Below are positions 1 to 64,000 of a DNA stretch of 64,000 bases, one piece after another. A program made the translations under genes and the position numbers. Location: positions 1,736,001 through 1,800,000 of the forward strand of contig NZ_SJJZ01000001.1 of assembly GCF_004331345.1 (NCBI RefSeq), given 5' to 3'. The DNA comes from Kribbella soli (lineage in GTDB: Bacteria > Actinomycetota > Actinomycetes > Propionibacteriales > Kribbellaceae). Numbering within the stretch: the first letter of the stretch is position 1; every line of letters begins with the position of its first letter. A model generated the notes under the pieces. It ran no database searches and was not told the DNA's origin. It saw only the letters and a program-made list of their open reading frames with translations.

Positions 1-584
1 GCGAACCCGAACAGTTGCCCGCGGCCCCAAGTCTCGCCACCGCCGTCGTCGAGATCCACGTCCGCGATCCCGCGGTACGCCGTGAACCCGGAGTACCGCG
101 GCCCTGCGTACTGCGGATACAGCGCTCCACGCACCACGCTCCGGATCCCGTCGGCGGCCACCAGAAGCTCTGCCCGCAGCTCACCGTTGACCGTGACACC
201 ATCCACATCCTGCGTCACCGTCCGTACGTCGTACCCGGTCCGGACCGTTACCGCCGGACCGAACTCGGCCGTGATCAGGTCGTGGAGCTGCGCGCGATGG
301 ATCATCACCGGGAGCTCCATACCGAGATCGGCCGCGCCGACCACCCAACGGCCGTCGGGTTTACGCATCCCGGCCGGCTTGGCCTGCACCGACGCCTTCT
401 CGACGCCCTTCACCCCGAGCTCCTCGAGTACGGCGACCGCCGACGGCCAGACCGAGATCCCGGCCCCAACCTCACCCAGCTCCGGAGCACGCTCCAGGAC
501 TGTGACCTGCCAGCCGCGCCGTTGCAGCGCGACAGCAGCGATGACCCCTCCGATACCCGCCCCGACCACGATCGCCGTACTCAT
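1..584 (-). CDS. FAD-dependent monooxygenase, N-terminal part (runs off left edge)
   Basis: The visible 194 residues form the start of a class A flavoprotein monooxygenase of the PHBH fold. The dinucleotide-binding motif GAGIGG sits at about residues 8-13, followed by the acidic residue of the second strand (VLER), and the sequence AADGIRS near residue 145 matches the conserved DG motif that touches FAD and NAD(P)H. The ATG at 584 is used because it directly precedes the Rossmann strand. The GD motif and C-terminus lie outside the window. It is transcribed away from a TetR gene across a perfect palindrome, so it is probably the repressed target. The substrate cannot be told from sequence; salicylate- or hydroxybenzoate-type ring hydroxylases are typical relatives. 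Confidence 0.85.
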   Translation of the reverse strand, partial: MSTAIVVGAGIGGVIAAVALQRRGWQVTVLERAPELGEVGAGISVWPSAVAVLEELGVKGVEKASVQAKPAGMRKPDGRWVVGAADLGMELPVMIHRAQLHDLITAEFGPAVTVRTGYDVRTVTQDVDGVTVNGELRAELLVAADGIRSVVRGALYPQYAGPRYSGFTAYRGIADVDLDDGGGETWGRGQLFGF

Positions 585-591
585 GCCATCG

Positions 592-609
592 ACTCTACAG
601 CTGTAGAGT
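592..609. promoter_or_regulatory. Perfect 18-bp palindromic operator between monooxygenase and tetR
   Basis: ACTCTACAGCTGTAGAGT is a perfect palindrome in the 53-bp gap between the two divergent starts. Its size, symmetry and place fit the operator of the TetR protein encoded just to its right, which would repress both genes. Binding is inferred. Confidence 0.7.
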
Positions 610-637
610 TCGGCTGGGAAGTGCGAGACTGTGCGAC

Positions 638-1222
638 GTGACAGGGCCTAAGCAGGTTCCGCGGGGTGCGGATCGGCAGGATGCCATTGCCGACGCCGCG
701 ATCCATCTCGTCGCGACCCGCGGGCTACGCGGGCTGACACACCGCGCCGTCGACGCCGAGGCGGGCCTGCCGCCGGGCTCCACGTCGTACTACCTGCGGA
801 CGCGGAACGCTCTGCTCACCGCGTGCGTGAGCCGGATGCTCACCCGGGACGTGGCCGGGATGCCGCCGGCCGGGGCGGATCCGGTCGAGCTGATGGTGGC
901 GATGACGGCGGGACTCGCGCAGGATCGGCCGGACGATCTGGTGGCGCGGTACGAGTTGTCGCTGGAGGCGAGCCGTCAGCCGGAACTGCGGACCGCGATC
1001 GTCGAAGGCGGGCGGCAGTTGCGGACGATGCTCGCACAGTTGCTGGCCGGACTCGACGTACCCGATCCGGAGGCGGCGGCGTGGCCGGTCGCCGCGATGC
1101 TGGACGGACTGATGTACGACCGGGTCGCCGGGACCGGGACAACGCTCTCACCAGAAGCGTTCGAGGCCGCCGTACGACGCTCTGTCACGGCGCTGATCGC
1201 CGGGCTCAGAGACGGTCCGTGA
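638..1222 (+). CDS. TetR family transcriptional regulator
   Basis: A 194-residue protein with an N-terminal TetR helix-turn-helix at about residues 12-58 (IADAAIHLVATRGLRGLTHR, then the recognition helix near PPGSTSYYLRTRN). The C-terminal two thirds are helical and lack a recognisable ligand class. The GTG at 638 is the only start before the DNA-binding domain; no strong ribosome site precedes it. It diverges from the flavin monooxygenase gene with an 18-bp palindrome between them, the standard arrangement for a ligand-released local repressor. The ligand is probably the monooxygenase substrate or product. The 3' end overlaps the convergent membrane protein gene by 17 bp. Confidence 0.85.
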   Translation: MTGPKQVPRGADRQDAIADAAIHLVATRGLRGLTHRAVDAEAGLPPGSTSYYLRTRNALLTACVSRMLTRDVAGMPPAGADPVELMVAMTAGLAQDRPDDLVARYELSLEASRQPELRTAIVEGGRQLRTMLAQLLAGLDVPDPEAAAWPVAAMLDGLMYDRVAGTGTTLSPEAFEAAVRRSVTALIAGLRDGP

Positions 1223-1628
1223 CCGCGACGAAGGTGAAGTAGCCGACACCGAGCAGCATGCCCACGTGGCCGAGGACGGACAGCCCGGCGCCGGAGCCCC
1301 AGGCGTCACTCTGCGCATCCTCGGAGTGCTTGCCGCCGCTCGGCAGCCAACGGGCCAGAAGCAACAATCCGATGACCGTCAGCAACCACCAACCGGCCAG
1401 CATGACCAGAGCGATCTCCCGCCGACCGGTGACCAGGGCAACGACCCAGCCGATCAGCGTGATCACTCCGACCACGGTGTGCAGCCGTATCAGCGTTGCG
1501 GAGTACCCGTGCCGGCCGGCGCCGTGACCGGTGCCGTCGACAACAGTCCCGCCGAGCCGGACGCGCGTGATCAGTACGACGACCGCCCCGAGGGCGGTCA
1601 GGAACCAAGTGACGTTCGACCATTCCAC
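1206..1628 (-). CDS. Small four-helix integral membrane protein, unknown function
   Basis: A 140-residue protein with about four hydrophobic helices (near residues 4-20, 42-62, 68-90 and 115-137) and a short soluble loop between the last two. No catalytic motif is visible. The GTG at 1628 is preferred over an ATG at 1667 because AAGGA lies 7 nt upstream of it and the longer form would add a Gly/Arg-rich non-membrane leader. Its C-terminal coding end overlaps the tetR gene by 17 bp in convergent orientation. Related small membrane proteins of unknown role are common in actinomycetes; no specific family is claimed. Confidence 0.65.
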   Translation of the reverse strand: MEWSNVTWFLTALGAVVVLITRVRLGGTVVDGTGHGAGRHGYSATLIRLHTVVGVITLIGWVVALVTGRREIALVMLAGWWLLTVIGLLLLARWLPSGGKHSEDAQSDAWGSGAGLSVLGHVGMLLGVGYFTFVAVTDRL

Positions 1629-1699
1629 GCACCGATCCTTACCCCTCCCACCCCCCACGTGAACCATTCAGCGTGTCGTCCCACCCACCTCCCCCACCA

Positions 1700-1758
1700 A
1701 CTTTGTGCACCCACCGCCCATTTTTCAGCGTCCGAAATGGTCGGTGGGTGCACAAAGT
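1700..1758. repeat. 17-bp perfect inverted repeat with nested 6-bp stem
   Basis: The arms are actttgtgcacccaccg at 1700-1716 and its exact complement at 1742-1758, with a 25-nt centre whose CCATTT/AAATGG ends can extend the stem. It lies between the stop of the GQGT-repeat gene (1837) and the start of the next leftward gene (1628). A leftward terminator is the simplest reading, although no T-run follows and the structure is AT-richer than its surroundings. Confidence 0.7.
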
Positions 1759-1836
1759 CTCTGCGTACGCGGGGGCGTACGGCGGGACGCCCGGCGGGCC
1801 TGAGTGTCCGCTCGGGGCCCGCCGGGCTGACTCGGT

Positions 1837-2265
1837 TCAGCTGGTTTGCGTTTGGCCCGGAACCTGCTGGGTTCCCTGGCCTTGCTGGGTTCCCTGACCT
1901 TGACCCTGGCCGGGGAGTGTGCCCTGCCCAGTGCCTTGGCCCGTGCCCTGGCCGGTGCCTTGGCCGTTGCCCTGGGGGAATCCGCCGCGCATTCCGCCGC
2001 CGGGGCCGCCGAACTGTCCCTGCTGGTTGCTGGTGCCGTCCCACGAGTGCCCGACCGCCATGCCGCCGAGGAAGGCCAGCACAGCAAGGATCGAACCGGC
2101 ACCGGCCAGCACCAGATTGCTCGGCCGCCCACTGCCCTTCGCCACCTCGGACTGCTGTTCTGTCGGTTGCTGCGGCGCGGGCTGCTGGGCCGGCGGGGTC
2201 GTCGGGTTGTTCTGGGCGGCCTGCGCCGCCTGGAACTGGGCTTCTGCGGACTGTGTCATCTTCAT
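1837..2265 (-). CDS. Single-pass membrane protein with Gly-Gln-Gly-Thr repeat tail
   Basis: A 142-residue protein with three parts: a Gln/Ala/Pro-rich cytoplasmic N-terminus (1-46), one membrane helix (about 49-70, LVLAGAGSILAVLAFLGG) and a disordered outside tail made of Gly-Gln-Gly-Thr repeats. Its ATG overlaps the stop of the GT39 gene by ATGA, so the two are translationally coupled. The low-complexity tail resembles the Gly/Gln/Thr-rich linker inside the adjacent GT39 protein. It may be a partner or an O-mannosylated substrate of that enzyme, as Thr-rich extracytoplasmic tails are typical acceptors, but this is inference; no known domain is recognised. Confidence 0.75.
   Translation of the reverse strand: MKMTQSAEAQFQAAQAAQNNPTTPPAQQPAPQQPTEQQSEVAKGSGRPSNLVLAGAGSILAVLAFLGGMAVGHSWDGTSNQQGQFGGPGGGMRGGFPQGNGQGTGQGTGQGTGQGTLPGQGQGQGTQQGQGTQQVPGQTQTS
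1918..1990 (-). repeat. 12-nt coding tandem repeat (GQGT units)
   Basis: Read leftward, the DNA repeats the 12-nt unit GGN-CAR-GGC-ACN about five times with third-position drift, encoding consecutive Gly-Gln-Gly-Thr units. Such near-identical units make copy number prone to change by slippage. Confidence 0.75.
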
Positions 2266-4259
2266 GCTCCTGTTCCGGTGGAGAGGTCGTAGACGGTGGT
2301 GCTGCCGACGGTCTGGGACTGGAAGTTCTCACTGACCCAGGTGGCGATCTCGCTGGAAGTGCCGTTGCGGCCGCCCATCATCCCGCCGCCACTGCTCCCG
2401 ATGAAGTAGTGGATCTTGCCCTGGGCAACCAGTTCCTTGAACTCGTCGAGCGACGGCGCCGGGTCGGTCCCGTTGAACCCGCCGATCGCCATGATCGGCT
2501 CGCCAGACGCGATCTGCAGCGGCGCGGCCCCGTTCGCGGTGAGTGCCGCGGCGGTCCAGGTGTACCCCTTCGCGCCCTGCTGCAGCAGCGTTATCAGCTC
2601 GCTGGAGACTCCGCTGATCCCGCCACCGCCGAGGAACCCGCCCATACCGCCACCACCAGGACCACCCTGCTGCTGCGTAGTACCGGTCCCGGGCTGCTGA
2701 GTACCAGTGCCAGGCGGCGTACCCATCCGGCCGCCGCCACCGAAGCCACCGCGTCCGCCCATGCCACCGGCCCCCGAGGGGCCGGCGGACGGCAGTGCAC
2801 CGGCGTGCGCCGCACTGATCGTCTCGACCGAGTACGCCGTCGGCCCGGCCAGTGCGCTCACCGCGAGCAGTGTCGCCGCGAACAGCCCGGCTCGCCGAGC
2901 CGCCGTACGGTGCAACTTCAACTCAGGCAGCACCATCAGGAGCCCGGCCGCCACCACACCGGTCGCCAGAACGACCCAGCGCAACCACGGCTGCCACAAC
3001 GGCGTCTGGTTCAGCAGTGCGAAGCTCCACCCGGCCGTCAGCAGGATTCCACCGGCCAACGTTGTCCGCGGCAACCATTCGGTACGCCGCTTCCAGAGCA
3101 CCGCCATCGCCGCACCGATCAGTGCGCCGATCGCCGGAGCCAGCGCGATCATGTAGTAGCTGTGGATGATGCCCTGCATGTAGCTGAACACCAGACCGGT
3201 GACTACCAGCCAGCCACCCCACAGCAGCGCGAACGCCCGCTTCCGATCGGTCCGCGGCGCTTTGCCCGAGGCAACAACGAGCACGATCGTCGCGAGCAGA
3301 GCCGCCGGCAGCAGCCAAGCGATCTGCGAGGCGAACTCACCGCCGAACAGCCGCTGCACACCGGCCGCGCCGCCCCAGCCGGCGCCGCCCGTCCCGCCGC
3401 CGACCGAACCGGTCTCGTTGCCGTTCAACCGGCCGAGGCCGTTGTAGCCGAGGGTCAGTTCGAGAATGCTGTTCGTCGACGACCCGCCGATGTACGGACG
3501 TGACGAGGCCGGGATCAGCTCGACGATCGCGACCCACCAGCCGGCGCTCACGATCAGAGAAACCGTCGCCAGCACCAGGTGCACGAGACGCTTCCCGAAC
3601 GCCGGCTTCCCGGCGACCAGGTACGCGATCCCGAACGCCGGCAGGATCAGGAACGCCTGCAGCATCTTCGTCAGGAACCCGAACCCGACCAGCGCACCGG
3701 CCAGTATCATCCAGCGCGCCGCGTGCTTGGTCGAGTCGATCGCCCGCGTCACTGCCCACGCACCGGCGCAGAGCAGCAGGATCAACAGCGCATCCGGGTT
3801 GTTGAACCGGAACATCAGTACGGCGACCGGCGTCATCGCGAGGATCGCTCCGGCCAGCAGGCCGGCGTTCGCGGAGAACCAGCGCCGTACGGACACGTAC
3901 ACGAAGCCGACGCTCGCGACGCCCATCAGCGCCTCGGGTACCAGCATGCTCCAGGTGTTGAATCCGAAGATCCGCCCCGACAGCCCCATCACCCACAGCG
4001 AGGCGGGGGTCTTGTCGACAGTGATGAAGCTGGAGGAGTCGAACGACCCGAAGAACCAGGCCTTCCAGCTCGTCGACCCGGCCTGCACCGCGGCGGCGTA
4101 GTACTCGTTCGCGTAGCCGTTCTTGGACAGGCCCCACAGGTACGCGATCGCGGTCAGCGCCAGCAGACCGCCGTACAGGACCTTGTCCCGGCCGAAGGTG
4201 AACTGCGTGGCGATCGCGCGAGGTCTTGTCGCCTCGACGGGATCGGACAGCGTTGCCAT
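2262..4259 (-). CDS. GT39 (ArnT/PMT-like) membrane mannosyltransferase
   Basis: A 665-residue polytopic membrane glycosyltransferase. The N-terminal half has the GT-C features: a first outside loop with acidic residues after helix 1 (NEYYAAAVQAGS near residue 51), the stretch FITVDKTPASLWVMG near 77 that is typical of the ArnT-like family, and about ten hydrophobic helices to about residue 475. A Gly/Gln/Thr-rich low-complexity stretch (about 490-560) leads to a conserved soluble C-terminal domain. Enzymes of this type use polyprenyl-phosphate sugars as donors on the outer membrane face. The start at 4259 is 1 nt from the stop of the GT2-GtrA gene that would make such a donor, so the two act in sequence. 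The acceptor is unknown. Confidence 0.85.
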   Translation of the reverse strand: MATLSDPVEATRPRAIATQFTFGRDKVLYGGLLALTAIAYLWGLSKNGYANEYYAAAVQAGSTSWKAWFFGSFDSSSFITVDKTPASLWVMGLSGRIFGFNTWSMLVPEALMGVASVGFVYVSVRRWFSANAGLLAGAILAMTPVAVLMFRFNNPDALLILLLCAGAWAVTRAIDSTKHAARWMILAGALVGFGFLTKMLQAFLILPAFGIAYLVAGKPAFGKRLVHLVLATVSLIVSAGWWVAIVELIPASSRPYIGGSSTNSILELTLGYNGLGRLNGNETGSVGGGTGGAGWGGAAGVQRLFGGEFASQIAWLLPAALLATIVLVVASGKAPRTDRKRAFALLWGGWLVVTGLVFSYMQGIIHSYYMIALAPAIGALIGAAMAVLWKRRTEWLPRTTLAGGILLTAGWSFALLNQTPLWQPWLRWVVLATGVVAAGLLMVLPELKLHRTAARRAGLFAATLLAVSALAGPTAYSVETISAAHAGALPSAGPSGAGGMGGRGGFGGGGRMGTPPGTGTQQPGTGTTQQQGGPGGGGMGGFLGGGGISGVSSELITLLQQGAKGYTWTAAALTANGAAPLQIASGEPIMAIGGFNGTDPAPSLDEFKELVAQGKIHYFIGSSGGGMMGGRNGTSSEIATWVSENFQSQTVGSTTVYDLSTGTGA

Positions 4260-4260
4260 A

Positions 4261-5481
4261 TCAGTTGCTCCGGGTGTTTTCGAGAACCGCCGGGGGTTCG
4301 AAGGAAGGGATGGTGGGTGCGTCGTCGTCGAAGACCCAGGCCTGGAAGAGGCTGAACCGGACGACGGTCGCGGCCAGGTTCGCGATGGTCAGGACGGTGA
4401 TCTCCACCGCCTGGTGCGGCGCGGCGACCGCGGTGTGCAACAGCCAGAGCGACGCCGCGGTCAGGCTCCAGCCGATCCCGAAGGTGACCAGGCCGCGCAG
4501 GTGATGCCGCCAGCGGCCTTCCACGCCGCGGACGCCGAAGGTGATCCGCCGGTTGAGCGCGGTGTTGCCGACCGCGGTGATCAGCAGCGCCAGCAGGTTC
4601 GCCACCTGGGCCGGCATGCCCTGCCGCAGCACGAGATAGAGCAGCGCGTACGCCGCCGTACTCAGCACCCCGACCGCGCCGAACCGCAGGACCCGCGCGG
4701 CCATCGCGGTCCGCGGATCGAGGATGCGCGGCCGGCCGTACTTCTGCCGGATCGGCTCCAGGTCGAGGCGACTGCGCATCAGCCGGGCGATCCCCCGCAG
4801 GTCCTCGCCCACCGTCTTCGCGATTGCGACCCGGGAGTCCAGGTCGTCGACCCAGTCCACCGGTACTTCGTGGATCCGCAGCCCGGCCTGCTCCGCGAGC
4901 ACCAGCAACTCGGTGTCGAAGAACCAGCTGGTGTCCTCCACCAGCGGCAGCAGTTCGCGGGCCACGTCGGCGCGGATCGCCTTGAACCCGCACTGCGCGT
5001 CGGAGAAGTGCGCGCTCAACGTTGCCCGTAGCAACAGGTTGTACGAGCGCGAGATGAACTCCCGCTTCGGCCGCCGGACCACCCGGGAGCCCTTCGCCAA
5101 CCGGGTGCCGATGGCAACGTCACTGTGCCCGGCGAGCAGCGGCGCGACCAGCGGCAGCAGCGCGTTCAGGTGGGTGGACAGGTCGACGTCCATGTAGGCG
5201 AGCACCTCGGCGGTGCTTGCGGACCAGACCTGTTTCAGCGCGCGGCCGCGCCCGGACTGCTCGAGCCGGACCACCCGGACACCGGGCAGCTCGGCGGCGA
5301 GCAGCGTACCGATCTCATATGTCGCGTCCGTACTTCCGTTGTCCGCGATGCAGACCTCGGCCGGAAACGGGAAAGCGGTGTCGAGGAACTCCCGCAACCG
5401 TCTGATGTTCGGTCCGAGGTCGTTTTCCTCGTTCTTGACGGGTACGACGATCTCGACCCGAGGATGACCTGGAATCTGCAT
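4261..5481 (-). CDS. Bifunctional GT2 polyprenyl-phosphate glycosyltransferase / GtrA protein
   Basis: A 406-residue fusion. Residues 1-240 are a DPM1-like family 2 glycosyltransferase (VEIVVPVKNEE at 9, nucleotide-sugar DxD-like YMDVDLS near 115, QCGFKAIR near 162) that loads a sugar onto polyprenyl phosphate in the cytoplasm. Residues about 265-385 form a four-helix GtrA domain, a family linked to moving lipid-bound sugars across the membrane. The ATG at 5481 immediately precedes the first strand. It is the first gene of a leftward operon with the GT39 transferase (TGATATG junction) and the GQGT-tail protein. Together they look like a module for extracytoplasmic glycosylation. The sugar identity is not proven. 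Confidence 0.88.
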   Translation of the reverse strand: MQIPGHPRVEIVVPVKNEENDLGPNIRRLREFLDTAFPFPAEVCIADNGSTDATYEIGTLLAAELPGVRVVRLEQSGRGRALKQVWSASTAEVLAYMDVDLSTHLNALLPLVAPLLAGHSDVAIGTRLAKGSRVVRRPKREFISRSYNLLLRATLSAHFSDAQCGFKAIRADVARELLPLVEDTSWFFDTELLVLAEQAGLRIHEVPVDWVDDLDSRVAIAKTVGEDLRGIARLMRSRLDLEPIRQKYGRPRILDPRTAMAARVLRFGAVGVLSTAAYALLYLVLRQGMPAQVANLLALLITAVGNTALNRRITFGVRGVEGRWRHHLRGLVTFGIGWSLTAASLWLLHTAVAAPHQAVEITVLTIANLAATVVRFSLFQAWVFDDDAPTIPSFEPPAVLENTRSN

Positions 5482-5544
5482 GTCACCGATGCTGGTCGGT
5501 GAACCTGAGTCAACCCCTGTGCGTGGCTGGCAACTTCCTGGGAG

Positions 5545-5937
5545 TCACCGCGTGCGACGGAGCCAGAGCAGGCCGAGCACAGGGAGGACGAGCGGCACGA
5601 AGCCGTACCCCTGCCCGAAGTGCGACCACACGGTCGCGTCCGGGAAGTCGTCCGGTACGGCGTAACTGAAGGCGCCGATCGCGATCACGCCGGCCAGCTC
5701 GATCGCGATCGCGGCCGTGGCGACCTTGCGCGACACCACGGTCGCCTTCGCCAGCGCGAACGTCGCGGCGCAATAGATGACCGCGGCAACGGCCGACAAC
5801 AGGTACGCGATCGGGGCGTCACCGAACTTCGTCGCGATCTGTACGCCGGCCCGCGCGGTCGCGGCCAGCGCGAACACGCCGTACACCGCGATCAGGATCC
5901 GTCCGGGCCCGTGCTTCGTGGCCGCTGGATCGGTCAC
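5545..5937 (-). CDS. Four-helix membrane protein, unknown function
   Basis: A 130-residue integral membrane protein with helices near residues 13-33, 42-62, 70-95 and 108-126, ending in a basic tail. It starts with GTG at 5937, 1 nt after the stop of the preceding gene (TGAGGTG), so it is coupled to it. No functional motif is visible. Similar pairs of small membrane proteins next to purB occur in actinomycetes, but I do not know a function. Confidence 0.7.
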   Translation of the reverse strand: MTDPAATKHGPGRILIAVYGVFALAATARAGVQIATKFGDAPIAYLLSAVAAVIYCAATFALAKATVVSRKVATAAIAIELAGVIAIGAFSYAVPDDFPDATVWSHFGQGYGFVPLVLPVLGLLWLRRTR

Positions 5938-5938
5938 C

Positions 5939-6295
5939 TCAGACCGCCCACAGGTCGTGAAGGCGCAGCTCGAGGATCGGGATCACCAGGCAGGCGATGG
6001 CCAGCGCACCGGCACCCCACCGGCTGCTCTCGGCCAGCGCCCAGAACGCCCCGATCGGCAGGATGATCAGCGACCCGATCAGGTACCCGATGAAGAACGG
6101 CCCGGACACGTCCCGGTCGGTAGCGGCGTACTGCACGATCCCGACGACCAGTTGCGCGACCAGCCCGACCTCGACAACCCCGACCGCACCCAGCACAGTC
6201 CAGTCGATCCGCTTGTCCCGCGCCGCGAGCACGACGGCATACACCATCGCAGCCAGCGCCAACGCAACAAGACCCCAGGTAAGCGGTGCAAACAC
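5939..6295 (-). CDS. Small membrane protein, unknown function
   Basis: A 118-residue protein with four predicted membrane helices (about 5-24, 33-54, 68-88 and 92-112) and short charged loops. Its GTG start at 6295 lies 3 nt after the purB stop, and its own stop is 1 nt from the next membrane gene, so purB and the two membrane genes appear to form one leftward transcript. No catalytic residues or known family signature are seen. Confidence 0.7.
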   Translation of the reverse strand: MFAPLTWGLVALALAAMVYAVVLAARDKRIDWTVLGAVGVVEVGLVAQLVVGIVQYAATDRDVSGPFFIGYLIGSLIILPIGAFWALAESSRWGAGALAIACLVIPILELRLHDLWAV

Positions 6296-6298
6296 GAG

Positions 6299-7735
6299 TT
6301 AGAGGATGTCACCCGGGGTGTAAGCGGCTGCTTCCGGGTGGCGCTTGGCGAGTTCGTCGATCTTCGCGACGACGGCGCCGACCTGGGCGACGGCTGCGCC
6401 GGTGAAGGACAGGGGCTCGCCGACGATGCCGACGATCTGCTCCTCGGTGAGGCCGAGGCGACCGTCGGCGCCGAGGCGGTGGAACAGGTCGTTCGCCGCG
6501 AGGCCCTTGCGCAGGTCCAGCGCGGTGGCGACCGCGTGCTCCTTGATCACCTCGTGCGCGGTCTCCCGGCCGACACCGTTCTTCACCGCGGCCATCAGCA
6601 CCTTGGTCGTGGTCAGGAACGGCAGGTACCGCTCGAGCTCCCGCGACACCACCGCCGGGTACACCCCGAACTCGTCCAGCACGGTCAGGAACGTCTCGAA
6701 CAGCCCGTCCAGCGCGAAGAACGCGTCCGGCAGCGCGACCCGCCGTACGACGGAACAGAAGACGTCGCCCTCGTTCCACTGGTTGCCGGCCAGCTCGCCG
6801 GCCATCGACGCGTACCCGCGGAGGATGACCGCGAGACCGTTGACGCGCTCGCAGGACCGGGTGTTCATCTTGTGCGGCATCGCCGAGGAGCCGACCTGGC
6901 CCTCCTTGAAGCCTTCGGTGACCAGCTCGTGCCCGGCCATCAGCCGGATCGTGGTCGCCAGGCTCGACGGCCCCGCGGCCAGCTGCACCAGCGCGGACAC
7001 GACCTCGTAGTCGAGCGACCGCGGGTACACCTGGCCGACGCTCGTCAGCGTGTGGCTGAACCCAAGGTGCTGGGCGATGTCCTGCTCCAGCTCCTCCAGC
7101 TTGGCCGGGTCACCCCCGAACAGGTCGAGCATGTCCTGCGACGTACCCACCGGACCCTTGATGCCGCGCAGCGGGTACCGCTCGATCAGCTCTTCGATCC
7201 GCGCGACCGCGACCAGCAGCTCGTCGGCGGCCGACGCGAACCGCTTGCCCAGCGTGGTCGCCTGCGCGGCCACGTTGTGCGAGCGCCCGGTCAGCACCAG
7301 CGCCGCGTGGTCGGCCGCCAGCTGGCCCAGCCGTACGGCGGTTGCCACCGCACGGTCCCGGACCAGTTCCAGGCCGGCGCGGATCTGGAGCTGCTCCACG
7401 TTCTCGGTCAGGTCACGACTCGTCATCCCCTTGTGGATGTGTTCGTGCCCGGCGAGCGCGCTGAACTCCTCGATCCGCGCCTTCACGTCATGTCGCGTGA
7501 CCCGCTCGCGGTCCGCGATCGACGCCAGGTCGACCTGGTCGACCACTCGTTCATAGTCCTCGACGACCCCGTCCGGAACCGCGACCCCGAGCCGGCTCTG
7601 GGCCTTCAGTACGGCGACCCAGAGCTTCCGCTCGAGCACGATCTTGTGCTCCGGTGACCACAGCTCCGCCATCGACAGACTGGCGTAGCGCGCGGCGAGA
7701 ACGTTGGGGATCCGGGGTTTGGTCACGAACCCCAT
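6299..7735 (-). CDS. purB: Adenylosuccinate lyase
   Basis: This 478-residue fumarase/aspartase-superfamily enzyme cleaves SAICAR to AICAR and adenylosuccinate to AMP, releasing fumarate, in cytoplasmic purine synthesis. The superfamily signature SSAMPHKMN is at about residues 287-295 and supplies the flexible catalytic-serine loop. TSRDLTENVEQ near residue 108 and TGRSHNVAAQAT near 150 carry the expected substrate-binding Thr/Ser and His. The ATG at 7735 is used; a GTG three codons later is possible. Its partners purD and purA lie elsewhere in the window, and two small membrane protein genes follow within 4 nt. Confidence 0.95.
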   Translation of the reverse strand: MGFVTKPRIPNVLAARYASLSMAELWSPEHKIVLERKLWVAVLKAQSRLGVAVPDGVVEDYERVVDQVDLASIADRERVTRHDVKARIEEFSALAGHEHIHKGMTSRDLTENVEQLQIRAGLELVRDRAVATAVRLGQLAADHAALVLTGRSHNVAAQATTLGKRFASAADELLVAVARIEELIERYPLRGIKGPVGTSQDMLDLFGGDPAKLEELEQDIAQHLGFSHTLTSVGQVYPRSLDYEVVSALVQLAAGPSSLATTIRLMAGHELVTEGFKEGQVGSSAMPHKMNTRSCERVNGLAVILRGYASMAGELAGNQWNEGDVFCSVVRRVALPDAFFALDGLFETFLTVLDEFGVYPAVVSRELERYLPFLTTTKVLMAAVKNGVGRETAHEVIKEHAVATALDLRKGLAANDLFHRLGADGRLGLTEEQIVGIVGEPLSFTGAAVAQVGAVVAKIDELAKRHPEAAAYTPGDIL

Positions 7736-7750
7736 TCTCCCAGACGGCGA

Positions 7751-8368
7751 CTAGCTGACGGTCACCAGACCACAGAGCAGCGAACCGGACAGCGTGCACA
7801 CCCGGTACGAGCCCGAGGGCAGGCCCTTCGGCATCGCCAGCGTGTACGGACCGGCGCCCGTGTACGACGGGATGCTCATCCCCATCTCACCCGTCATCCG
7901 GATCGCGTACGGCGTGGTCGCGTCGCCCGGGACCTTCGCCACCAGCGTGTACAGCGCCACCTCCGGCTTGGAGGCCGAGGACAGCGAGAACGTCACCGCG
8001 CGGAGCTGCTTGTCCGGGAACGAGGCGACGAACTGGCCGCCGGCGGTCTTGGTCAGCGTGGTCGCCGACTTCAGCCCCAGCGGGCCGGCCTTCTGGACCG
8101 GCGGCGCGGACGGCACCGACTCGACCGACGGCGGGACGACCTTGTTCGTGGGCACCGGGCTGTCGGCCACGGGCGCGTTCGAGGCCGGGCGGAGCGTCGG
8201 GACGATCGCGACGGCGCCGACCACAGCGGCCGCACCGATCACGGTCAGACCGGCGGTCCGGCGGCGCTTGCGGGTCTTGGCCGTGGTCAGAACGGAGTCG
8301 AAGTCTCCGGCGGACTCGGCGGCGCGGCGGTCGGCCAGCGCCTGCAGGTCCTCCTGCAGATCAGGCAT
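7751..8368 (-). CDS. Single-pass membrane protein, probable anti-sigma partner
   Basis: A 205-residue protein with a short cytoplasmic N-terminus rich in charged residues (1-40), a basic stop-transfer stretch KTRKRRR, one membrane helix (about 41-61) and a secreted domain of about 140 residues. The ATG at 8368 is chosen over an upstream GTG because GAGGAG lies 8 nt before it. That start overlaps the sigma factor stop by 8 nt, so the pair is coupled. There is no zinc anti-sigma HxxxCxxC motif; anti-sigma function is inferred only from topology and position, and a simple target of the sigma factor is the alternative. Confidence 0.75.
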   Translation of the reverse strand: MPDLQEDLQALADRRAAESAGDFDSVLTTAKTRKRRRTAGLTVIGAAAVVGAVAIVPTLRPASNAPVADSPVPTNKVVPPSVESVPSAPPVQKAGPLGLKSATTLTKTAGGQFVASFPDKQLRAVTFSLSSASKPEVALYTLVAKVPGDATTPYAIRMTGEMGMSIPSYTGAGPYTLAMPKGLPSGSYRVCTLSGSLLCGLVTVS

Positions 8369-8849
8369 GGTCGTCACTCCTCAACAGCAATGAATCGGAC
8401 AGGGTGTCCCGGGCGCGGGACAGGCGCGATTTGACCGTGCCTTCCGCGATTCCGAGCGTGTCCGCCACCTGAGCCACGGTCAGGTCACAGACGTAATGGA
8501 GGACGACGACCTGCCGGGTCGGCATCGGCAGGCCGGCGAGAGCCTGCTCGAGATCACCGGTGTACCGGTCGGCGGGATCCGGGACGTGGTCGGCCGGCAG
8601 CCGGTGGAACAACTGCGTGAACCGATTGCCGTCCCGGTGCCTGTTCGCGGCCAGGCGCACGGCGACCAGGCGAACCCAGGCCTCCGGAGCGTCGTACCGC
8701 GACACCTTCTCCCAGCGGGGCACGAGCCGAACAAAAGCCTCCTGGACGATGTCCTCGGCCTCGGCACGTGACCCGGTCAGCAGCGAGATCACACCCACCA
8801 GCCGCGGCTGGTGGGCGCTGTAGAACTCTCGCAGCCCCTCCGTCTCCAT
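8361..8849 (-). CDS. SigE-family ECF RNA polymerase sigma factor
   Basis: A 162-residue group 4 sigma factor. Region 2 covers about residues 3-68 (LREFYSAHQPRL, then AEDIVQEAFVRLVPRW), and region 4 covers about 100-155 with the helix-turn-helix LTVAQVADTLGIAEGTVKSR. It lacks the long linker and C-terminal extension of ECF41-type factors. The ATG at 8849 is preferred; GTG or TTG codons up to 8861 are alternatives. It is cotranscribed with an overlapping membrane protein that may hold it inactive. Targets are unknown; autoregulation is usual for this class. Confidence 0.9.
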   Translation of the reverse strand: METEGLREFYSAHQPRLVGVISLLTGSRAEAEDIVQEAFVRLVPRWEKVSRYDAPEAWVRLVAVRLAANRHRDGNRFTQLFHRLPADHVPDPADRYTGDLEQALAGLPMPTRQVVVLHYVCDLTVAQVADTLGIAEGTVKSRLSRARDTLSDSLLLRSDDHA

Positions 8850-8934
8850 ACCCACCAACACCCCCGACCCGTCGATCCGGTTCCCTGTTTTCGCGATCAG
8901 TTTTCGTGACCCTATCCAAAGTCACTCTGTGTAC

Positions 8935-9444
8935 ATGAACAAGTTGACCACGTATGAGGCCGCTTGGCTGCTCGGCGGCGCACAACGAGCTGCACTGGTC
9001 ATCTTCGTGGCGCTCGCCACCGATGGCCGGCTGGAGGTCGCGGACAAGCGGCAGCGGGTCAAGCTCGTTCGCTCCGAGGCGACGTACCCGGTCGAGGCGG
9101 CCGCGCTCGCGCTGGTCCCGGAGAGCGGTCTCGGCGTGGCGGACTTCCTCGCGCGGATCGCGGCGACCGGTGCGGTCAAGGACCTCGAGGCGGCCGTCCG
9201 TGCGAAGGGGCAGCTCCGGATGCTCCGCTGGTTCAGCCCGACGTACCGCGAACTGCTCGAACACCCCGGCACCGGCCTCCTGCGGGTCGCGGTGCTCGGC
9301 GTACCGGGGATCGAGGACGAGCGGCTGCGGGACATGTTCGAGCACCCGTTGCCGGGGATGCCGAAGATCGATCCGTTCAAGCCCGTGCGGGACAACACGA
9401 TCGACGGCACGCTCGGCCCGACGACCGGCAGCGGGTACATCTGA
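8935..9444 (+). CDS. TIGR04222-like protein, unknown function
   Basis: A 169-residue soluble protein. The N-terminus, with EAAWLLGGAQRAALVIFVAL then DGRLEV, resembles the N-terminal domain of TIGR04222 proteins of actinomycetes, which normally continue into membrane helices and a Gly/Cys-rich tail. Here the membrane part is absent and the protein ends in a soluble PGMPKIDPF-type tail. No ribosome site is clear before the ATG at 8935 or the GTG at 8929, so a leaderless message is possible. It is read divergently from the sigma factor and overlaps nothing; it ends 4 nt before purD in convergent orientation. Confidence 0.6.
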   Translation: MNKLTTYEAAWLLGGAQRAALVIFVALATDGRLEVADKRQRVKLVRSEATYPVEAAALALVPESGLGVADFLARIAATGAVKDLEAAVRAKGQLRMLRWFSPTYRELLEHPGTGLLRVAVLGVPGIEDERLRDMFEHPLPGMPKIDPFKPVRDNTIDGTLGPTTGSGYI

Positions 9445-9447
9445 GGT

Positions 9448-10725
9448 TCAGACGGTGATCTCGCCGCGCTCGGCCTTGAGGGCGATGTCGGTGCGGTGCT
9501 GGGAGCCCTTGATCCGGATCTGACCGACGGCTGCGTACGCGCGCTGGCGGGCCTCGGCGAGGTCCTTGCCGACGGCGCTCACCGCGAGGACGCGGCCGCC
9601 TGCCGTCACCAGTTCCTCGTCGTCGAGCGCCGTACCCGCGTGGAAGACGCGGACGTCGTCGCTCTCCGCCTGCTCGACGCCCGTGATCGCGTCGCCCTTG
9701 CGCGGGCTGGCCGGGTACTTCTTCGCGGCGACCACGACCGCGACCGACGACGCGTTCCGCCAGCTCAGGTCGCCGTGGTCGGTGAGCTTGCCGGTCGCGG
9801 CGGCGTACAGCAGGCCACCCAGCGGGGTCTTCAGCATCGGCAGCAGCGCCTGCGTCTCCGGATCACCGAAGCGGCAGTTGAACTCGATCACGCGCACACC
9901 ACGCGACGTCAGCGCGAGACCGGCGTACAGCAGGCCGCTGAACGGCGTGCCGCGGTGCCGGAGCTCGTCGATCGTCGGTTGCAGGACGTTCTCGGTGATG
10001 TCGGCGACCAGGTCGTCCGGCGCCCACGGGAGCGGCGTGTAGGCGCCCATGCCGCCGGTGTTCGGGCCCTCGTCGTTGTCACCGAGGCGCTTGAAGTCCT
10101 GCGCCGGCTGCATCGGCAGCACGGTCGTACCGTCGGTGATCGCGAACAGCGACACCTCGGGGCCGTCCAGGAACTCCTCGATCAGCACCTGGTCGCACTC
10201 GGCCGCGTGTGCGAGCGCCTCCTCACGGTCCGAGGTGACGACCACGCCCTTACCCGCGGCGAGCCCGTCGTCCTTCACGACGTACGGCGGCCCGAACGCG
10301 TCGATCGCCGTCGCGGCCTCCTCCGGCGTCGTGCAGACGTACGCCCGTCCGGTCGGCACGCTCGCGGCGGCCATCACGTCCTTGGCGAACGCCTTCGAGC
10401 CCTCGATCTGCGCGGCCTCCCGGGACGGCCCGAAGACCGCGAACCCGGCGTCCCGCAGCGGGTCGGCCAGGCCGGCCACCAGCGGCGCCTCCGGTCCGAC
10501 GACCACCAGATCGACGTCCAGCTCGCGCGCCAGCGCGACGACCGCGTCGTGGTCGGAGATGTCCACCGGACGGCAAACGATCGTTTGCCCGTCGTACGCC
10601 GGACGCAACACGGCAATGCCAGGGTTGCCCGGGGCCGCCACGACCTGCTCGACCTCCGGATCCTGGGCCAGCGCCCAGGCCAGAGCGTGCTCGCGGCCAC
10701 CCGAGCCGATCACCAAGACCTTCAC
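9448..10725 (-). CDS. purD: Phosphoribosylamine-glycine ligase (GAR synthetase)
   Basis: A 425-residue ATP-grasp ligase that joins glycine to 5-phosphoribosylamine, step two of purine synthesis. The N-terminal domain begins VLVIGSGGREHAL, the family hallmark. The ATP-grasp core includes EGSKAFAKDVM near residue 107, the acidic EEFLDGPEVS near 185 and the metal-binding EFNCRFGDPETQ near 270. Length and start (GTG at 10725) are normal. It stands alone here, diverging from the ugp-type operon across a 76-bp promoter region, and is linked with purB and purA in the same window. Confidence 0.95.
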   Translation of the reverse strand: MKVLVIGSGGREHALAWALAQDPEVEQVVAAPGNPGIAVLRPAYDGQTIVCRPVDISDHDAVVALARELDVDLVVVGPEAPLVAGLADPLRDAGFAVFGPSREAAQIEGSKAFAKDVMAAASVPTGRAYVCTTPEEAATAIDAFGPPYVVKDDGLAAGKGVVVTSDREEALAHAAECDQVLIEEFLDGPEVSLFAITDGTTVLPMQPAQDFKRLGDNDEGPNTGGMGAYTPLPWAPDDLVADITENVLQPTIDELRHRGTPFSGLLYAGLALTSRGVRVIEFNCRFGDPETQALLPMLKTPLGGLLYAAATGKLTDHGDLSWRNASSVAVVVAAKKYPASPRKGDAITGVEQAESDDVRVFHAGTALDDEELVTAGGRVLAVSAVGKDLAEARQRAYAAVGQIRIKGSQHRTDIALKAERGEITV

Positions 10726-10801
10726 GGGCGATCAGCCTAGCGTGCCCTGGCGCTGGGGACCCCGGGCGGTGTAAGACTGCGCCCTTACTGGAGGTAAAGG
10801 A

Positions 10802-11719
10802 TTGACTACAACAAGCTTGCCGGCGGGTGCCCGCCGCCGGCCGACACCGGCATCTCTGCTGTCCTGGCTGATGCTCGTGCCCTGCCTGGTGGTGTTCGCA
10901 CTGTTCATCGTGTGGCCGCTCGGCAAGTCCGTCTCGCTGTCGTTGCACGGCTCCGACCTCTTCGGCCGGCCGGACGCGTACGTCGGGCTGCAGCATTACA
11001 AGGACATGCTCGGCTCGGCCGAGTTCCGGCACATCCTCTGGGTGACGTTCGCGTTCGTGCTGCTCACTGTGATCCCCGGCGTGCTCGGCGGTCTGGTCGT
11101 CGTGCTGCTGCTCGAACAGCACATCAAGGGCATCCGGATCTTCCGGACCGCGTTCGCGCTGCCGTTCGCGTTCTCGGTCGCCAGCGCCTCGGTCATCTTC
11201 GCCACCATCTACAACCCGGCGATCGGGCTCGCGAACGGTTTGCTCGGCCGGTTCGGCATCGATCGGATCGGGTGGCTGACCGACCCGTCCTGGGCGCTGA
11301 TCAGCGTCGCCATCACCACGGTGTGGATGAGCATCGGGTACAACGTCCTGGTCCTGTCCGCGGGCATCGGCGCGATCCCGACCGAGATCAACGAGGCCGC
11401 CACGCTGGACGGCGCCGGCGGCTTCCGCGCGTCGCGGTACATCACGATCCCGCTGCTCGGCCCGCAACTGTTCTTCCTGATCGTCATCTCCACGATCCAG
11501 TCCCTGCAGGGCTTCGGGCAGATCAAGATCCTGACACCCGAGGGTGGGCCGGAGCAGTCGACCAAGACGCTCGTCTACTCGATCTACCACACCGCCTTCG
11601 CCAACAACGCCAGCGACTTCGGCGCCGCGTCGGCCCAGGCGATCGTGCTGCTGGTCATCCTGCTCGCCTGTACGGCGATCCAGTTCGGCGTCCTGGAGAG
11701 GCGGGTGCACTACAAGTGA
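10802..11719 (+). CDS. ugpA: UgpA-like ABC transporter permease
   Basis: A 305-residue inner membrane permease of the MalF/UgpA class with six helices after a basic N-terminus. The EAA motif that docks the ATPase is at about residues 197-220 (EAATLDGAGG, then ITIPLLGP). The start is TTG at 10802, supported by GGAGG 7 nt upstream; no ATG or GTG lies in a suitable place. It begins a three-gene operon with a second permease (GTGA overlap) and a UgpB-like binding protein, so sn-glycerol 3-phosphate or its diesters are the likely substrates. No ATPase gene is present; actinomycetes often share one multi-system ATPase such as MsiK. Confidence 0.88.
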   Translation: MTTTSLPAGARRRPTPASLLSWLMLVPCLVVFALFIVWPLGKSVSLSLHGSDLFGRPDAYVGLQHYKDMLGSAEFRHILWVTFAFVLLTVIPGVLGGLVVVLLLEQHIKGIRIFRTAFALPFAFSVASASVIFATIYNPAIGLANGLLGRFGIDRIGWLTDPSWALISVAITTVWMSIGYNVLVLSAGIGAIPTEINEAATLDGAGGFRASRYITIPLLGPQLFFLIVISTIQSLQGFGQIKILTPEGGPEQSTKTLVYSIYHTAFANNASDFGAASAQAIVLLVILLACTAIQFGVLERRVHYK

Positions 11720-12558
11720 GAACAGGTCGTGTTGTCACCTACGTGGTGCTGATCGGGGCCGCGCTCCTCGTGATCTTCCCGGTGTACTACGTCATCGCCG
11801 GATCGGTCATGTCACCCGGCCAGATCTCGTCGTACCCGCCGGATCTCTTCCCGCACGGGTTCTTCACCGGTAACTACAAGGGCGCGACGTCGTCGGGAAC
11901 GCCGATCGGGCAGCAGTACCTGAATTCGGTCCTGCAGACGTCGATCATCACGCTGTCGCAGCTGATCACCAGCGTGCTGGCGGCGTACGCGTTCGTCTTC
12001 ATGAAGATGTGGGGACGCACCCTGCTCTTCGGGCTCTTCCTGGCCACGCTGATGGTGCCGTGGGAGTCGATCGTGCTGCCGAACTACCTGACCATCACCA
12101 GCTGGGAGCTCGGCGGGCACGGACTGACCAAGACGTACGCCGGAACGATGATCGCGCTGGTGCTGCCGTTCCTGGCGAACGCGTTCGGGGTGTTCCTGCT
12201 CCGGCAGTCGTTCCTGCAGTTCCCGGTCGAACTGCGCGACGCGGCAACCATCGACGGCGCCGGGCACTGGCGGTTCCTCAGCCGGATCCTGCTGCCGCTG
12301 AACAAGCCGGCGCTGATGGCGGTCGGGCTGTACGTGTTCCTGTCCGCGTGGAACCAGTTCTTCTGGCCGTTGCTGATCGGCGACTCGGCGTCCCGCCGTA
12401 CCTTGCAGATCGGCATCAGCCAGCTCAACGACGCGGAGGCCGCCGACCCGGGACTCATCCTGGCCGGCGTCACGCTGTCGATCCTGCCCACGCTGGCCAT
12501 CGTGATCTTCGGCCAGCGCTTCATCGTCCGCGGGCTGACCGCGGGTGCGATTCGCTAG
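11716..12558 (+). CDS. ugpE: UgpE-like ABC transporter permease
   Basis: A 280-residue permease of the MalG/UgpE class with six predicted helices. Its EAA loop reads RDAATIDGAGHWRF followed by ILLPLNKPA at about residues 176-198. The GTG start at 11716 overlaps the upstream stop as GTGA, which implies translational coupling. The same frame stays open far upstream, but that stretch is the shadow of the first permease. With its neighbour it forms the heterodimeric channel for the lipoprotein encoded 16 nt downstream. Confidence 0.9.
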   Translation: MRTGRVVTYVVLIGAALLVIFPVYYVIAGSVMSPGQISSYPPDLFPHGFFTGNYKGATSSGTPIGQQYLNSVLQTSIITLSQLITSVLAAYAFVFMKMWGRTLLFGLFLATLMVPWESIVLPNYLTITSWELGGHGLTKTYAGTMIALVLPFLANAFGVFLLRQSFLQFPVELRDAATIDGAGHWRFLSRILLPLNKPALMAVGLYVFLSAWNQFFWPLLIGDSASRRTLQIGISQLNDAEAADPGLILAGVTLSILPTLAIVIFGQRFIVRGLTAGAIR

Positions 12559-12573
12559 AAAGGTTGGTTCTCC

Positions 12574-13977
12574 ATGAGATCCGTTCGACGTACGGCAGGT
12601 GCCGCGTCGCTGCTGGCGGTGCTGGCTCTGGTCGCCGCCGGCTGTGGTGGCTCCTCGGACTCCAAGGACTCCGCGAGCGGCGGGCAGGACGCGCCCGACG
12701 CCAGCGCGCTCGACAAGGCGAGCGGGGTCACAAAGGTCACCTTCTGGCACGGCATGAAGGGCGCGAACGGCGCGGCCGTCGACAAGCTGGTGAAGGCGTT
12801 CAACGCCGCGAACTCCGGCAAGATCGAGGTCACCGCGGTCTACCAGGGTGACTACGACGACACGATCACCAAGTACAAGACCTCGGTGCAGCAGGGCAAC
12901 ACGCCCTCCGTCGTACAGATCTACGACATCGGCTCGCGGTTCATGATCGACTCCAAGCAGACCGTGCCGGTGCAGAAGTTCGCCGACAAGGACGGCTACA
13001 CGCTGGACTCGATCGAGCCGAACATCGCGAACTACTACTCGATCGACGCCCAGCTGAACTCGATGCCGTTCAACACGTCGATGCCGTTGCTGTACATCAA
13101 CAAGGAAGCCTTCGTGAAGGCCGGCCTCGACCCGGCGAAGCCGCCGACGAACCTCGACGAGATCATGGCGGCGGCGAAGAAGCTGACCGTCAAGCAGGGC
13201 GGGAAGACCGTGCAGTACGGCTTCAACGCGGCGATCTACGGCTGGTTCGTCGAGCAGCTGATCGCCCAGTCCGGTACGACGTACTGCGACAACGACAACG
13301 GCCGCAAGGACCTCGCGACGAAGGTGAACTTCGCCGACGAGCAGGGCGTGAAGGTCGCGACCTGGTACCAGGAGATGGTCAAGCAGGGTCTGATGCCGAA
13401 CACCGGCAAGAAGACCGACGACGCGCAGGCCGTCTTCAAGTCCGGTACGTCGGCGATGCACCTGGAGTCGACCGGTTCGCTGCGCGGCTACATCGATGCC
13501 GCGAAGGGCAAGTTCACGGTGATGACCGCGCCGTTCCCGCACCTCACGTCCGCGGACAGCGGCGGCCCGATCATCGGCGGCGCGTCGCTGTGGATCGATG
13601 GTCCCGGCCACTCCGACGCCGAGAAGCGCGCCTCGTGGGAGTTCGTGAAGTTCGCCTCCTCCCCCGCCCAGCAAGCCGCCTGGCACACCGGCACCGGCTA
13701 CTTCCCCATCAACAAGAAGGCGCTGGACGAGCCGTCCGACAAGGCGTGGGTGGCGCAGTACCCGCAGTTCACCACCGCGATCACCCAACTCCACAACACC
13801 AAGCCGACCAACGCCTCCTCCGGCTGCATCCTCGGCGTCATGCCCCAGGCCCGCAAAGCCGCCGAAGACGGCCTGGAGAAAGCGGTCCTGGGCACCGACC
13901 CCGCCACCGCCATGAAGGCAGCCGCCGACTCCATCAAGCCCCAGATCGACCAGTACAACAAGACAGTCAAGAAGTAG
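12574..13977 (+). CDS. ugpB: UgpB-like extracellular solute-binding lipoprotein
   Basis: A 467-residue binding protein. It has a basic n-region, hydrophobic core and lipobox LVAAGC (Cys near residue 26), so it is anchored as a lipoprotein. The mature part begins VTFWHGMKGANGAAVDKLV and contains MPFNTSMPLLYINKEAFVKAGLDP, IIGGASLWI and WHTGTGYFPI, which closely follow Escherichia coli UgpB. That supports glycerol-3-phosphate or glycerophosphodiester capture, although sugar binding cannot be excluded. AAAGG before the ATG serves as ribosome site. A strong hairpin after the stop ends the operon. Confidence 0.88.
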   Translation: MRSVRRTAGAASLLAVLALVAAGCGGSSDSKDSASGGQDAPDASALDKASGVTKVTFWHGMKGANGAAVDKLVKAFNAANSGKIEVTAVYQGDYDDTITKYKTSVQQGNTPSVVQIYDIGSRFMIDSKQTVPVQKFADKDGYTLDSIEPNIANYYSIDAQLNSMPFNTSMPLLYINKEAFVKAGLDPAKPPTNLDEIMAAAKKLTVKQGGKTVQYGFNAAIYGWFVEQLIAQSGTTYCDNDNGRKDLATKVNFADEQGVKVATWYQEMVKQGLMPNTGKKTDDAQAVFKSGTSAMHLESTGSLRGYIDAAKGKFTVMTAPFPHLTSADSGGPIIGGASLWIDGPGHSDAEKRASWEFVKFASSPAQQAAWHTGTGYFPINKKALDEPSDKAWVAQYPQFTTAITQLHNTKPTNASSGCILGVMPQARKAAEDGLEKAVLGTDPATAMKAAADSIKPQIDQYNKTVKK

Positions 13978-13990
13978 CGCTTACGTACTG

Positions 13991-14023
13991 CAGCCGCCCG
14001 AGGACAAGCTCTTCGGGCGGCTG
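13991..14023. terminator. Bidirectional terminator hairpin
   Basis: CAGCCGCCCGA (13991-14001) pairs perfectly with TCGGGCGGCTG (14013-14023) around an 11-nt loop. It lies between the convergent ugpB-like and SnoaL-like genes and can stop both. Confidence 0.85.
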
Positions 14024-14026
14024 TCG

Positions 14027-14479
14027 TCATTTGCGCTGACTGAAGACAGGCCTGCTTTCCGCGCCTGCAACCAACTCGTCGTCGAGAACGCCGGTGTTCT
14101 GGCAGGCGGTCAGAAGCCACTGCCCGTCTTCTTTCGTCATGACCCACAGCGGCGTGCCCACGTCCGGACCATCGGGCGTCTGGTACACCTGGCGCACTTT
14201 GACCGCGGCGACGTCGGGGCGGATGAAGAGCACGTGCTCCAACTCGAACCTGACCGTCATGCCCTGCATCCCGCCGGGAAGCACCTGATGCGTGAAGGTC
14301 GAGATCGCCTCGAGGCCGAAGAGACGCTTGCCACCGCCCGTTGTCCAGATCGCATCCGTTCGGAACAGACCGAGGAACTCGTCGGGGAGCTCATTGTTCT
14401 GGGCGTGTTCGACCACAGAGATCACCTGCTCGATCGCTGCGATGTCGGCCTCGCGTGACGAGACGTCTGAAGTGTTCAT
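14027..14479 (-). CDS. SgcJ/EcaC-type SnoaL-like (NTF2-fold) protein
   Basis: A 150-residue protein with the cone-shaped NTF2-like fold predicted from IEQVISVVEHAQN, an FRTDAIWTTGGGKRLFGLEAI segment and the terminal DGQWLLTACQNTGV. This pattern matches the SgcJ/EcaC family, small proteins often found as orphan genes or near secondary metabolite genes; they are binding proteins or cyclase-like enzymes with poorly known substrates. The ATG at 14479 is preferred, but an upstream ATG pair at 14497-14500 is possible because neither has a ribosome site. It is a single gene, convergent with the transporter operon. Confidence 0.7.
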   Translation of the reverse strand: MNTSDVSSREADIAAIEQVISVVEHAQNNELPDEFLGLFRTDAIWTTGGGKRLFGLEAISTFTHQVLPGGMQGMTVRFELEHVLFIRPDVAAVKVRQVYQTPDGPDVGTPLWVMTKEDGQWLLTACQNTGVLDDELVAGAESRPVFSQRK

Positions 14480-14599
14480 GGGTTGATGGTGAAACATCAA
14501 GCAAACTTGAGGTCAAGACGTCGCAGGTATGGCGAGTACACCCGTTCCACCGCCTCGCGCACTTCCCCTTGTGGATAAGGGTTCTGGCCGCTGATCGAT

Positions 14600-14635
14600 T
14601 TGAGCGAGACCGATTTGTGATCTAGAATAGAACGC
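14600..14635 (+). promoter_or_regulatory. Sigma-70-type promoter for a leaderless DUF222/HNH transcript
   Basis: TTGAGC (14600-14605) and TAGAAT (14623-14628) are separated by exactly 17 bp and resemble the -35 and -10 elements of the housekeeping sigma factor. Transcription would begin about 7 nt after the -10, at or next to the ATG at 14636, and no ribosome site exists. This predicts a leaderless mRNA. Confidence 0.55.
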
Positions 14636-16323
14636 ATGTTCGAAGGCGACCTGGATGAGCTCGGCACCGCGGACCTGTTGGCCGCGGCGTCGGAGTACGG
14701 CCGGATCCAGGACCGGGCCGCGGTGCGGGTTCTGGAGGCGGCGCTGGTGTTTGCCGACCGGCACGCGGTGGTGTGGGGCGAGCCGCGGCCGGGCTACGAA
14801 CAGATCCATGTGTATGGCGGTGACGGTTGTCCGGGGGTGGCGGAGTTCGCGCCGGTCGAGTTCGGCGCGGTGATGCGCATGTCGAGCGGTGCGGCCGCGG
14901 CGTTGATCGGGGAAGCGTTGGCGTTGCGGCATCGGCTGCCGAGGATCTGGGCCGCGGTGCTGGCCGGCGACGCTGTCGCGTGGCGGGCGCGCAAGATCGC
15001 GCACGCCTGCCTGGCGTTATCACTGGAGGCGGCCGCGATCGTCGACCGGCACGTCGTCGGGATCGTCGACACCGTCACGCCGGGTGCGCTGCAAAGGATC
15101 GTGAAGGCGGCGGTGTGGGAGGCCGACCCGGAAGCGGCGAAAGCCCAAGCGGAAGCGGCCGCCCGGACCCGGGGTGTGTTCGTGGCTCCGTCGGATGACC
15201 ATGGCACGAAGCGGATCTGGGTCCGCGCCGCGGCCGGTGACGTGATCCGCTTCGACGCCACGATCGACGACCTGGCCCGCGCGTTGAAGACCCTGGCGAC
15301 ACCGACGACCTGGACCAGCGGCGCGCGAAGGCGATCGGCTGGATCTCCGACCCCGCAGCAGCCCACCAACTCCTCGAAGTCGCCCGCCACCTCGCCCGCA
15401 CCCAGCCGGCCCACCCCCAGCCGGCAGACCCCACGCCAGCAGACGCCCAGCCCACCGACTCCCAGCCGACCCACGCCCGACGGACGCACGTCACCCCTGA
15501 CGATGGGGCTGAGGACCGCGCAGAGGGCCGGGGTCACGGCGGCGACAACGGTGCGTACGACAGCGCGTCCGACGGTTGGGACGACGCTATGAATGACGGT
15601 CGGGATGACCGAGCGGACGACGGCGGGGATGACGGCGGGCACGACGGGGATGCGTTCACGCGGCTGGCCATGGCGGGCACGTTGCCGGGTCGGCTCGCGG
15701 CGATCAAGCGGGCGGCGTACAGCGACGGGCTCGGCGCGGGGAGCGGGCGGCGGAACCGGCACACCCTGTACGTGCACCTCACCGACCGGACGCTTGCCAG
15801 CGGCAACGGCGTGCTGCGGGTCGAGGAACTCGGGCCGCTGCTCGCAGGCCAGTTGACCGAGTTGCTCGGTCATGACCAGATCGTCGTGAAGCCCGTGATC
15901 GATCTTCAGGACCAGGTCAGTGTGCACAGTTACGAGATCCCGGACCGGATCCGCGAACGGGTGAGACTCCAGCACCCGACCGACATGTTCCCGTACAGCG
16001 GCGCCGAAGCCACCAGCCGGATGGATCAAGACCACATCACGCCGTACGACCGCACCGGTCCACCAGGACAAACGACCGCCGACAATCTCATACCGCTAGG
16101 CAGACTCCACCACCGCGCCAAGACCTTCGGCGGCTGGCGCAGCCGACGCCTGCCCACCGGCGCCGTCGACTGGACCAGCCCCCACGGATTCCGGTTCGTC
16201 GTCGACTACACCGGCACCCACCCGATGCCAACCACCTCCCACACGAGAGAACTCGAAGCGGTCGAGCGGCAGGCGGGACTGTCAGTGGGGGCTGAAAGGA
16301 TGTGGCCATGGAACAGGTATTGA
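14636..16323 (+). pseudogene. DUF222-HNH endonuclease-like gene broken by a 1-bp frameshift
   Basis: Two overlapping frames give one DUF222-HNH protein. The first (14636 to about 15294) holds the helical DUF222 domain; it stays open as low-complexity Thr/Pro sequence to 15592. The true continuation is in another frame from GGC at 15295 (GDTDDLDQRRAKAIGWISDP), the classic DUF222 core, and ends with the HNH motif DQDHITPYD, then ADNLIPLGRLHHRAK. The break lies in CTGGCGAC at about 15294-15298, consistent with loss of one G. Restored length is about 562 residues. It could be a real pseudogene, a phase-variable site or a sequencing error. Family members are abundant in actinomycetes and their role is unsettled. 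Confidence 0.85.
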
Positions 16324-17000
16324 GTCGGCCGGAAGCGTCGGCGGCGATCCAGGACACTGGGTGGCGCTTCTTGCTGGGCACCTTGCGAACGTCGGTCCCG
16401 GTCGGGTCGTTGGCTCAGGCAATCGGCTTCGCAGCGGACGCTGTCGCGGTGTGCGGCGACGACGCCGACGCGCACCTTCGGGTCGATGCCCGCCCCGATC
16501 GGGTCGTGTTCACTCTGCAGTCGTTGGAGCACGCAGCGGTTACCACCCTGGATGTCGAGCTCGCGCTTCGGATCTCTGCTACCGCGGACAGGTCCGGATT
16601 ACTGGCGGAGCCCGAAATCGGAACGGGGGCGCCGCGATCCGTCCAGATTCTGGAGATCGCGATTGATGCACTGGACATTGCCGGGATTCGGCCGTTCTGG
16701 AGGGCGGTGCTGGGTTACACCGGTGAGGCAGGTGCCGAGGGACCCGAGGATCCGCTCATCGACCCGTTCGGGCAGGACCCGGCCATCTGGTTCCAGCAGA
16801 TGGACCAGCCGCGCCCGCAGCGCAATCGCATCCACTTCGACATCTGTGTTCCGCACGACGAAGCACCACGGCGCATCGAGGCCGCACTGGCAGCTGGGGG
16901 CCGACTTGTGTCCGCGACGCGTGCCCCCGCTTTCTGGGTGCTTGCCGACCTGGAGGGGAACGAAGTCTGCGTGACCACCTGGCAGGGCCGCGACGGCTGA
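16308..17000 (+). CDS. Pterin dehydratase-like domain fused to a VOC (glyoxalase-like) domain
   Basis: A 230-residue fusion. Residues 1-95 match the pterin-4a-carbinolamine dehydratase layout (WRFLLGTLRTSVPVGSLAQA, FAADAVAV, then LDVELALRIS) but the catalytic His-His-Pro segment is replaced by GDDADAHLR, so dehydratase activity is doubtful. Residues about 110-228 form a VOC domain (IDALDIAGIRPFWRAVLGY, RIHFDICVPHDEA, FWVLADLEGNEVCVTTW). The ATG at 16308 has AAAGGA 7 nt upstream and is preferred to a GTG at 16302. It overlaps the end of the broken HNH gene by 16 nt. Such fusions are annotated as VOC proteins; the substrate is unknown. Confidence 0.75.
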   Translation: MEQVLSRPEASAAIQDTGWRFLLGTLRTSVPVGSLAQAIGFAADAVAVCGDDADAHLRVDARPDRVVFTLQSLEHAAVTTLDVELALRISATADRSGLLAEPEIGTGAPRSVQILEIAIDALDIAGIRPFWRAVLGYTGEAGAEGPEDPLIDPFGQDPAIWFQQMDQPRPQRNRIHFDICVPHDEAPRRIEAALAAGGRLVSATRAPAFWVLADLEGNEVCVTTWQGRDG

Positions 17001-17113
17001 CCCTTCTTCCAACCTGCCGGTCTGGAACTGCAGGGAGTGCGACGTCAAAGGACCAGCTTCATACGCGGCGCAGACGTTCCTGCGCCACTGCCAGGCGTAG
17101 CATCCTCGGCTCC

Positions 17114-17833
17114 TCAGTAGTGCCAGAAGTAGCGACCGTCGGCGTTCCAGGTGACGGGGTCGGTGGTGCGGTTGGTGAAGGCCATGCCTAGGCCCTTGGC
17201 GATTTCGACTGTGCGGGTCAGTTGGAGGGCGTAGGGGTGCTGGTTGTCGTCCCACCACTGTTCGTACTGGGTGATGCAGGTTTGGTTCGAGTAGTACGGG
17301 TTGTTGCAGGGGTGGGGTGGGAGCCACTTCTGGAGGTGGCGGAAATGGACCGTGGTCGAGCCGTTGGGCGACTTGATGGTGCCGATGGCGTCCAGGCAGT
17401 AGCCGGCCGCCGGGATGGTCCACTTCACGTAGTGCTGGCGGCCGCCGTTGGGCGGGACGGGTTGCTGGTTGGTGCAGTTCGCGTCGCCGATGGTTTCGGT
17501 GGTGACGCGCTGGATCTGGGTGAGCGGGCGGCCGGCGCCGTCGTTGTAGCCGTCGAGGAGGACCCAGTCGCCGTCGTGGACGAAGTGCTCCGCGGACTTC
17601 GGCGGCCAGGCCTTCGGGTCGCCCCAGGAGATGTCGGACTCCGTCGTACTCAACGGAGTCCACGCCCACTGCCCGGCCGCCGTGCCGCCGGCGAAGTACT
17701 GCCCGGCCGACTTCTCGAACATCAGCGAGTACTGCGCATAGTTCTCCGTCGACGCGTCCGCGGTGCCGGGAACCAGCACCGCGGCCGCCGTCAAGCCGAT
17801 CACCAAAGCGAGCTTCTTGAACACGGAGTGCAA
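17114..17833 (-). CDS. Secreted protein of unknown function
   Basis: A 239-residue protein with a clear signal peptide (KK, then LALVIGLTAAAVLVPG, cleavage near ADAS at about residue 28). The mature part is rich in Trp, Tyr and Asn and has four cysteines that could form two disulfides. I recognise no family. The frame opens with TTG at 17833, 2 nt after the hydrolase stop; a GTG at 17824 is as likely and gives a tighter signal peptide. Position suggests cotranscription with the hydrolase, but a functional link is not evident. Confidence 0.7.
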   Translation of the reverse strand: MHSVFKKLALVIGLTAAAVLVPGTADASTENYAQYSLMFEKSAGQYFAGGTAAGQWAWTPLSTTESDISWGDPKAWPPKSAEHFVHDGDWVLLDGYNDGAGRPLTQIQRVTTETIGDANCTNQQPVPPNGGRQHYVKWTIPAAGYCLDAIGTIKSPNGSTTVHFRHLQKWLPPHPCNNPYYSNQTCITQYEQWWDDNQHPYALQLTRTVEIAKGLGMAFTNRTTDPVTWNADGRYFWHY

Positions 17834-17835
17834 CT

Positions 17836-18696
17836 TTAGCCGAGCGCCTCGCGCAGCTTGGCGGCGAACTCGACCGGCTTGCCCGGCTGCCCGTACTCGT
17901 TGCCGAGGAAGCCACCGTGCCCGCTCGGGAACATGACCGGCGTCAGCCCGAGCCGCTCGGCGACGGCCTTTCCGCCACGACCCGCGAGCGCGTTGCCCGA
18001 CTCCTCGCCGACCCCGACGACGATCCGGTCCGCTGCCTTGCCCAAGGCATCGAAGTCCGGCCGGTACGACGTACAGCCGCGCAGGTTCTGCCCGAGTAGG
18101 GCGTCGTCACGGGACCCGTCGTCGTCCACAGGCAGGCCGAACATCGCCGGATCCGGTGCGGGCTGCTGGGTGTAGTCGGCCGGAATCTCGCCCTCGAACG
18201 ACACCAGGGTGATGAACTTCGCCATCCCGGCCCCCATGCCGTCGCGCTGGTACGTGTCGTACATGTCCGCGACCGCGGCCAGTGCGGCTTCGCTGTCCGG
18301 GAGGATCCCGGCGAGCGGCGGCTCGTGCGCGACCAGTGTGTGAATCAGGTCAGGGCGACGAGCAGTCAGGGCCAGCGCGTTCACTGCGCCGCCGCTGCTG
18401 GCGAAGATGTCCACGGGCCCGGCGTCCAGGTGCTCGATGAGCGCGGCGAGATCGGCAGCATGCTCGTCCGGCGACAGCTCACCCAGCTCACCGCTGCGCA
18501 CGCTGCGCTCGACACCCCGCGGGTCGTACGTCACCACGGTGCGGTCCTCGAAGTGCGAGGCCAGGGTCGGGAATCCACTGGCACCCATCGGCGAGCCGAT
18601 CATCAGCAGCACCGGCCGCTGCGCCAGGTCACCACGAACGTCGTAAGTCAGCGTCGCCCCCGGTACGTCGAGCGTCTGCGTCACAGGCTCCGGCAT
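17836..18696 (-). CDS. Alpha/beta hydrolase
   Basis: A 286-residue cytoplasmic hydrolase. The core fold is clear: VLLMIGSPMGASGF forms the oxyanion region near residue 30, YDPRGVERS follows, the nucleophile elbow is FASSGGAVNA at about 98-107 (Ser within A-S-S-G-G), and the catalytic His is in SGHGGF near residue 262. GGAGG 7 nt upstream supports the ATG at 18696 rather than the GTG before it. It heads a two-gene leftward unit with a secreted protein. Esterase, lactonase or haloperoxidase-like activity are all possible; the substrate is unknown. Confidence 0.85.
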   Translation of the reverse strand: MPEPVTQTLDVPGATLTYDVRGDLAQRPVLLMIGSPMGASGFPTLASHFEDRTVVTYDPRGVERSVRSGELGELSPDEHAADLAALIEHLDAGPVDIFASSGGAVNALALTARRPDLIHTLVAHEPPLAGILPDSEAALAAVADMYDTYQRDGMGAGMAKFITLVSFEGEIPADYTQQPAPDPAMFGLPVDDDGSRDDALLGQNLRGCTSYRPDFDALGKAADRIVVGVGEESGNALAGRGGKAVAERLGLTPVMFPSGHGGFLGNEYGQPGKPVEFAAKLREALG

Positions 18697-18776
18697 CACA
18701 GCACCTCCCGGTCCGGCCCACCCCCATTGGTCGGCCTCCTGACCGAGAGCCTAGGGCAGTCTGGTTAGCTGGTGGC

Positions 18777-19148
18777 ATGACTGAGAAGCCAGAGATCGAC
18801 TTTCCGGACGGGCCGCCGCCGGCGGATCTCGAGATCACCGACATCACCGTGGGCGACGGCGACGAGGCCAAGGCCGGTTCGCGCGTGAACGTGCACTACG
18901 TGGGCGTTGCCCACTCCACCGGCGAGGAGTTCGACGCGTCGTACAACCGCGGCGCCCCGCTGGCGTTCCAGCTCGGCGTGGGCCAGGTCATCCAGGGCTG
19001 GGACACCGGCGTCCAGGGCATGAAGGTCGGCGGCCGGCGCAAGCTCGTCATCCCGCCGCACCTCGGGTACGGCGACCGCGGCGCGGGCAGCGCGATCAAG
19101 CCCGGCGAGACCCTGATCTTCGTCGTCGACCTGATCAGCGTCAGCTGA
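18777..19148 (+). CDS. FKBP-type peptidyl-prolyl cis-trans isomerase
   Basis: A 123-residue single-domain FKBP without signal peptide, so a cytoplasmic folding helper. The binding pocket is well conserved: VHYVGV, FDASYNRG, FQLGVGQVIQGWDTGVQGMK and KLVIPPHLGYGDRGAG. The start at 18777 gives the short acidic N-terminal extension seen in actinobacterial forms. It is a lone gene with its own promoter region of about 80 bp facing the hydrolase, and a long perfect hairpin follows. Confidence 0.93.
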   Translation: MTEKPEIDFPDGPPPADLEITDITVGDGDEAKAGSRVNVHYVGVAHSTGEEFDASYNRGAPLAFQLGVGQVIQGWDTGVQGMKVGGRRKLVIPPHLGYGDRGAGSAIKPGETLIFVVDLISVS

Positions 19149-19175
19149 CGACCTACGCACCACGCCGGACACAGC

Positions 19176-19213
19176 AGCCGGCGGTGACCAGGAACTCCTG
19201 ATCACCGCCGGCT
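19176..19213. terminator. Bidirectional terminator hairpin after FKBP gene
   Basis: AGCCGGCGGTGA (19176-19187) pairs with TCACCGCCGGCT (19202-19213); the intervening CAGGA/TCCTG extends the stem with one mismatch. It separates the FKBP gene from the convergent subtilisin gene. Confidence 0.88.
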
Positions 19214-19224
19214 GGTTCATTTCG

Positions 19225-22200
19225 TCACCGGATCGCGGCCGCCCGAATCACTTCCTGGCTGACCTTGTTCCCGGCGTCGTCGGTTGCCGTCGCCCGCAGC
19301 GAGATGTACGACGCACCCTTCGGCAGCCGTACGTTCGCCGACCAGTCGGCACCGGTCCGCGAGAGCGGAGCGGCCTGCCAGTTGGCGCCGTCGTCGTACG
19401 AGACCTCCAGCGTCGCGCCGTTGACCTTGCCCGCACCCTCGACGCCGGCGAGGTGGAACGCGGAGAGCCCGACGCGCTGCCAACTGCCACCCGCGAACGC
19501 GCCGTTCAGGTCCGTCGCCAGGTGGTAGTCGAGCTGGATCAGCGGCAGGTAGACCCAGTCGCTCGACTCGGTCGTCTGCGCCCGGAAGTCCCACGCGCTC
19601 GTCGTCTTCGTCCCGAGGCTCCACACCTCCGGCCGCGCGGTGTCCATCTCGAACCGGTAGTCCGCCCATCCGGTTGTCGCCGGTACGCCGGTCTGCACCG
19701 CCTGGAACGAGCTCTTCCGGACCAGCGTCCCGTTCTGGAACAGCCGCGTCTCCACCGTCGACTCGTCGTCCATCGCCCCAGTGACACCTTGGTCGCCGCT
19801 GCTCGTCGTCGGCACGTTCACCGCGAAGAAGTCACCGCTGCGGCGCGGGTTCCAGTACCCGGAGCCGACCCGCGGCCGGGCGGCCGGAGCGAACCACGAG
19901 TTCGTCTGCAGGCTCCGCGGCTTGTAGGTGTGCCGATCGCCCCGCTGCTCCCAGCCCCGCGGGTGGTTCGTCTGCTCGTACCAGTCGGTCCCCGCCTGCG
20001 TGGACACGTAGTCGATCCGCTGGGTCCCGAGGTGGATCGGCTCGGTCACCTGCAGGCACGGCGGCCAGAACCCGATCCGGCAGTCGGCGCGACTCTCGAA
20101 TGCGAGCTCACCGGTCGGCCCGACGAACCGGTTGACGACCGTGGCCAGCTCCCCGGACCGCGGCGCGTACCGCAGGTCCGCCGGAAGCGCACCGGTGTAG
20201 GCCTTCACCAGGTCATACAGGTACGGCGGCGCCTCGGTACCCATCACCCGCAGCCGAACGTTGCCCCCGGCACCGATCCGCGCAACCAACGGTCCACCCT
20301 CGGCGGCCGTCAGCGAGTACACGGGCAGATCGGTCCCACCGGCGAGGTCGTAGTACTTGCCCGCGCCGTTGTTCACCACGACGAGCAACCGAGCTCCGGC
20401 GTCGCGAGCAGCAGTCGCCCGCGCGCTCGGCGTCACCACATCGCTCGCCGTCACGAACACGGCCTTCCCGCGAACGTCCTTGCCCACATAGTCCGCGGCC
20501 GCACCAGCACCGACGTACGCCGCAGTCAGCGTCGCCTTGCCGTCCCAGCGCTTCGAGCCGCGCTGCAGCAACGGGTGCAACTGCTTGAAGTCGACGCTCA
20601 TCGACACCAGCGGCGACGTACGGCGCCAGCGGGACGAGAAGTCGTACACGCCACCGGCCACCGCGCCGGTCGGAGCGGCGTACACCTTGGTGACCACTGG
20701 CGTCGGCACGTACTGGCTGAGGAAGGTCGCGTAGTCGCCACCGATCCCGGAGTCGTGGTACCAGCCGGAGCGGCGATAGACGTCCTCACCCGGCAGCGGC
20801 GTGCTGAGCGTGATCGGGTTCGCCTTCTGCGCGTCGAGCGTGAGGTCGGTGTTCTTGCCGATCACGAGGTGCGGGTTGCCGACCAGCGCGACGCCGTCCT
20901 GCCCGTCGACCGGCAGCCAGGAGTACGCCGCGTACACGCCGGGCTCAAGGCGCTGCGTGGAGACGGTCCCGGTGGCGGGGTCGATCTCAAGCGTGCTGAC
21001 GAACTGGTCGCCGTACTTGTACAGCGTCAGGAACCCGCCCGCAGGCTTGCCGTCACGCCCGGTCGCGTGCACGTTGAGGTCGTACCGCTCCCCCTCCATG
21101 ACCAAGCCGACCGCGGTTTGCGCGATCTGCTTGCCGTCCTGCTCGGCGATCACGGTGCCCGAGTAGGTCAGGCCCGGCGTGGCCAGGTTCGGCGTCGCAC
21201 TGACGGTGACCGAGGCGGTCCCGTTCGCGGGCACGGTGACCTGGGCCGAGCCGAGCGTGAACAGTCCGGCCGGCGCGGGCGTCGTACCGTCGCTGGTCAC
21301 GTCCGTCGACAGGTCGAGCGTCGCCGGAGCGTCGCCGAGGTTCGTGTAGGTGATGGTCTGCTCGACCGGGGAGTCGTCGCCGTGCGGCCAGGTGTGGAGG
21401 CCGAAGTCGCGGGTCGCGGTCGCGTTGATCTTCCCGAAGGCGGCCGCCGGTACGTCGAGCCGACCGCCACCGACCTGGTACGCCGTCTCACCGGCGAGCG
21501 GCTTCGCGGTGCTGACCAGTGCGGCCTTGACCTGCTCGCCCGTCCAGTCGGGGTGCTTCTGGACGAGCAGCGCCGCGGCACCGGCGACGTGCGGCGTCGC
21601 CATCGACGTACCGCTGAGCGACTTGTAGGACCCGGTGCCCGAGGACTTCGCCGCGCGGGCCGCCAGAACGTCAACGCCCGGCGCCACGATCTCGGGCTTC
21701 ACCGTCGCGTCGCCGAGGCGCGGGCCCATGTCCTGGAAGTACGCCCGCGCGTCGTCCTTGTCCACCGCGCCGACCGTGAGCGCGGACGCTGCCGCACCCG
21801 GCGAGCCGATCCCGCTGACCCGGCCATAATTGCCTGCGGCAATCACGAACAGCGCACCGGTCTCGGCGCTCAGCTCGTCGACCGCGAGCGCCATCGGGTC
21901 GGTTCCGTCGCTGGCCTCGGTGCTGCCGAGGCTCATGCTGACCACCTTGGCGCGGTGCGCGGCCCACTCCATTCCTTCGATGATCCAGGACTCGGCGCCG
22001 GAGCCGCTGTCGTTGAGCACCTTGCCGATCGCGAGCTGCGCGGCCGGCGCGACACCCTTCTCGACGCCGTTCGACGCGGCGCCGGTACCGGCGACCGTGG
22101 AGGCGACGTGGGTGCCGTGACCGTTGACGTCCTCAGTCGTCTCACCCGGGACGAAGCTCTTGGTTTCGGCGATCTGCCCCGCCACGTCGGGATGGGTCTG

Positions 22201-22926
22201 ATCGATGCCGGTGTCGAGCACGGCGACCGTCGTACCGGTGCCGTCGAGGCCCTGGGCCCAGGCGTCCGGCGCGCCGACCTGGGCAACGCTCTCGGCCAGG
22301 CTGGCCTCGACCTTTCCGTCGAGGAACACCTTCTGAATCCCGGCGCCGAACTGGCCTGTGTTTGACGACAAAGAAGGCACCGCGGACCTAGCAGTGCTAG
22401 CGGTGATTCCGGACCAGAACTGCGAGGCCTCCGCCTTGTGCGCGGACAGGCCGAGGCCGCCGATGCTCTCCAGCGTGGCGCCACGGTCGGCGTGCTGCGG
22501 GGTCACCGCGGCGGCACGCAGGCCCGGGCGGTACTGCACGATCAGCGGGATCGACTTGACCGACGCATCGTCGTACCCCTGGTCGACGAGGGAGGTGACG
22601 TTGAAGAGTTCGGGGTCGAGACGGCCCGCGGCGAGGTACGGCAGCGCGACGTCCGGTACGACGTGCAGGTCGTCGCCGACCTGCTGGATCTGGACGCCTC
22701 CGGCGTTGCCGGCTGCCTGTTCGACGGCGGCCGTCGGCGGCCCGCCAGCCGTTTCGGTCAGGGTGACCACGTCGCCAGTGAGCAGCGTGACGCGGTGGGT
22801 CGATGGGGTGGGTGGCGCGGCATCAGGTACGGCGACGCCGTCGGCCTGCGATGGGGTCGTCGTGACCGCGGCGAGGGCCACGAGTACGGCGAGCCCACCG
22901 GCAACGGCGCGGGCGGATCGGGACAT
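19225..22926 (-). CDS. Large secreted S8 (subtilisin) serine peptidase
   Basis: A 1233-residue secreted protease. A signal peptide covers about residues 1-28, then a pro-region. The catalytic triad is Asp in VAVLDTGID (about 239), His in NGHGTHVAS (about 272) and Ser in GTSMATPHVAG (about 442), with the oxyanion Asn in AAGN. After the catalytic domain come Ig-like and beta-rich segments, a PA-like insert (AVFVTASDVVTPSARATAARDAGARL cut by the usual hydrophobic core) and a C-terminal beta domain. The ATG at 22926 follows AGGAAGGG; upstream in-frame codons would bury the signal peptide. A divergent LuxR-type regulator and GGCATG half-sites lie upstream. It probably scavenges extracellular protein. 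Confidence 0.92.
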   Translation of the reverse strand: MSRSARAVAGGLAVLVALAAVTTTPSQADGVAVPDAAPPTPSTHRVTLLTGDVVTLTETAGGPPTAAVEQAAGNAGGVQIQQVGDDLHVVPDVALPYLAAGRLDPELFNVTSLVDQGYDDASVKSIPLIVQYRPGLRAAAVTPQHADRGATLESIGGLGLSAHKAEASQFWSGITASTARSAVPSLSSNTGQFGAGIQKVFLDGKVEASLAESVAQVGAPDAWAQGLDGTGTTVAVLDTGIDQTHPDVAGQIAETKSFVPGETTEDVNGHGTHVASTVAGTGAASNGVEKGVAPAAQLAIGKVLNDSGSGAESWIIEGMEWAAHRAKVVSMSLGSTEASDGTDPMALAVDELSAETGALFVIAAGNYGRVSGIGSPGAAASALTVGAVDKDDARAYFQDMGPRLGDATVKPEIVAPGVDVLAARAAKSSGTGSYKSLSGTSMATPHVAGAAALLVQKHPDWTGEQVKAALVSTAKPLAGETAYQVGGGRLDVPAAAFGKINATATRDFGLHTWPHGDDSPVEQTITYTNLGDAPATLDLSTDVTSDGTTPAPAGLFTLGSAQVTVPANGTASVTVSATPNLATPGLTYSGTVIAEQDGKQIAQTAVGLVMEGERYDLNVHATGRDGKPAGGFLTLYKYGDQFVSTLEIDPATGTVSTQRLEPGVYAAYSWLPVDGQDGVALVGNPHLVIGKNTDLTLDAQKANPITLSTPLPGEDVYRRSGWYHDSGIGGDYATFLSQYVPTPVVTKVYAAPTGAVAGGVYDFSSRWRRTSPLVSMSVDFKQLHPLLQRGSKRWDGKATLTAAYVGAGAAADYVGKDVRGKAVFVTASDVVTPSARATAARDAGARLLVVVNNGAGKYYDLAGGTDLPVYSLTAAEGGPLVARIGAGGNVRLRVMGTEAPPYLYDLVKAYTGALPADLRYAPRSGELATVVNRFVGPTGELAFESRADCRIGFWPPCLQVTEPIHLGTQRIDYVSTQAGTDWYEQTNHPRGWEQRGDRHTYKPRSLQTNSWFAPAARPRVGSGYWNPRRSGDFFAVNVPTTSSGDQGVTGAMDDESTVETRLFQNGTLVRKSSFQAVQTGVPATTGWADYRFEMDTARPEVWSLGTKTTSAWDFRAQTTESSDWVYLPLIQLDYHLATDLNGAFAGGSWQRVGLSAFHLAGVEGAGKVNGATLEVSYDDGANWQAAPLSRTGADWSANVRLPKGASYISLRATATDDAGNKVSQEVIRAAAIR

Positions 22927-22961
22927 GGGCGGACCCTTCCTGGGGGATCTGCGGAACAGAT

Positions 22962-23014
22962 GGCATGAACATGCCATGCCGCCGTAGACTGCCCAATGGC
23001 GGGATTGCGGCATG
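22962..23014. promoter_or_regulatory. Four GGCATG/CATGCC half-sites in subtilisin-regulator divergent region
   Basis: The gap holds TGGCATG-AA-CATGCCA (22961-22976), a further CATGCC at 22975-22980, and GGCATG at 23009-23014, the last two also forming 8-bp arms CATGCCGC/GCGGCATG. They lie 36-88 bp before the peptidase start and before the regulator start at 23067. A binding site of the divergent regulator is the likely reading. Confidence 0.55.
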
Positions 23015-23066
23015 ACATTTGTCCGCCACGCCGTACGTCACCGAAGGGCCCTCGAAGGAGCGCACG

Positions 23067-24050
23067 ATGCTCGACGTGCTGGGATTGGATGCGATCGAGG
23101 AAGGCGCCTACCGGCGGCTGATCGCGCTGCCGTCGGAGTCGCTGGAGACCTTGGCCGCCGCGATGGAGGTCGAGGTCGCCGACGTCGCCGCTGCCCTCGA
23201 CGGGCTCGAGGAGAAGGGCCTGGTGGCGCGGTCGACCGCGACGCCGGGCCATTTCGTCGCGTCCCCGCCGACGCTCGCGCTCGGGTCGCTGATCGTGCAA
23301 CGCCAGGAGGAGATCCGGCGGGCGCAACTCGAGCTCGGGCGGCTCGCGGAGCAGTACCGGGGCGTGATGGCGGATCGCTCCGACACCGACGTGATCGAGG
23401 TGGTCCGCGGCACACAGGCCGTCGCGCAACGGTTCGGCCAGATGCAGCGTGGGGCGTCGGAGGAAGTACTGGCGCTGGTGAAGGCCTCGGTCGCGGTGGT
23501 ATCCGCGGACGAGAACGTCGACGAGGATGCGGCGCTGGCTCGCGGCGTCACCTATCGGGTGGTCGTCGAGCGGGCGGCGTTCGCCAAACCCGGGTTCGTC
23601 GACCTGGTGGCCGAGTCGCTCAAGGCCGGCGAGCTGATCCGGGTGACCGGTGACCTTCCGCTCCGGCTGATCGTCGCCGACCGCTCACTCGCACTGTTGC
23701 CCTTGGCCCCCACCGCGGCGAACGCCGCCGGCGGCGCATTGCTCGTGCATCCGTCCGGACTGCTGGACGCGCTCCTGCATCTGTTCGACCTCGTCTGGGC
23801 GTCCGCCAACGAGGTGCTGCCCACCGCCGACGGCACCACCGAGCTCGCCGCCGAACGCCTCGACGACGTCGACGCCCGCATCCTCACCCTGCTGCTCGCA
23901 GGCCTCACCGACCACGCCATCGGCGGCCAGCTCGGTATGTCGCTACGCACGGTCCAGCGCCGGGTCAGCCAGCTCATGGACCGGGCGCAGGTCGTCACCC
24001 GCTTCCAACTGGGCCATGAAGCCTCTCGCCGCGGCTGGCTGGGCGTTTAA
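23067..24050 (+). CDS. TrmB-like/LuxR-type HTH transcriptional regulator
   Basis: A 327-residue regulator. The N-terminus (about 1-75) is a winged-helix TrmB-like domain (AYRRLIALPSESLETLAAAMEVE cut short here), a helical linker follows, the middle (about 110-225) resembles a ligand-sensing phospholipase-D-like fold typical of this group, and residues 265-320 form a LuxR helix-turn-helix (LTDHAIGGQLGMSLRTVQRR). AAGGAG 6 nt before the ATG at 23067 fixes the start; the longer frame from 23019 has no ribosome site. It diverges from the subtilisin gene and probably controls it, an arrangement common in actinomycetes. Confidence 0.85.
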   Translation: MLDVLGLDAIEEGAYRRLIALPSESLETLAAAMEVEVADVAAALDGLEEKGLVARSTATPGHFVASPPTLALGSLIVQRQEEIRRAQLELGRLAEQYRGVMADRSDTDVIEVVRGTQAVAQRFGQMQRGASEEVLALVKASVAVVSADENVDEDAALARGVTYRVVVERAAFAKPGFVDLVAESLKAGELIRVTGDLPLRLIVADRSLALLPLAPTAANAAGGALLVHPSGLLDALLHLFDLVWASANEVLPTADGTTELAAERLDDVDARILTLLLAGLTDHAIGGQLGMSLRTVQRRVSQLMDRAQVVTRFQLGHEASRRGWLGV

Positions 24051-24104
24051 TGATGGGGTAGTTGTACTCATCCGCCAGACGCGGCGGGCCGATTGACTGG
24101 TGGT

Positions 24105-24683
24105 ATGAGTTTGACACGGTACGGCGCCCTGCTCGCGAAGGTGCTGCTGCTCGGGTTGTTGCTGTCGGCACTGATCTGGCCGGACCTCAGCGGGATCAAG
24201 GGGAAGGCGTCGACAGCCCGCCTGATCGTGTACCCGCTCGGCGGGATGATCCTGCCGCTGTGGTGGTGGGCGTACGGACGAACGCGGAGCAAGCTGCACC
24301 GCACGTTCCCTTGGCCCGCGGATCTGCTGATGACGCTGCCCTGGTTGATCGACCTGATCGGCAACCGGCTCAACCTGTTCGACACCGTCAGCTGGTGGGA
24401 CGACGCGATGCACTTCATCCTGTGGGGCTTCCTCACCGCCGGCGTACTGCTGGCCTTCGCACCCCGCGACCTCTCGAGCGCCGTCACCACGTTCGTCGCC
24501 CTCGGTTTCGGAACGACCGCCGCTGTCGTCTGGGAGGTCGGTGAGTACGTCACCTTCGTCCGCGCGTCGCCCGAACTGCAGACCGCCTACACCGACACCC
24601 TGGGCGACCTGGCCCTCGGCACACTCGGCGCGCTGCTCGCCGGCCTGATCGTGAGCCGGGCACGTCGCGCACCGGTTACGTGA
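24105..24683 (+). CDS. YjdF/DUF2238-like membrane protein
   Basis: A 192-residue protein with about five or six membrane helices. The motif WLIDLIGNRLNLFDTVSWWDD followed by AMHFILWG, with Asp and His in the membrane, and the later VVWEVGEYV match the DUF2238/YjdF pattern. The ATG at 24105 is the most plausible start. It stands alone between a regulator and a glycosyltransferase gene with short gaps. The family has no firmly assigned biochemical role. Confidence 0.75.
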   Translation: MSLTRYGALLAKVLLLGLLLSALIWPDLSGIKGKASTARLIVYPLGGMILPLWWWAYGRTRSKLHRTFPWPADLLMTLPWLIDLIGNRLNLFDTVSWWDDAMHFILWGFLTAGVLLAFAPRDLSSAVTTFVALGFGTTAAVVWEVGEYVTFVRASPELQTAYTDTLGDLALGTLGALLAGLIVSRARRAPVT

Positions 24684-24709
24684 AACTCTAGGGGAACGGA
24701 GAAGGTTCA

Positions 24710-25924
24710 GTGCGTTTTGTGTTGGCAACCTGGGGATCGCGCGGAGACGTGGAACCGTTGGCGGGCCTTGCGGTGGCACTACAGGAGCTTGGCGCCGAGG
24801 CAACGGTCTGCGCGCCACCTGAGGAAGATTTCGAGGCCCTGCTGGAGCGCGCCGGCGTACCGATGGTGCCGCTCGGCCCGTCAGTGCGGTCAGTGGTGAC
24901 GGCGCCGAAACCCGCATCGGGTCACCCTGCGTTCGCGCTGGCCCCACGGCTCGTCGCCGCACGGTTCGAGACGCTCTCTGCCGTAGCGCCAGGATGTGAC
25001 GCGATCGTGGCGACCGGTCTGATGCCGGCTGGTGCACGGGACGTGGCCGACAAGCTCGGCATCGGCTACGTGCTCGCGGGCTTTCACCTGGGCGGGATTC
25101 CGTCGCAGCATTTCTCGCCCGGGGCACGACCGGGTATGCCGTCGCCGGCCGGCGAGACCGATCGGCGCGTGCTGTGGGAGCAGGATGCTCAGCGGGTGAA
25201 CGAGTTGTACGGGCCGGCGCTGAACAGCCAGCGGGCCGCGATCGGACTGCCGCCGGTCGAGAACGTCCGCGACTACGTGTTCACCGATCACCCCTGGCTC
25301 GCGGCGGATCCGACTTTGTGCCCGTCGAAGGGCATGACGGATCTCGACGTCGTACAGACCGGCGCGTGGATCCTGCGTGACGACCGTCCGCTCCCGGACG
25401 AGCTGCAGGCGTTCCTCGAGGCCGGCGAGCCGCCGGTGTACGTCGGGTTCGGCAGTATGGCCGCACATGCGCCGAAGGACATCGCCCAGATGGCCATCGA
25501 GGCGTGCCGCGCTCACGGGCGCCGCATGCTGCTCAGCCGCGGCTGGGCCGAGCTCGCCGGCTACGGCGAGGACTGCTTCGTTGTCGGCGAGATCAACCAG
25601 CAGGCGCTGTTCCCGAGGGTCGCGGCGGTCGTGCTCCACGGCGGCGCGGGTACGACGACCACGGCCGCGCGAGCCGGCGTGCCACAGCTCGTCGTACCGC
25701 TGATCGCGGATCAGCCGTACTGGGCTTCCCGGGTCGCCGCACTGGGCATCGGCGCCGCACACGAGGGCTCCGCGCCGACCGTCGACTCCTTGTCCGGAGC
25801 ACTCGGTGAAGCCTTGGCTCCGGAGGTCCAGGCGCGGGCCGCAACGGTGGCTGGTGCGATCAAGCTCGACGGTGCAACGGTCGCAGCGCAACTCCTTCTC
25901 GACGGTGCAACCACGGTGTCCTGA
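24710..25924 (+). CDS. UGT-type (GT1/GT28-like) glycosyltransferase
   Basis: A 404-residue GT-B glycosyltransferase. The N-terminal acceptor domain begins FVLATWGSRGDVEPLAGLA, the pattern of MGT/GtfB enzymes and sterol glucosyltransferases. The C-terminal donor domain has VYVGFGSMA, then the nucleotide-sugar motif VVLHGGAGTTTTAARAGVPQ and PLIADQPYWASRVAALG. Such enzymes glycosylate lipids, macrolides, flavonoids or antibiotics as self-protection. GGAGAAGG precedes the GTG at 24710. No biosynthetic cluster is nearby, so a detoxifying or resistance role is as likely as biosynthesis. Confidence 0.88.
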   Translation: MRFVLATWGSRGDVEPLAGLAVALQELGAEATVCAPPEEDFEALLERAGVPMVPLGPSVRSVVTAPKPASGHPAFALAPRLVAARFETLSAVAPGCDAIVATGLMPAGARDVADKLGIGYVLAGFHLGGIPSQHFSPGARPGMPSPAGETDRRVLWEQDAQRVNELYGPALNSQRAAIGLPPVENVRDYVFTDHPWLAADPTLCPSKGMTDLDVVQTGAWILRDDRPLPDELQAFLEAGEPPVYVGFGSMAAHAPKDIAQMAIEACRAHGRRMLLSRGWAELAGYGEDCFVVGEINQQALFPRVAAVVLHGGAGTTTTAARAGVPQLVVPLIADQPYWASRVAALGIGAAHEGSAPTVDSLSGALGEALAPEVQARAATVAGAIKLDGATVAAQLLLDGATTVS

Positions 25925-25934
25925 CGACCCGTAG

Positions 25935-28900
25935 CTAGTCGACCGGACGGTGCAGGGCGTCGATCAGGTGGGTGACGACGGTGTCCGGCGAGCGGGTCCA
26001 GTCCGTGGTCAGGACGTGGTGGACTCGCCAGCCGGTGGTGGTCAGCGCGGTGGGGTGGGTGGTCAGCCGTTCCAGGAGAGTGTCGGCAGCGACTCTTTCG
26101 GGGGTGTCCACGAGGACCGCGAGGCGGTACCCGGTGTCTTCGGGAAGCTTCAAGGCGAGATCGCAGCGGAACACGGACTCCCCGACCGCGAGGTCGACCT
26201 CCACCCCGCGCGCCTCCAGGGCGGCCGCGAGTTGTTCGACGACAGGCGTCGGACGTGTGCCGACCGCCCGCGTGGCCCTCAGGCTGTACGACGTGAGCGC
26301 GGACTTCGCGGCGACCTGATCTCCTCGGGAGACGGCGGCGGCGTACCCGAGGAACCGTCGCAGCGTGTTCGCACCGTCGTTGTAGGTGTTGGTGATCGCG
26401 TCGGGCTCGATACTGCTGACGATGACCATGTGTTCGCGCGCCCGGCTGAAGATCACGTTCAGCCGCTTCTCGCCGCCCGACGTGTTGATCGGGCCGAAGT
26501 TCATCAGCATCCGGCCGTCGGGACCGGCCGCGTAGCAGACGCTCATCAGGATGATGTCGCGCTCGTCGCCCTGCACGTTCTCCAGGTTCTTCACGAACAA
26601 CCCGGCGTCCTGCTCGCCGTGCGTCCGCACCTGCTCCGCCTCGTACAGCGCGGCGAACGCCGGATCGCGCTCCGCGAGCTCGTCCAGCGCCCGCTCGATC
26701 TCGCCCTGCTGCGCCTCGGAGAACGCGACGATCCCGAGACTCTTGCCGGTCCCCCGCACGAGCAACTCCTGCACCAGCGAAGCGATCCACCGCGCCTCGG
26801 CGGGATTGGTACGCCGGACGTACACCCCGTCGACGAGCCGAACCGCCGTGATGCTCCCGGCCAGCACGCTGTCGCACACCTCGGACAACGGTGAGTCGGC
26901 CCGCAGCGTCCACGGCGGCGCGGTGTTCGGCGGCAACCGGTCAGGAACCGTGGCCAGCTTGCCCTGGTAGAACGCCGCGTTGCTGAACGAGATCAACGCC
27001 TCAGAGCGACTCCGGTAGTGCCAGGTCAGCATCGTCGATGCCAGCCGCAACGCGCTGATCGAAAGGAAGCTGTCCTCGGTCAACGCGATCCCGACCTGTT
27101 CGGCGCCCTCGTCGTCCGCCTGCAGATCATCGGTTTCGCTCCGCACCCGGAAGTACGTCGTCGGCGGCAACTGCATCTGATCGCCGACGACGATCACCTG
27201 CGGCGCACGGTGCAGCGCCGGGATCGCCTCCTCCACAGGGATCTGGCTCGCCTCGTCGTACACCACGACGTCGAACGAAGTGGTCAACGGCAACGTGTCG
27301 GACACCGAGGACGGGCTCATCAACCACACCGGGCGCAGTACGGACACCACCTCGCCAGGCGCACCGGACGCGACGTCGCGGATCGACCGGTACCGCATCA
27401 CCTTGCCGAACTCGTGCTCCAGCTCGCGCCGCCCGGTCGCGAACGCCTTCTTGCGTTCGCGGTCCTCCGGCGACATGCCGGTGACGCTGCGCTCGGAGTG
27501 GTCGACCTCGGCGAGGAACCGGCGCCGGACCTGCGCGACGACGACTTCCGCGTTGAGCGCGGTGAGGTCGTCGTACACCATGCTCAGCTCGCCGACGATC
27601 GCGTCGACGCGGTCCGAGGTCAGCTGCAACGGGGCAGCCGAGCGGGCACTCTCCCATTCCGCGGCACAAACGGCGTACTCGAGCTGGTCCGGGGTCGCAT
27701 CCAACCGACGGAGAGCGGTGAGCGCGGAAGGCGTCAGCTCCCGAAGCTTGGGGCCGACGGCACGTACGACGGGACTCTCGGACGCCAGCCGATCGGCGAG
27801 CTTGCGGAGACCGTCGACCGTCAACGTGTCCCAGTGATCGGCGAACAGGTCCCTGGTGAGTTCCGAAGCGTCGTCGAGGGCATCCGCCAAGCGCGCGAGC
27901 TCGGCCGGGGCGCCGTCGTCGAGGACGAAACGCCAGTCCGGGATGCTCTTGCGGGCGGCGGCGAGTTGGTCGATCAGCTCGCGTGGATCATCTGCCGCCC
28001 ACTGGTGGCGGGTCTGTTCGGTGTGTTCCGCGACGGCGGCCGAGGCGGATTGGGCGGCAACCAAGTCGGTGAGGATCTCGGTGACAGACGGCTGCACGGA
28101 GCGCGTCGTACTGTCGAAGCGGCTGCGGACAATGTTCTTCACGCGGCGCCAGTCGCCGCTGAGGAACGAGAACGCGCCGCCTTCCTTGCTCTGGGCAACC
28201 TTCAGCGCGGATCGTGCGTCGGCCCGCGCGAGCGGCTCCTTCCAGCCCGCAGCCTCCTTCCACGCGGCCCGTTCGGCGGCGACGAGCTTCTTCCGCTCCG
28301 CACCGGCGGCCGACAGTTCGCGAGCGGTCGCCGACCGCGGAACGATCGCCTCCACCTGGTCCAGCGCCGCCAACGGCTCCAGCAACCGTCCGAGGTGGGC
28401 CAGCCCGCGCACCTCCCGGACAGCCACGTCACTCGACGTAGACAGGGCGACCGCCACTGCATCCCACTTGGTGCGGAGCTCTCTGGCGGAGGTTGTCACG
28501 TCGGAGTCCCACCGGGCGAGGAAGGCGAGCGAGCTCCGCGCCAACACTCCACCGGTCGACGGATCGGCCGCCGCCAGCGCCTGAGCCACCTCCCGCACAG
28601 CTGCCTCAGCCGCAAACCACTCGTCCACAGCAGGCAGCTCGGATCCCTCAGGCGGGCTCCAGGCGTGATCGTGCAGCGAGGCGAGGCGGTTGACGAGGTC
28701 TCGGAGCCGCGGGCTGCCGGCCGCCAACTGGTTCTCGAAGGCATCCACAGTGGCCAGCAGGCGATCGACGCGCGCGACCAGCTCAGCACGCCGCTCGGTC
28801 AACGCATCCAGATCGTCCTCGGCCGACAGCCACGACTCGTACGTCTCCCGAAGACCGTGGATGAACGCCTTCTTGTCACCCTGCGAATCGTGGATCAGCG

Positions 28901-30914
28901 CACACAGGCCGTCCAACCGCCGACTCGCCAACCGCGCATGGACGACGTCCAGCGCAGCCCGCTTCTGACAGACGAACAGCACGCGTTTCCCGCGCGCAAC
29001 GAAGTCCGCGATCAGGTTGGTGATCGTCTGCGACTTCCCCGTCCCCGGCGGTCCCTGGATCACGAAGCTCTCGCCCCGCCGCGCCCGTGCGATCGCCGCC
29101 ACCTGTGACCCATCAGCAGGTACGACGAGATGCCGGTCGGCAGGCGGCAGCTCCGGCAGCGCACTTCCCACGGGTCGCGGTCGGTCCGAGAACAGCTGGT
29201 CGAACGACGCCGCGGACTCCCCGGTAGTCAGCAGTTCGTCGTAGTCGCGAACCAGCCCCAGCGTCCGGTAGTTGAAGTTCGCCAGCGACACCGCGCAGAG
29301 ATCGACGTCCCAGGAGTACGGTCCGCCCTCGGTGTCGAGCGAGTACACGTCGGTCTCGAGCGCCCCCGGACGCCGCGGCTCAGCACCGAGCGCGATCCCG
29401 AGCGGCAGCGACTGTTGCGCGATCTGGGTCCGGAAGATCTGCACCCCGAGCGGCTGATAGTCCGTACGCCGGTACGAATACGGGTACTGCTTCCCGCCGA
29501 ACCCGGTCGCCACGTTCCCATGCCGCCGCCGGTTGTACGTCCGCAGCCGCGTCATCGCCCGCTGCCGCACCAGGTCGATCCGCGGCTTCTCGCGCAGATG
29601 CAGCTGCAGCCCGGGCTCGGTCGCCTGGATCTCCTTCGCCAGCCGCTCGTGCAACTCCCGCAGCGCTCCAGGAGCCGACAAGTCGACAGTCTCCGGCAAC
29701 GAGATCCCGTACAGCTGCCGCAGACTGCGCCGCAGCGTCGGATTGACCTCCGCGATCGGATCCGTGACCCGCAACGTGTACGAGTCCCGCACACCGCGCT
29801 TCTTGGTCAGCTCCACCTTCGCCAGCACCAACGGCGACGCGAGCCGCGTGTCCCGGTCGTTCTTCAGGTCGTGCCAGCGCAAGAACGCCGGCACCAGCCG
29901 CAGCTGGTCCTGCCCGTAGTCCGCACGATCCCGGCGCGCCGTGGAGATCAGCTTGTCCAGCGTGTTCGCGGCGTACGGCGCCTCGTCGTACCGGATCCAC
30001 TTGCCCAGCGGCTGGGCCTTCTTCAGCAGGTGTTCCGCGATGTCGTCCCGCCAGGTGAACAGCTGCTCCGAGCGGATCGTCCGTACGTCGAGCATCAGCG
30101 GCACCGAGACCTCGGTGAGGTTCAGCGTCTGGGCGGTCGGGCGGAAGTTGATCAGCCGGTTCCGCCGGGAGAGGTCGAAGAGCCGGTCGCGGAGCGCACC
30201 GAGCACCGCCGTACGCCGGTCCGCGGCACCTTGGACGATCGCCTCGACGTCGAAGTCGAGCGGCTGGTCGCGGTAGTTCTCCAGCTGTTCGATCAGCGAA
30301 TGGAGGTCCTGCGCGCGCCGGTGCCGATCGGACTCGACCATCTGCGCGGCGACCGAGACGATCACCGGGTGCAGGTCCGGATCCAGTCGATACAAGTTGC
30401 CGCGGGCATCGATCAGGGTCGCGACGTCGGCCGTCCTGGACAGGTCGAGACCGCAGCCGAGCGCGAGCAGCAACTGTCCCAGACTGAAGATGTCGGTGAG
30501 CTGATCGTGGTGCCCGACCACGTGCTCCCAGCTCTGCCACCCGGCCACCAGCGTCGGCGCCGCGATCGCGTCCGGAACCGGCTCGGGTACGACGGTGGTC
30601 TCCTGGCCGCCGCTGTCCCCCAGATCAAAGTCGGCCTGTCGATGCGCCACAACCTCAACAGCAGAAGGACGTTTCCCCTGCCGTGCATCGATCTCCTGGG
30701 TGGCCAGAGTCGGCCGGCCCGCATCCTCGGGCGCGAATCCCAGCCGGTTCTGCTCGTCGACCGCAATCCGATCCAGACCGCGCAACGGCGCGACCAACCC
30801 ACGCTCGTGCACCGCCGCTGTCTCGTGGAACAGCGGCAGCACCGCCGCGAGCAACGCGTCGTTGCCCAGACCGCCCTGCGAGACGGCCAGCGCGACGAGA
30901 TCCTCCGCGCTCAT
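25935..30914 (-). CDS. Giant DUF4011 superfamily 1 helicase with kinase-like N-segment and REase-like tail
   Basis: A 1659-residue protein. In order: a segment about 137-214 (DIFSLGQLLLAL, then a late Arg-containing helix) resembling a protein kinase C-lobe without HRD or DFG; DUF4011 (about 235-600); helicase 1A with Walker A GPPGTGKS (621-628); a long helical insert (about 680-1180); Walker B VVVYDEAS (about 1216) and GDQMQLPP (1244); motif V/VI-like VQGDERD (1446) and RLNVIFSRA (1484); and a C-terminal domain (about 1557-1657) like REase_MTES_1575, ending GWRVHHVLTTDW. The REase acidic core is partly lost (Asp in RCDLAL kept; the later Glu is replaced). GGAGG and an ATGA overlap fix the start and couple it to the upstream peptidase gene. 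A defence or DNA-processing role is inferred. Confidence 0.85.
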   Translation of the reverse strand: MSAEDLVALAVSQGGLGNDALLAAVLPLFHETAAVHERGLVAPLRGLDRIAVDEQNRLGFAPEDAGRPTLATQEIDARQGKRPSAVEVVAHRQADFDLGDSGGQETTVVPEPVPDAIAAPTLVAGWQSWEHVVGHHDQLTDIFSLGQLLLALGCGLDLSRTADVATLIDARGNLYRLDPDLHPVIVSVAAQMVESDRHRRAQDLHSLIEQLENYRDQPLDFDVEAIVQGAADRRTAVLGALRDRLFDLSRRNRLINFRPTAQTLNLTEVSVPLMLDVRTIRSEQLFTWRDDIAEHLLKKAQPLGKWIRYDEAPYAANTLDKLISTARRDRADYGQDQLRLVPAFLRWHDLKNDRDTRLASPLVLAKVELTKKRGVRDSYTLRVTDPIAEVNPTLRRSLRQLYGISLPETVDLSAPGALRELHERLAKEIQATEPGLQLHLREKPRIDLVRQRAMTRLRTYNRRRHGNVATGFGGKQYPYSYRRTDYQPLGVQIFRTQIAQQSLPLGIALGAEPRRPGALETDVYSLDTEGGPYSWDVDLCAVSLANFNYRTLGLVRDYDELLTTGESAASFDQLFSDRPRPVGSALPELPPADRHLVVPADGSQVAAIARARRGESFVIQGPPGTGKSQTITNLIADFVARGKRVLFVCQKRAALDVVHARLASRRLDGLCALIHDSQGDKKAFIHGLRETYESWLSAEDDLDALTERRAELVARVDRLLATVDAFENQLAAGSPRLRDLVNRLASLHDHAWSPPEGSELPAVDEWFAAEAAVREVAQALAAADPSTGGVLARSSLAFLARWDSDVTTSARELRTKWDAVAVALSTSSDVAVREVRGLAHLGRLLEPLAALDQVEAIVPRSATARELSAAGAERKKLVAAERAAWKEAAGWKEPLARADARSALKVAQSKEGGAFSFLSGDWRRVKNIVRSRFDSTTRSVQPSVTEILTDLVAAQSASAAVAEHTEQTRHQWAADDPRELIDQLAAARKSIPDWRFVLDDGAPAELARLADALDDASELTRDLFADHWDTLTVDGLRKLADRLASESPVVRAVGPKLRELTPSALTALRRLDATPDQLEYAVCAAEWESARSAAPLQLTSDRVDAIVGELSMVYDDLTALNAEVVVAQVRRRFLAEVDHSERSVTGMSPEDRERKKAFATGRRELEHEFGKVMRYRSIRDVASGAPGEVVSVLRPVWLMSPSSVSDTLPLTTSFDVVVYDEASQIPVEEAIPALHRAPQVIVVGDQMQLPPTTYFRVRSETDDLQADDEGAEQVGIALTEDSFLSISALRLASTMLTWHYRSRSEALISFSNAAFYQGKLATVPDRLPPNTAPPWTLRADSPLSEVCDSVLAGSITAVRLVDGVYVRRTNPAEARWIASLVQELLVRGTGKSLGIVAFSEAQQGEIERALDELAERDPAFAALYEAEQVRTHGEQDAGLFVKNLENVQGDERDIILMSVCYAAGPDGRMLMNFGPINTSGGEKRLNVIFSRAREHMVIVSSIEPDAITNTYNDGANTLRRFLGYAAAVSRGDQVAAKSALTSYSLRATRAVGTRPTPVVEQLAAALEARGVEVDLAVGESVFRCDLALKLPEDTGYRLAVLVDTPERVAADTLLERLTTHPTALTTTGWRVHHVLTTDWTRSPDTVVTHLIDALHRPVD

Positions 30915-32089
30915 CCGACCACCTCCGCGGCGGCCTGCACGAAGCGTGCCCGTTCTTTGTCGCTCCACCCGAGCTCGTCGTCCGCGACATCGACATACCC
31001 AGGCAGTCCGGACCGTCGCGCGACAGCCAGCGACGCGATCAGACCGGCATCGCCGACCTCGGAATCAGCCGTGGCGAGATCGAGCAGCAGATAACACAGA
31101 TAACGTTTCGTGGCCGCGGTCAACGGGCGTGGTCGCGGCAGTGGCGCTCCATCCACCGGCCGCACCGCCAACGGCTCGTCGAAGCGCACCGCTCCGCCAG
31201 GCACGCCGAGCGGTCCAGGCGGATCCGCGAAGCCGGCGGCCGCCGTGGCGATCGCATCGGTCCGCAGCCCGTCCGTGTGCGCAATCGCCGCGGCGAAGTC
31301 CCGACTCAGCTCACGCAACAGCACCGCGTCGAGTAGGTCCGGCGCGTCCACGTCGAGCGGACCGGTCACCAGTACCTCGACGTCCTCGCCGTCGAGCCAG
31401 TTCTTCAACGCCCACGCTCGTCCGACAGCCTCCGGGTGTGACGTCCCTCGACTGCCGGAGCGGAGATCCAGCGACTCCGCCTGCCGCAGGTACGCCGCGG
31501 GGTCCGCCGTACTCAGACCCGTCTCCAGCTTCAGCAACGCGCGGATCGCCGTACTCAGATCACCGCAGGCCGTCATCGCTCCCCGGTCCGCGAACAGCTC
31601 CGTCGCCAGCGACCAGCGCCGATGCGTCTCGAGGTACTGCGAGGGCGTCCGAGCGTCGCCCGCCGCCGCGTCAAGCAGCCGATCAACAGCGAGATACCCA
31701 CCGTCCTCGGCCTGCCACAACAGTCGATGCGCCAACTCGTGCCCGATGACGGCCGTCAACTCGTCCTCGTCCAGCCGGTCGAGCAACGCCCCTTGGAAGA
31801 GGATCACCGCCTTGCCGGCCTGGTGGAGGTACGCCGCATTCGGCTCGCCACTCACCTGGTAGAAATCGACACCCTCGTCCAGCTCCAGCGCACGAACCGC
31901 CCGCTCCCCGGCCCGGAAGACATCCGGATGGACGTCGGCCTCCAAGCGGTACGCATTCCGCAGCAGGAGCTCGTCGAGCGACCCCTCCGGACCCCCGTGC
32001 AACGCCGCCCAGGCACGCTCGTCCACCTGACGGACAACCGCCAGGACAGACCGGTGATACCCGAGCGCTGACAACATGCTCGCCACCAT
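30911..32089 (-). CDS. M48-type metallopeptidase with TerB-like C-terminus
   Basis: A 392-residue soluble protein. The zinc motif is in AVIGHELAHRLL (HELAH at about 117-121), with the third ligand in ELFADRGA (Glu about 164), as in M48 peptidases; no membrane helices are seen, unlike HtpX. Residues 325-392 (KRYLCYLLLDLATADSEVGD, then a second helical pair) resemble a TerB-like all-helical domain. Its stop overlaps the DUF4011 helicase start (ATGA). The start is uncertain: ATG 32089 is used, GTG 32095 is possible. It begins 31 bp after the siderophore ATPase stop with no terminator seen. A role as effector or regulator of the helicase partner is inference. Confidence 0.78.
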   Translation of the reverse strand: MVASMLSALGYHRSVLAVVRQVDERAWAALHGGPEGSLDELLLRNAYRLEADVHPDVFRAGERAVRALELDEGVDFYQVSGEPNAAYLHQAGKAVILFQGALLDRLDEDELTAVIGHELAHRLLWQAEDGGYLAVDRLLDAAAGDARTPSQYLETHRRWSLATELFADRGAMTACGDLSTAIRALLKLETGLSTADPAAYLRQAESLDLRSGSRGTSHPEAVGRAWALKNWLDGEDVEVLVTGPLDVDAPDLLDAVLLRELSRDFAAAIAHTDGLRTDAIATAAAGFADPPGPLGVPGGAVRFDEPLAVRPVDGAPLPRPRPLTAATKRYLCYLLLDLATADSEVGDAGLIASLAVARRSGLPGYVDVADDELGWSDKERARFVQAAAEVVG

Positions 32090-32119
32090 AACCACCCCGA
32101 CCGACGAATTCCTTCGGCC

Positions 32120-33013
32120 CTAGCGATCTGTAGGACGGCAGACCCCGTTGGCGGCTGCGCTGGCGGCCAGAGCTGCGGCCGCGGGGCTGTTCGTGGTCGG
32201 CGTGTCCTGCACCGACGTGTGCCGGCCGATCGGGACGACCATCGGCGTGCCGGCGACAGGATCCGGGACAACCTTGACCGCCAGCCCGAACACGTCCTGG
32301 ACCACGTCCTCGGTGATCACTTGCGACGGGTTGCCCTCGGCAACGATCGCGCCGTCCTTCATCGCGATCAGGTGGTCACCGAACCGGCAGGCCTGGTTCA
32401 GGTCGTGCAGCACCAGCACGATCGTCCGGTCCTCCGACTTGTTCAGGTCGACCAGCAGATCGAGCACCTCGAACTGGTGCGTCAGGTCGAGGAACGTCGT
32501 CGGCTCGTCCAGCAGCAGGATGTCGGTCTCCTGCGCCAGCGCCATCGCGATCCACACCCGCTGCCGCTGACCGCCGGACAGCTCGTCGATCGGCCGGTCC
32601 GCGATCGACAGGACGTCGGTCGACGTCATCGCTTCTGCCACCGCTTCGTCATCGGAACGCGACCACTGCCGGATCCACCGCGTCCGCGGGTAGCGTCCGC
32701 GCCCGACCAGGTCCGCGACCGTGATCCCTTCCGGCGCCGTCGGGGACTGCGGCAACAGGCCGAGCTTGGTCGCCACCTCGCGCGTCGGGATCTGCTGGAT
32801 GCTCTTCCCGTCCAGCAACACCGAGCCACGCGACGGCTTCAGCAACCGCGCCAGCGTCTTCAGCAGCGTCGACTTGCCGCAGGCGTTGGCGCCGACGATG
32901 ACCGTGATCTTCCCGGTCGGGATCCGCACCGACAGGTCGTGGATGATCTCCCGCTGGTCGTAGCCGACCGCGAGACCGTCGGCTGCCAAGCTGTGTTCCA
33001 CAGGGTTCTCCAT
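32120..33013 (-). CDS. Iron-siderophore ABC transporter ATP-binding protein
   Basis: A 297-residue FepC/FecE-type ATPase. Walker A is GANACGKST (about 40-48), the Q-loop follows in LGLLPQSP, the ABC signature is LSGGQRQR (about 144) and Walker B is ILLLDEPTTFLD (about 165), then the His switch LVLHDLNQA. A low-complexity Ala/Thr tail of about 35 residues is unusual. It is the third gene of a leftward iron operon, 3 nt after the second permease. It energises uptake of ferric siderophores; the binding protein is not encoded here. The IdeR-type box before the first permease probably controls it. Confidence 0.92.
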   Translation of the reverse strand: MENPVEHSLAADGLAVGYDQREIIHDLSVRIPTGKITVIVGANACGKSTLLKTLARLLKPSRGSVLLDGKSIQQIPTREVATKLGLLPQSPTAPEGITVADLVGRGRYPRTRWIRQWSRSDDEAVAEAMTSTDVLSIADRPIDELSGGQRQRVWIAMALAQETDILLLDEPTTFLDLTHQFEVLDLLVDLNKSEDRTIVLVLHDLNQACRFGDHLIAMKDGAIVAEGNPSQVITEDVVQDVFGLAVKVVPDPVAGTPMVVPIGRHTSVQDTPTTNSPAAAALAASAAANGVCRPTDR

Positions 33014-33016
33014 CTT

Positions 33017-34054
33017 TCAGCCACCACTCCCGACACGGTTGGCCCGCGCCAGCAGGAACATCAGGTACGGCGCTCCGACCACGCCGGTCACCACTCCGAC
33101 CGGCAATTGCGTCTCTCCGAACGCGTGCTGCGCGACCAGATCGGACAGCCCGACCACGAGCGCCCCGAGCAGGCCGGACGTGATCATCGCCGGCCCCGGC
33201 GACCGGGTCAGCCGGCGCGCGATCGGCGGCGCGACGAACGCCACGAACCCGATCGGCCCGGCCGCCGCCGTCGCCACCGCCGCCAGCAGTACGGCGACCA
33301 CGATCAGTCCGAGCCGCGACACCTCGACCCGCAGCCCCAGCCCGTACGCCGTCTCGTCGCCGAGCTGCAGGATCCGCAGCTGCCGTACCAGGAACGCCAT
33401 CACCGGCAGCAGGACGACGAACGTGACCGCCAGCGACCGTACGTTCGACCAGTCCCGCCCGTTCAGGCTCCCGGTCAGCCAGATCAGCGCCTGCTGCGCG
33501 ATCTCCACCCGGGCCTTGGTCAGCAGGTACGACGTGATGCTGGTGGCGATCGCGCCGATGCCGATCCCGATCAGGATCAGCCGGTAACTCGACACCCCGT
33601 GCCGCCACGCCAGCACGTACATGATGAAGGCGGTCAGCACCGCGCCGACGATCGCGAACGCCGACACCGCGACCCCGGTGAGCCCGAGGGTGATGATCGC
33701 GAACACGGCGAACGCGCTGGCGCCGTACGTCACGCCGATGATGTCCGGGCTCGCCAGCGGGTTGCGGGCGATGCTCTGGAAGATCGCACCCGATAGACCC
33801 AGCGCCGTACCGACCAGCAGGCCGGTCAGCGCCCTGGGCAACCGCAGCCGGTTGACGATGAACTCGGTTGCCCGGTCGCCGCCGCCGAACAGGGTCTTCA
33901 CCACGTCGATCACCGGGATCTTGAAGTCACCCAGCGACAGCGAGACACAGAAGGTCGCGAACACGGCAACAGCGAGGACGGCGATGACGACCAGTGAACG
34001 GGTCTTCCGGACCGCGCGCGCCCGGGCGATGACATGGACCGCTTCAGCGGTCAT
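33017..34054 (-). CDS. FecCD-type siderophore permease (FepG-like)
   Basis: A 345-residue permease with about nine or ten membrane helices. Family landmarks are RLPRALTGLLVGTALGLSGAIFQ near residue 70 (split by natural helix ends), NPLASPDIIGVTYGA and the GPIGFVAFVAPPIARRL segment near 275. It pairs with the second FecCD protein encoded upstream to form a heterodimeric channel. The 115-nt gap between the two permease genes carries hairpins, unlike the 3-nt gap to the ATPase gene, so expression of the two halves may differ. Confidence 0.92.
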   Translation of the reverse strand: MTAEAVHVIARARAVRKTRSLVVIAVLAVAVFATFCVSLSLGDFKIPVIDVVKTLFGGGDRATEFIVNRLRLPRALTGLLVGTALGLSGAIFQSIARNPLASPDIIGVTYGASAFAVFAIITLGLTGVAVSAFAIVGAVLTAFIMYVLAWRHGVSSYRLILIGIGIGAIATSITSYLLTKARVEIAQQALIWLTGSLNGRDWSNVRSLAVTFVVLLPVMAFLVRQLRILQLGDETAYGLGLRVEVSRLGLIVVAVLLAAVATAAAGPIGFVAFVAPPIARRLTRSPGPAMITSGLLGALVVGLSDLVAQHAFGETQLPVGVVTGVVGAPYLMFLLARANRVGSGG

Positions 34055-34059
34055 GGGGC

Positions 34060-34158
34060 CTCCCGTCCTGGACTGAGGAGCGGAGGGAGCGAAGCGACTG
34101 GAGCGACGAGGGAAGGACGGGAGTTACAGCCCCATGACCCGCCGCGACGGAGTCGCGG
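34060..34158. repeat. Hairpin-rich repeat between the two siderophore permease genes
   Basis: CTCCCGTCCT (34060-34069) pairs with AGGACGGGAG (34114-34123) around a purine-rich core built from GGAGCGA-like units, and CCGCGAC-GGA-GTCGCGG (34142-34158) forms a second tight hairpin. It looks like an intergenic extragenic repeat or an internal processing/attenuation element inside the operon. Confidence 0.65.
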
Positions 34159-34169
34159 CATCAGAAGAG

Positions 34170-35237
34170 TCACAGGTCGGCCAGCTTTCGGCGGCGTACC
34201 AGGATGATGAAGAACGGGGCGCCCAGGACCGCGGTCACGATGCCGACCTGCAGTTCACCGGGCTGCGCGACAACGCGTCCGATCACGTCGGACCCGAGCA
34301 GCAGGATCGGCGCGAGCAACATCGAGTACGGCAGGATCCACCGGTAGTCCGGCCCTGTCACGAGCCGCGCCACGTGCGGAATGGTCAACCCGATGAACCC
34401 GATCGGACCCGCCGCCGCGGTCGCCGCACCACAGAGCAGCACGACGACCACAGCGACGAAGGCGCGGGCGAGTCCCACCCGCTGACCGAGTGACTTGGCC
34501 ACGTCATCCCCCAGCGACAACGCGTTCAGCACTCGCCCGGAGAACAAGGCCAGCACGATCCCGATCAGGATGAACGGCGCCACCTGTTTCGCGATATCGG
34601 GGCCGCGGCCGGCGAACGATCCCACCGACCAGAACCGGAACTGGTCGAAGGTGTCGACGTCACCGATCAGCAACGCGGTCGTCAGCGACCCGAGCATCGC
34701 GGTCAGTGCCGCTCCGGCGAGCGCCAGCTTCACCGGCGTCGCACCCTCGCGCCCCATCGAACCGAGCAGGTAGACGGCGACCGACGCCGCGGCCGCGCCG
34801 AGAAAGGCCAGCCAGACGTACGCCGTCAACGACGACAACCCGAACCAGTAGATGCCCCCGACAACGAACAACGCGGCGCCGCCGTTCACACCGAGGATGC
34901 CCGGATCGGCCAGCGGGTTCCGGGTCACACCCTGCATCAGGGCCCCGGACAGACCGAGCGCGGCGCCGACCATCAGACCGATCAGCGTCCGCGGCACCCG
35001 CAGTGACCGGACGATCACGTGATCGGTGTCGGCCTCGTTGTAGTGCCGCAGGGCATCGATCACCGTGGACAACGGGATCTGCTTGGACCCGATCGCGATG
35101 CTGAGCAGCGACACGAGGACCAGCAGGACGACGCAACCGACCAGCCCGAGGACGAGGGTGGTCCGCCGGGTTCGGCGCGGGCGCGACGGGACAGCGGTCT
35201 CCGGGCCGGCTTCGACCATGGCAGTGGGCGGGGGCAT
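34170..35237 (-). CDS. FecCD-type siderophore permease (FepD-like)
   Basis: A 355-residue permease with a basic cytoplasmic N-terminus and about nine or ten helices. Landmarks are RVPRTLIGLMVGAALGLSGA near 80, NPLADPGILGVNGGAAL near 107 and GPIGFIGLTIPHVARLV near 285. It is the first gene of the iron operon. The ATG at 35237 lies 19 bp from an IdeR/DmdR-type box, so the message leader must be short; a second ATG at 35219 is an alternative start. Confidence 0.92.
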   Translation of the reverse strand: MPPPTAMVEAGPETAVPSRPRRTRRTTLVLGLVGCVVLLVLVSLLSIAIGSKQIPLSTVIDALRHYNEADTDHVIVRSLRVPRTLIGLMVGAALGLSGALMQGVTRNPLADPGILGVNGGAALFVVGGIYWFGLSSLTAYVWLAFLGAAAASVAVYLLGSMGREGATPVKLALAGAALTAMLGSLTTALLIGDVDTFDQFRFWSVGSFAGRGPDIAKQVAPFILIGIVLALFSGRVLNALSLGDDVAKSLGQRVGLARAFVAVVVVLLCGAATAAAGPIGFIGLTIPHVARLVTGPDYRWILPYSMLLAPILLLGSDVIGRVVAQPGELQVGIVTAVLGAPFFIILVRRRKLADL

Positions 35238-35255
35238 TGGACTTTCGGGATCCTC

Positions 35256-35274
35256 TTAGGTAAGGCTAACCTCT
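35256..35274. promoter_or_regulatory. IdeR/DmdR iron box shared by divergent iron genes
   Basis: TTAGGTAAGGCTAACCTCT matches the known IdeR/DmdR operator TTAGGTTAGGCTAACCTAA at 16 of 19 positions. It lies between the siderophore permease operon and the siderophore-interacting protein gene, predicting iron-dependent repression of both. Confidence 0.9.
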
Positions 35275-35352
35275 AGATGCCTCAGAATAACCCGGGCGCC
35301 CTCGGGACCGCATCTGAGCCTCCCCTGCCAGAGTTTACGGAGAACCCACAGC

Positions 35353-36159
35353 ATGACGACTGTGCTCGAGCGACCGATCGTTTTCGACTCGCTCCTGGCC
35401 ACCGTGGCGGCCGTTGAGGACCTGAGCCCGCACCTGCGCCGCGTGACGTTCGTCGCACCGCGGATCGCGGAGGCGGTCACCGCCGGACCGGACCAGCGCA
35501 TCAAGATCCTGCTCACTCCGCCCAACGGCAGTGCGATCAGACTGCCCTCCGGACCCGAGTGGTACGCCGACTGGTGCGCCCAGCCGGTCGACGAGCGCTT
35601 CATCATGCGGACCTACACCGTGCGGGCGCTCCGGCCGGAGGTGGCCGAGCTGGACGTCGAGTTCGTCCTGCACGGGGCCAACGGACCTGCGTCGGCCTGG
35701 GTCAGTGAAGCGGAGCTCGGCGACCAGGTGGGTCTCCTGCTGCCGTTCGCGGTCGACACGACCAGCACGAAGGGCCTGCTGCATTCCGGCGTCGACTACG
35801 TCCCGCCGGCGACCAGCGTGCGCCGGATCCTCGTAGCGGACGAGACGGCGTTGCCGGCACTGGCCGGGATCCTGGAGGAGCTGCCGGCCGCAGTACAGGC
35901 CACGGTGTTCGTCGCCGTACCGGATGCTGCTGACGTGCGGCCGCTGGCCGGCTCGGCCGAGGTCACGTGGGTGACTGAGGGCTCGTTGGTGGACGCGGTG
36001 AAGTCAGGAGCGCTGCCGTTCGACCCTGACTACGCGTGGGTCGCGGGCGAGTCGTCGATGATCAAAGAGGTACGCCGCCACCTCGTGAACGCTGTCGGGA
36101 TGCCGAAGTCCGCGATCTCGTTCCAGGGCTACTGGAAGCGCGGCGAGGCGCACTGCTGA
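35353..36159 (+). CDS. Siderophore-interacting protein (FAD-dependent ferric reductase)
   Basis: A 268-residue flavoprotein of the SIP/ViuB family. The FAD-binding motif MRTYTVRALR (R-x-Y-T) is at about residue 84, the N-terminal beta-barrel precedes it, and the C-terminal NAD(P)H domain includes RRILVADETALPALAGI near 156 and the Trp-Val-Ala-Gly-Glu segment near 228. The C-terminal KSAISFQGYWKRG is diagnostic. It reduces ferric siderophores in the cytoplasm to release iron. The divergent transporter and the shared iron box give the full uptake-release logic. Confidence 0.93.
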   Translation: MTTVLERPIVFDSLLATVAAVEDLSPHLRRVTFVAPRIAEAVTAGPDQRIKILLTPPNGSAIRLPSGPEWYADWCAQPVDERFIMRTYTVRALRPEVAELDVEFVLHGANGPASAWVSEAELGDQVGLLLPFAVDTTSTKGLLHSGVDYVPPATSVRRILVADETALPALAGILEELPAAVQATVFVAVPDAADVRPLAGSAEVTWVTEGSLVDAVKSGALPFDPDYAWVAGESSMIKEVRRHLVNAVGMPKSAISFQGYWKRGEAHC

Positions 36160-36160
36160 T

Positions 36161-36197
36161 CCGGGAGAGCCGGAGGGCAGAGTTCCGGCCCTCCCGG
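36161..36197. terminator. Bidirectional terminator hairpin
   Basis: CCGGGAG-a-GCCGGA (36161-36174) pairs with TCCGGC-c-CTCCCGG (36184-36197), with one internal A/C mismatch. It begins 2 bp after the SIP gene and stands before the convergent alginate-lyase-like gene. Confidence 0.85.
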
Positions 36198-36205
36198 AAG
36201 TTCCA

Positions 36206-37393
36206 CTAGGACGGGTTCTCCGCGTGGGTCAGCGTCTCCCACGCGACGAACAGGTTGTTGGAGCCCGCCGGCCGGCGGGATTCGGTCAGCGCCTGGGTGT
36301 TCGCCATCGCGATCCCGAGGCGGGTGTGCAGCGCGTTGAAACCGACCTCGGTGATCGGTCCGAGCCCGCGGTTGAGCGTGCCCTTACAGAGCCACGACGG
36401 CACCGGCTCCAGGTTGCGTTCCCACTTCGACTGGAAGCCCAGCGCCTGCCGGAGCCGCTCACCGAACTCGGGGTACATGTCGATTCCCTGGATCCGCGCC
36501 GTCTCCAGCACGTGTGAGATCGACGAGATGCCGTAGCCGGTGTGGGTGAAGTCGCGGCAGGTCTCCTGAGTCAAGCCTGTCACGAACGTCCCCTGGCCCT
36601 GCCAGTAGCTGACGATCTTGTCGCGGGTGTTGAGGTTCTGGCTCGGCACCGTCTTCGGCAACGCGCCGTCGGACTCCAGATACACGTACGCCGGTACGCG
36701 CAGCCGGTAGAGCGCGATCGCCTTGTCGTAGATCGCCTTGTCCTCGAGGAACACCCCGATGCCCTGCAGTGCCTCGATCATGCTCAACTCCCAGTTCCCG
36801 TTGGAGTTCGAGCCGTTGATGATCTCGGGGACGTAGACGTTGCGGAGCATGGTGGCGAAGCGGCCGGAGTTCGGCCAGTTGCCGTACACGTGCTTGATGA
36901 TCTCCGCGGCCTTCGGCCACGAGGACGCGGACCAGGCGGTCTGCAGGGGTGCGTTGCTGTTGGTGTGGTCCTGGATGGTCGCCGACCACGCATCCATCAA
37001 CTGGATGGACTTCTGCGCGTAGCGGTCGTCGCGGGTGAGATACCAGAGCAGTGCGTCGGTGTACGCCGCGATGGCGTCCTCACGTTCGTCGGTGCAGCCG
37101 TAGTTCGGGTTCGAGTACGGGCCACACTCCACGACCGCGCGTGGTTTCGGCGTACGGGACAAGGAGGCGTATGCGCTGTTCTTCGCCTGGTTGAAGGCAT
37201 TGGTCCACGGCTGCGCGCCGGCCTGCACCTTGGCGCGGACGAAGTCGAGCTGGGCCTGACTCGATCCGACACCGGGATGGATGAACGTCGCAGGTGCGTC
37301 GACTGATTGCGACGAGGCGGCTGCCGGACTGCTGAGGGTCCCGGCGACCAGCGCGGCACAGGCGGCGGCCAGGACGAAGGGCGTCTTTCGCAT
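36206..37393 (-). CDS. Secreted alginate lyase family protein
   Basis: A 395-residue secreted protein. The signal peptide is about residues 1-26 (cleavage after AAA). The mature part is an alpha-toroid of the alginate lyase superfamily (PF05426-like): AYTDALLWYLTRDDRYAQKSI, NSNGNWELSMIEALQGIGVF and CRDFTHTGYGISSISHV, the Asn-Trp-Glu and His-Thr-Gly-Tyr segments being the usual active-site elements. It would cleave an acidic polysaccharide by beta-elimination; alginate itself is not proven. Two copies of a 25-bp dyad lie 103-159 bp upstream and suggest substrate-dependent control. No polysaccharide uptake genes are adjacent. Confidence 0.85.
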   Translation of the reverse strand: MRKTPFVLAAACAALVAGTLSSPAAASSQSVDAPATFIHPGVGSSQAQLDFVRAKVQAGAQPWTNAFNQAKNSAYASLSRTPKPRAVVECGPYSNPNYGCTDEREDAIAAYTDALLWYLTRDDRYAQKSIQLMDAWSATIQDHTNSNAPLQTAWSASSWPKAAEIIKHVYGNWPNSGRFATMLRNVYVPEIINGSNSNGNWELSMIEALQGIGVFLEDKAIYDKAIALYRLRVPAYVYLESDGALPKTVPSQNLNTRDKIVSYWQGQGTFVTGLTQETCRDFTHTGYGISSISHVLETARIQGIDMYPEFGERLRQALGFQSKWERNLEPVPSWLCKGTLNRGLGPITEVGFNALHTRLGIAMANTQALTESRRPAGSNNLFVAWETLTHAENPS

Positions 37394-37495
37394 GGGCGGT
37401 GTCCTGTCTTCGGGGGCGGTAGGACAGCGGTTTCCACCGCAGTTTCACGACGCCCGACGACCGCGGTCAAGACCTCGCCGGTACCGGAACTTCCC

Positions 37496-37552
37496 TGGAA
37501 CACAGCGCCCTTCTGTCCCATTTCCCATGGAACAAAAGGCGTTCCTGTCCCA
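37496..37552. promoter_or_regulatory. Two tandem 25-bp dyads upstream of alginate-lyase-like gene
   Basis: TGGAACA-N11-TGTCCCA occurs at 37496-37520 and again at 37528-37552, exactly 32 bp apart (about three helical turns). Each copy is an imperfect inverted repeat and the two agree at 19 of 25 positions. They look like paired operators of an unidentified dimeric regulator. Confidence 0.6.
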
Positions 37553-37948
37553 CTAGTGACCGAGCTGGCTGGTGATGCGTTCGACGACGATGCTCGTCGC
37601 GTAGCGCGTCGTACCCGGCGGCTCGACGTCGGTCCAGCCGCCGGTGTACTTCCGCGCAACCGCCTGCTCCAGCGCGAGCTCCGGATCCGGAACCAGGTCG
37701 TCGACCCGGCCCCGCAGCTCGACGTAGTACGTCGGCCGGGCCGGGTCGACGATCACCAGCGAGATCAACGGATTCCGCTGCAGGTTGCGCAGCTTCTGCC
37801 GCCCGTCCACCAGGCTGATGCGCACCCGCTCGCCGTCCCACAGGAACCACAGCGGCGTCACCTGCGGTTCGCCGCGTTTGCCGATCGTCCCCACCAGCGC
37901 AATCGCCGTCGAAGACAGCAGGTCATGAAACTCACCAGGAATCTCCAC
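37553..37948 (-). CDS. PPOX-class pyridoxamine phosphate oxidase-like flavin/F420 reductase
   Basis: A 131-residue split-barrel protein. GTIGKRGEPQVTPLWFLWDGERV, KLRNLQRNPLISLVIVDP and the final TRYATSIVVERI are typical of PPOX-class F420- or FMN-binding oxidoreductases of actinomycetes. The GTG at 37948 is chosen because residues before it in the longer frame are Pro/Arg-rich and overlap the TetR gene. It is transcribed just after that TetR gene (16-nt gap). Substrate unknown; F420 use is plausible from family but not demonstrable here. Confidence 0.85.
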   Translation of the reverse strand: MEIPGEFHDLLSSTAIALVGTIGKRGEPQVTPLWFLWDGERVRISLVDGRQKLRNLQRNPLISLVIVDPARPTYYVELRGRVDDLVPDPELALEQAVARKYTGGWTDVEPPGTTRYATSIVVERITSQLGH

Positions 37949-37964
37949 GGTGGCGAGAATAGGC

Positions 37965-38549
37965 TCAGTTGAGGGCGAGCTCACCGGCCTGGATGCCGGC
38001 CGCGTCCAGAAGGGCGGCGGCGGTGGTCGCTCCGATGCCGCCGAGCGGCTGGGCGCGGACCACCGCACGGGCGGCCGCACCGTCGAAGATCATCGTGAGC
38101 TGGACGGCCAGCGTGGACGGATCCTCCGCGCCGGCCTTCACCAGCTCGCGGTGGAAGAAGTCGGTGAGCTGCTGTTTGAAGTGCCGCGCCACCACCGACC
38201 CCGGGTGCTCGGGGTTCTTCAGCTCCACCGCCGTACTGACATAGGGGCAGCCGAGGTAGTTGCCCGCCGCAACGATGTCGTCCTGCCGCTCGAACACGGT
38301 GAGGATCCGCTCCCGCGGCGCACGGTCGTCCTCGGCCCCCGGATGCAGCAACGTCTGGTACGCCGGACCGCGGCTGGCCAGGCTCTCCGCGATCAGCTCG
38401 TCCTTCGACCGGAACAGCTGGTACATGGACTTCTTCGACACCCCCGCCGCCTTGCAGAGCGCGTCCACGCCGATGTTGACGCCGTCGCGGTAGAAGAGTT
38501 CGCCCGCGGCGTCCAGAAGCCGCTCACGGGGAGTTGCGGAAGTGCTCAT
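37965..38549 (-). CDS. TetR/AcrR family transcriptional regulator
   Basis: A 194-residue repressor. The helix-turn-helix covers about residues 8-54 (RLLDAAGELFYRDGVNIGVD, then CKAAGVSKKSMYQLFRSKDELI). The C-terminal domain begins near residue 80 and contains GCPYVSTAVEL, usual in the TetR_C group. It diverges from an SDR gene; the 88-bp gap contains two near-identical AAACNGATCGGTTT palindromes. It probably represses itself, the downstream PPOX gene and the SDR. Confidence 0.9.
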   Translation of the reverse strand: MSTSATPRERLLDAAGELFYRDGVNIGVDALCKAAGVSKKSMYQLFRSKDELIAESLASRGPAYQTLLHPGAEDDRAPRERILTVFERQDDIVAAGNYLGCPYVSTAVELKNPEHPGSVVARHFKQQLTDFFHRELVKAGAEDPSTLAVQLTMIFDGAAARAVVRAQPLGGIGATTAAALLDAAGIQAGELALN

Positions 38550-38582
38550 GTCATCGAGGGTACCGGCTGGATTTGAAATCAG

Positions 38583-38625
38583 AAACCGATCGGTTTACGG
38601 TGATGGAAACAGATCGGTTTCCATC
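38583..38625. promoter_or_regulatory. Twin TetR operators between tetR and SDR gene
   Basis: AAACCGATCGGTTT (38583-38596) is a perfect 14-bp palindrome; AAACAGATCGGTTT (38607-38620) differs at one base and sits inside a longer dyad GATGGAAAC-N6-GTTTCCATC (38602-38625). The copies are 24 bp apart. The second ends just before the SDR ribosome site AAGGAG, so binding should block the SDR gene. Confidence 0.75.
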
Positions 38626-38637
38626 AAGGAGTTCCAG

Positions 38638-39339
38638 ATGACCACACTCGAAGGCGCCGTTGTCCTGGTCACCGGCGGGCAGCGCGGGATCGGCAAGGCG
38701 ATCGTCGACGACCTGCTCACCCGCGGCGCGGCCAAGGTCTACGCGACCGCCCGCAACCCCAGCCCGAGCACCGACCCGCGCGTCGTACCGCTGCCGCTCG
38801 AGATCACCGACCAGGCCTCGATCGACGCACTGGCCGCGGCCGCGCCGGACGTCACGGTGCTGATCAACAACGCCGGCGCGGGCTCGCCGGACAACTACCT
38901 CGACGCCCCGATCGAGGACGTCCGCGCGGTCTTCGAGGCGAACTTCTTCGGCCCGCTGCAGCTCACCCGGGCGTTCGTCCCGATCATCGAGCGCAACGGC
39001 GGCGGCCACATCCTGAACGCCCACTCGGCCCTGTCCTGGGTCGCCCGGCACGGCGCGTACTCCGCGACGAAGGCCGCGTTCTGGCTGCAGACCAACGCGA
39101 TCCGGCTCGAGCTGCTGAACCGCGGCATCGGCGTCACCGGCCTGCACATGGGGTACGTCGACACCGATATGACGACCGCCGTGACCGCGCCGAAGTCCCG
39201 CCCCGAGGACATCGCCAAGCAGGCCCTCGACGGCATCGAGTCGGGCGCGCACGAGGTGCTTGCCGATGACACCGCCCGTGGCGCGAAGGCCTCGACAGCG
39301 CTCGACCTGACTGCCGTTTATCCCGAGCTAGCCGGCTGA
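38638..39339 (+). CDS. Short-chain dehydrogenase/reductase
   Basis: A 233-residue classical SDR. The cofactor motif is TGGQRGIG (about 12-19), NNAG is near 79, the catalytic Ser lies in NAHSALSW and YSATK gives the catalytic Tyr and Lys (about 141-145). AAGGAG 6 nt before the ATG at 38638 selects this start over an upstream in-frame ATG. The TetR twin operators lie immediately upstream. NADPH or NADH preference and substrate are not clear; such TetR-controlled SDRs often reduce reactive carbonyls or quinones. Confidence 0.92.
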   Translation: MTTLEGAVVLVTGGQRGIGKAIVDDLLTRGAAKVYATARNPSPSTDPRVVPLPLEITDQASIDALAAAAPDVTVLINNAGAGSPDNYLDAPIEDVRAVFEANFFGPLQLTRAFVPIIERNGGGHILNAHSALSWVARHGAYSATKAAFWLQTNAIRLELLNRGIGVTGLHMGYVDTDMTTAVTAPKSRPEDIAKQALDGIESGAHEVLADDTARGAKASTALDLTAVYPELAG

Positions 39340-39924
39340 CACGTAGACGTCGCGGTCGCGGGTGTACTCCATGGCACCCGCGATCCCGTCGGCCACGTCG
39401 GCGCCGAGTTCGCGCTCGACGACGTACAGCGCCAGATCGATCCCCGCGGTGATGCCGCCCGCGGTGACGAGCGTGCCGTCGTCGACGACGCGGTTGGTCT
39501 TCAGCTCGGCGCCGAACGTCTGCAGCTCGGCCCACGCGCCACGGTTCGTCGTTGCCGCGCGACCCTTCACCAGGCCGGCCTCGGCGAGCAGCATCGAGCC
39601 GGTGCAGACCGAACCGATCCACTGCAGCGACGGCGCCAGCTCGGCGATCCGCGCCGGCACTTCGCCCCGACGCGCCTCGGCCCAGGCGCCCTTCTCCGCG
39701 CGATTCATCCAGCCACCACCCGGAACGAACAGCGCATCCGGCTGCCCGAGCCCCTCAGGCGCCTTGAACTGCAGGCCATGCAGCCCGGTCACCTCAGTCG
39801 GCCCGTCCAGGCCCACCAGCGCCATCTCGAACCCGGGCCGCCGCGAGGCGTGACTCCACACCTCGAACGGCCCCATCACGTCCATCTCGTCCACACCGTC
39901 GAACACCAGAATCTCGATCCGCAT
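39328..39924 (-). CDS. DJ-1/PfpI family protein
   Basis: A 198-residue class I glutamine amidotransferase-like protein. The nucleophile elbow carries the reactive cysteine in GSVCTGSMLLAEAG (about residue 106), with the supporting Asp/Glu in FDGVDEMDVMGPFEV near the N-terminus, the pattern of isonitrile hydratase-like and GlxA-like proteins. There is no AraC DNA-binding domain. It overlaps the SDR 3' end by 12 bp in convergent orientation. Activity could be hydratase, glyoxalase or redox sensing; sequence alone does not decide. Confidence 0.88.
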   Translation of the reverse strand: MRIEILVFDGVDEMDVMGPFEVWSHASRRPGFEMALVGLDGPTEVTGLHGLQFKAPEGLGQPDALFVPGGGWMNRAEKGAWAEARRGEVPARIAELAPSLQWIGSVCTGSMLLAEAGLVKGRAATTNRGAWAELQTFGAELKTNRVVDDGTLVTAGGITAGIDLALYVVERELGADVADGIAGAMEYTRDRDVYVSAG

Positions 39925-40098
39925 GCCTCAACCCAACTGGGGCGCGGCGACGGGAGCCAGTGGCCACGAGGCCGTGGTTCGCAAGATTCTGGCCACCTCT
40001 CGGCGCACGGTTGGCACCGCTGAGCGCTTGCTGCTCGCACCAGGGTCACCAGACCGCTACATCTGGTGGGGACATCCCGCCGCCCCTGGAGGTCCACC

Positions 40099-42108
40099 GT
40101 GAGACGTCCTGCCGCAGTTGTCACGACCCTTCTCGCCCTGTCCGCCGGTCTCGTCGTGACCGTCGTACCGACTCAGGCCGGTGCAGCAACCGGCTGCGAT
40201 GCAGCGTCCGCCGGCTTCACACCGGTGCTGCAGCTCGACCTGCCCGAACGAGCCAACTACCTGAACACCACCCCGCCCTACAGCCTCGACCGGACCGCCG
40301 AGATCGGCTCCAACTTCGACCGTGTCGGCTACTGCCTGGAACTCGACGGGCAGTGGGTGTGGACGGCGATGGAACCGTTCAGCACCGACGCCCGCCGGAT
40401 CGGTCTGCCGACCGGGCCGGGAGAGATCGTGCGCCAACGCGTCGGCGATCTCGACGTGCGATCCAACGTGCCCGGCGTGACCGAGGGCACGGGTCAGTCC
40501 GGCTACCTGGAGATGTGGCCGAACCAGTACGCGAAGACAGCGAGCGCCCAAGTGGCGAACGCGTCGGCGACCACGTACGACGCCGACGACAGCCCGACGA
40601 CAACCCTCGGCTACGGCTCGTTCCAGGTCTCGCAGGTCGGGCCGACGCGGCCGTCGACCGTGCCCGCGAAGCCGGTGTTCGCGATCAACACCTTCACCCA
40701 GTCGGACACCAGCCTGCTGTCGCTCGGCATCGGCGCGAGGCCCACTGCCGATCCGGACTGGACGTTCGCCGACAACGCAGCGCAGTACACCCAACGCCGG
40801 CTGACGGCGTACGTCCGCACCTCGCTCGTCACACTGACCGAGTCGCCTCAGGACCGGCAGTTGGTGCCGCGCGACAGCAAGGGTGGCGCGACGGTGCCCG
40901 TCGCCGGCCGCATGACGGATCCACGGGTCAAGAGCGTGCAGTTGGCGGTGACCAGCAACGGCAAGACGGATCTCTACACCTCGGCGTCGAGGCAGTTCCG
41001 GTTCACGCCGCGGATCCGTGCGGGGTTGCACGAGTACACGTTCGAGCTGCGGGCGCTCGGTCGGGTGGTGGCTCGCCGCGAAGGCATCGTGTCCGGTGAC
41101 GTGTACGTCGTCCAAGGGCAGTCGAACGCCGAAGCGTCGATGTACAACGGTGCCGCGAGTGGCGAGGAATCGCCGTACCTGCGCAGTTTCGGCAGTCCGG
41201 TCTCCGATCCGTCGATCTCCGCCGCGGACCGGGTCTGGGGTTACGCGACCGGCGACGTGTCCCGGCAGTCAGGTTCGGTCGGGCAGTGGGCGATCCGGAT
41301 GGGCCGGCAGCTCGTCGACAAGTACAAGGTCCCGATCGCACTCATCAACGGTGCGCACGGCGGTCAGCCGATCAGCTTCTTCCAGCGCAACGACGCGAAC
41401 CCCGACGACATCGCCACCAACTACGGCCGACTCCGGCAGCGTCTGACGGCCGCAGGCGTCATCGGCCACCTCCGCGGCGTTCTCTGGTACCAGGGCGAGT
41501 CCGACAACGACAACGCGGCCGTGCACGTCAGCGGCTTCACGTCACTCCTCCAGGACTGGCGCTCCGACTTCGGTACGACGCCGAAGTACTACGTCTACCA
41601 AGTCCGTACATCGCCCTGCAGCAACTCGACCAGTACAAGTCTGCGCGAGGCACAGCGCGAGATGGGTGACACGCTCGGCGTCACCGTGCTGTCGACCACA
41701 GGGCTGTCCGGCCATGACGGCTGCCACTACGCGTACGCCGGTGGCTACCGCGACATGGGCGACCACACGTACGCCGTACTGGCCCGCGACCTGTACGGCG
41801 GTCCATCCGCCGGCGTGGCTCCGCCGAACCCGCGCAGTGTCACGGCCAGTGGCTCACAGCTCACGGTCCAGCTGCGATCGGCCGATCCGCTCACCGTGGA
41901 GGAAGGTGTGGCTGCTGACTTCCGAGTGGATGGCGCTGCAGTCACCGTGACGTCTGTCGCTTACCAACCGGGCAAGCTGGTGCTGCAGCTGTCCGGTCCG
42001 CCAACAGGAGCGACTGCCCTCACCTACCAGGCTCATCTGCGTGCGGGTCCGTGGATCACGAACGCCATCGGCACGGGTCTACTGACTTTCACGCTGCCGA
42101 TCGGCTGA
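40099..42108 (+). CDS. Secreted SASA (sialate O-acetylesterase-like) carbohydrate esterase
   Basis: A 669-residue secreted esterase with a signal peptide (cleavage near QAGA-AT, about residue 31). The N-terminal half (30-340) is beta-rich and unassigned. The catalytic SGNH/SASA domain begins VYVVQGQSNAEA (about 348, nucleophile Ser), continues with VLWYQGESDN (about 463) and ends with the Asp/His pair in SGHDGCHYAYAGGYRDMG (about 545). A C-terminal beta-sandwich follows. GGAGG 6 nt before the GTG at 40099 marks the start. It probably removes acetyl groups from extracellular polysaccharide; the alginate-lyase-like gene nearby fits this use. Confidence 0.85.
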   Translation: MRRPAAVVTTLLALSAGLVVTVVPTQAGAATGCDAASAGFTPVLQLDLPERANYLNTTPPYSLDRTAEIGSNFDRVGYCLELDGQWVWTAMEPFSTDARRIGLPTGPGEIVRQRVGDLDVRSNVPGVTEGTGQSGYLEMWPNQYAKTASAQVANASATTYDADDSPTTTLGYGSFQVSQVGPTRPSTVPAKPVFAINTFTQSDTSLLSLGIGARPTADPDWTFADNAAQYTQRRLTAYVRTSLVTLTESPQDRQLVPRDSKGGATVPVAGRMTDPRVKSVQLAVTSNGKTDLYTSASRQFRFTPRIRAGLHEYTFELRALGRVVARREGIVSGDVYVVQGQSNAEASMYNGAASGEESPYLRSFGSPVSDPSISAADRVWGYATGDVSRQSGSVGQWAIRMGRQLVDKYKVPIALINGAHGGQPISFFQRNDANPDDIATNYGRLRQRLTAAGVIGHLRGVLWYQGESDNDNAAVHVSGFTSLLQDWRSDFGTTPKYYVYQVRTSPCSNSTSTSLREAQREMGDTLGVTVLSTTGLSGHDGCHYAYAGGYRDMGDHTYAVLARDLYGGPSAGVAPPNPRSVTASGSQLTVQLRSADPLTVEEGVAADFRVDGAAVTVTSVAYQPGKLVLQLSGPPTGATALTYQAHLRAGPWITNAIGTGLLTFTLPIG

Positions 42109-42118
42109 CCTCGGCGAA

Positions 42119-42146
42119 AAGGGCGGCCGGCTCACCGGCCGCCCTT
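42119..42146. terminator. Strong terminator hairpin
   Basis: AAGGGCGGCCGG (42119-42130) and CCGGCCGCCCTT (42135-42146) form a perfect 12-bp stem with a CTCA loop, 10 bp after the esterase stop and 34 bp before the kinase start. Confidence 0.93.
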
Positions 42147-42180
42147 GGTCTGATGTCGACGTACCGTAGAAGGCATGTCA

Positions 42181-44031
42181 GTGACAGGGGGGCCGCCTTC
42201 CACCCGCGAAGAGGAGGTGGAAGAGCGGGTCGGGCCGTACCGACTGATCCGACGGCTCGGACAGGGCGGCATGGGTGTCGTCTATCTGGCCGAGGGGCCC
42301 GAACACCAAGAGGTCGCGCTGAAGGTGCTGCGGTCGCACGTGGCGCACGACCCGATCGCGCGGGCCCGGTTGCAGCGCGAAGCGACCACGCTGCAGAAGG
42401 TGAACCACCCCGGTGTGGCCGGCATCCTCGACCACGACCTGGAGAGCGAGCGGCCCTACCTGGTGACCCGCTTCGTTCCTGGCCGCCCGCTGGACGAGCA
42501 GGTGGACGAGCGCGGACCGCTGACCCCGCGCAAGTGGCTCCCGCTGGCCGGCTGCCTCGCAGAGTCGCTCCAGGCGATCCACGCTGCCGGAGTGATCCAC
42601 CGCGACCTCAAGCCCGGCAACGTGATGATGTGCAACGGCAAGCCGGTGATGATCGACTTCGGCATCGCACAGGCCGCCGACGACCTGCGACTCACCCAGA
42701 CCGGTCTGGTGATCGGTACGCCGGGCTATCTGGCACCTGAGCTCATCGAGGGCGAGATGGTGTCGCAGTCCGCGGACTGGTGGGGCTGGGCGGCCACTGC
42801 GGCGTTCGCCGCGACCGGACGGCGACCGTTCGGCAAGGGACCGTTCGAGGCGGTGCTGGCCCGGGTCCACTCGGGACAGGCCGACCTGGACGGGCTGGAC
42901 CCGCGACTGAAGTCACTGCTCGCCGCAGCGCTCTCACCGAACAAGGCCGATCGGCCTACGCAGGAAGAGATCATGACCGGCCTCAGCCGGTACGCCGAGG
43001 GTCGCGACGCGCTCCCGCCACGTGAGAATCAGACCGTGGCCGCCGTACCGCCGACCAAGCTGGTGACGAAGCTCATGCCGACCGAGGAGCCCGCGGTCGA
43101 GGAGCCGACGGGACCGACGCCGACCCAGGTGGCTCAGCTGGTTCCGCCGGTGATTCCGCCGCTGTCTGCGTTCACTCCGATCCGGGACAAGCTCCGGGAC
43201 GCTGCCGCGAAGAAGCCGGTGGCGGAGGCACCTCCTGTACAGCCCGCGGGCTACTACGGTCCGTATGCGCCTGCGCCGTACCAGAGTGCGCCGCCGTACC
43301 AGAGTGGTCCTCCGGCGCCTTACCAGCAGCCTGCGCAGCCGGTGCCTGTCCCAGCTCAACCAGCGCAGCCGGTCAAGTCTCCGCCGACTGGTCGGCGTAC
43401 TGCGGTCATCGTCGGCTTCATGCTCGCGCTCACCGGACTGGTCGCGCTGACTCCGGGGCTCGGCGCAGTTGTGGCCATCCTGCTGCTGGTGCTCGCCCGA
43501 ACGGTGGACCGCTCGAGTACGGCGCTGATGCGGCGCCGCCAGGTCCGCGGCCGGGCGGGGAAGTCGGACGGCGTCATCGCGGCGGCCGCCAGCCCGCTGC
43601 AACTCGCGACCGCGGCCCTGATCACGCTGCCGTGCCTGATCCTGCCGCTGCTCACAGCGGTTGTTGTCGGCGGCATCGTCACCGCCGTGGCGGCCTCGAC
43701 GTACGACCTCGACTGGCCGCCGCTGTCTGCTGTCGGGTTCGGGAGCGCTGCCCTCACGGCACTGTTCTGCTGCTGGTGGGGGCCGGGCGGCAGCTCATTG
43801 CGTCGTGGCGCACACATCGCAGCACGCAACGTCTTCCGCCCGCACTGGTTGTCCGCACTCGTCGCCGTCGTCCTGCTGGCCCTCGGCGGCCTGATGTTCT
43901 ACAAGGCGACCCAGGGCGCCGGCGCCGACTGGGCGCGGTCTCCGATCCAGACGCCGAACATCGAGCGCCCGACGCTCGGCGACCTGCGCAACGCCCCGTT
44001 CATCCGGGACCTCCCCATCATCGGCAACTGA
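42181..44031 (+). CDS. Membrane Ser/Thr protein kinase (PknB-like)
   Basis: A 616-residue kinase. The catalytic domain is at about 15-275: Gly loop LGQGGMGVVYLAE, the Lys in VALKVL, HRDLKPGNV (about 140), DFG as MIDFGIAQ, activation segment GTPGYLAPE. A Pro/Gln-rich linker (about 290-395) with YQS/APYQ repeats leads to four hydrophobic helices (about 405-445, 480-515, 525-545 and 555-580) and a short outside tail. There are no PASTA repeats. GAAGG 7 nt upstream favours GTG 42181 over ATG 42175. It is a membrane sensor kinase with unknown signal. Confidence 0.9.
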   Translation: MTGGPPSTREEEVEERVGPYRLIRRLGQGGMGVVYLAEGPEHQEVALKVLRSHVAHDPIARARLQREATTLQKVNHPGVAGILDHDLESERPYLVTRFVPGRPLDEQVDERGPLTPRKWLPLAGCLAESLQAIHAAGVIHRDLKPGNVMMCNGKPVMIDFGIAQAADDLRLTQTGLVIGTPGYLAPELIEGEMVSQSADWWGWAATAAFAATGRRPFGKGPFEAVLARVHSGQADLDGLDPRLKSLLAAALSPNKADRPTQEEIMTGLSRYAEGRDALPPRENQTVAAVPPTKLVTKLMPTEEPAVEEPTGPTPTQVAQLVPPVIPPLSAFTPIRDKLRDAAAKKPVAEAPPVQPAGYYGPYAPAPYQSAPPYQSGPPAPYQQPAQPVPVPAQPAQPVKSPPTGRRTAVIVGFMLALTGLVALTPGLGAVVAILLLVLARTVDRSSTALMRRRQVRGRAGKSDGVIAAAASPLQLATAALITLPCLILPLLTAVVVGGIVTAVAASTYDLDWPPLSAVGFGSAALTALFCCWWGPGGSSLRRGAHIAARNVFRPHWLSALVAVVLLALGGLMFYKATQGAGADWARSPIQTPNIERPTLGDLRNAPFIRDLPIIGN

Positions 44032-44045
44032 CGACGGGGAGGTCC
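44007..44045. terminator. Hairpin at the kinase-purA convergent junction
   Basis: GGACCTCCCC (44007-44016) pairs with GGGGAGGTCC (44036-44045). The left arm lies inside the last codons of the kinase gene; the structure can stop both convergent transcripts. Confidence 0.75.
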
Positions 44046-44055
44046 TCGGCTCAGC

Positions 44056-45336
44056 TCAGAGCTGGACGATCTGGCTGCGCTCCGGACCTACGCCGATGGC
44101 GGAGATACGGGCGCCGCTGAGGGACTCGACCGCGCGGACGTAGCTCTGCGCTTCCTTCGGCAGGTCCTCGAACGAGCGGCAGCCGGAGATGTCGTCCGAC
44201 CAGCCGTCAAACTCTTCGTAGACCGGGACCGCGTGGTGGAAGTCGGTCTGGGTCATCGGCATCTCGTCGTGCCGGACGCCGTTCACGTCGTACGCGACGC
44301 AGACCGGGATCTTGTCCCGGCCGGTCAACGTGTCCAGCTTGGTGAGGACGAAGTCGGAGACGCCGTTCACGCGGGCGGCGTACCGGGCGATGACCGAGTC
44401 GTACCAGCCACACCGACGTGGGCGGCCGGTCGTCGTACCGAACTCGAAGCCCTGCTGCCGCAGCCACTCGCCGTCCGCGTCCAGCAGCTCGGTCGGGAAC
44501 GGACCCTCGCCGACACGAGTGGTGTACGCCTTCACGACGGCCATCACGCGGTCGATCCGGGTCGGCGGGATGCCGGTGCCGGTGCAGGCACCCGCGGAGA
44601 TCGCGTTCGAGGAGGTGACGAACGGGTACGTGCCGTGGTCGACGTCGAGCAGCGTGGCCTGACCGGCCTCCATCAGCACGGTCTTGCCGTCGTCGAGCGC
44701 CTTGTTCAGCAGCAGGCTGGTGTCGGCGACCATCGGCTTCAGGCGGTCGGCGTACCCGAGGAGCTCGTCGAGGACCTCGCGGATCTCGACAGCGCGCCGG
44801 TTGTAGACCTTCACCAGCAGCTGGTTCTTCTGCTCCAGCGCACCGGTGACCTTCTGCTCGAGGATCTTCTCGTCGTACAGGTCCTGGACCCGGATGCCGA
44901 TCCGGTTCATCTTGTCGGCGTACGTCGGACCGATGCCACGGCCCGTCGTGCCGATCCGGCGGCTGCCGAGGAACCGCTCGGTGACCTTGTCGAGGGTCCG
45001 GTTGTACGGCGGGATCAGATGCGCGCTCGCACTGACCACCAGCCGCGACGTGTCCACTCCGCGCGCCTGCAGCGCGTCGAGCTCCTCGAACAGCACGTTG
45101 AGGTCGACCACGACCCCGTTGCCGATCACCGGGGTGACACCCGGTGTGAGGATGCCGCTCGGGAGCAGGTGCAGCGCATACTTCTCGGACCCGATCACGA
45201 CCGTGTGGCCGGCGTTGTTACCGCCGTTGAACTTCACCACGTAGTCGATGACCTCGCCCGTGTTGCCGAGCAGATCGGTCGCCTTGCCTTTGCCCTCATC
45301 GCCCCACTGGGCGCCGACGAGCACGATTGCGGGCAT
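44056..45336 (-). CDS. purA: Adenylosuccinate synthetase
   Basis: A 426-residue GTP-dependent enzyme that makes adenylosuccinate from IMP and aspartate. The family-defining N-terminus [19 protein letters not shown] and [10 protein letters not shown] are intact, as are [11 protein letters not shown] near 135 and the GTP-binding [13 protein letters not shown] near 295. AGGAGG 6 nt before the ATG supports the start. It is monocistronic, convergent with the kinase. With purB it completes IMP-to-AMP conversion in this window. Confidence 0.96.
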
Positions 45337-45821
45337 CTCAGCCCTCCTGTGCTTTGAAACGGTGAAGCCCGGAGACGTTCACCGGACATTCATCCGGCAA
45401 CGCATCCAGGCTCTTGCGACCAAATCCTACCGGACCGGGGCTCACTCGTTTCGGGCTTGTCCACAACTGTCCAGCGATCGTTTCAAGTCCCTGTTTCATC
45501 AGGTGACAGGTTGCCATTTTCCGTGATCGCGTGCACACTCTTAGTCAGCGGCCCGCCGAAACTGCCGCAGGGGACGGTTCCGGCGGGCCGCTGTCTCGTT
45601 CTCCGACGAGAACAGTCTCAGGCGCTGTCTCGTCCGACGCGGTGGCCGCGTCCTGGAGAACCTCGCGCACCTCGGCGAGGTCGACCTTCGTCGGGTTGAC
45701 GACGACGACGATCTCAGGACCCCTGGCGTTCACCTGCGTGCTGTTCTGCGTGCTGTTGCACGGCGCCTACGAGGCTTACCAGCGGCGGCGGCTGGGTACT
45801 CGCAGGCGAGGGGAGAACAGC
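45337..45821. other. 485-bp region between purA and DUF1206 starts
   Basis: Apart from a probable diacylglycerol kinase remnant at 45545-45733 and the promoter zones of the two divergent genes, nothing with coding character is seen. The stretch near 45450-45530 is AT-richer than its surroundings. Confidence 0.5.
45545..45733 (-). pseudogene. Possible N-terminal remnant of a diacylglycerol kinase-like gene
   Basis: The 62-residue frame starts at GTG 45733 and reads PEIVVVVNPTKVDLAEVREVL, which resembles the first strand and NPTK loop of diacylglycerol kinase catalytic domains, then drifts into Pro/Glu-rich sequence and stops. No continuation was found in other leftward frames. Two PAP2 phosphatase genes, often fused or adjacent to such kinases, lie 0.9 kb away. 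It could also be a chance short ORF. Confidence 0.35.
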
Positions 45822-46634
45822 ATGAACAGCAGCAGCGATCGGCCCCGCGAGGTAAGCGGTGAGGCGAAGAGGGCCGCAGCCAAGGCCGGTAACCATCCCG
45901 TGGTCGAGTGGGGGGCTCGCCTCGGCTACGGCGCGAGCGGCGTCCTGCACCTGCTGCTCGCCTACCTGACCGCACAGATCGCTCTCGGCGGCAGCGGACA
46001 GCAGGAGGCGAGTCAGTCGGGTGCGCTGGCGACACTCGCCGAGGAGCCGGTGGGACAGGGCCTGCTCTGGGTGGTCGCGGCTGGGTTCACCCTGCTCGCC
46101 CTCTGGCAGCTCACCGAGCTCGTCACCCGGCACGAGGCGTCCGACAAGGCGAAGGCCGGCGGCAAGCTCGTGGTGTACAGCGTGCTCGCCTGGACGGCCT
46201 TCACGTTCGCCTCGGGCGGGAGTACGTCGAGCGACCAGCAGACCAAGGAATTCACGGTAACCCTGATGGAGGCACCGGGTGGCCGGGTGCTCGTCGGTCT
46301 GGTCGGCGTCGCCATCATCGGCATCGCCGCCTACCACGTGCACAAGGGCTGGCGGGAACGGTTCCTCGGGGACCTGCAGGAGCACCCGGGTCGGTGGGTG
46401 GTCCTCGCCGCCAGGGTCGGCTACATCGGCAAGGGCATCGCACTGGCGGCTGTGGGCGTCCTCTTCATCACGGCAGCGATCCAGCACCGGGCGGGCAAGG
46501 CTGCCGGCCTGGACGGGGGGCTCCGATCGATGCGGGACCTGCCCGCCGGCACGGTCATCCTGCTCGCCATTGCGCTCGGCCTGGCGGCGTACGGCGTGTA
46601 CTCCTTCGCGCGTGCCCGCTACGCGCGCGTCTGA
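45822..46634 (+). CDS. DUF1206 family membrane protein
   Basis: A 270-residue protein with six predicted helices arranged as three similar two-helix units, each opening with a Gly-Tyr/Gly-Lys-Gly pattern (ARLGYGASGVLHLLLAYL near 31, the second near 110-160 and ARVGYIGKGIALAAVGVL near 205). That threefold repeat defines DUF1206. GGGGAG 6 nt before the ATG at 45822 sets the start; the frame is open for 97 codons upstream but that part is not coding in character. The function is unknown. It overlaps the PAP2 gene by 16 bp in convergent orientation. Confidence 0.85.
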   Translation: MNSSSDRPREVSGEAKRAAAKAGNHPVVEWGARLGYGASGVLHLLLAYLTAQIALGGSGQQEASQSGALATLAEEPVGQGLLWVVAAGFTLLALWQLTELVTRHEASDKAKAGGKLVVYSVLAWTAFTFASGGSTSSDQQTKEFTVTLMEAPGGRVLVGLVGVAIIGIAAYHVHKGWRERFLGDLQEHPGRWVVLAARVGYIGKGIALAAVGVLFITAAIQHRAGKAAGLDGGLRSMRDLPAGTVILLAIALGLAAYGVYSFARARYARV

Positions 46635-47326
46635 TCCTCCACATCGCCGCGACGCAGCCAGCACCAGGCCAGCAGGACCGCGACCGAGCCGTTGAGGATG
46701 GCCACCACCACGTCGCTGAGGAAATGCATGCCCCGGTAGAGCCGTGCCGTCCCGACGAGGAACGGGATCACCAGGCACACGCCGACCACCACGCTGCGGA
46801 GCACCGGGTTCGTGATCCGCAGGGCCATCAGCCCCAGCGTGAAGTACAGCGCGGTCGCGGCACCGGTGTGCCCGCTCGGGAAGCTGGAGGTCGGCGCCGA
46901 GACGTCCAGCTTCTCGACGTCGGGGCGCTCACGGGGGATGAGGAGCTGGGTGAAGAAGAAGACAATCCCCTGCAGGCTGATCGCGATGAGCGGCACGACC
47001 GCGAACCACCACTGCTTGGTCCGCCGCCAGACCAGCACGACCACGACCAGGCACACGCCGATGATGCTGACCGTCGCGCCCGTCCACGAGAAGAAGAGCG
47101 TGACCGCGTCACCGAACGCCGCGCGTGACGACTCCAAGCTCTTGCTGACGCTGTCCTCGGAGGCGCCCAGGTCCTTCAGCGGGCCGTCGGTGAGGAGCCA
47201 GCCCATCCCGACCACGACCAGCCACCACACCACGAGAGGGGCCAGTGCGCGGACCACCAGGTCACGGCCCGCCTCCTTGGCGGTGGGTCGGGACGTGTCG
47301 TCCTGCCAGCGGGTGAGGAACGCCAT
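46619..47326 (-). CDS. PAP2 family phosphatase with altered first motif
   Basis: A 235-residue membrane phosphatase with six helices. Motif 2 FPSGH (about 145) and motif 3 ARLYRGMHFLSDV (about 195) supply the proton donor and nucleophile histidines. In motif 1, K-x6-RP, the lysine is replaced by Gln (TQLLIPRERP), which is uncommon. Its ATG shares one base with the stop of the upstream PAP2 gene (TGATG), so the two are coupled. Likely substrates are phosphatidate, undecaprenyl pyrophosphate or similar lipid phosphates outside the membrane. Confidence 0.85.
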   Translation of the reverse strand: MAFLTRWQDDTSRPTAKEAGRDLVVRALAPLVVWWLVVVGMGWLLTDGPLKDLGASEDSVSKSLESSRAAFGDAVTLFFSWTGATVSIIGVCLVVVVLVWRRTKQWWFAVVPLIAISLQGIVFFFTQLLIPRERPDVEKLDVSAPTSSFPSGHTGAATALYFTLGLMALRITNPVLRSVVVGVCLVIPFLVGTARLYRGMHFLSDVVVAILNGSVAVLLAWCWLRRGDVEDQTRA

Positions 47327-48021
47327 CAGTCTGGACCTTTCGTCGTGCTGCCGGTGGGGGTTGGCGGCCTCCAGCCCACAAAGCCCGCGTACGAGGCTGC
47401 TGTCAGCCCGCACCCGAGCAGCACTCCCGCCGTGACGTCGGACAGGAAGTGAGCGCCCACATACAGCCTGTCGGCACACGTCACGATCACCCAGACCGCG
47501 CCGAGACCGACCAGCAACCTCCGGAGACCGGTACCCACGAGGGGCCAGATCAGCAGCACGACCACGGTGACGACGATCGCGTTGTTGGTGGCGTGACCGG
47601 AGGGAAAGGAGAACCCGGCGTGCTGGGCGAACGGGTCGTCGATCTCGGGACGGGCACGGCGTACGAGAAGCTTGAGCACACCCGCGATGGCCCAGCCGGC
47701 GGCCATCGTCGCCAGCGCCCACCAGGCCCGCGTCCGAAGGTGCTTGCCGAACCAGACGTAGAGGCTCACCGGCAGGCCCAGGACCAGGTACATCACCCAG
47801 GGCTGGCTGATCACCTGCCACGTCTCGACGAACGACCGGAACCGCGGGTGGCCGCGGGTGTAGTCGGTTGCGGCGACGATGATGTCCTCGTCGAGCGTCA
47901 CCAGCGGGTGGTACTTGGTGCGGACGAGGAACGCCAGCATAGCCAGCGGGACGGCGACGACAACCGCGTAGACGACCGCCCGCGTCAGCCGGCGCCAGGG
48001 GAAGACGGCGACGGGGTCCAT
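47326..48021 (-). CDS. PAP2 family phosphatase
   Basis: A 231-residue membrane phosphatase with six helices. All three motifs are present: KLLVRRARP (about 118), FPSGHATNN (about 142) and DRLYVGAHFLSDV (about 185). It precedes and overlaps a second PAP2 gene, making a tandem pair that could act on different lipid phosphates or as a heteromer. The ATG at 48021 is suitable; the leftward neighbour frame open across this gene is only a shadow. Confidence 0.9.
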   Translation of the reverse strand: MDPVAVFPWRRLTRAVVYAVVVAVPLAMLAFLVRTKYHPLVTLDEDIIVAATDYTRGHPRFRSFVETWQVISQPWVMYLVLGLPVSLYVWFGKHLRTRAWWALATMAAGWAIAGVLKLLVRRARPEIDDPFAQHAGFSFPSGHATNNAIVVTVVVLLIWPLVGTGLRRLLVGLGAVWVIVTCADRLYVGAHFLSDVTAGVLLGCGLTAASYAGFVGWRPPTPTGSTTKGPD

Positions 48022-48068
48022 GACGGCATCCTTGCACTGCCGGCCGCTCCCTCGGACGTTTTACGTGC

Positions 48069-48554
48069 CTACTGCAGCTCCTCCGGGCTCGCGGCCAGCC
48101 ATTCCTTCACCCGGCGATCGGCCTCTTCCCGCGACACGTCCTCGACCTTCGTCAGGATCGCCCAGCGATGACCGAACGGGTCGATCACGGTGCCGAAGCG
48201 GTCGCCGGTCATGAAGGTCTGCACCTCCTCCACCGGCTTCGCCCCGGCCGCGACCGCCTTCGCGTACGTCGCGTCCACGTCCGGCACGTAGTGCACCAGC
48301 GACGAGTGCACCCACTCGCCGTTCGGCGCCTGCAACCCGATCTGCGGCATCTGGTCGCTCAACTGCAGCATCGAGTTCCCGAACTTCAGCTCCGCCTGAC
48401 CGACCCGCCCGTCCGGCATGTCCTGCCGGCTGATCACCTCGGCTCCGAACACCGACTGGTAGAACTCGATCGCCTTCGGGCCGTCCGGCACGGCGAGGTA
48501 CGGGGTCAGCGAGTGATAACCGTCGGGGATGGGGTTTACCGTGTTCGTCGTCAT
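48069..48554 (-). CDS. VOC family (PhnB-like) protein
   Basis: A 161-residue glyoxalase-fold protein: LTPYLAVPDGPKAIEFYQSVFGAE is the opening of PhnB/YdcJ-like VOC proteins, ELKFGNSMLQLSDQ and VHYVPDVDATYAKAVAAGAK follow, and DRFGTVIDPFGHRWAI closes the fold with a metal-type Glu/His arrangement that is incomplete. A C-terminal extension of about 25 charged residues is present. It diverges from an AraC-type regulator with a 57-bp gap, which suggests local control. Activity is not assignable. Confidence 0.85.
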   Translation of the reverse strand: MTTNTVNPIPDGYHSLTPYLAVPDGPKAIEFYQSVFGAEVISRQDMPDGRVGQAELKFGNSMLQLSDQMPQIGLQAPNGEWVHSSLVHYVPDVDATYAKAVAAGAKPVEEVQTFMTGDRFGTVIDPFGHRWAILTKVEDVSREEADRRVKEWLAASPEELQ

Positions 48555-48611
48555 GACTCTTAGTCAACGCGGCGAGCGCCGTACCGGTCTTGTAAGAAAG
48601 CGACAGCCAGT

Positions 48612-49433
48612 GTGAGCACCTCACCGTCCGACAGCGAGAAGGGCATCCTGCATCCGCGGGAGCAGGCCCGGCACCGGACGCTGAGCCGGCTCGCCGCCGG
48701 GCCCGAGGTCGGCCGGTTCGTCGAGTGGTACTGGATCGTCGAGTGGGACCTGGACGAGCCGTACACGGCCGAGGTGCTGCCGTTCCCGAGTGTCAACGTG
48801 ACGTTCGAGCAGCCGGGCGGCGCCTTCGTGAACGGGGTCTGCACCCGCAAGTTCGAGCGCGAGCTGCGCGGGCGCGGGCGCGCGTTCGGGGTGAAGTTCT
48901 GGGCCGGTGGGTTCGGTGCGGTGACCGGTCTGGACGTGGCGTCGTTCCGCGACCAGGTGCTGCCGTTGACAACGGTGTTCCCGGACGGCGATCGGCTGGC
49001 GGACCTGATGTTCGCGGCCGATTCCGACGTACGGCGTCGTGCCGTGTTCGAGGCGTTCTTGCGCGACCACCTCGCGCCGCCCGACCCGTCGTACGAGCTG
49101 GTCCGGGAGATCGTTTCAGCGATGGCGTCGGATCGTTCGGTGGCGCGGGTGGACCAGGTCACCGAACGGTTCGACGTACCGATCCGCACGCTACAGCGGC
49201 TCTTCCGGCGGTACGTCGGCGTGGGGCCGAAGTGGGTGCTGCGACGCTATCGGCTGCACGACGGCGCGGAACTGCTCGCCCAGGGCGAAGTCGCCGAGCT
49301 CGCGGAACTGTCCGCATCCCTCGGCTACTTCGACCAGGCCCACTTCTCCAAGGAGTTCAAGCAGCAGATCGGGCTGACGCCGGCCGAGTACGCGGCACGC
49401 GCCGCGGCCGAACGCCAGATCACCTACCGCTGA
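48612..49433 (+). CDS. AraC family transcriptional regulator
   Basis: A 273-residue regulator. The N-terminal domain (HPREQARHRTLSRLAAGPE, VEWYWIVEWDLDEPYTAEVLP, CTRKFERELRG) is the DUF6597-type sensing fold, and residues about 165-265 form the AraC domain with two helix-turn-helices (VTERFDVPIRTLQRLFRRYV and ASLGYFDQAHFSKEFKQQ). The GTG at 48612 is used. The divergent VOC gene is the probable target. The stop overlaps the MFS gene end by 14 bp. Confidence 0.9.
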   Translation: MSTSPSDSEKGILHPREQARHRTLSRLAAGPEVGRFVEWYWIVEWDLDEPYTAEVLPFPSVNVTFEQPGGAFVNGVCTRKFERELRGRGRAFGVKFWAGGFGAVTGLDVASFRDQVLPLTTVFPDGDRLADLMFAADSDVRRRAVFEAFLRDHLAPPDPSYELVREIVSAMASDRSVARVDQVTERFDVPIRTLQRLFRRYVGVGPKWVLRRYRLHDGAELLAQGEVAELAELSASLGYFDQAHFSKEFKQQIGLTPAEYAARAAAERQITYR

Positions 49434-50625
49434 ACTTCACGGTCATCGCCATCGCCGTTGCCGTCACCGCCGCTCCGAGTGCGACCGCGAAGCCGTACTG
49501 CGGGCTGTGCCCGTCGACGACCCAGCCGGCGAACGCCGAGCCCAGCGCCATACCTGCTGCGCCGCCCGAGTTCACCCAGGTGAAGGCCTGGGTCAGGACC
49601 GCGGAGTCGACGGCCGACTCGGTCAGCACCGCCGACAGGGTCTGGAACGGCGCGATCGCCAAGCCGGGAAGTGCCAAGGCGAACGCCGCGGTCAGCGGGC
49701 TGTGCACCGCGAGCAAGGGCAGACAGCTCACGGCCAGCCAGACGAAGGCGATGACGAACTGCGTCTCCGGAGCGGTCCGCCAGCGCCTCGCGCCGTACAG
49801 GAGTCCGGCGAACAGGCTCACCAGGCTGGTGATGCTGTAGAGCGGTCCGGCGAGGCCCGGCGTACCTCGTGCGACTGCGAACGCCGTGACAGAGACCTGC
49901 ATGCTGCCGAAGAACAGGCCGATGCCGACGTTCGTCCCGACCAAGCCGACGAATCGCTTGTGCAGCAAGCGCTGGGAACTCTCGTGCTGACCGGACCTCC
50001 TCGGCGGCGGTGCAGTGCCCCGCTGCACTGCCAGCAGGAAGCCACCGGACAGCAGGAGACTCGTCGCAAGGACGGAACCTATCGCCGGACTGCTCGACGA
50101 GCTCACGATGCCGACCAGTCCAGGGCCGACCATGAAGGCGACGCCGACGCTGAACGCTTCCAAGGCGAACGCTGTGGACAGGAGCGGCGTGTCCCGGAGG
50201 GCGTGCGACCAGCGCGCCCCGGTCTGCGCACTCAGCTGCGGCAGCGATCCACCGGCGAGGACACCGGCCACGACGAGTGACCACAGCGACGCGTGCGAGA
50301 CCGTGAGGCCGATGAGCAGCGCCATCGTCGTTGCGTGCGCCAGCAGCGTGACGGGCAACATCCGGGTCTGACCGAAACGGTCGATGAGCCGGGCGACCTG
50401 CGGTCCGGCGACCGCCTCGGCGACGGCGAAGCCGCCGGTGACGCTACCGGCCGCGGCGTACGAGCCGGTCGATCCGTGGACCAGCCAGACGATGCCGAGG
50501 CCGGTCATGGCGATCCCGATCCGGGCCGGGGCCGCCGCTAGGTAGAACTTCCACGCGCCAGGAGTACGCAGTACCGCTGCGTAGGTGTTGGCAGGCGCGT
50601 CTATCCGTCCGGTGAGAGCCGGCAC
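49420..50625 (-). CDS. MFS transporter
   Basis: A 401-residue transporter with 12 predicted helices. RLIDRFGQTRMLPVTLL near residue 79 is the loop 2-3 motif region, and the two six-helix halves are joined by a basic linker (TAPPPRRSGQHESSQRLLHKRF near 213). The GTG at 50625 has GGAAGG about 7 nt upstream. No motif C sufficient to prove drug export is seen, although small-molecule efflux is the usual role of this group. It is a single gene ending convergently with the AraC gene. Confidence 0.9.
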   Translation of the reverse strand: MPALTGRIDAPANTYAAVLRTPGAWKFYLAAAPARIGIAMTGLGIVWLVHGSTGSYAAAGSVTGGFAVAEAVAGPQVARLIDRFGQTRMLPVTLLAHATTMALLIGLTVSHASLWSLVVAGVLAGGSLPQLSAQTGARWSHALRDTPLLSTAFALEAFSVGVAFMVGPGLVGIVSSSSSPAIGSVLATSLLLSGGFLLAVQRGTAPPPRRSGQHESSQRLLHKRFVGLVGTNVGIGLFFGSMQVSVTAFAVARGTPGLAGPLYSITSLVSLFAGLLYGARRWRTAPETQFVIAFVWLAVSCLPLLAVHSPLTAAFALALPGLAIAPFQTLSAVLTESAVDSAVLTQAFTWVNSGGAAGMALGSAFAGWVVDGHSPQYGFAVALGAAVTATAMAMTVKFSGR

Positions 50626-50717
50626 GGTGAGACCTTCCGCTGCCCGAAGGGGCGGGGGACCCGACCGTGGGCGTCCAGCTTCGCCGGTCTGTCCGTCCGC
50701 CTAGAACCGTCCATGTT

Positions 50718-50749
50718 CGGCAGGAAGCGGGGACGCTCGCCCCCTGCCG
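50718..50749. terminator. Probable terminator hairpin before the MFS gene
   Basis: CGGCAGG (50718-50724) pairs with CCTGCCG (50743-50749), and the inner GGGG/CCCC can extend the stem. It lies 31 bp downstream of the leftward ComB-like gene, which it would terminate. Confidence 0.6.
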
Positions 50750-50779
50750 GCACTGTCAACGGGCAGAAACCTTGATGGT

Positions 50780-51529
50780 TCAGGTTGACCGGAACATGGT
50801 ACCGCCCTCGAGCACCGGCACCGAGTCGCTGCCGTCGACCTCAGCCGCGATCGCGACGTCCTCACCAAAGCCGTACTGCGTGAGCTCGCGCCCCCCGGCG
50901 CACTCGTGCAGGAGCGCGGGCAGCTCGTCCGCGACCGCGTCGTACGCCGCCACCGCCGCTCGTGCTTCCGGGGAGAGGTTGTCGCCCTGGAGCGCGCTCA
51001 GGAACCCGCCGGCTCCCCAGAGATCCTCGACCGCAGGCCGGAGCGACCCGTCCTTCCACCGCTCTCCTGCAGCGATCGCAACAACCTTGCGGCCGGCACC
51101 GTGCTTCTTGACCCAGCCCGCGGCGGCCCGCCGGTTGCGCAACGACACCGCCAGCACTGTCGCACCGCTGTCACTGAGCAGCTTGGCGATCGTCGAACCG
51201 TTCGGCGACGGCAGCACGAGCTTGGTGATTCCGGTCACTCGCCTGATCGACACCGGCGACAGACTGACGTCGTCGGGGCCTGCCTCGGAACGGCCGACGG
51301 CCAGCTTCGCGTCGTACTGCTCGGCGTACGTGACAGCCGTCTCGTCTCGCCATCGGTAGGGGTACACGTCGATCCCGAGGTCGGCCGCGACGGTCACCGC
51401 CGTCGTGAACGACAGCACGTCGACGACCGCGACGATGTCGCCGGCAACGACCCCGGCGCCCACCGGCCCCCACTCGAACCCGATGCCGAATCCGTCCTGC
51501 GCGTAAGGGCTGGTCACCCGGCAGATCAT
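50780..51529 (-). CDS. ComB-like 2-phosphosulfolactate phosphatase family protein
   Basis: A 249-residue protein of the ComB fold. AVVDVLSFTTAVTVAADLG near 32, LVLPSPNGSTIAKLL near 107 and VVAIAAGERWKDGSLRPAVEDLWGAG cut by the natural loop near 150 are the conserved elements; Asp and Asn/Ser of the first two bind magnesium and substrate. In archaea ComB acts in coenzyme M synthesis, which actinomycetes lack, so the real substrate here is probably another phosphorylated acid. The start is uncertain: ATG 51529 is used, GTG 51517 is possible. Confidence 0.82.
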   Translation of the reverse strand: MICRVTSPYAQDGFGIGFEWGPVGAGVVAGDIVAVVDVLSFTTAVTVAADLGIDVYPYRWRDETAVTYAEQYDAKLAVGRSEAGPDDVSLSPVSIRRVTGITKLVLPSPNGSTIAKLLSDSGATVLAVSLRNRRAAAGWVKKHGAGRKVVAIAAGERWKDGSLRPAVEDLWGAGGFLSALQGDNLSPEARAAVAAYDAVADELPALLHECAGGRELTQYGFGEDVAIAAEVDGSDSVPVLEGGTMFRST

Positions 51530-51560
51530 TCCGCCGGGCACCCAACCCCACAAGCAGGTT

Positions 51561-51968
51561 TCAGCTCAGAGCATCCGCCGCAGCCGGCGACGAGTCCCGC
51601 AGGAACGTGACACAGCGCTCGGCCTCGTCCTTCTCGTCGATGAGCGCCGCGGCCTTCCCGAGCGCCGCCAGCGCGCGCAGGAATCCACGGTTCGGCTCGT
51701 GCTCCCACGGCACCGGCCCGTGACCCTTCCACCCGTTCCGGCGGAGCAGGTCCAGGGCCCGGTGGTAGCCGGTGCGCGCGTAGGCGTACCCCTCGATCGT
51801 GCGCCCGCCCGCGAGCGCCCCCTCGGCGAGCACCGCCCAGGCCAGCGACGACGTCGGATACTTGGCCGCGACGTCCGCCGGAGCGGCCCCGTCGGCGAGT
51901 TCCGCCGCGGCCGGGTCGACCGGTAGTAGTGTCTCGGGTGGACCGGACAGCAGATTGTTCAATTCCAT
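51561..51968 (-). CDS. DUF3151 family protein
   Basis: A 135-residue soluble helical protein. NNLLSGPPETLLPVDPAAAEL at the start, SSLAWAVLAEGAL, AYARTGYHRALDLLRRNGWKG and VPWEHEPNRGFLRALAAL match DUF3151, a family found almost only in Actinomycetota and usually near fba and purA, as here. ATG 51968 is used; the ATG 7 codons earlier is possible. The TPR-like helices suggest a protein-binding role, but no function is known to me. Confidence 0.88.
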   Translation of the reverse strand: MELNNLLSGPPETLLPVDPAAAELADGAAPADVAAKYPTSSLAWAVLAEGALAGGRTIEGYAYARTGYHRALDLLRRNGWKGHGPVPWEHEPNRGFLRALAALGKAAALIDEKDEAERCVTFLRDSSPAAADALS

Positions 51969-52111
51969 AAGCACATCTTCGCCGATCACGCAGCCGTACC
52001 GGCACGTGACCGTCTGGCGAAATCCGTTGACCGTTCACCCAGCGGCCACGGATGCTTGAGACCCTGCATCAACCGCCGTGGTTCCCAGCTACGGCCGGAA
52101 GGAGGCACCGG

Positions 52112-52561
52112 ATGAGCGTCATAGTCCTGAACGCGTCGTACGAACCGCTGCACACCGTCTCGATCCAGCACGCCATCCGGATGCTGGTGCGGGAGGTCGC
52201 AGTGGTGGAAGAGTCGCACGGAGAGCGGACTATCGGCCCGTTTCCGGTCCCCCGAGTCCTCCGCCTGGTCCGGTACGTCGTGACGCACTGGCGCTACGCG
52301 GCCGGCCGGATGAAGTACAGCAAGCACGGCGTCCTGCGGCGGGACAAGTTCCGGTGCGCGTACTGCGGTCTCGAGAACGCCGACACCATGGACCACGTCC
52401 AACCCAGGTCCAGGGGCGGCCGCACCGAGTGGCTGAACGCCGTGGCCGCCCATGCCTCCTGCAACGAGCGGAAAGGCAACCGCACCCCGTCCGAGGCCGG
52501 CATGCCCCTCCTCTGGCAACCCTGGGTACCAACCCGCGCAGAGCTCGTCATAGACACATGA
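52112..52561 (+). CDS. HNH endonuclease family protein
   Basis: A 149-residue HNH protein of the HNH_5 type. FRCAYCGLENADTMDHVQPRSRGG contains the first zinc cysteine pair and the catalytic Asp-His; LNAVAAHASCNERKGNR contains the Asn/His-equivalent and the last Cys. GGAGG 6 nt before the ATG at 52112 fixes the start, and MSVIVLNASYEPLHTV is the typical N-terminus. This small single-domain form is conserved across actinomycetes outside obvious mobile elements. Biological substrate unknown. Confidence 0.9.
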   Translation: MSVIVLNASYEPLHTVSIQHAIRMLVREVAVVEESHGERTIGPFPVPRVLRLVRYVVTHWRYAAGRMKYSKHGVLRRDKFRCAYCGLENADTMDHVQPRSRGGRTEWLNAVAAHASCNERKGNRTPSEAGMPLLWQPWVPTRAELVIDT

Positions 52562-52573
52562 CGGGCCTTTTTT

Positions 52574-53338
52574 ATGCCCGCTTCCAGGCATCGGCTGCCC
52601 TCCGGACGCACCCTCGAGGTCACCACTGTCGCTGACCGCCCGGACCTCGCCCACGCCGATATCGACGTGGGCGACTGGCCGGCCTTCATGCGCCACAACC
52701 GCGTCTCCGAGGCCTACTTCGCCCAGACGGTCGAGACGTTCGCCGAGACCTGCCTGATCGCCACCTCCGACGGCAAGCCGGTCGGCGACGCCCACGCCGT
52801 CCAACTCTCCGGCGGCAACTTCCCCGCCGGAGGCTGGGAACAGTCGGTCGTCCGGGCGTTCACCGACGCCCGTCGCGGCGTCCAGCCCGACACCGCCTGC
52901 GCCCTGAACATCAGCGTCGCCCGGGATTTCCAGGGCGAGGGCGTCGCCGCCCTCCTCCTCGCCGCGCTCCGCGAGGCAGCCGCAGACCTTGGCCTCGACG
53001 CCCTCGATGCGCCCGTACGCCCGACGCACAAGCAGCTCGAGCCTTTGGTCGCGATGGACGACTACGCCTCCCGTACCCGCCCCGACGGTCTCCCCTTCGA
53101 CCCGTGGCTGCGCACCCACGTTCGCGGCGGCGGCCGGATCGTCGGCGTCGCACCGGCATCGTGGGTGATTGCGGGATCCCTTGCCGAATGGCGTGCGTGG
53201 ACCGGGCTTCCGTTCGGCCACAGCGGTCCCGTCGAGGTCCCAGGTGCGCTCGTGCCGGTGGATTGTGACGTCGTCGCCGATCGCGCGGTGTACGTCGAGC
53301 CGAACGTCTGGGTGCGGCACGAGTTCTCCACAGATTGA
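52574..53338 (+). CDS. GNAT-like N-acetyltransferase
   Basis: A 254-residue protein. The acetyl-CoA motif region is ALNISVARDFQGEGVAALLLAALREAA (cut by the beta-bulge), with Gln/Gly-x-Gly pattern at about residue 120, and the N-terminal half builds the acceptor side. The C-terminal 90 residues (ASWVIAGSLAEWRAWTGLPF) are typical of large GNATs of actinomycetes with unknown acceptors. It starts 12 nt after the HNH stop and is probably cotranscribed with it. Confidence 0.8.
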   Translation: MPASRHRLPSGRTLEVTTVADRPDLAHADIDVGDWPAFMRHNRVSEAYFAQTVETFAETCLIATSDGKPVGDAHAVQLSGGNFPAGGWEQSVVRAFTDARRGVQPDTACALNISVARDFQGEGVAALLLAALREAAADLGLDALDAPVRPTHKQLEPLVAMDDYASRTRPDGLPFDPWLRTHVRGGGRIVGVAPASWVIAGSLAEWRAWTGLPFGHSGPVEVPGALVPVDCDVVADRAVYVEPNVWVRHEFSTD

Positions 53339-53383
53339 AAGTCGTGGGTCCGGACCGGGTCGGATCGCGGCACGTTCTTGGGC

Positions 53384-54355
53384 ATGAATCCTCAACTTGC
53401 CGTGATGGCGTCGATCCGGGGTGGCGTGTTCACCCGGGCCGACGCACGCGCCTCTGGCTACCACGACGCTGACATCGACTCCCTGCTGCACTCCGGCTCC
53501 TGGCGACGGATCCGGCGCGGGACCTATGCCGCTCACCGTTCACTCATGCTCGTCACCGACGAGGTCCTCTACCTGCGCCGGATCTACGACGTCCTGCGCG
53601 CGAGCGGACCCGGCGTGTTCGCCAGCCATCAGTCGGCGGCGGCCCTGCACGCCTTGCCGGTCTGGGGTCTCGACCTGACCCGCGTCCACGTGACCGCCGC
53701 GGACGGTCGCTCCGGCCGGCTACGCGGCGTCCACCGGCACATCCGCGACCCAGTGGGGCCCGGCCTCCAACTGTGGAACAGGCTGCGCATGGCCTCTCCC
53801 GCCAGGGCGATCGCCGAGGTGGCCGCGACCGCACCACCCGCGCCGGCAGTCGTGCTCGCCGACGCCGCGATGTACGCCGGACTCGTCGACCGGCGCACGT
53901 TGAACCATGCGGTCACGCTGCTCGACCACGGCACCAAGCGAGCCTCCAGGGTGCTGGACCAACTCACCGGATCGGCCTCGATCGCCGAGTCCCGCCTGCG
54001 GTTCATCCTCGCCGGCGCCGGCCTCCCCGCACCCAGCCCGTCACCACCACCGGACTCCGAACCAGCCGATCCCGACGTCTCCGCAGCCGAAGGACTGTGG
54101 TTCCCCGACGAGCGCACGGTCGTCGAGTTCGAACCGCGTTTTCCCTTCTGGTGCGAGGAATTCGAGCCTTCCGTCGAGGAGCCGATCCCCGAGCCGGCCG
54201 CCGCCGACCCCGACGGGCCGCAACCCGTCGAGCACTGCTGGATCTCCTGGACCGACCTCGCCGACCCACCGACCGTGGCCGACCGCATCCGAACCACGTT
54301 CACCCGAGCCGCCCGGCGTACGGGAATCCGCCACTTCGACCTAGCCCGGATGTGA
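53384..54355 (+). CDS. AbiEi-like antitoxin-domain protein with degenerate endonuclease-like tail
   Basis: A 323-residue protein. Residues 1-55 (GGVFTRADARASGYHDADIDSLLHSGSWRRIRRGTYA, split as strand-helix units) match the AbiEi winged-helix N-terminal domain, and the middle matches the usual long linker ending IAESRLRFILAGAGLP. In relatives a DUF559/Vsr-like nuclease follows with VDLAWPEHRVVVEYDG; here it reads GLWFPDERTVVEFEP, then an acidic insert, so catalytic residues are mostly lost. ATG 53384 is used. No AbiEii toxin is adjacent. Confidence 0.75.
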   Translation: MNPQLAVMASIRGGVFTRADARASGYHDADIDSLLHSGSWRRIRRGTYAAHRSLMLVTDEVLYLRRIYDVLRASGPGVFASHQSAAALHALPVWGLDLTRVHVTAADGRSGRLRGVHRHIRDPVGPGLQLWNRLRMASPARAIAEVAATAPPAPAVVLADAAMYAGLVDRRTLNHAVTLLDHGTKRASRVLDQLTGSASIAESRLRFILAGAGLPAPSPSPPPDSEPADPDVSAAEGLWFPDERTVVEFEPRFPFWCEEFEPSVEEPIPEPAAADPDGPQPVEHCWISWTDLADPPTVADRIRTTFTRAARRTGIRHFDLARM

Positions 54356-54357
54356 CA

Positions 54358-54390
54358 GAAGGGCCCACCGCCGGTGGCGGTGAGCCCTTC
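54358..54390. terminator. Bidirectional terminator hairpin before fba
   Basis: GAAGGGC-c-CACCGCC (54358-54372) pairs with GGCGGTG-a-GCCCTTC (54376-54390) around a GGT loop, with one internal mismatch. It serves the AbiEi-like and fba genes. Confidence 0.88.
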
Positions 54391-54420
54391 GCAGACCCTC
54401 TACAGGAGGACCAGATGATG

Positions 54421-55446
<1,026 letters not shown>

Positions 55447-55638
55447 GTCTCGCGGTACTCCTCACAACACAGTTCTTGTGGGTTCGGCTCCAGTATTGCT
55501 GCCGGGCACTTCGTCGGATCCGGCGGCCCACCTGCCGAACCGGCCCGGTGGCCGGGGAGCAATCGACAGGGATGTAGACCAGTTGATGAACAGGACAGGT
55601 CCAGTTCGTTGCGGCCCGATGACGACCGCGGGTCGAGC

Positions 55639-56358
55639 TCAGGCCGACCCGGTGCGCGGGCCGCGGGGGGTCAGGGCCATGTGCAGCCGGTAGCGGTCGG
55701 CGCGGTAGGCCGACCAGGACAGCTCGACGACCTTGCGGCCGGCGAAGGTGGTGCGCTCGAGGACCAGCAGGGGTGCCCGCCGGGCCACGCCGAGCACCCG
55801 GGCGACATGACCGTCGGCGTTGTCCGCCCGGACGGTCTGCTCACCGGAGGTGACGACGACGTCGTACTCACTGGCAAAGACGTCGTAGAGAGTGCCGAGC
55901 TCGCGGCCGAGCAGGCCGGGGAAGAGCGCGGACGGGTAGTAGCCGACCTCGTAGGCCATCGGCGACGCATCGGCCGTGCGGAGCCGCTCGACCCGGATCA
56001 CCTTGGTGCCCTTCGCGACCCGCAGGCCCTTCGAGGTCTCGTCGGAGGCCTCGATCTCGCTGGCCGACAGCACCACGGTCCCGGGCTCCAGCCCACGGGC
56101 CCGCATCTCCCGGGAGAACGAGGTGAGGTGCAGCTGCGAGTCGACCTGCGGACCGGTGACGAAGGTCCCCTTGCCGTGCACCCGTTCCAGGGCGCCGGAC
56201 TCGACCAGGTCGCTGATCGCCTGCCGGACGGTCACCCGGGAGACGTTCAGCTTGTCCACCAGGGCACGTTCGGAGGGGATCGGGTCCCCGGGATGCAGCT
56301 CGACGTCGATCAGCCGTTCCAGCACCGATCGGACCTGGGCCCGCTTCGTCGCCACCAT
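55639..56358 (-). CDS. GntR/HutC family regulator (DasR-like)
   Basis: A 239-residue regulator. The winged helix is at about 8-70 (IPSERALVDKLNVSRVTVRQAI and GKGTFV) and the UTRA effector domain at about 90-230 (LHLTSFSREMRARG, VIRVERLRTADASPMAYEVGY, VLERTTFAGRKVVELSWSAYRADRY). This is the DasR/NagR layout, whose known effectors are amino-sugar phosphates. It diverges from a sugar isomerase-like SIS gene across a gap with two GACCAG repeats, supporting a role in amino-sugar metabolism. Confidence 0.9.
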   Translation of the reverse strand: MVATKRAQVRSVLERLIDVELHPGDPIPSERALVDKLNVSRVTVRQAISDLVESGALERVHGKGTFVTGPQVDSQLHLTSFSREMRARGLEPGTVVLSASEIEASDETSKGLRVAKGTKVIRVERLRTADASPMAYEVGYYPSALFPGLLGRELGTLYDVFASEYDVVVTSGEQTVRADNADGHVARVLGVARRAPLLVLERTTFAGRKVVELSWSAYRADRYRLHMALTPRGPRTGSA

Positions 56359-56442
56359 GGAATCTCGATCCTCCAGACCTGGGCGGGTCTCGGGGGTGCC
56401 CCGGGACGCCGCTCACTGCTATCGTGCGCAGCATACCTGTTA

Positions 56443-56460
56443 AGACCAGATAGGACCAGT
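56443..56460. promoter_or_regulatory. Direct GACCAG repeats resembling half-sites of a DasR-type box
   Basis: AGACCAGATAGGACCAGT contains two RGACCAG units exactly 10 bp apart. The reverse strand begins ACTGGTC like the left half of the known dre sequence ACTGGTCTAGACCACT, but the second half is a direct instead of an inverted repeat. It lies at the SIS gene promoter. Confidence 0.55.
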
Positions 56461-56470
56461 GATCGTAGTG

Positions 56471-57517
56471 GTGTCTGTCCCCGCCCAAGAGACCCGGATG
56501 GCGGCCGAGATCGCCGAGCAGCCGGCCGCGCTCGCCGCGACCTTCGAGCATGTTCTGCCGCTGCGGCACGACATCACCCGGCTGGCCGCCGGGCGCCGGA
56601 ACGTGATCTTCGTGGCGCGCGGATCGTCCGACAACGCGGGGGTCTACGGCCGCTACCTGACCGAGATCCACGCGGGTCGGCAGGCGTCACTGGCCGCTCC
56701 TTCGGTAGCCACGTTGTACGGCGCGAACCTGGACCTCTCGAACTCGCTGGTGGTCGCGGTCAGCCAGTCCGGCGCGACCCAGGAGATCGTCGACACGGCC
56801 GAGTGGGCGAAGCGGAACGGCGCGGCGATCGTCGGCATCACGAACGACGGCAACAGCCCGCTGGCCTCGACGGCCGACGTCGCCCTGATCACGCAGGCGG
56901 GCCAGGAGCTCGCCGTACCGGCCACGAAGACGTACACGACGCAGCTGGCCGCGATCACGGTCGCCGTGGACGCGCTCGCGCCGCGGCCGGGGACGCTCGA
57001 CGCCGACATCGCGCGGGTCCCGGACGCCGCGACCAAGATGCTGTCCGGGTCGGTCGAGGCGGCCGCCGACCTGCTGGCGGCGGCGCACGACGTGCTCGCG
57101 AGCGGTCGCGGACTGACGTTCGGCACGACGCTCGAGGTCGCACTGAAGCTCGAGGAGACCTGCCTGCAGCCGGTCCGCGGACTCTCGTACGCCGACCTGA
57201 AGCACGGCCCGATCGCGGTCGTCGACTCCGACCTGGTGACGATCCTGGTCGCGGCGGGCGAGGGTCCCGCGCTGCCCGGTATGACGGAGCTGGCCGGCAT
57301 CGTCCGCGAGAAGGGCAGCAAGATCCTCGGCATCGGCGGCGACCCTACGTTCGCCTCCCGCTGCGACGTGAACCTGGCCGGTCCCGACCTCCCTGAAACG
57401 CTGGCGCCGCTCGCGCTGGTCATCCCGGCCCAACGCGCCATCGAGCTCCTGGCCCGCAAGCTCGGCCTCGACCCCGACGCCCCCCGCGGCCTCCGCAAGG
57501 TGACGCAAACCGACTGA
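56471..57517 (+). CDS. SIS domain sugar isomerase/deaminase-like protein
   Basis: A 348-residue protein with two SIS domains and no glutaminase domain. FVARGSSDNAGVYGRYL and VSQSGATQEIVD form the first sugar-phosphate site; CLQPVRGLSYADLKHGPIAVV, cut by natural turns, is typical of the C-terminal half of GlmS and of AgaS/NagB-II-type enzymes. It probably handles glucosamine- or galactosamine-6-phosphate. The start is uncertain: GTG 56471 is used, GTG 56459 and ATG 56498 are possible and no ribosome site is clear. The divergent DasR-like regulator supports the role. Confidence 0.85.
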   Translation: MSVPAQETRMAAEIAEQPAALAATFEHVLPLRHDITRLAAGRRNVIFVARGSSDNAGVYGRYLTEIHAGRQASLAAPSVATLYGANLDLSNSLVVAVSQSGATQEIVDTAEWAKRNGAAIVGITNDGNSPLASTADVALITQAGQELAVPATKTYTTQLAAITVAVDALAPRPGTLDADIARVPDAATKMLSGSVEAAADLLAAAHDVLASGRGLTFGTTLEVALKLEETCLQPVRGLSYADLKHGPIAVVDSDLVTILVAAGEGPALPGMTELAGIVREKGSKILGIGGDPTFASRCDVNLAGPDLPETLAPLALVIPAQRAIELLARKLGLDPDAPRGLRKVTQTD

Positions 57518-57518
57518 A

Positions 57519-57545
57519 CAAAGTGCTCACTCGGTGAGCACTTTG
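57519..57545. terminator. 12-bp perfect inverted repeat after SIS gene
   Basis: CAAAGTGCTCAC (57519-57530) and GTGAGCACTTTG (57534-57545) flank a TCG loop, 1 bp after the SIS stop and 55 bp before a VOC gene on the same strand. It may terminate the SIS transcript or act as an operator for the VOC gene. Confidence 0.7.
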
Positions 57546-57599
57546 GGTGGAATCGTGGTGGTCATCAACCGGGGCAACACCTGAGAGAGGACCACCACG

Positions 57600-58019
57600 A
57601 TGTTGCGAGGGCTTGCGACTGTCAGCTTCTACGCGGGCGACGTGAAGGCGGCGCGGCGCTGGTACGAGGAGTTGCTGGGGATCGAGGCGTACTACGCCGT
57701 GCCGTCCGCGGAGGAGCCGGCGTACGTCGAGTTCCGGTTCGGGGACTTCCAGTGCGAGCTGGGAATCATCGATGCCAAGTACGCGACCCACCAGGTCGGG
57801 CCGGTGGCGGCCGGGGCGATCGTCAACTGGCACGTCGACGACCTGGAGGGCACGCTCGCGCGGCTGCTCGAGCTCGGGGCGACGCTCAACGAGGGAATCG
57901 TTGAGCGAGGCAACAACACGGGCTTCCGCACCGCGTCGGTCGTCGACCCGTTCGGCAACCTCATCGGCATCATGAACAACCCGCACTACCTGCAGATTCT
58001 CGAAGAACTGAAGGCCTGA
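57600..58019 (+). CDS. VOC family protein
   Basis: A 139-residue glyoxalase-fold protein. LATVSFYAGDVKAARRWYEELLGIEAYY and the paired module HVDDLEGTLARLLELGA, then SVVDPFGNLIGIM, are the two beta-alpha-beta-beta-beta halves. Metal-type residues are only partly conserved. GAGAGG about 9 nt upstream of ATG 57600 may serve as ribosome site. It is a single gene; a 27-bp palindrome lies 55 bp upstream. Bleomycin-resistance-like binding, lactoylglutathione lyase-like or dioxygenase-like activity cannot be told apart. Confidence 0.85.
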   Translation: MLRGLATVSFYAGDVKAARRWYEELLGIEAYYAVPSAEEPAYVEFRFGDFQCELGIIDAKYATHQVGPVAAGAIVNWHVDDLEGTLARLLELGATLNEGIVERGNNTGFRTASVVDPFGNLIGIMNNPHYLQILEELKA

Positions 58020-58032
58020 CGGCGCGGGACGT

Positions 58033-58974
58033 TCAGAAGTCGATGCGCATGACCGCGCGGCGTTTGCCCGGCCGGCTCACCTCGACGAACCCGGCGTCGG
58101 CGAACGTGCCGAGAGTGCCGACCGATCCGCCGTCGACGAAGTCCGGGTAGCCCTCCACGGCGCGGGCACCGCGTTCACGGGCGAAGTCGGCGGCGGCTTG
58201 GGCGAGGGCGCGACTGATACCGCGGCGCCGGTAGCCGACGCGGGTGACGAAGCAGGTCACGGCCCACACCGTCGTGTCGGCCTTGTCCTCGTTGCGGTCC
58301 ATCCAGGGGACGCGGTTGTCGCGGCGCAGCCTCGCGTGGTCGGCGCGCGACGCGACGGCGCACCAGCCGACGGGCTCGCCGTCGAGGTACGCGATCAGGC
58401 CGCTCGTGGTCTTGGCCTTCGGGTTGCCGCAGGCGGTCTGGTCGCGAAGCCGGGCGGCGAGTTCTTCGGGGCCTTCCGAGTCCCAGCTTTCCTTGGGCAG
58501 CATCCGGAAGCGTTGGCACGAGCAGCGCGAGGTGTCTCCTCTGGTACCGAAAACCGCCTTGAGGTCCTCGGCGGTCGCCTGGTTCGCCGGGACGATCGTG
58601 AGCTGTTCCGGGGCGATCGGTTCGCGGGAGCCTGAAGAACGAGGAACGGGCGTCCGCGGAGGTGCGGGGCGTGTCTCCCGCTCGGGCAGGGCGTCCAGCA
58701 TGAGCCGGACGTCGACGGTGTCGCCTGCATCCAGTCCGTGCGGCTTGCGTACTGCGTCCTTCAGCGGGAGCACGTAGCTGCCGTCCTTCGGCCACAGCGA
58801 GGTCTTCCACTCGGTGCTGCCGATCCGGGCGCGAATCGGCAGCATTCCCCAGCCGTAGCTGGCAGCCGAGGCCACGGCCCGCAGCGCGTCGCCCTCCTCG
58901 TCGGGCACAGAGACGAAGTAGTACGGCGCCGGACCGCGCCACTCGATGACCTCGCCGCTGAAGGACTGCTCCAT
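58033..58974 (-). CDS. DUF1905-GNAT acetyltransferase fusion
   Basis: A 313-residue two-domain protein. Residues 1-95 are DUF1905 (FSGEVIEWRGPAPYYFVSVP, GWGMLPIRARIGSTEWKTSL, YVLPLKDAVRK), a small beta-barrel. A Pro/Arg-rich linker follows. Residues about 123-312 are a GNAT domain of the type with the conserved CSCQRFR segment, GEPVGWCAVASR and the acetyl-CoA loop VTRVGYRRRGISRALAQAA, ending GFVEVSRPGKRRAVMR. DUF1905 usually occurs alone or with YdeI-like domains; the substrate is unknown. Confidence 0.85.
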   Translation of the reverse strand: MEQSFSGEVIEWRGPAPYYFVSVPDEEGDALRAVASAASYGWGMLPIRARIGSTEWKTSLWPKDGSYVLPLKDAVRKPHGLDAGDTVDVRLMLDALPERETRPAPPRTPVPRSSGSREPIAPEQLTIVPANQATAEDLKAVFGTRGDTSRCSCQRFRMLPKESWDSEGPEELAARLRDQTACGNPKAKTTSGLIAYLDGEPVGWCAVASRADHARLRRDNRVPWMDRNEDKADTTVWAVTCFVTRVGYRRRGISRALAQAAADFARERGARAVEGYPDFVDGGSVGTLGTFADAGFVEVSRPGKRRAVMRIDF

Positions 58975-59038
58975 AGGTCAGATGCTAGGCCCGGTTCCGG
59001 ACAGACCACTTCCGGATTCGGCGCCGAATTCTGGTCAA

Positions 59039-59821
59039 TCAGAAGTTGCCGCGATGGGTGAGGGCGGTGGTGATCTGAGTCGCCGCTTGTCGAAGGTGCG
59101 GGAGGACCTCTTCGCAGAGGGACGTCGACGTCGAGCGGGAGGCGTGGGCCGAGACGTTGAGGGCAGCGATGATGCGACCACGGGAGTTGTGGATGGGCGC
59201 GGCGATGGAGCGGAGGCCGAGTTCGAGTTCCTGGTCGACGAGGGCGTAGCCGTCGGCGCGGGCCTGGGTGATGCTGGCGCGGAGGTCGTCCGGGGCCGTG
59301 ATCGTGCGATCCGTGAGCGGGTCGGCCTGCAGGGTTTCGAGGTACGCCGTGAGGTCCTCGTCGGGCAAGGCGGAGAGGAGGACCCGGCCCATCGAGGTCG
59401 GGTACGCCGGCAGCCGGGCGCCGACCCCGAGGGCGACGGTCATGATCCGGCTGGTCGGCACGCGGGCGACGTACACGATGTCCGGGAGGTCGAGGGTCGC
59501 GATCGAGCAGGACTCGCGGGTCTTGGCGCTCAACTCCTCCATGAACGGGCCCGCGAGTTCGCCGAGGTCCAGGGAGGAGAGGTAGGCCCAGCCAAGAGCG
59601 AGGACGCGCGGAGTGAGGGAGAAGCGGCGGTTGTCGCTGCGTACGTAGCCGAGCTCCTCCAGCGTGAGCAGGATCCGGCGCGCAGTCGCGGGAGTGATGC
59701 CGACCGCACGGGCCACCTCACTGAGGGTCAGCGACGGCGCCTCGGTGGAGAACGCGCGGATCACCGCGAGGCCTCGCTCAAGACCCTGCAGAAACGTGCC
59801 TGTAGACGCGTCACCCGGCAT
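59039..59821 (-). CDS. IclR family regulator (PcaR/PobR type)
   Basis: A 260-residue IclR regulator. The winged helix is at about 12-75 (LERGLAVIRAFSTEAPSLTL, EVARAVGITPATARRILLTL) and the effector domain at about 90-255 (SCSIATLDLPDIVYVARV, SMGRVLLSALP, ALVDQELELGLRSIAAPI). This subgroup controls beta-ketoadipate and resorcinol-type pathways. It diverges from the hydroxyquinol operon, and the gap carries two TTCG-N-TGA repeats. Such regulators can activate or repress; the effector may be a pathway intermediate. Confidence 0.92.
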   Translation of the reverse strand: MPGDASTGTFLQGLERGLAVIRAFSTEAPSLTLSEVARAVGITPATARRILLTLEELGYVRSDNRRFSLTPRVLALGWAYLSSLDLGELAGPFMEELSAKTRESCSIATLDLPDIVYVARVPTSRIMTVALGVGARLPAYPTSMGRVLLSALPDEDLTAYLETLQADPLTDRTITAPDDLRASITQARADGYALVDQELELGLRSIAAPIHNSRGRIIAALNVSAHASRSTSTSLCEEVLPHLRQAATQITTALTHRGNF

Positions 59822-59835
59822 CGGCTAGCCTGCTT

Positions 59836-59867
59836 TTCGTTGAAAGAAGAACTATTCGCTGAGCGAA
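59836..59867. promoter_or_regulatory. Two 13-bp IclR-type half-dyads before the hydroxyquinol operon
   Basis: TTCGTTGAAAGAA (59836-59848) and TTCGCTGAGCGAA (59855-59867) share 10 of 13 bases and lie 19 bp apart; the second is itself a TTCGC-TGA-GCGAA palindrome. They lie between the iclR start and the maleylacetate reductase start at 59886. Confidence 0.65.
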
Positions 59868-59885
59868 ATCCTAGCGGAGCTGCCG

Positions 59886-60974
59886 ATGCCACGTCCAGCC
59901 GAGCCAACTGAAGCGCCGTCCGGCGCTGGGTTCGTGCACACGTTCCTGCCCGGGCGGGTGGTGTTCGGGGCCGGCACGCTCGACCGGGTCGCGACCGAGG
60001 TCGAAGCGCTCGGGGTACGGCGGGCGCTCGTGGTGGCGACGAACTCCGCGCGGGCAGCGGCCGACGTGGTCGCGGCGCAACTGGGTGACTTGTTCGCGGG
60101 CCGGATCGACGGTGTCGCGCAACACGTTCCCACCGAGGTCGCGGAGGGCGCGCGGGCGAAGGCACGCGAGGCCGGAGCTGACGCGGCCGTCGCCATCGGT
60201 GGCGGCTCGGCGATCGGGCTGGCCAAGGCAATCGCCCTCACCACCGAACGGGTGGTGATTCTTGCTGTGCCCACGACGTATGCAGGGTCTGAGATGACGC
60301 CGGTGTGGGGTGAGACGACAACTGGTCGCAAGAGCACCGGGACTGATCTGCGCGTACTGCCTCGGGTGGTTGTTTACGACCCGTTGTTGAGCCGCGGGTT
60401 GCCGTTGAAGGTGACGGCGGCGAGTGTGGCGAATGCGATCGCGCATTGCGTGGAGGCGGTCTGGACACCGAAGGCCGATCCGATCACCGAACTGACCGCG
60501 ACAGAAGGACTGCGGTCGTTGAGCAGCGGATTGCGGGACGTGTTGCTCGCTCCCGACGATTTAGAGGCTCGAAGCAACCTTCTGTACGGCGCCTGCTTGG
60601 CAGGTTCAGCTTTGGCGACGGCCGGGACCGGCTTGCATCACAAGCTGTGCCACCTGCTGGGCGGCACCTACAACCTGCCGCACGCAGAGACCCACGCAGT
60701 GGTACTTCCTCAGGTTGCCCGCGTCAACGCTTCCTCAGTTCCACAAGCGAAAACGCGATTGGAAGCCGCCTTGGGCACAACAGACCTGGCAGGTGGATTG
60801 TTCGACCTGTTCCAGGCAGCGGGGGTGCCGACAAGTTTGCGGGAGCTGGGCATGACCGAGGCGCAGGTCGCGGAAGCCGCCGCGGCGTTCAAGCCGACGG
60901 ACAACCCGATCCCGGTGACGGAGGACCTGGTGCGGGACATCCTGACCCGCGCCTGGTCCGGTACGCGACCTTGA
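59886..60974 (+). CDS. Maleylacetate reductase
   Basis: A 362-residue member of the iron-containing alcohol dehydrogenase superfamily. RVVFGAGTLDRVATEVEALG opens the domain, GGGSAIGLAKAIAL (about 97) binds NAD(P)H, and AHCVEAVWTP, GLHHKLCHLLGGTYNLPHAETHAVVLP (cut by the natural helix break) carry the metal-site region in the form seen in maleylacetate reductases. It reduces maleylacetate to 3-oxoadipate. It is the first gene of the operon; 16 nt separate it from the dioxygenase that makes its substrate. Confidence 0.93.
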   Translation: MPRPAEPTEAPSGAGFVHTFLPGRVVFGAGTLDRVATEVEALGVRRALVVATNSARAAADVVAAQLGDLFAGRIDGVAQHVPTEVAEGARAKAREAGADAAVAIGGGSAIGLAKAIALTTERVVILAVPTTYAGSEMTPVWGETTTGRKSTGTDLRVLPRVVVYDPLLSRGLPLKVTAASVANAIAHCVEAVWTPKADPITELTATEGLRSLSSGLRDVLLAPDDLEARSNLLYGACLAGSALATAGTGLHHKLCHLLGGTYNLPHAETHAVVLPQVARVNASSVPQAKTRLEAALGTTDLAGGLFDLFQAAGVPTSLRELGMTEAQVAEAAAAFKPTDNPIPVTEDLVRDILTRAWSGTRP

Positions 60975-60990
60975 TGAGCGAGGAGACCGG

Positions 60991-61863
60991 ATGGACCTGC
61001 AAGGAGATGATCTGACCGCAGCCGTGGTGGCCAGCTTCGGGGACAGCCCGAGCGACCGCTACCGGGAGGTGATGAGCGCCCTCGTGCGCCACCTGCACGC
61101 GTTCGCACGCGAGGTGGACCTCACCGAGGACGAGTACTTCACCGCGATCGACTTCCTGACCCGGACCGGTCAGATCTCGACCGGCACGCGACAGGAGTTC
61201 GTCCTGCTGGCCGACGTACTCGGGCTGTCGATGCTCACGGTCGGGCTGGGGAACCGGACGCCGCCCGGGGCCACGCAGTCCACTGTGTTCGGCCCGTTCT
61301 TCGTCGAGGGATCGCCCGAGGTACAGCTCGGTGGCGACATCTCGAACGGCGCTCCTGGACAGCCGTGCCTGGTGAGCGGGCGTGTCCTCAACACCAAGGG
61401 CGAACCGATCCCGCAGGCGCTCGTGGAGACCTGGCAGGCCGACGAGGACGGGTTCTACGACGTACAGAAGGAGCTCGACGGTCCACAGAACCGCGCCCAT
61501 CTGACAACCGATGCCGACGGCAACTACCGGTTCTGGGCGGTCAGGCCGGTCGCCTATCCGATCCCCGATGACGGCCCGGTCGGCGAACTGCTCCGCGCAG
61601 GCGGTCGCGGCCCGATGCGCCCGGCGCACATCCACTTCATGGTCACGGCCCCTGGGTACAGCCGCCTGATCACGCATGTCTTCGCAGCGGGCGACGAATA
61701 CCTCGACACCGACGCGGTGTTCGGCGTCAAGCATTCGCTCATCGCCGACTTCGCCGAACACCCGGCCGGCACCGAGGCGCCAGACGGCAGTACGCCGGAG
61801 CAGCCCTACTACACCGTCGACTACGACCTGGTGCTCGCCACCACCGAGGAGGCTCAGCAATGA
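60991..61863 (+). CDS. Hydroxyquinol 1,2-dioxygenase (intradiol ring cleavage)
   Basis: A 290-residue non-heme Fe(III) dioxygenase. The helical N-terminal dimer domain (about 1-95) is followed by the catalytic beta-sandwich. Iron ligands are a Tyr in DEDGFYDVQ, a Tyr in RPVAYPIPDDGP, and the two His of RPAHIHFMV. TVFGPFFVEGSP is the conserved family box, and the whole pattern fits hydroxyquinol rather than catechol enzymes. It converts 1,2,4-trihydroxybenzene to maleylacetate. GAGGAG 5 nt before ATG 60991 supports the start. Its end overlaps the monooxygenase gene by ATGA. Confidence 0.92.
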   Translation: MDLQGDDLTAAVVASFGDSPSDRYREVMSALVRHLHAFAREVDLTEDEYFTAIDFLTRTGQISTGTRQEFVLLADVLGLSMLTVGLGNRTPPGATQSTVFGPFFVEGSPEVQLGGDISNGAPGQPCLVSGRVLNTKGEPIPQALVETWQADEDGFYDVQKELDGPQNRAHLTTDADGNYRFWAVRPVAYPIPDDGPVGELLRAGGRGPMRPAHIHFMVTAPGYSRLITHVFAAGDEYLDTDAVFGVKHSLIADFAEHPAGTEAPDGSTPEQPYYTVDYDLVLATTEEAQQ

Positions 61864-63590
61864 TCACCACAGACGTCCTCATCGTCGGTAGTGGCCCGGC
61901 CGGCGGTGCGGCCTCCCTCTTCCTGTCCACGTACGGCGTCGACAACATCGTCCTCACTCGGTACGGCTGGACCGCCAACACGCCCCGTGCACACATCACC
62001 AACCAACGCACAATCGAGTTGATGCGCGACGTCGGCATCGAGGACCAGGTCGTCGACAAGGGCACCGCCCACGACCTGATGGGCCAGACCGCGTTCTGCA
62101 CCAGCCTGGCCGGCGAGGAGATCGGCCGGATCCGCACCTGGGGCACGCATCCACGCCGCCTGGCCGACTACACGGAGGCCAGTCCCTGCCTGCCCATGGA
62201 TCTCCCCCAGACGCTCTTCGAGCCGATCCTGGTCAGCACAGCCGCCAGCCGCGGCGCGCGGCTCCGGTTCAACACCGAGTACCTGTCCCTGGAGCAGGAC
62301 GACGACGGCGTCACCGCCACGGTGCGGGACCGGTTGAGCGACACGACGTACCAGATCCGCGCCAAGTACCTGATCGGTGCGGACGGCGGGCGGAGCAAGG
62401 TTGCCCAGGACATCGACCTGCCGATGGCCGGTGCGATGGACATCGAGGGCTCGATGAACATCGTGTTCGAGGCCGACCTGAGCCGGTACGTCGCGCATCG
62501 CCCGAGCGTTCTGTACTGGGTCCTCCAGCCCGGCGCGCAGATCGGCGGGATCGGCGCAGGCCTCGTCCGCATGGTCCGCCCGTGGAACGAGTGGCTGATC
62601 GTCTGGGGCTACGACATCAACCAGCCCGCCCCGGTGGTCGACGAGGCGATGGCGACCGAGATCGTCCACAACCTGGTCGGCGACGACACGATCGACGTGA
62701 AGCTGAAGGGTACGTCGGTCTGGAGCGTCAACCACATGTACGCCGAGAAGATCTCGAAGGGCCGCGTGTTCTGTATGGGTGACGCGATCCACCGGCATCC
62801 GCCGAGCAACGGTCTCGGCTCGAACACCTCGATCCAGGACGCGTACAACCTGGCCTGGAAACTCGCGCTGGTCCTCAAGGGCCAGGCCGCGCCCGAACTG
62901 CTGCAGAGCTACGACGCCGAGCGCGCCCCGATCGCGCGGCAGATCGTTGACCGCGCCAACAAGAGCCGCAACCAGTTCGGCCAGATCTTCCGGGCGCTCG
63001 GCATGACACCGGACGCTCCCGCCGGACGAACGATCGAGTCACGCAAGGACGACACCCCGGAGGGCGCAGCGCAGCGCGAGGAGCTGCGGAAGGCAATCGA
63101 GCTGAAGGACTACGAGTTCAACGCGCACGGTGTCGAGCTGGGGCAGCGCTACCGGTCGTCCGCCGTGGTCGACGACGGTACGCCCGAGCCGCCGTACGAG
63201 CGGGACCACGAGCTGTACTACCACCCGACAACCTGGCCCGGCGCCCGGATCCCGCACTGCTGGCTGACGCGCGGATCGGACACCCTCAGCACGCTGGACG
63301 TGGTCGGGAAGGGCCGCTTCACCCTGCTCACCGGCATCGGCGGCGACGCATGGGTGAAGGCGGCACAATCCGTGTCCGAGCAGCTCGGCGTACCGATCGA
63401 GCCGTTCGTGATCGGGCCGGGTCGTGAGCTGGACGACCTGTACGGCGACTGGGCGCGGGTGCGCGAGATCCCGGACGAGGGCTGTCTGCTCGTCCGGCCG
63501 GACGCGCACATCGCGTACCGCGCGTTCGACCAGCCCGACGATCCGACGGAAGCGCTCCGTCAGGCGATCGGTGCGGTGTTAGGCCGCTGA
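61860..63590 (+). CDS. FAD-dependent phenol/resorcinol hydroxylase (TfdB-like)
   Basis: A 576-residue class A flavin monooxygenase. FAD motifs are VLIVGSGPAGGAA (7-19), the DG motif GADGGRSKV (about 178) and the GD motif VFCMGDAIHRHPPSNGLG (about 302), which is diagnostic of TfdB-type phenol hydroxylases; a thioredoxin-like C-terminal domain (about 440-575) completes the fold. With the two preceding genes it gives a route such as resorcinol or chlorophenol to hydroxyquinol, then maleylacetate and 3-oxoadipate. The exact substrate is inferred only. The ATGA overlap couples it to the dioxygenase. Confidence 0.92.
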   Translation: MITTDVLIVGSGPAGGAASLFLSTYGVDNIVLTRYGWTANTPRAHITNQRTIELMRDVGIEDQVVDKGTAHDLMGQTAFCTSLAGEEIGRIRTWGTHPRRLADYTEASPCLPMDLPQTLFEPILVSTAASRGARLRFNTEYLSLEQDDDGVTATVRDRLSDTTYQIRAKYLIGADGGRSKVAQDIDLPMAGAMDIEGSMNIVFEADLSRYVAHRPSVLYWVLQPGAQIGGIGAGLVRMVRPWNEWLIVWGYDINQPAPVVDEAMATEIVHNLVGDDTIDVKLKGTSVWSVNHMYAEKISKGRVFCMGDAIHRHPPSNGLGSNTSIQDAYNLAWKLALVLKGQAAPELLQSYDAERAPIARQIVDRANKSRNQFGQIFRALGMTPDAPAGRTIESRKDDTPEGAAQREELRKAIELKDYEFNAHGVELGQRYRSSAVVDDGTPEPPYERDHELYYHPTTWPGARIPHCWLTRGSDTLSTLDVVGKGRFTLLTGIGGDAWVKAAQSVSEQLGVPIEPFVIGPGRELDDLYGDWARVREIPDEGCLLVRPDAHIAYRAFDQPDDPTEALRQAIGAVLGR

Positions 63591-63767
63591 CGAGGCGGCG
63601 GCCTCGCGGAGGATGCGGTCGAGGATCGCTGAGATCTCCGCGGTCTCGGCGTCCAGCAAGGTGATCAGCGCGACCCGCGAGGTCTCCGACCGCGCCTCCA
63701 GAGCTGCCGCGCTCAACGCACGCACCGTGCCCAGCTCGTGTATCAGTTCGTCCCACAGAGTGTTCAT
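63579..63767 (-). CDS. Small helical protein, unknown function
   Basis: A 62-residue amphipathic helical protein (MNTLWDELIHELGTVRALS, then two more Ala/Glu/Leu-rich helices). ATG 63767 has GGGGG 7 nt upstream, while an in-frame TTG two codons earlier lacks this. Its last four codons overlap the end of the hydroxylase gene on the other strand. It looks like a coiled-coil dimer. No family is recognised; moderate chance that it is a true gene. Confidence 0.5.
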   Translation of the reverse strand: MNTLWDELIHELGTVRALSAAALEARSETSRVALITLLDAETAEISAILDRILREAAASSAA

Positions 63768-63859
63768 CAGCAAACCCCCATGTGTCCCGTCACCAACCCA
63801 GCGCGACGAGAAGCCTCACTTCTGTCTTACCGAGAACAACGGGCGCAAGCGGAGGAAGG

Positions 63860-64000
63860 TTACGGACTTGTCAACAATTCCCAGCTGTGGGCGGGGACGG
63901 GCGGGGTGTCTGCGAGCGGGAAACGCTGCTCCTGGTCCGAGATGTTCAGCAGCAGGAGGACCGATTGCTCGCCGTGGGTGCTGCGCAGCGCGAGCGACTC
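63860..64000 (-). CDS. C-terminal end of a possible GH13 (alpha-amylase family) enzyme
   Basis: The frame is open from the right edge to TAA at 63860-63862 and gives 46 residues: LALRSTHGEQSVLLLLNISD, then QEQRFPLADTP and SWELLTSP. This resembles the C-terminal beta-sandwich strand pair of alpha-amylase-family enzymes, where NxS(D/G) follows a hydrophobic strand. The rest of the gene is outside the window, so both the family and reaction are tentative. Confidence 0.4.
   Translation of the reverse strand, partial: ESLALRSTHGEQSVLLLLNISDQEQRFPLADTPPVPAHSWELLTSP

Follow-up and report, generated by a model that had tools for sequence, protein, structure and literature searches.

A one-base frameshift in one of three closely related DUF222-type gene copies of Kribbella soli, and grouping of such copies by genome rather than by locus

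Results

Two open reading frames share one DUF222-type gene

The window, by which we mean the whole 64,000-nucleotide stretch of DNA that was analysed, comes from the Kribbella soli genome (8.785 Mb in 10 contigs, called G000 below; G008 to G032 are the compared Kribbella genomes). The locus under study carries two overlapping open reading frames and, to their right, a VOC-type gene. Its features are as follows.

14636-15592, plus strand: ORF1, 318 aa; N-terminal DUF222-type part (residues 1 to about 220), then about 98 out-of-frame residues; PF02720 at 40.3 bits over residues 75-217
15241-15592, plus strand: stretch in which both frames are open (open-frame scan)
15294-15301, plus strand: frame switch site, CTGGCGAC, one base short compared with unbroken copies (aligned against two G000 paralogues and five copies of three relatives)
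15298-15402, plus strand: second piece of the conserved N-terminal domain, in the ORF2 frame, upstream of the first ORF2 start codon
15403-15645, plus strand: hypervariable Pro/Asp-rich linker between the two conserved parts (alignment of copies)
15589-16323, plus strand: ORF2, 244 aa, in a frame different from that of ORF1; end of the linker and conserved C-terminal part
15970-16140, plus strand: HNH-like segment with DH ... N ... HH kept and zinc-site Cys absent (limits set by eye)
16264-16323, plus strand: last 19 ORF2 codons and stop, with homology to the DNA that precedes VOC-type genes elsewhere and none to the DUF222 family
16308-17000, plus strand: VOC/glyoxalase-like gene (named by eye), whose start overlaps the ORF2 end; found at other loci in relatives

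The stop of ORF1 and the ATG of ORF2 overlap as ATGA at 15589-15592. Alignment of homologues places the DUF222-family sequence in the ORF1 frame up to about 15294, and in the ORF2 frame from 15298 on. ORF1 codons 1-220 followed by the ORF2 frame from 15298 correspond to single-frame proteins (564 and 632 aa) encoded at two other loci of G000. In named records, all relatives of the window gene (13 loci) belong to Kribbella.

At the switch site the window reads CTGGCGAC and the G000 paralogues L016 and L018 read CTGGGCGAC, a difference of a single base. Five copies belonging to three relatives have the longer form, as CTGGGTGAC, CTCGGTGAC, CTCGGCGAC or CTTGGCGAC: L051, L052 and L053 in a single Kribbella, L026 in G029 and L025 in G032. 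The missing base falls in a short GGG run within the N-terminal domain. The unbroken G000 paralogues share 89-92% DNA identity with the window gene over the aligned pieces, and the positional counterparts in G025 (C6, 576 aa), G029 (C1, 625 aa) and G032 (C1, 522 aa) are also in one frame. Identity of the flanks, left and right of the locus, is 95% and 90% for G025, 93% and 90% for G029, and 90% and 83-85% for G032. In G017 and G013 the outer flanks are present, with no DUF222-type gene between them. The preliminary description had proposed a frameshift at this place, to be checked in related strains. This is confirmed, as the family sequence does change frame in CTGGCGAC and the same place is unbroken in three relatives; a lesion of one base in a gene of the DUF222-HNH kind is supported by the unbroken paralogues and positional counterparts, and by an old-frame divergence that is of the coding type before as well as after the break.

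The same description had stressed some 300 bp open in both frames around the break. The ORF1 frame is open from 14621 to 15592 and the ORF2 frame from 15241 to 16323, an overlap of 352 bp, of which 292 bp lie past the break, so the stretch itself exists. It is not a special feature of the broken copy: in seven distinct unbroken homologues (only those carrying the searched motif, duplicates of a locus being counted once), the corresponding wrong frame runs 46, 82, 469, 487, 556, 628 and 796 bp to its first stop, that is more than 292 bp in five of seven cases, which makes a long double-open stretch common for this GC-rich gene.

A DUF222-type N-terminus and an HNH-like C-terminus

The N-terminal part (P0001) matches PF02720 (DUF222) with 40.3 bits over profile positions 42-187, above the curated cut-off of 24.4. 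The unbroken paralogue L016 scores 32.9 bits; L018, L064 and L065 gave no PF02720 match in the protein search, yet the locus of L018 reached 32.2 bits in the genome search. Such patchy matches indicate that PF02720 covers this subfamily only marginally. On the C-terminal side, where PF01844 (HNH) has a cut-off of 21.4 bits, no HNH model was obtained at E<=10 for P0002, L016, L018, L064 or L065, in a search whose HMMER filters drop most matches above about 0.1. Comparison of the subfamily alignment with the HNH end of the paralogue L014, itself at 25.3 bits with PF01844, gave an hhalign probability of 96.1 (E 3.3e-9) over 86 C-terminal columns. The C-terminal part thus shares by homology a DH ... 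N ... HH core with a protein that Pfam recognises as HNH, the zinc-site cysteines being missing as judged by eye. The earlier label “HNH” holds by this profile comparison, for a variant without zinc cysteines, and not by any Pfam HNH match. In the HNH family such ends are nucleases, which makes the present one a putative nuclease.

An AlphaFold2 model of the G025 positional counterpart L052, built on 10 alignment rows, was poor (mean pLDDT 40), residues 161-250 being the only better part (blocks at 66-83); the break, after residue 220, falls between two of its predicted helices. A PDB sequence search returned nothing meaningful (best E 0.042), two homologues tested with PADLOC had no defence-system match, and NCBIfam gave a single meaningless match, below cut-off.

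One added base would restore a protein of 562 residues, as had been noted and as coordinate arithmetic bears out, only that its residues from about 16264 on are not family sequence. From there ORF2 consists of DNA which precedes VOC-type genes at other loci in relatives: the VOC-type gene with about 43 bp of its upstream DNA (16264-17017) abuts the end of the DUF222 gene, and supplies the last 19 codons and stop. This tail was considered as a second lesion and rejected. The part following the conserved GTH differs between all distinct copies printed, so that a locus-specific tail is normal in the family. In G029 (L072), some 120 bp separate the VOC-type gene from another DUF222-type gene, and the two are convergent. 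In G025 (L064, 4340-7466), about 3.1 kb including a short-chain dehydrogenase-like ORF (by eye) separate the DUF222 gene from the right flank, a place taken in G000 by the VOC-type gene. Judged from this difference between G025 and G000, the place to the right of the DUF222 gene is a variable site.

The old frame is conserved past the break

Over the 192 old-frame codons of 15646-16221, the window gene is separated from its nearest paralogue by 20 synonymous and 4 non-synonymous differences (dN/dS 0.066), and the ratio before the break is 0.076. Values are higher with the other G000 paralogue (0.208 and 0.137). Changes private to the window relative to both paralogues fall on codon positions 1/2/3 as 2/3/15 before the break, 6/2/6 in 15298-16200, and 3/1/6 in 15646-16221. 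The 6/2/6 distribution could hint at a slight relaxation, the counts being small and the linker included. Since the old frame past the break still bears the mark of purifying selection, the change is either very recent or an assembly slip; in other words, the copies would have diverged long before the deletion arose, or the organism does not have it. The locus thus combines a disabling lesion with unbroken homologues and little relaxed selection, as expected of a recent pseudogene.

Frameshifts in the surrounding region and in other family members

For a frameshift scan, 180 kb of G025 and 100 kb of G029 were compared with a 194-kb stretch of G000 around the window. For G025, 126 of 132 called genes were mapped on G000 (141,780 bases) and 8 were flagged as lying in two frames; for G029, 84 of 86 were mapped (84,459 bases) and 6 flagged. 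In the reverse direction, flags were raised for 8 of 132 G000 genes on G025, and for 4 of 82 on G029. After sorting of the flags, several of them by eye, the coding sequence compared with G025, about 142 kb, contained no other credible mid-gene frameshift in G000. Zero further breaks in 142 kb is still compatible with about 2 per 100 kb.

The flags set aside were of several kinds. With G025 genes on G000, those at 1683126, 1709833 and 1724409 looked like start-site artefacts whose upstream ORF was unlike protein (by eye), and the flag at 1810469/1809845 had between its two pieces about 600 bp that overlap a gene present in G029. Two further flags, raised in this direction and again with G000 on G025, concerned the same tandem paralogues. 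The flag at 1720630 (G000 on G025) was a start-site artefact, by eye, and two others of that comparison lay within the first 28-38 residues. Apart from the window gene, all G029-on-G000 flags fell within the first 29-58 residues. Of the four G000-on-G029 flags, three were N-terminal, within the first 24, 29 and 140 residues, and the fourth was the antisense ORF of the window gene.

Three genes that are single-frame in G000 are split in G025, where their counterparts lie on C6: C2:1760710-1761921, 1776072-1778104 and 1801037-1802074. For the genes at 1760710 and 1801037, G029 matches G000 over the full length and the split is seen in G025 only. For 1776072-1778104, flagged in both directions, the G000 frame is conserved at the C-terminus (57 of 57 residues), which makes G025 the shifted one; the N-terminal flag in this gene precedes a signal-peptide-like start. 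The three splits are either frameshifts or assembly slips in G025. As this comparable draft has three of its own, an assembly slip in G000 stays plausible: G000 is not full of frameshifts, yet may contain a single error.

Splits were also surveyed in the family itself. G000 has 15 DUF222 loci (a manual grouping of 20 profile matches), two of which are split, the window gene and C4:712136-713099. This second copy, a DUF222-HNH gene of a different subfamily, changes frame at a different place (L077, around 2029-2040; C4, about 712,530). In 12 Kribbella genomes (G000 and 11 single-contig genomes, of which G009 had no match), all 54 N-terminal matches at E<=1e-15 could be paired with a C-terminal part; 50 pairs were in a single frame and four were split, namely the window gene, G032 C1:1270401 (L125), G018 C1:4637531 (L126) and G018 C1:260054 (L049). 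The G018 pair breaks near residues 188 and 198 of the query, and the G032 copy in or near the linker, so that none of the three shares the break place of the window gene. A homologue with the same break and an expressed two-part protein had been named beforehand as a refutation; the other split copies of this set all break elsewhere. An additional split copy was found in G008 (C6, L123). Nine candidates had been chosen for their short open frames: three proved split (L123, L125, L126) and six were at a contig end. Some of the other split copies may be assembly errors too. In all, eight family stretches of draft genomes (L100, L101, L119, L120, L121, L122, L124 and L127) end or begin at a contig end, a pattern that near-identical copies would produce by breaking assemblies; the six candidates picked for short open frames are among them.

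Copies group by genome at matching loci

Matching by flanks pairs three DUF222-type loci of G000 with three of G025: the window with C6, C4 with C1, and C3 with C3. In G029, one locus matches G000 C4 and another the window locus. In the tree of the N-terminal part (655 bp, 24 rows, without the two G022 rows L100 and L101, which were too short), the copies nevertheless grouped by genome, with support of 99/99 for the three copies of G000, 100/97 for the three of G025 and 100/100 for the two of G029. The C-terminal tree (575 bp, 26 rows) kept the G025 and G029 groups and placed the C3 copy of G000 outside its own group. Forcing positional counterparts together was rejected in 10 AU tests out of 10 (p from 6e-48 to 0.002); these groupings were chosen with the tree already known, but on the criterion of flanking synteny and not from the tree. 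The sequences concerned are window 14636-16261 with L064, L065, L075, L076, L113 and L099, which group by genome and not by locus.

Identities show the same pattern. In the N-terminal part, copies within a genome are 95.4-96.9% (G000), 91.0-94.5% (G025) and 99.7% (G029) identical, versus 84.0-86.7% for positional counterparts. The contrast is weaker in the C-terminal part, at 90.8-96.0%, 88.3-92.3% and 99.7% within genomes and 84.1-89.0% between positional counterparts. Over the long segments, dS between positional counterparts of G000 and G025 is 0.43-0.48, with 0.27 for a piece of 35 codons. For the same two genomes, 122 genes of the region have a median of 0.146 (5-95% range 0.07-0.297), roughly a third of the long-segment values. 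Genes flanking the three loci reach a dS of up to 0.30. For the window gene and G029, dS is 0.61 in the N-terminal part and 0.28 in the C-terminal part, the latter being within the 5-95% range for G029 (0.065-0.292). Among the G000 paralogues, dS is 0.09-0.15 in the N-terminal part and 0.14-0.27 in the C-terminal part.

Copies are thus closer to those of their own genome than to their positional counterparts, which suggests that copies within a genome overwrite each other, and the version spread in each genome appears for the most part to diverge between genomes more than neighbouring genes do. We infer gene conversion as the cause, as in a REP13E12-like family of dispersed copies that exchange sequence. 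Separate insertions at identical places in each lineage could also have given a similar tree.

Discussion

What the broken copy may be

We hold it somewhat probable that one base was deleted very recently from the window gene, turning this member of a set of three closely related DUF222-type copies into a new pseudogene, the copies at two other loci being unbroken. The deletion would have hit the short G run inside the N-terminal domain. Translation from 14636 would then yield a 318-residue product of about 220 family residues and a scrambled tail, and the HNH-like C-terminal part would be made only if ribosomes restarted at the ATGA overlap. Even after such a restart, the end of the N-terminal domain (15298-15402) would be in neither product. 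The scrambled tail of ORF1 and this missing piece are what makes a new pseudogene the most likely status of the copy. As copies appear to overwrite one another, the lesion might be repaired from the other copies by gene conversion, or be copied to them. Loss of function, a mutation rather than an assembly slip, conversion behind the grouping by genome, and later repair are all surmised here from DNA sequence.

The base may instead have been dropped from the consensus, the chromosomal copy being unbroken, and we regard such an assembly or sequencing error as a real though lesser possibility. It would explain why the old frame is kept with no second lesion, at a short G run where assemblies can slip; the three genes split in G025 show that a comparable draft contains frameshifts, and polishing can go wrong among near-identical paralogues (identity is 99.7% for the two G029 copies, and eight stretches stop or begin at contig ends). 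The absence of another credible mid-gene frameshift in about 142 kb of G000 compared with G025 argues the other way, as does the recurrence of split family copies in other genomes, even if these possibly are errors too. The ATGA overlap could permit two coupled polypeptides, and ORF1 and ORF2 might then be a functional split gene encoding two nuclease halves. The entire conserved C-terminal part does lie within ORF2, and gene pairs exist in REP13E12 regions of M. tuberculosis (Rv0094c/Rv0095c and others, as listed in PMC13061034). We nevertheless find this improbable: 105 bp of conserved domain are outside both products, the G025 counterpart has no ATG at the position of the overlap, none of the three other split copies among the 54 pairs breaks at this place, and selection on the old frame points to one protein until very recently. 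More improbable still is a programmed -1 ribosomal frameshift joining both frames. The direction of the shift and the 352 bp open in both frames would suit it, but no zero-frame slippery heptamer (X XXY YYZ) was found in 15151-15592, and the unbroken relatives need no shift.

Relation to REP13E12 and to other DUF222/HNH proteins

The REP13E12 repeats of M. tuberculosis, grouped with HNH endonuclease/DUF222 repeats in PMC10589994, are described in PMC13061034 as having no defined biological function according to its authors, who count 87 gene conversion events in REP13E12 regions. The Kribbella copies, likened to them by description, are similarly dispersed, multi-copy DUF222/HNH genes with apparent conversion between copies. 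They differ by their genus, by the zinc-less HNH-like end of the Kribbella subfamily, and by the level at which homogenisation is deduced, here across species at matching loci and for REP13E12 within one clonal species. Compared with proteins that match both PF02720 and PF01844, such as the G000 paralogue in L001, the window gene has an N-terminus above the PF02720 cut-off and a C-terminus that aligns with the HNH end of L014, but it lacks a PF01844 match and, by eye, the zinc-site cysteines, and it is broken. Conversion among such repeats is already known in M. tuberculosis; Kribbella adds a case from another genus, in which one copy carries a lesion. Among the papers listed by our literature searches, none was seen to report conversion of DUF222/HNH-type genes in Kribbella.

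A more speculative reading, to which we give little credence at present, is that these genes are homing-type elements. The nuclease would provoke copy-to-copy repair, a genome-specific version would sweep through all loci at a pace exceeding the divergence of surrounding genes, and broken copies like the one studied here would survive as dead alleles that can still be converted. It is prompted by the dS of 0.43-0.48 between positional counterparts, as against the regional median of 0.146 and the values of 0.09-0.27 between paralogues of the same genome.

The break by itself carries little weight, being a fresh and possibly artefactual lesion in one redundant gene copy, and serves mainly as a caution that frameshifts in GC-rich genes can escape ORF scans. 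Of greater use is the apparent concerted evolution seen around it. The positional counterparts in Kribbella may offer a test system, outside the tuberculosis bacterium, for conversion of DUF222/HNH repeats and for the role of the nuclease in it.
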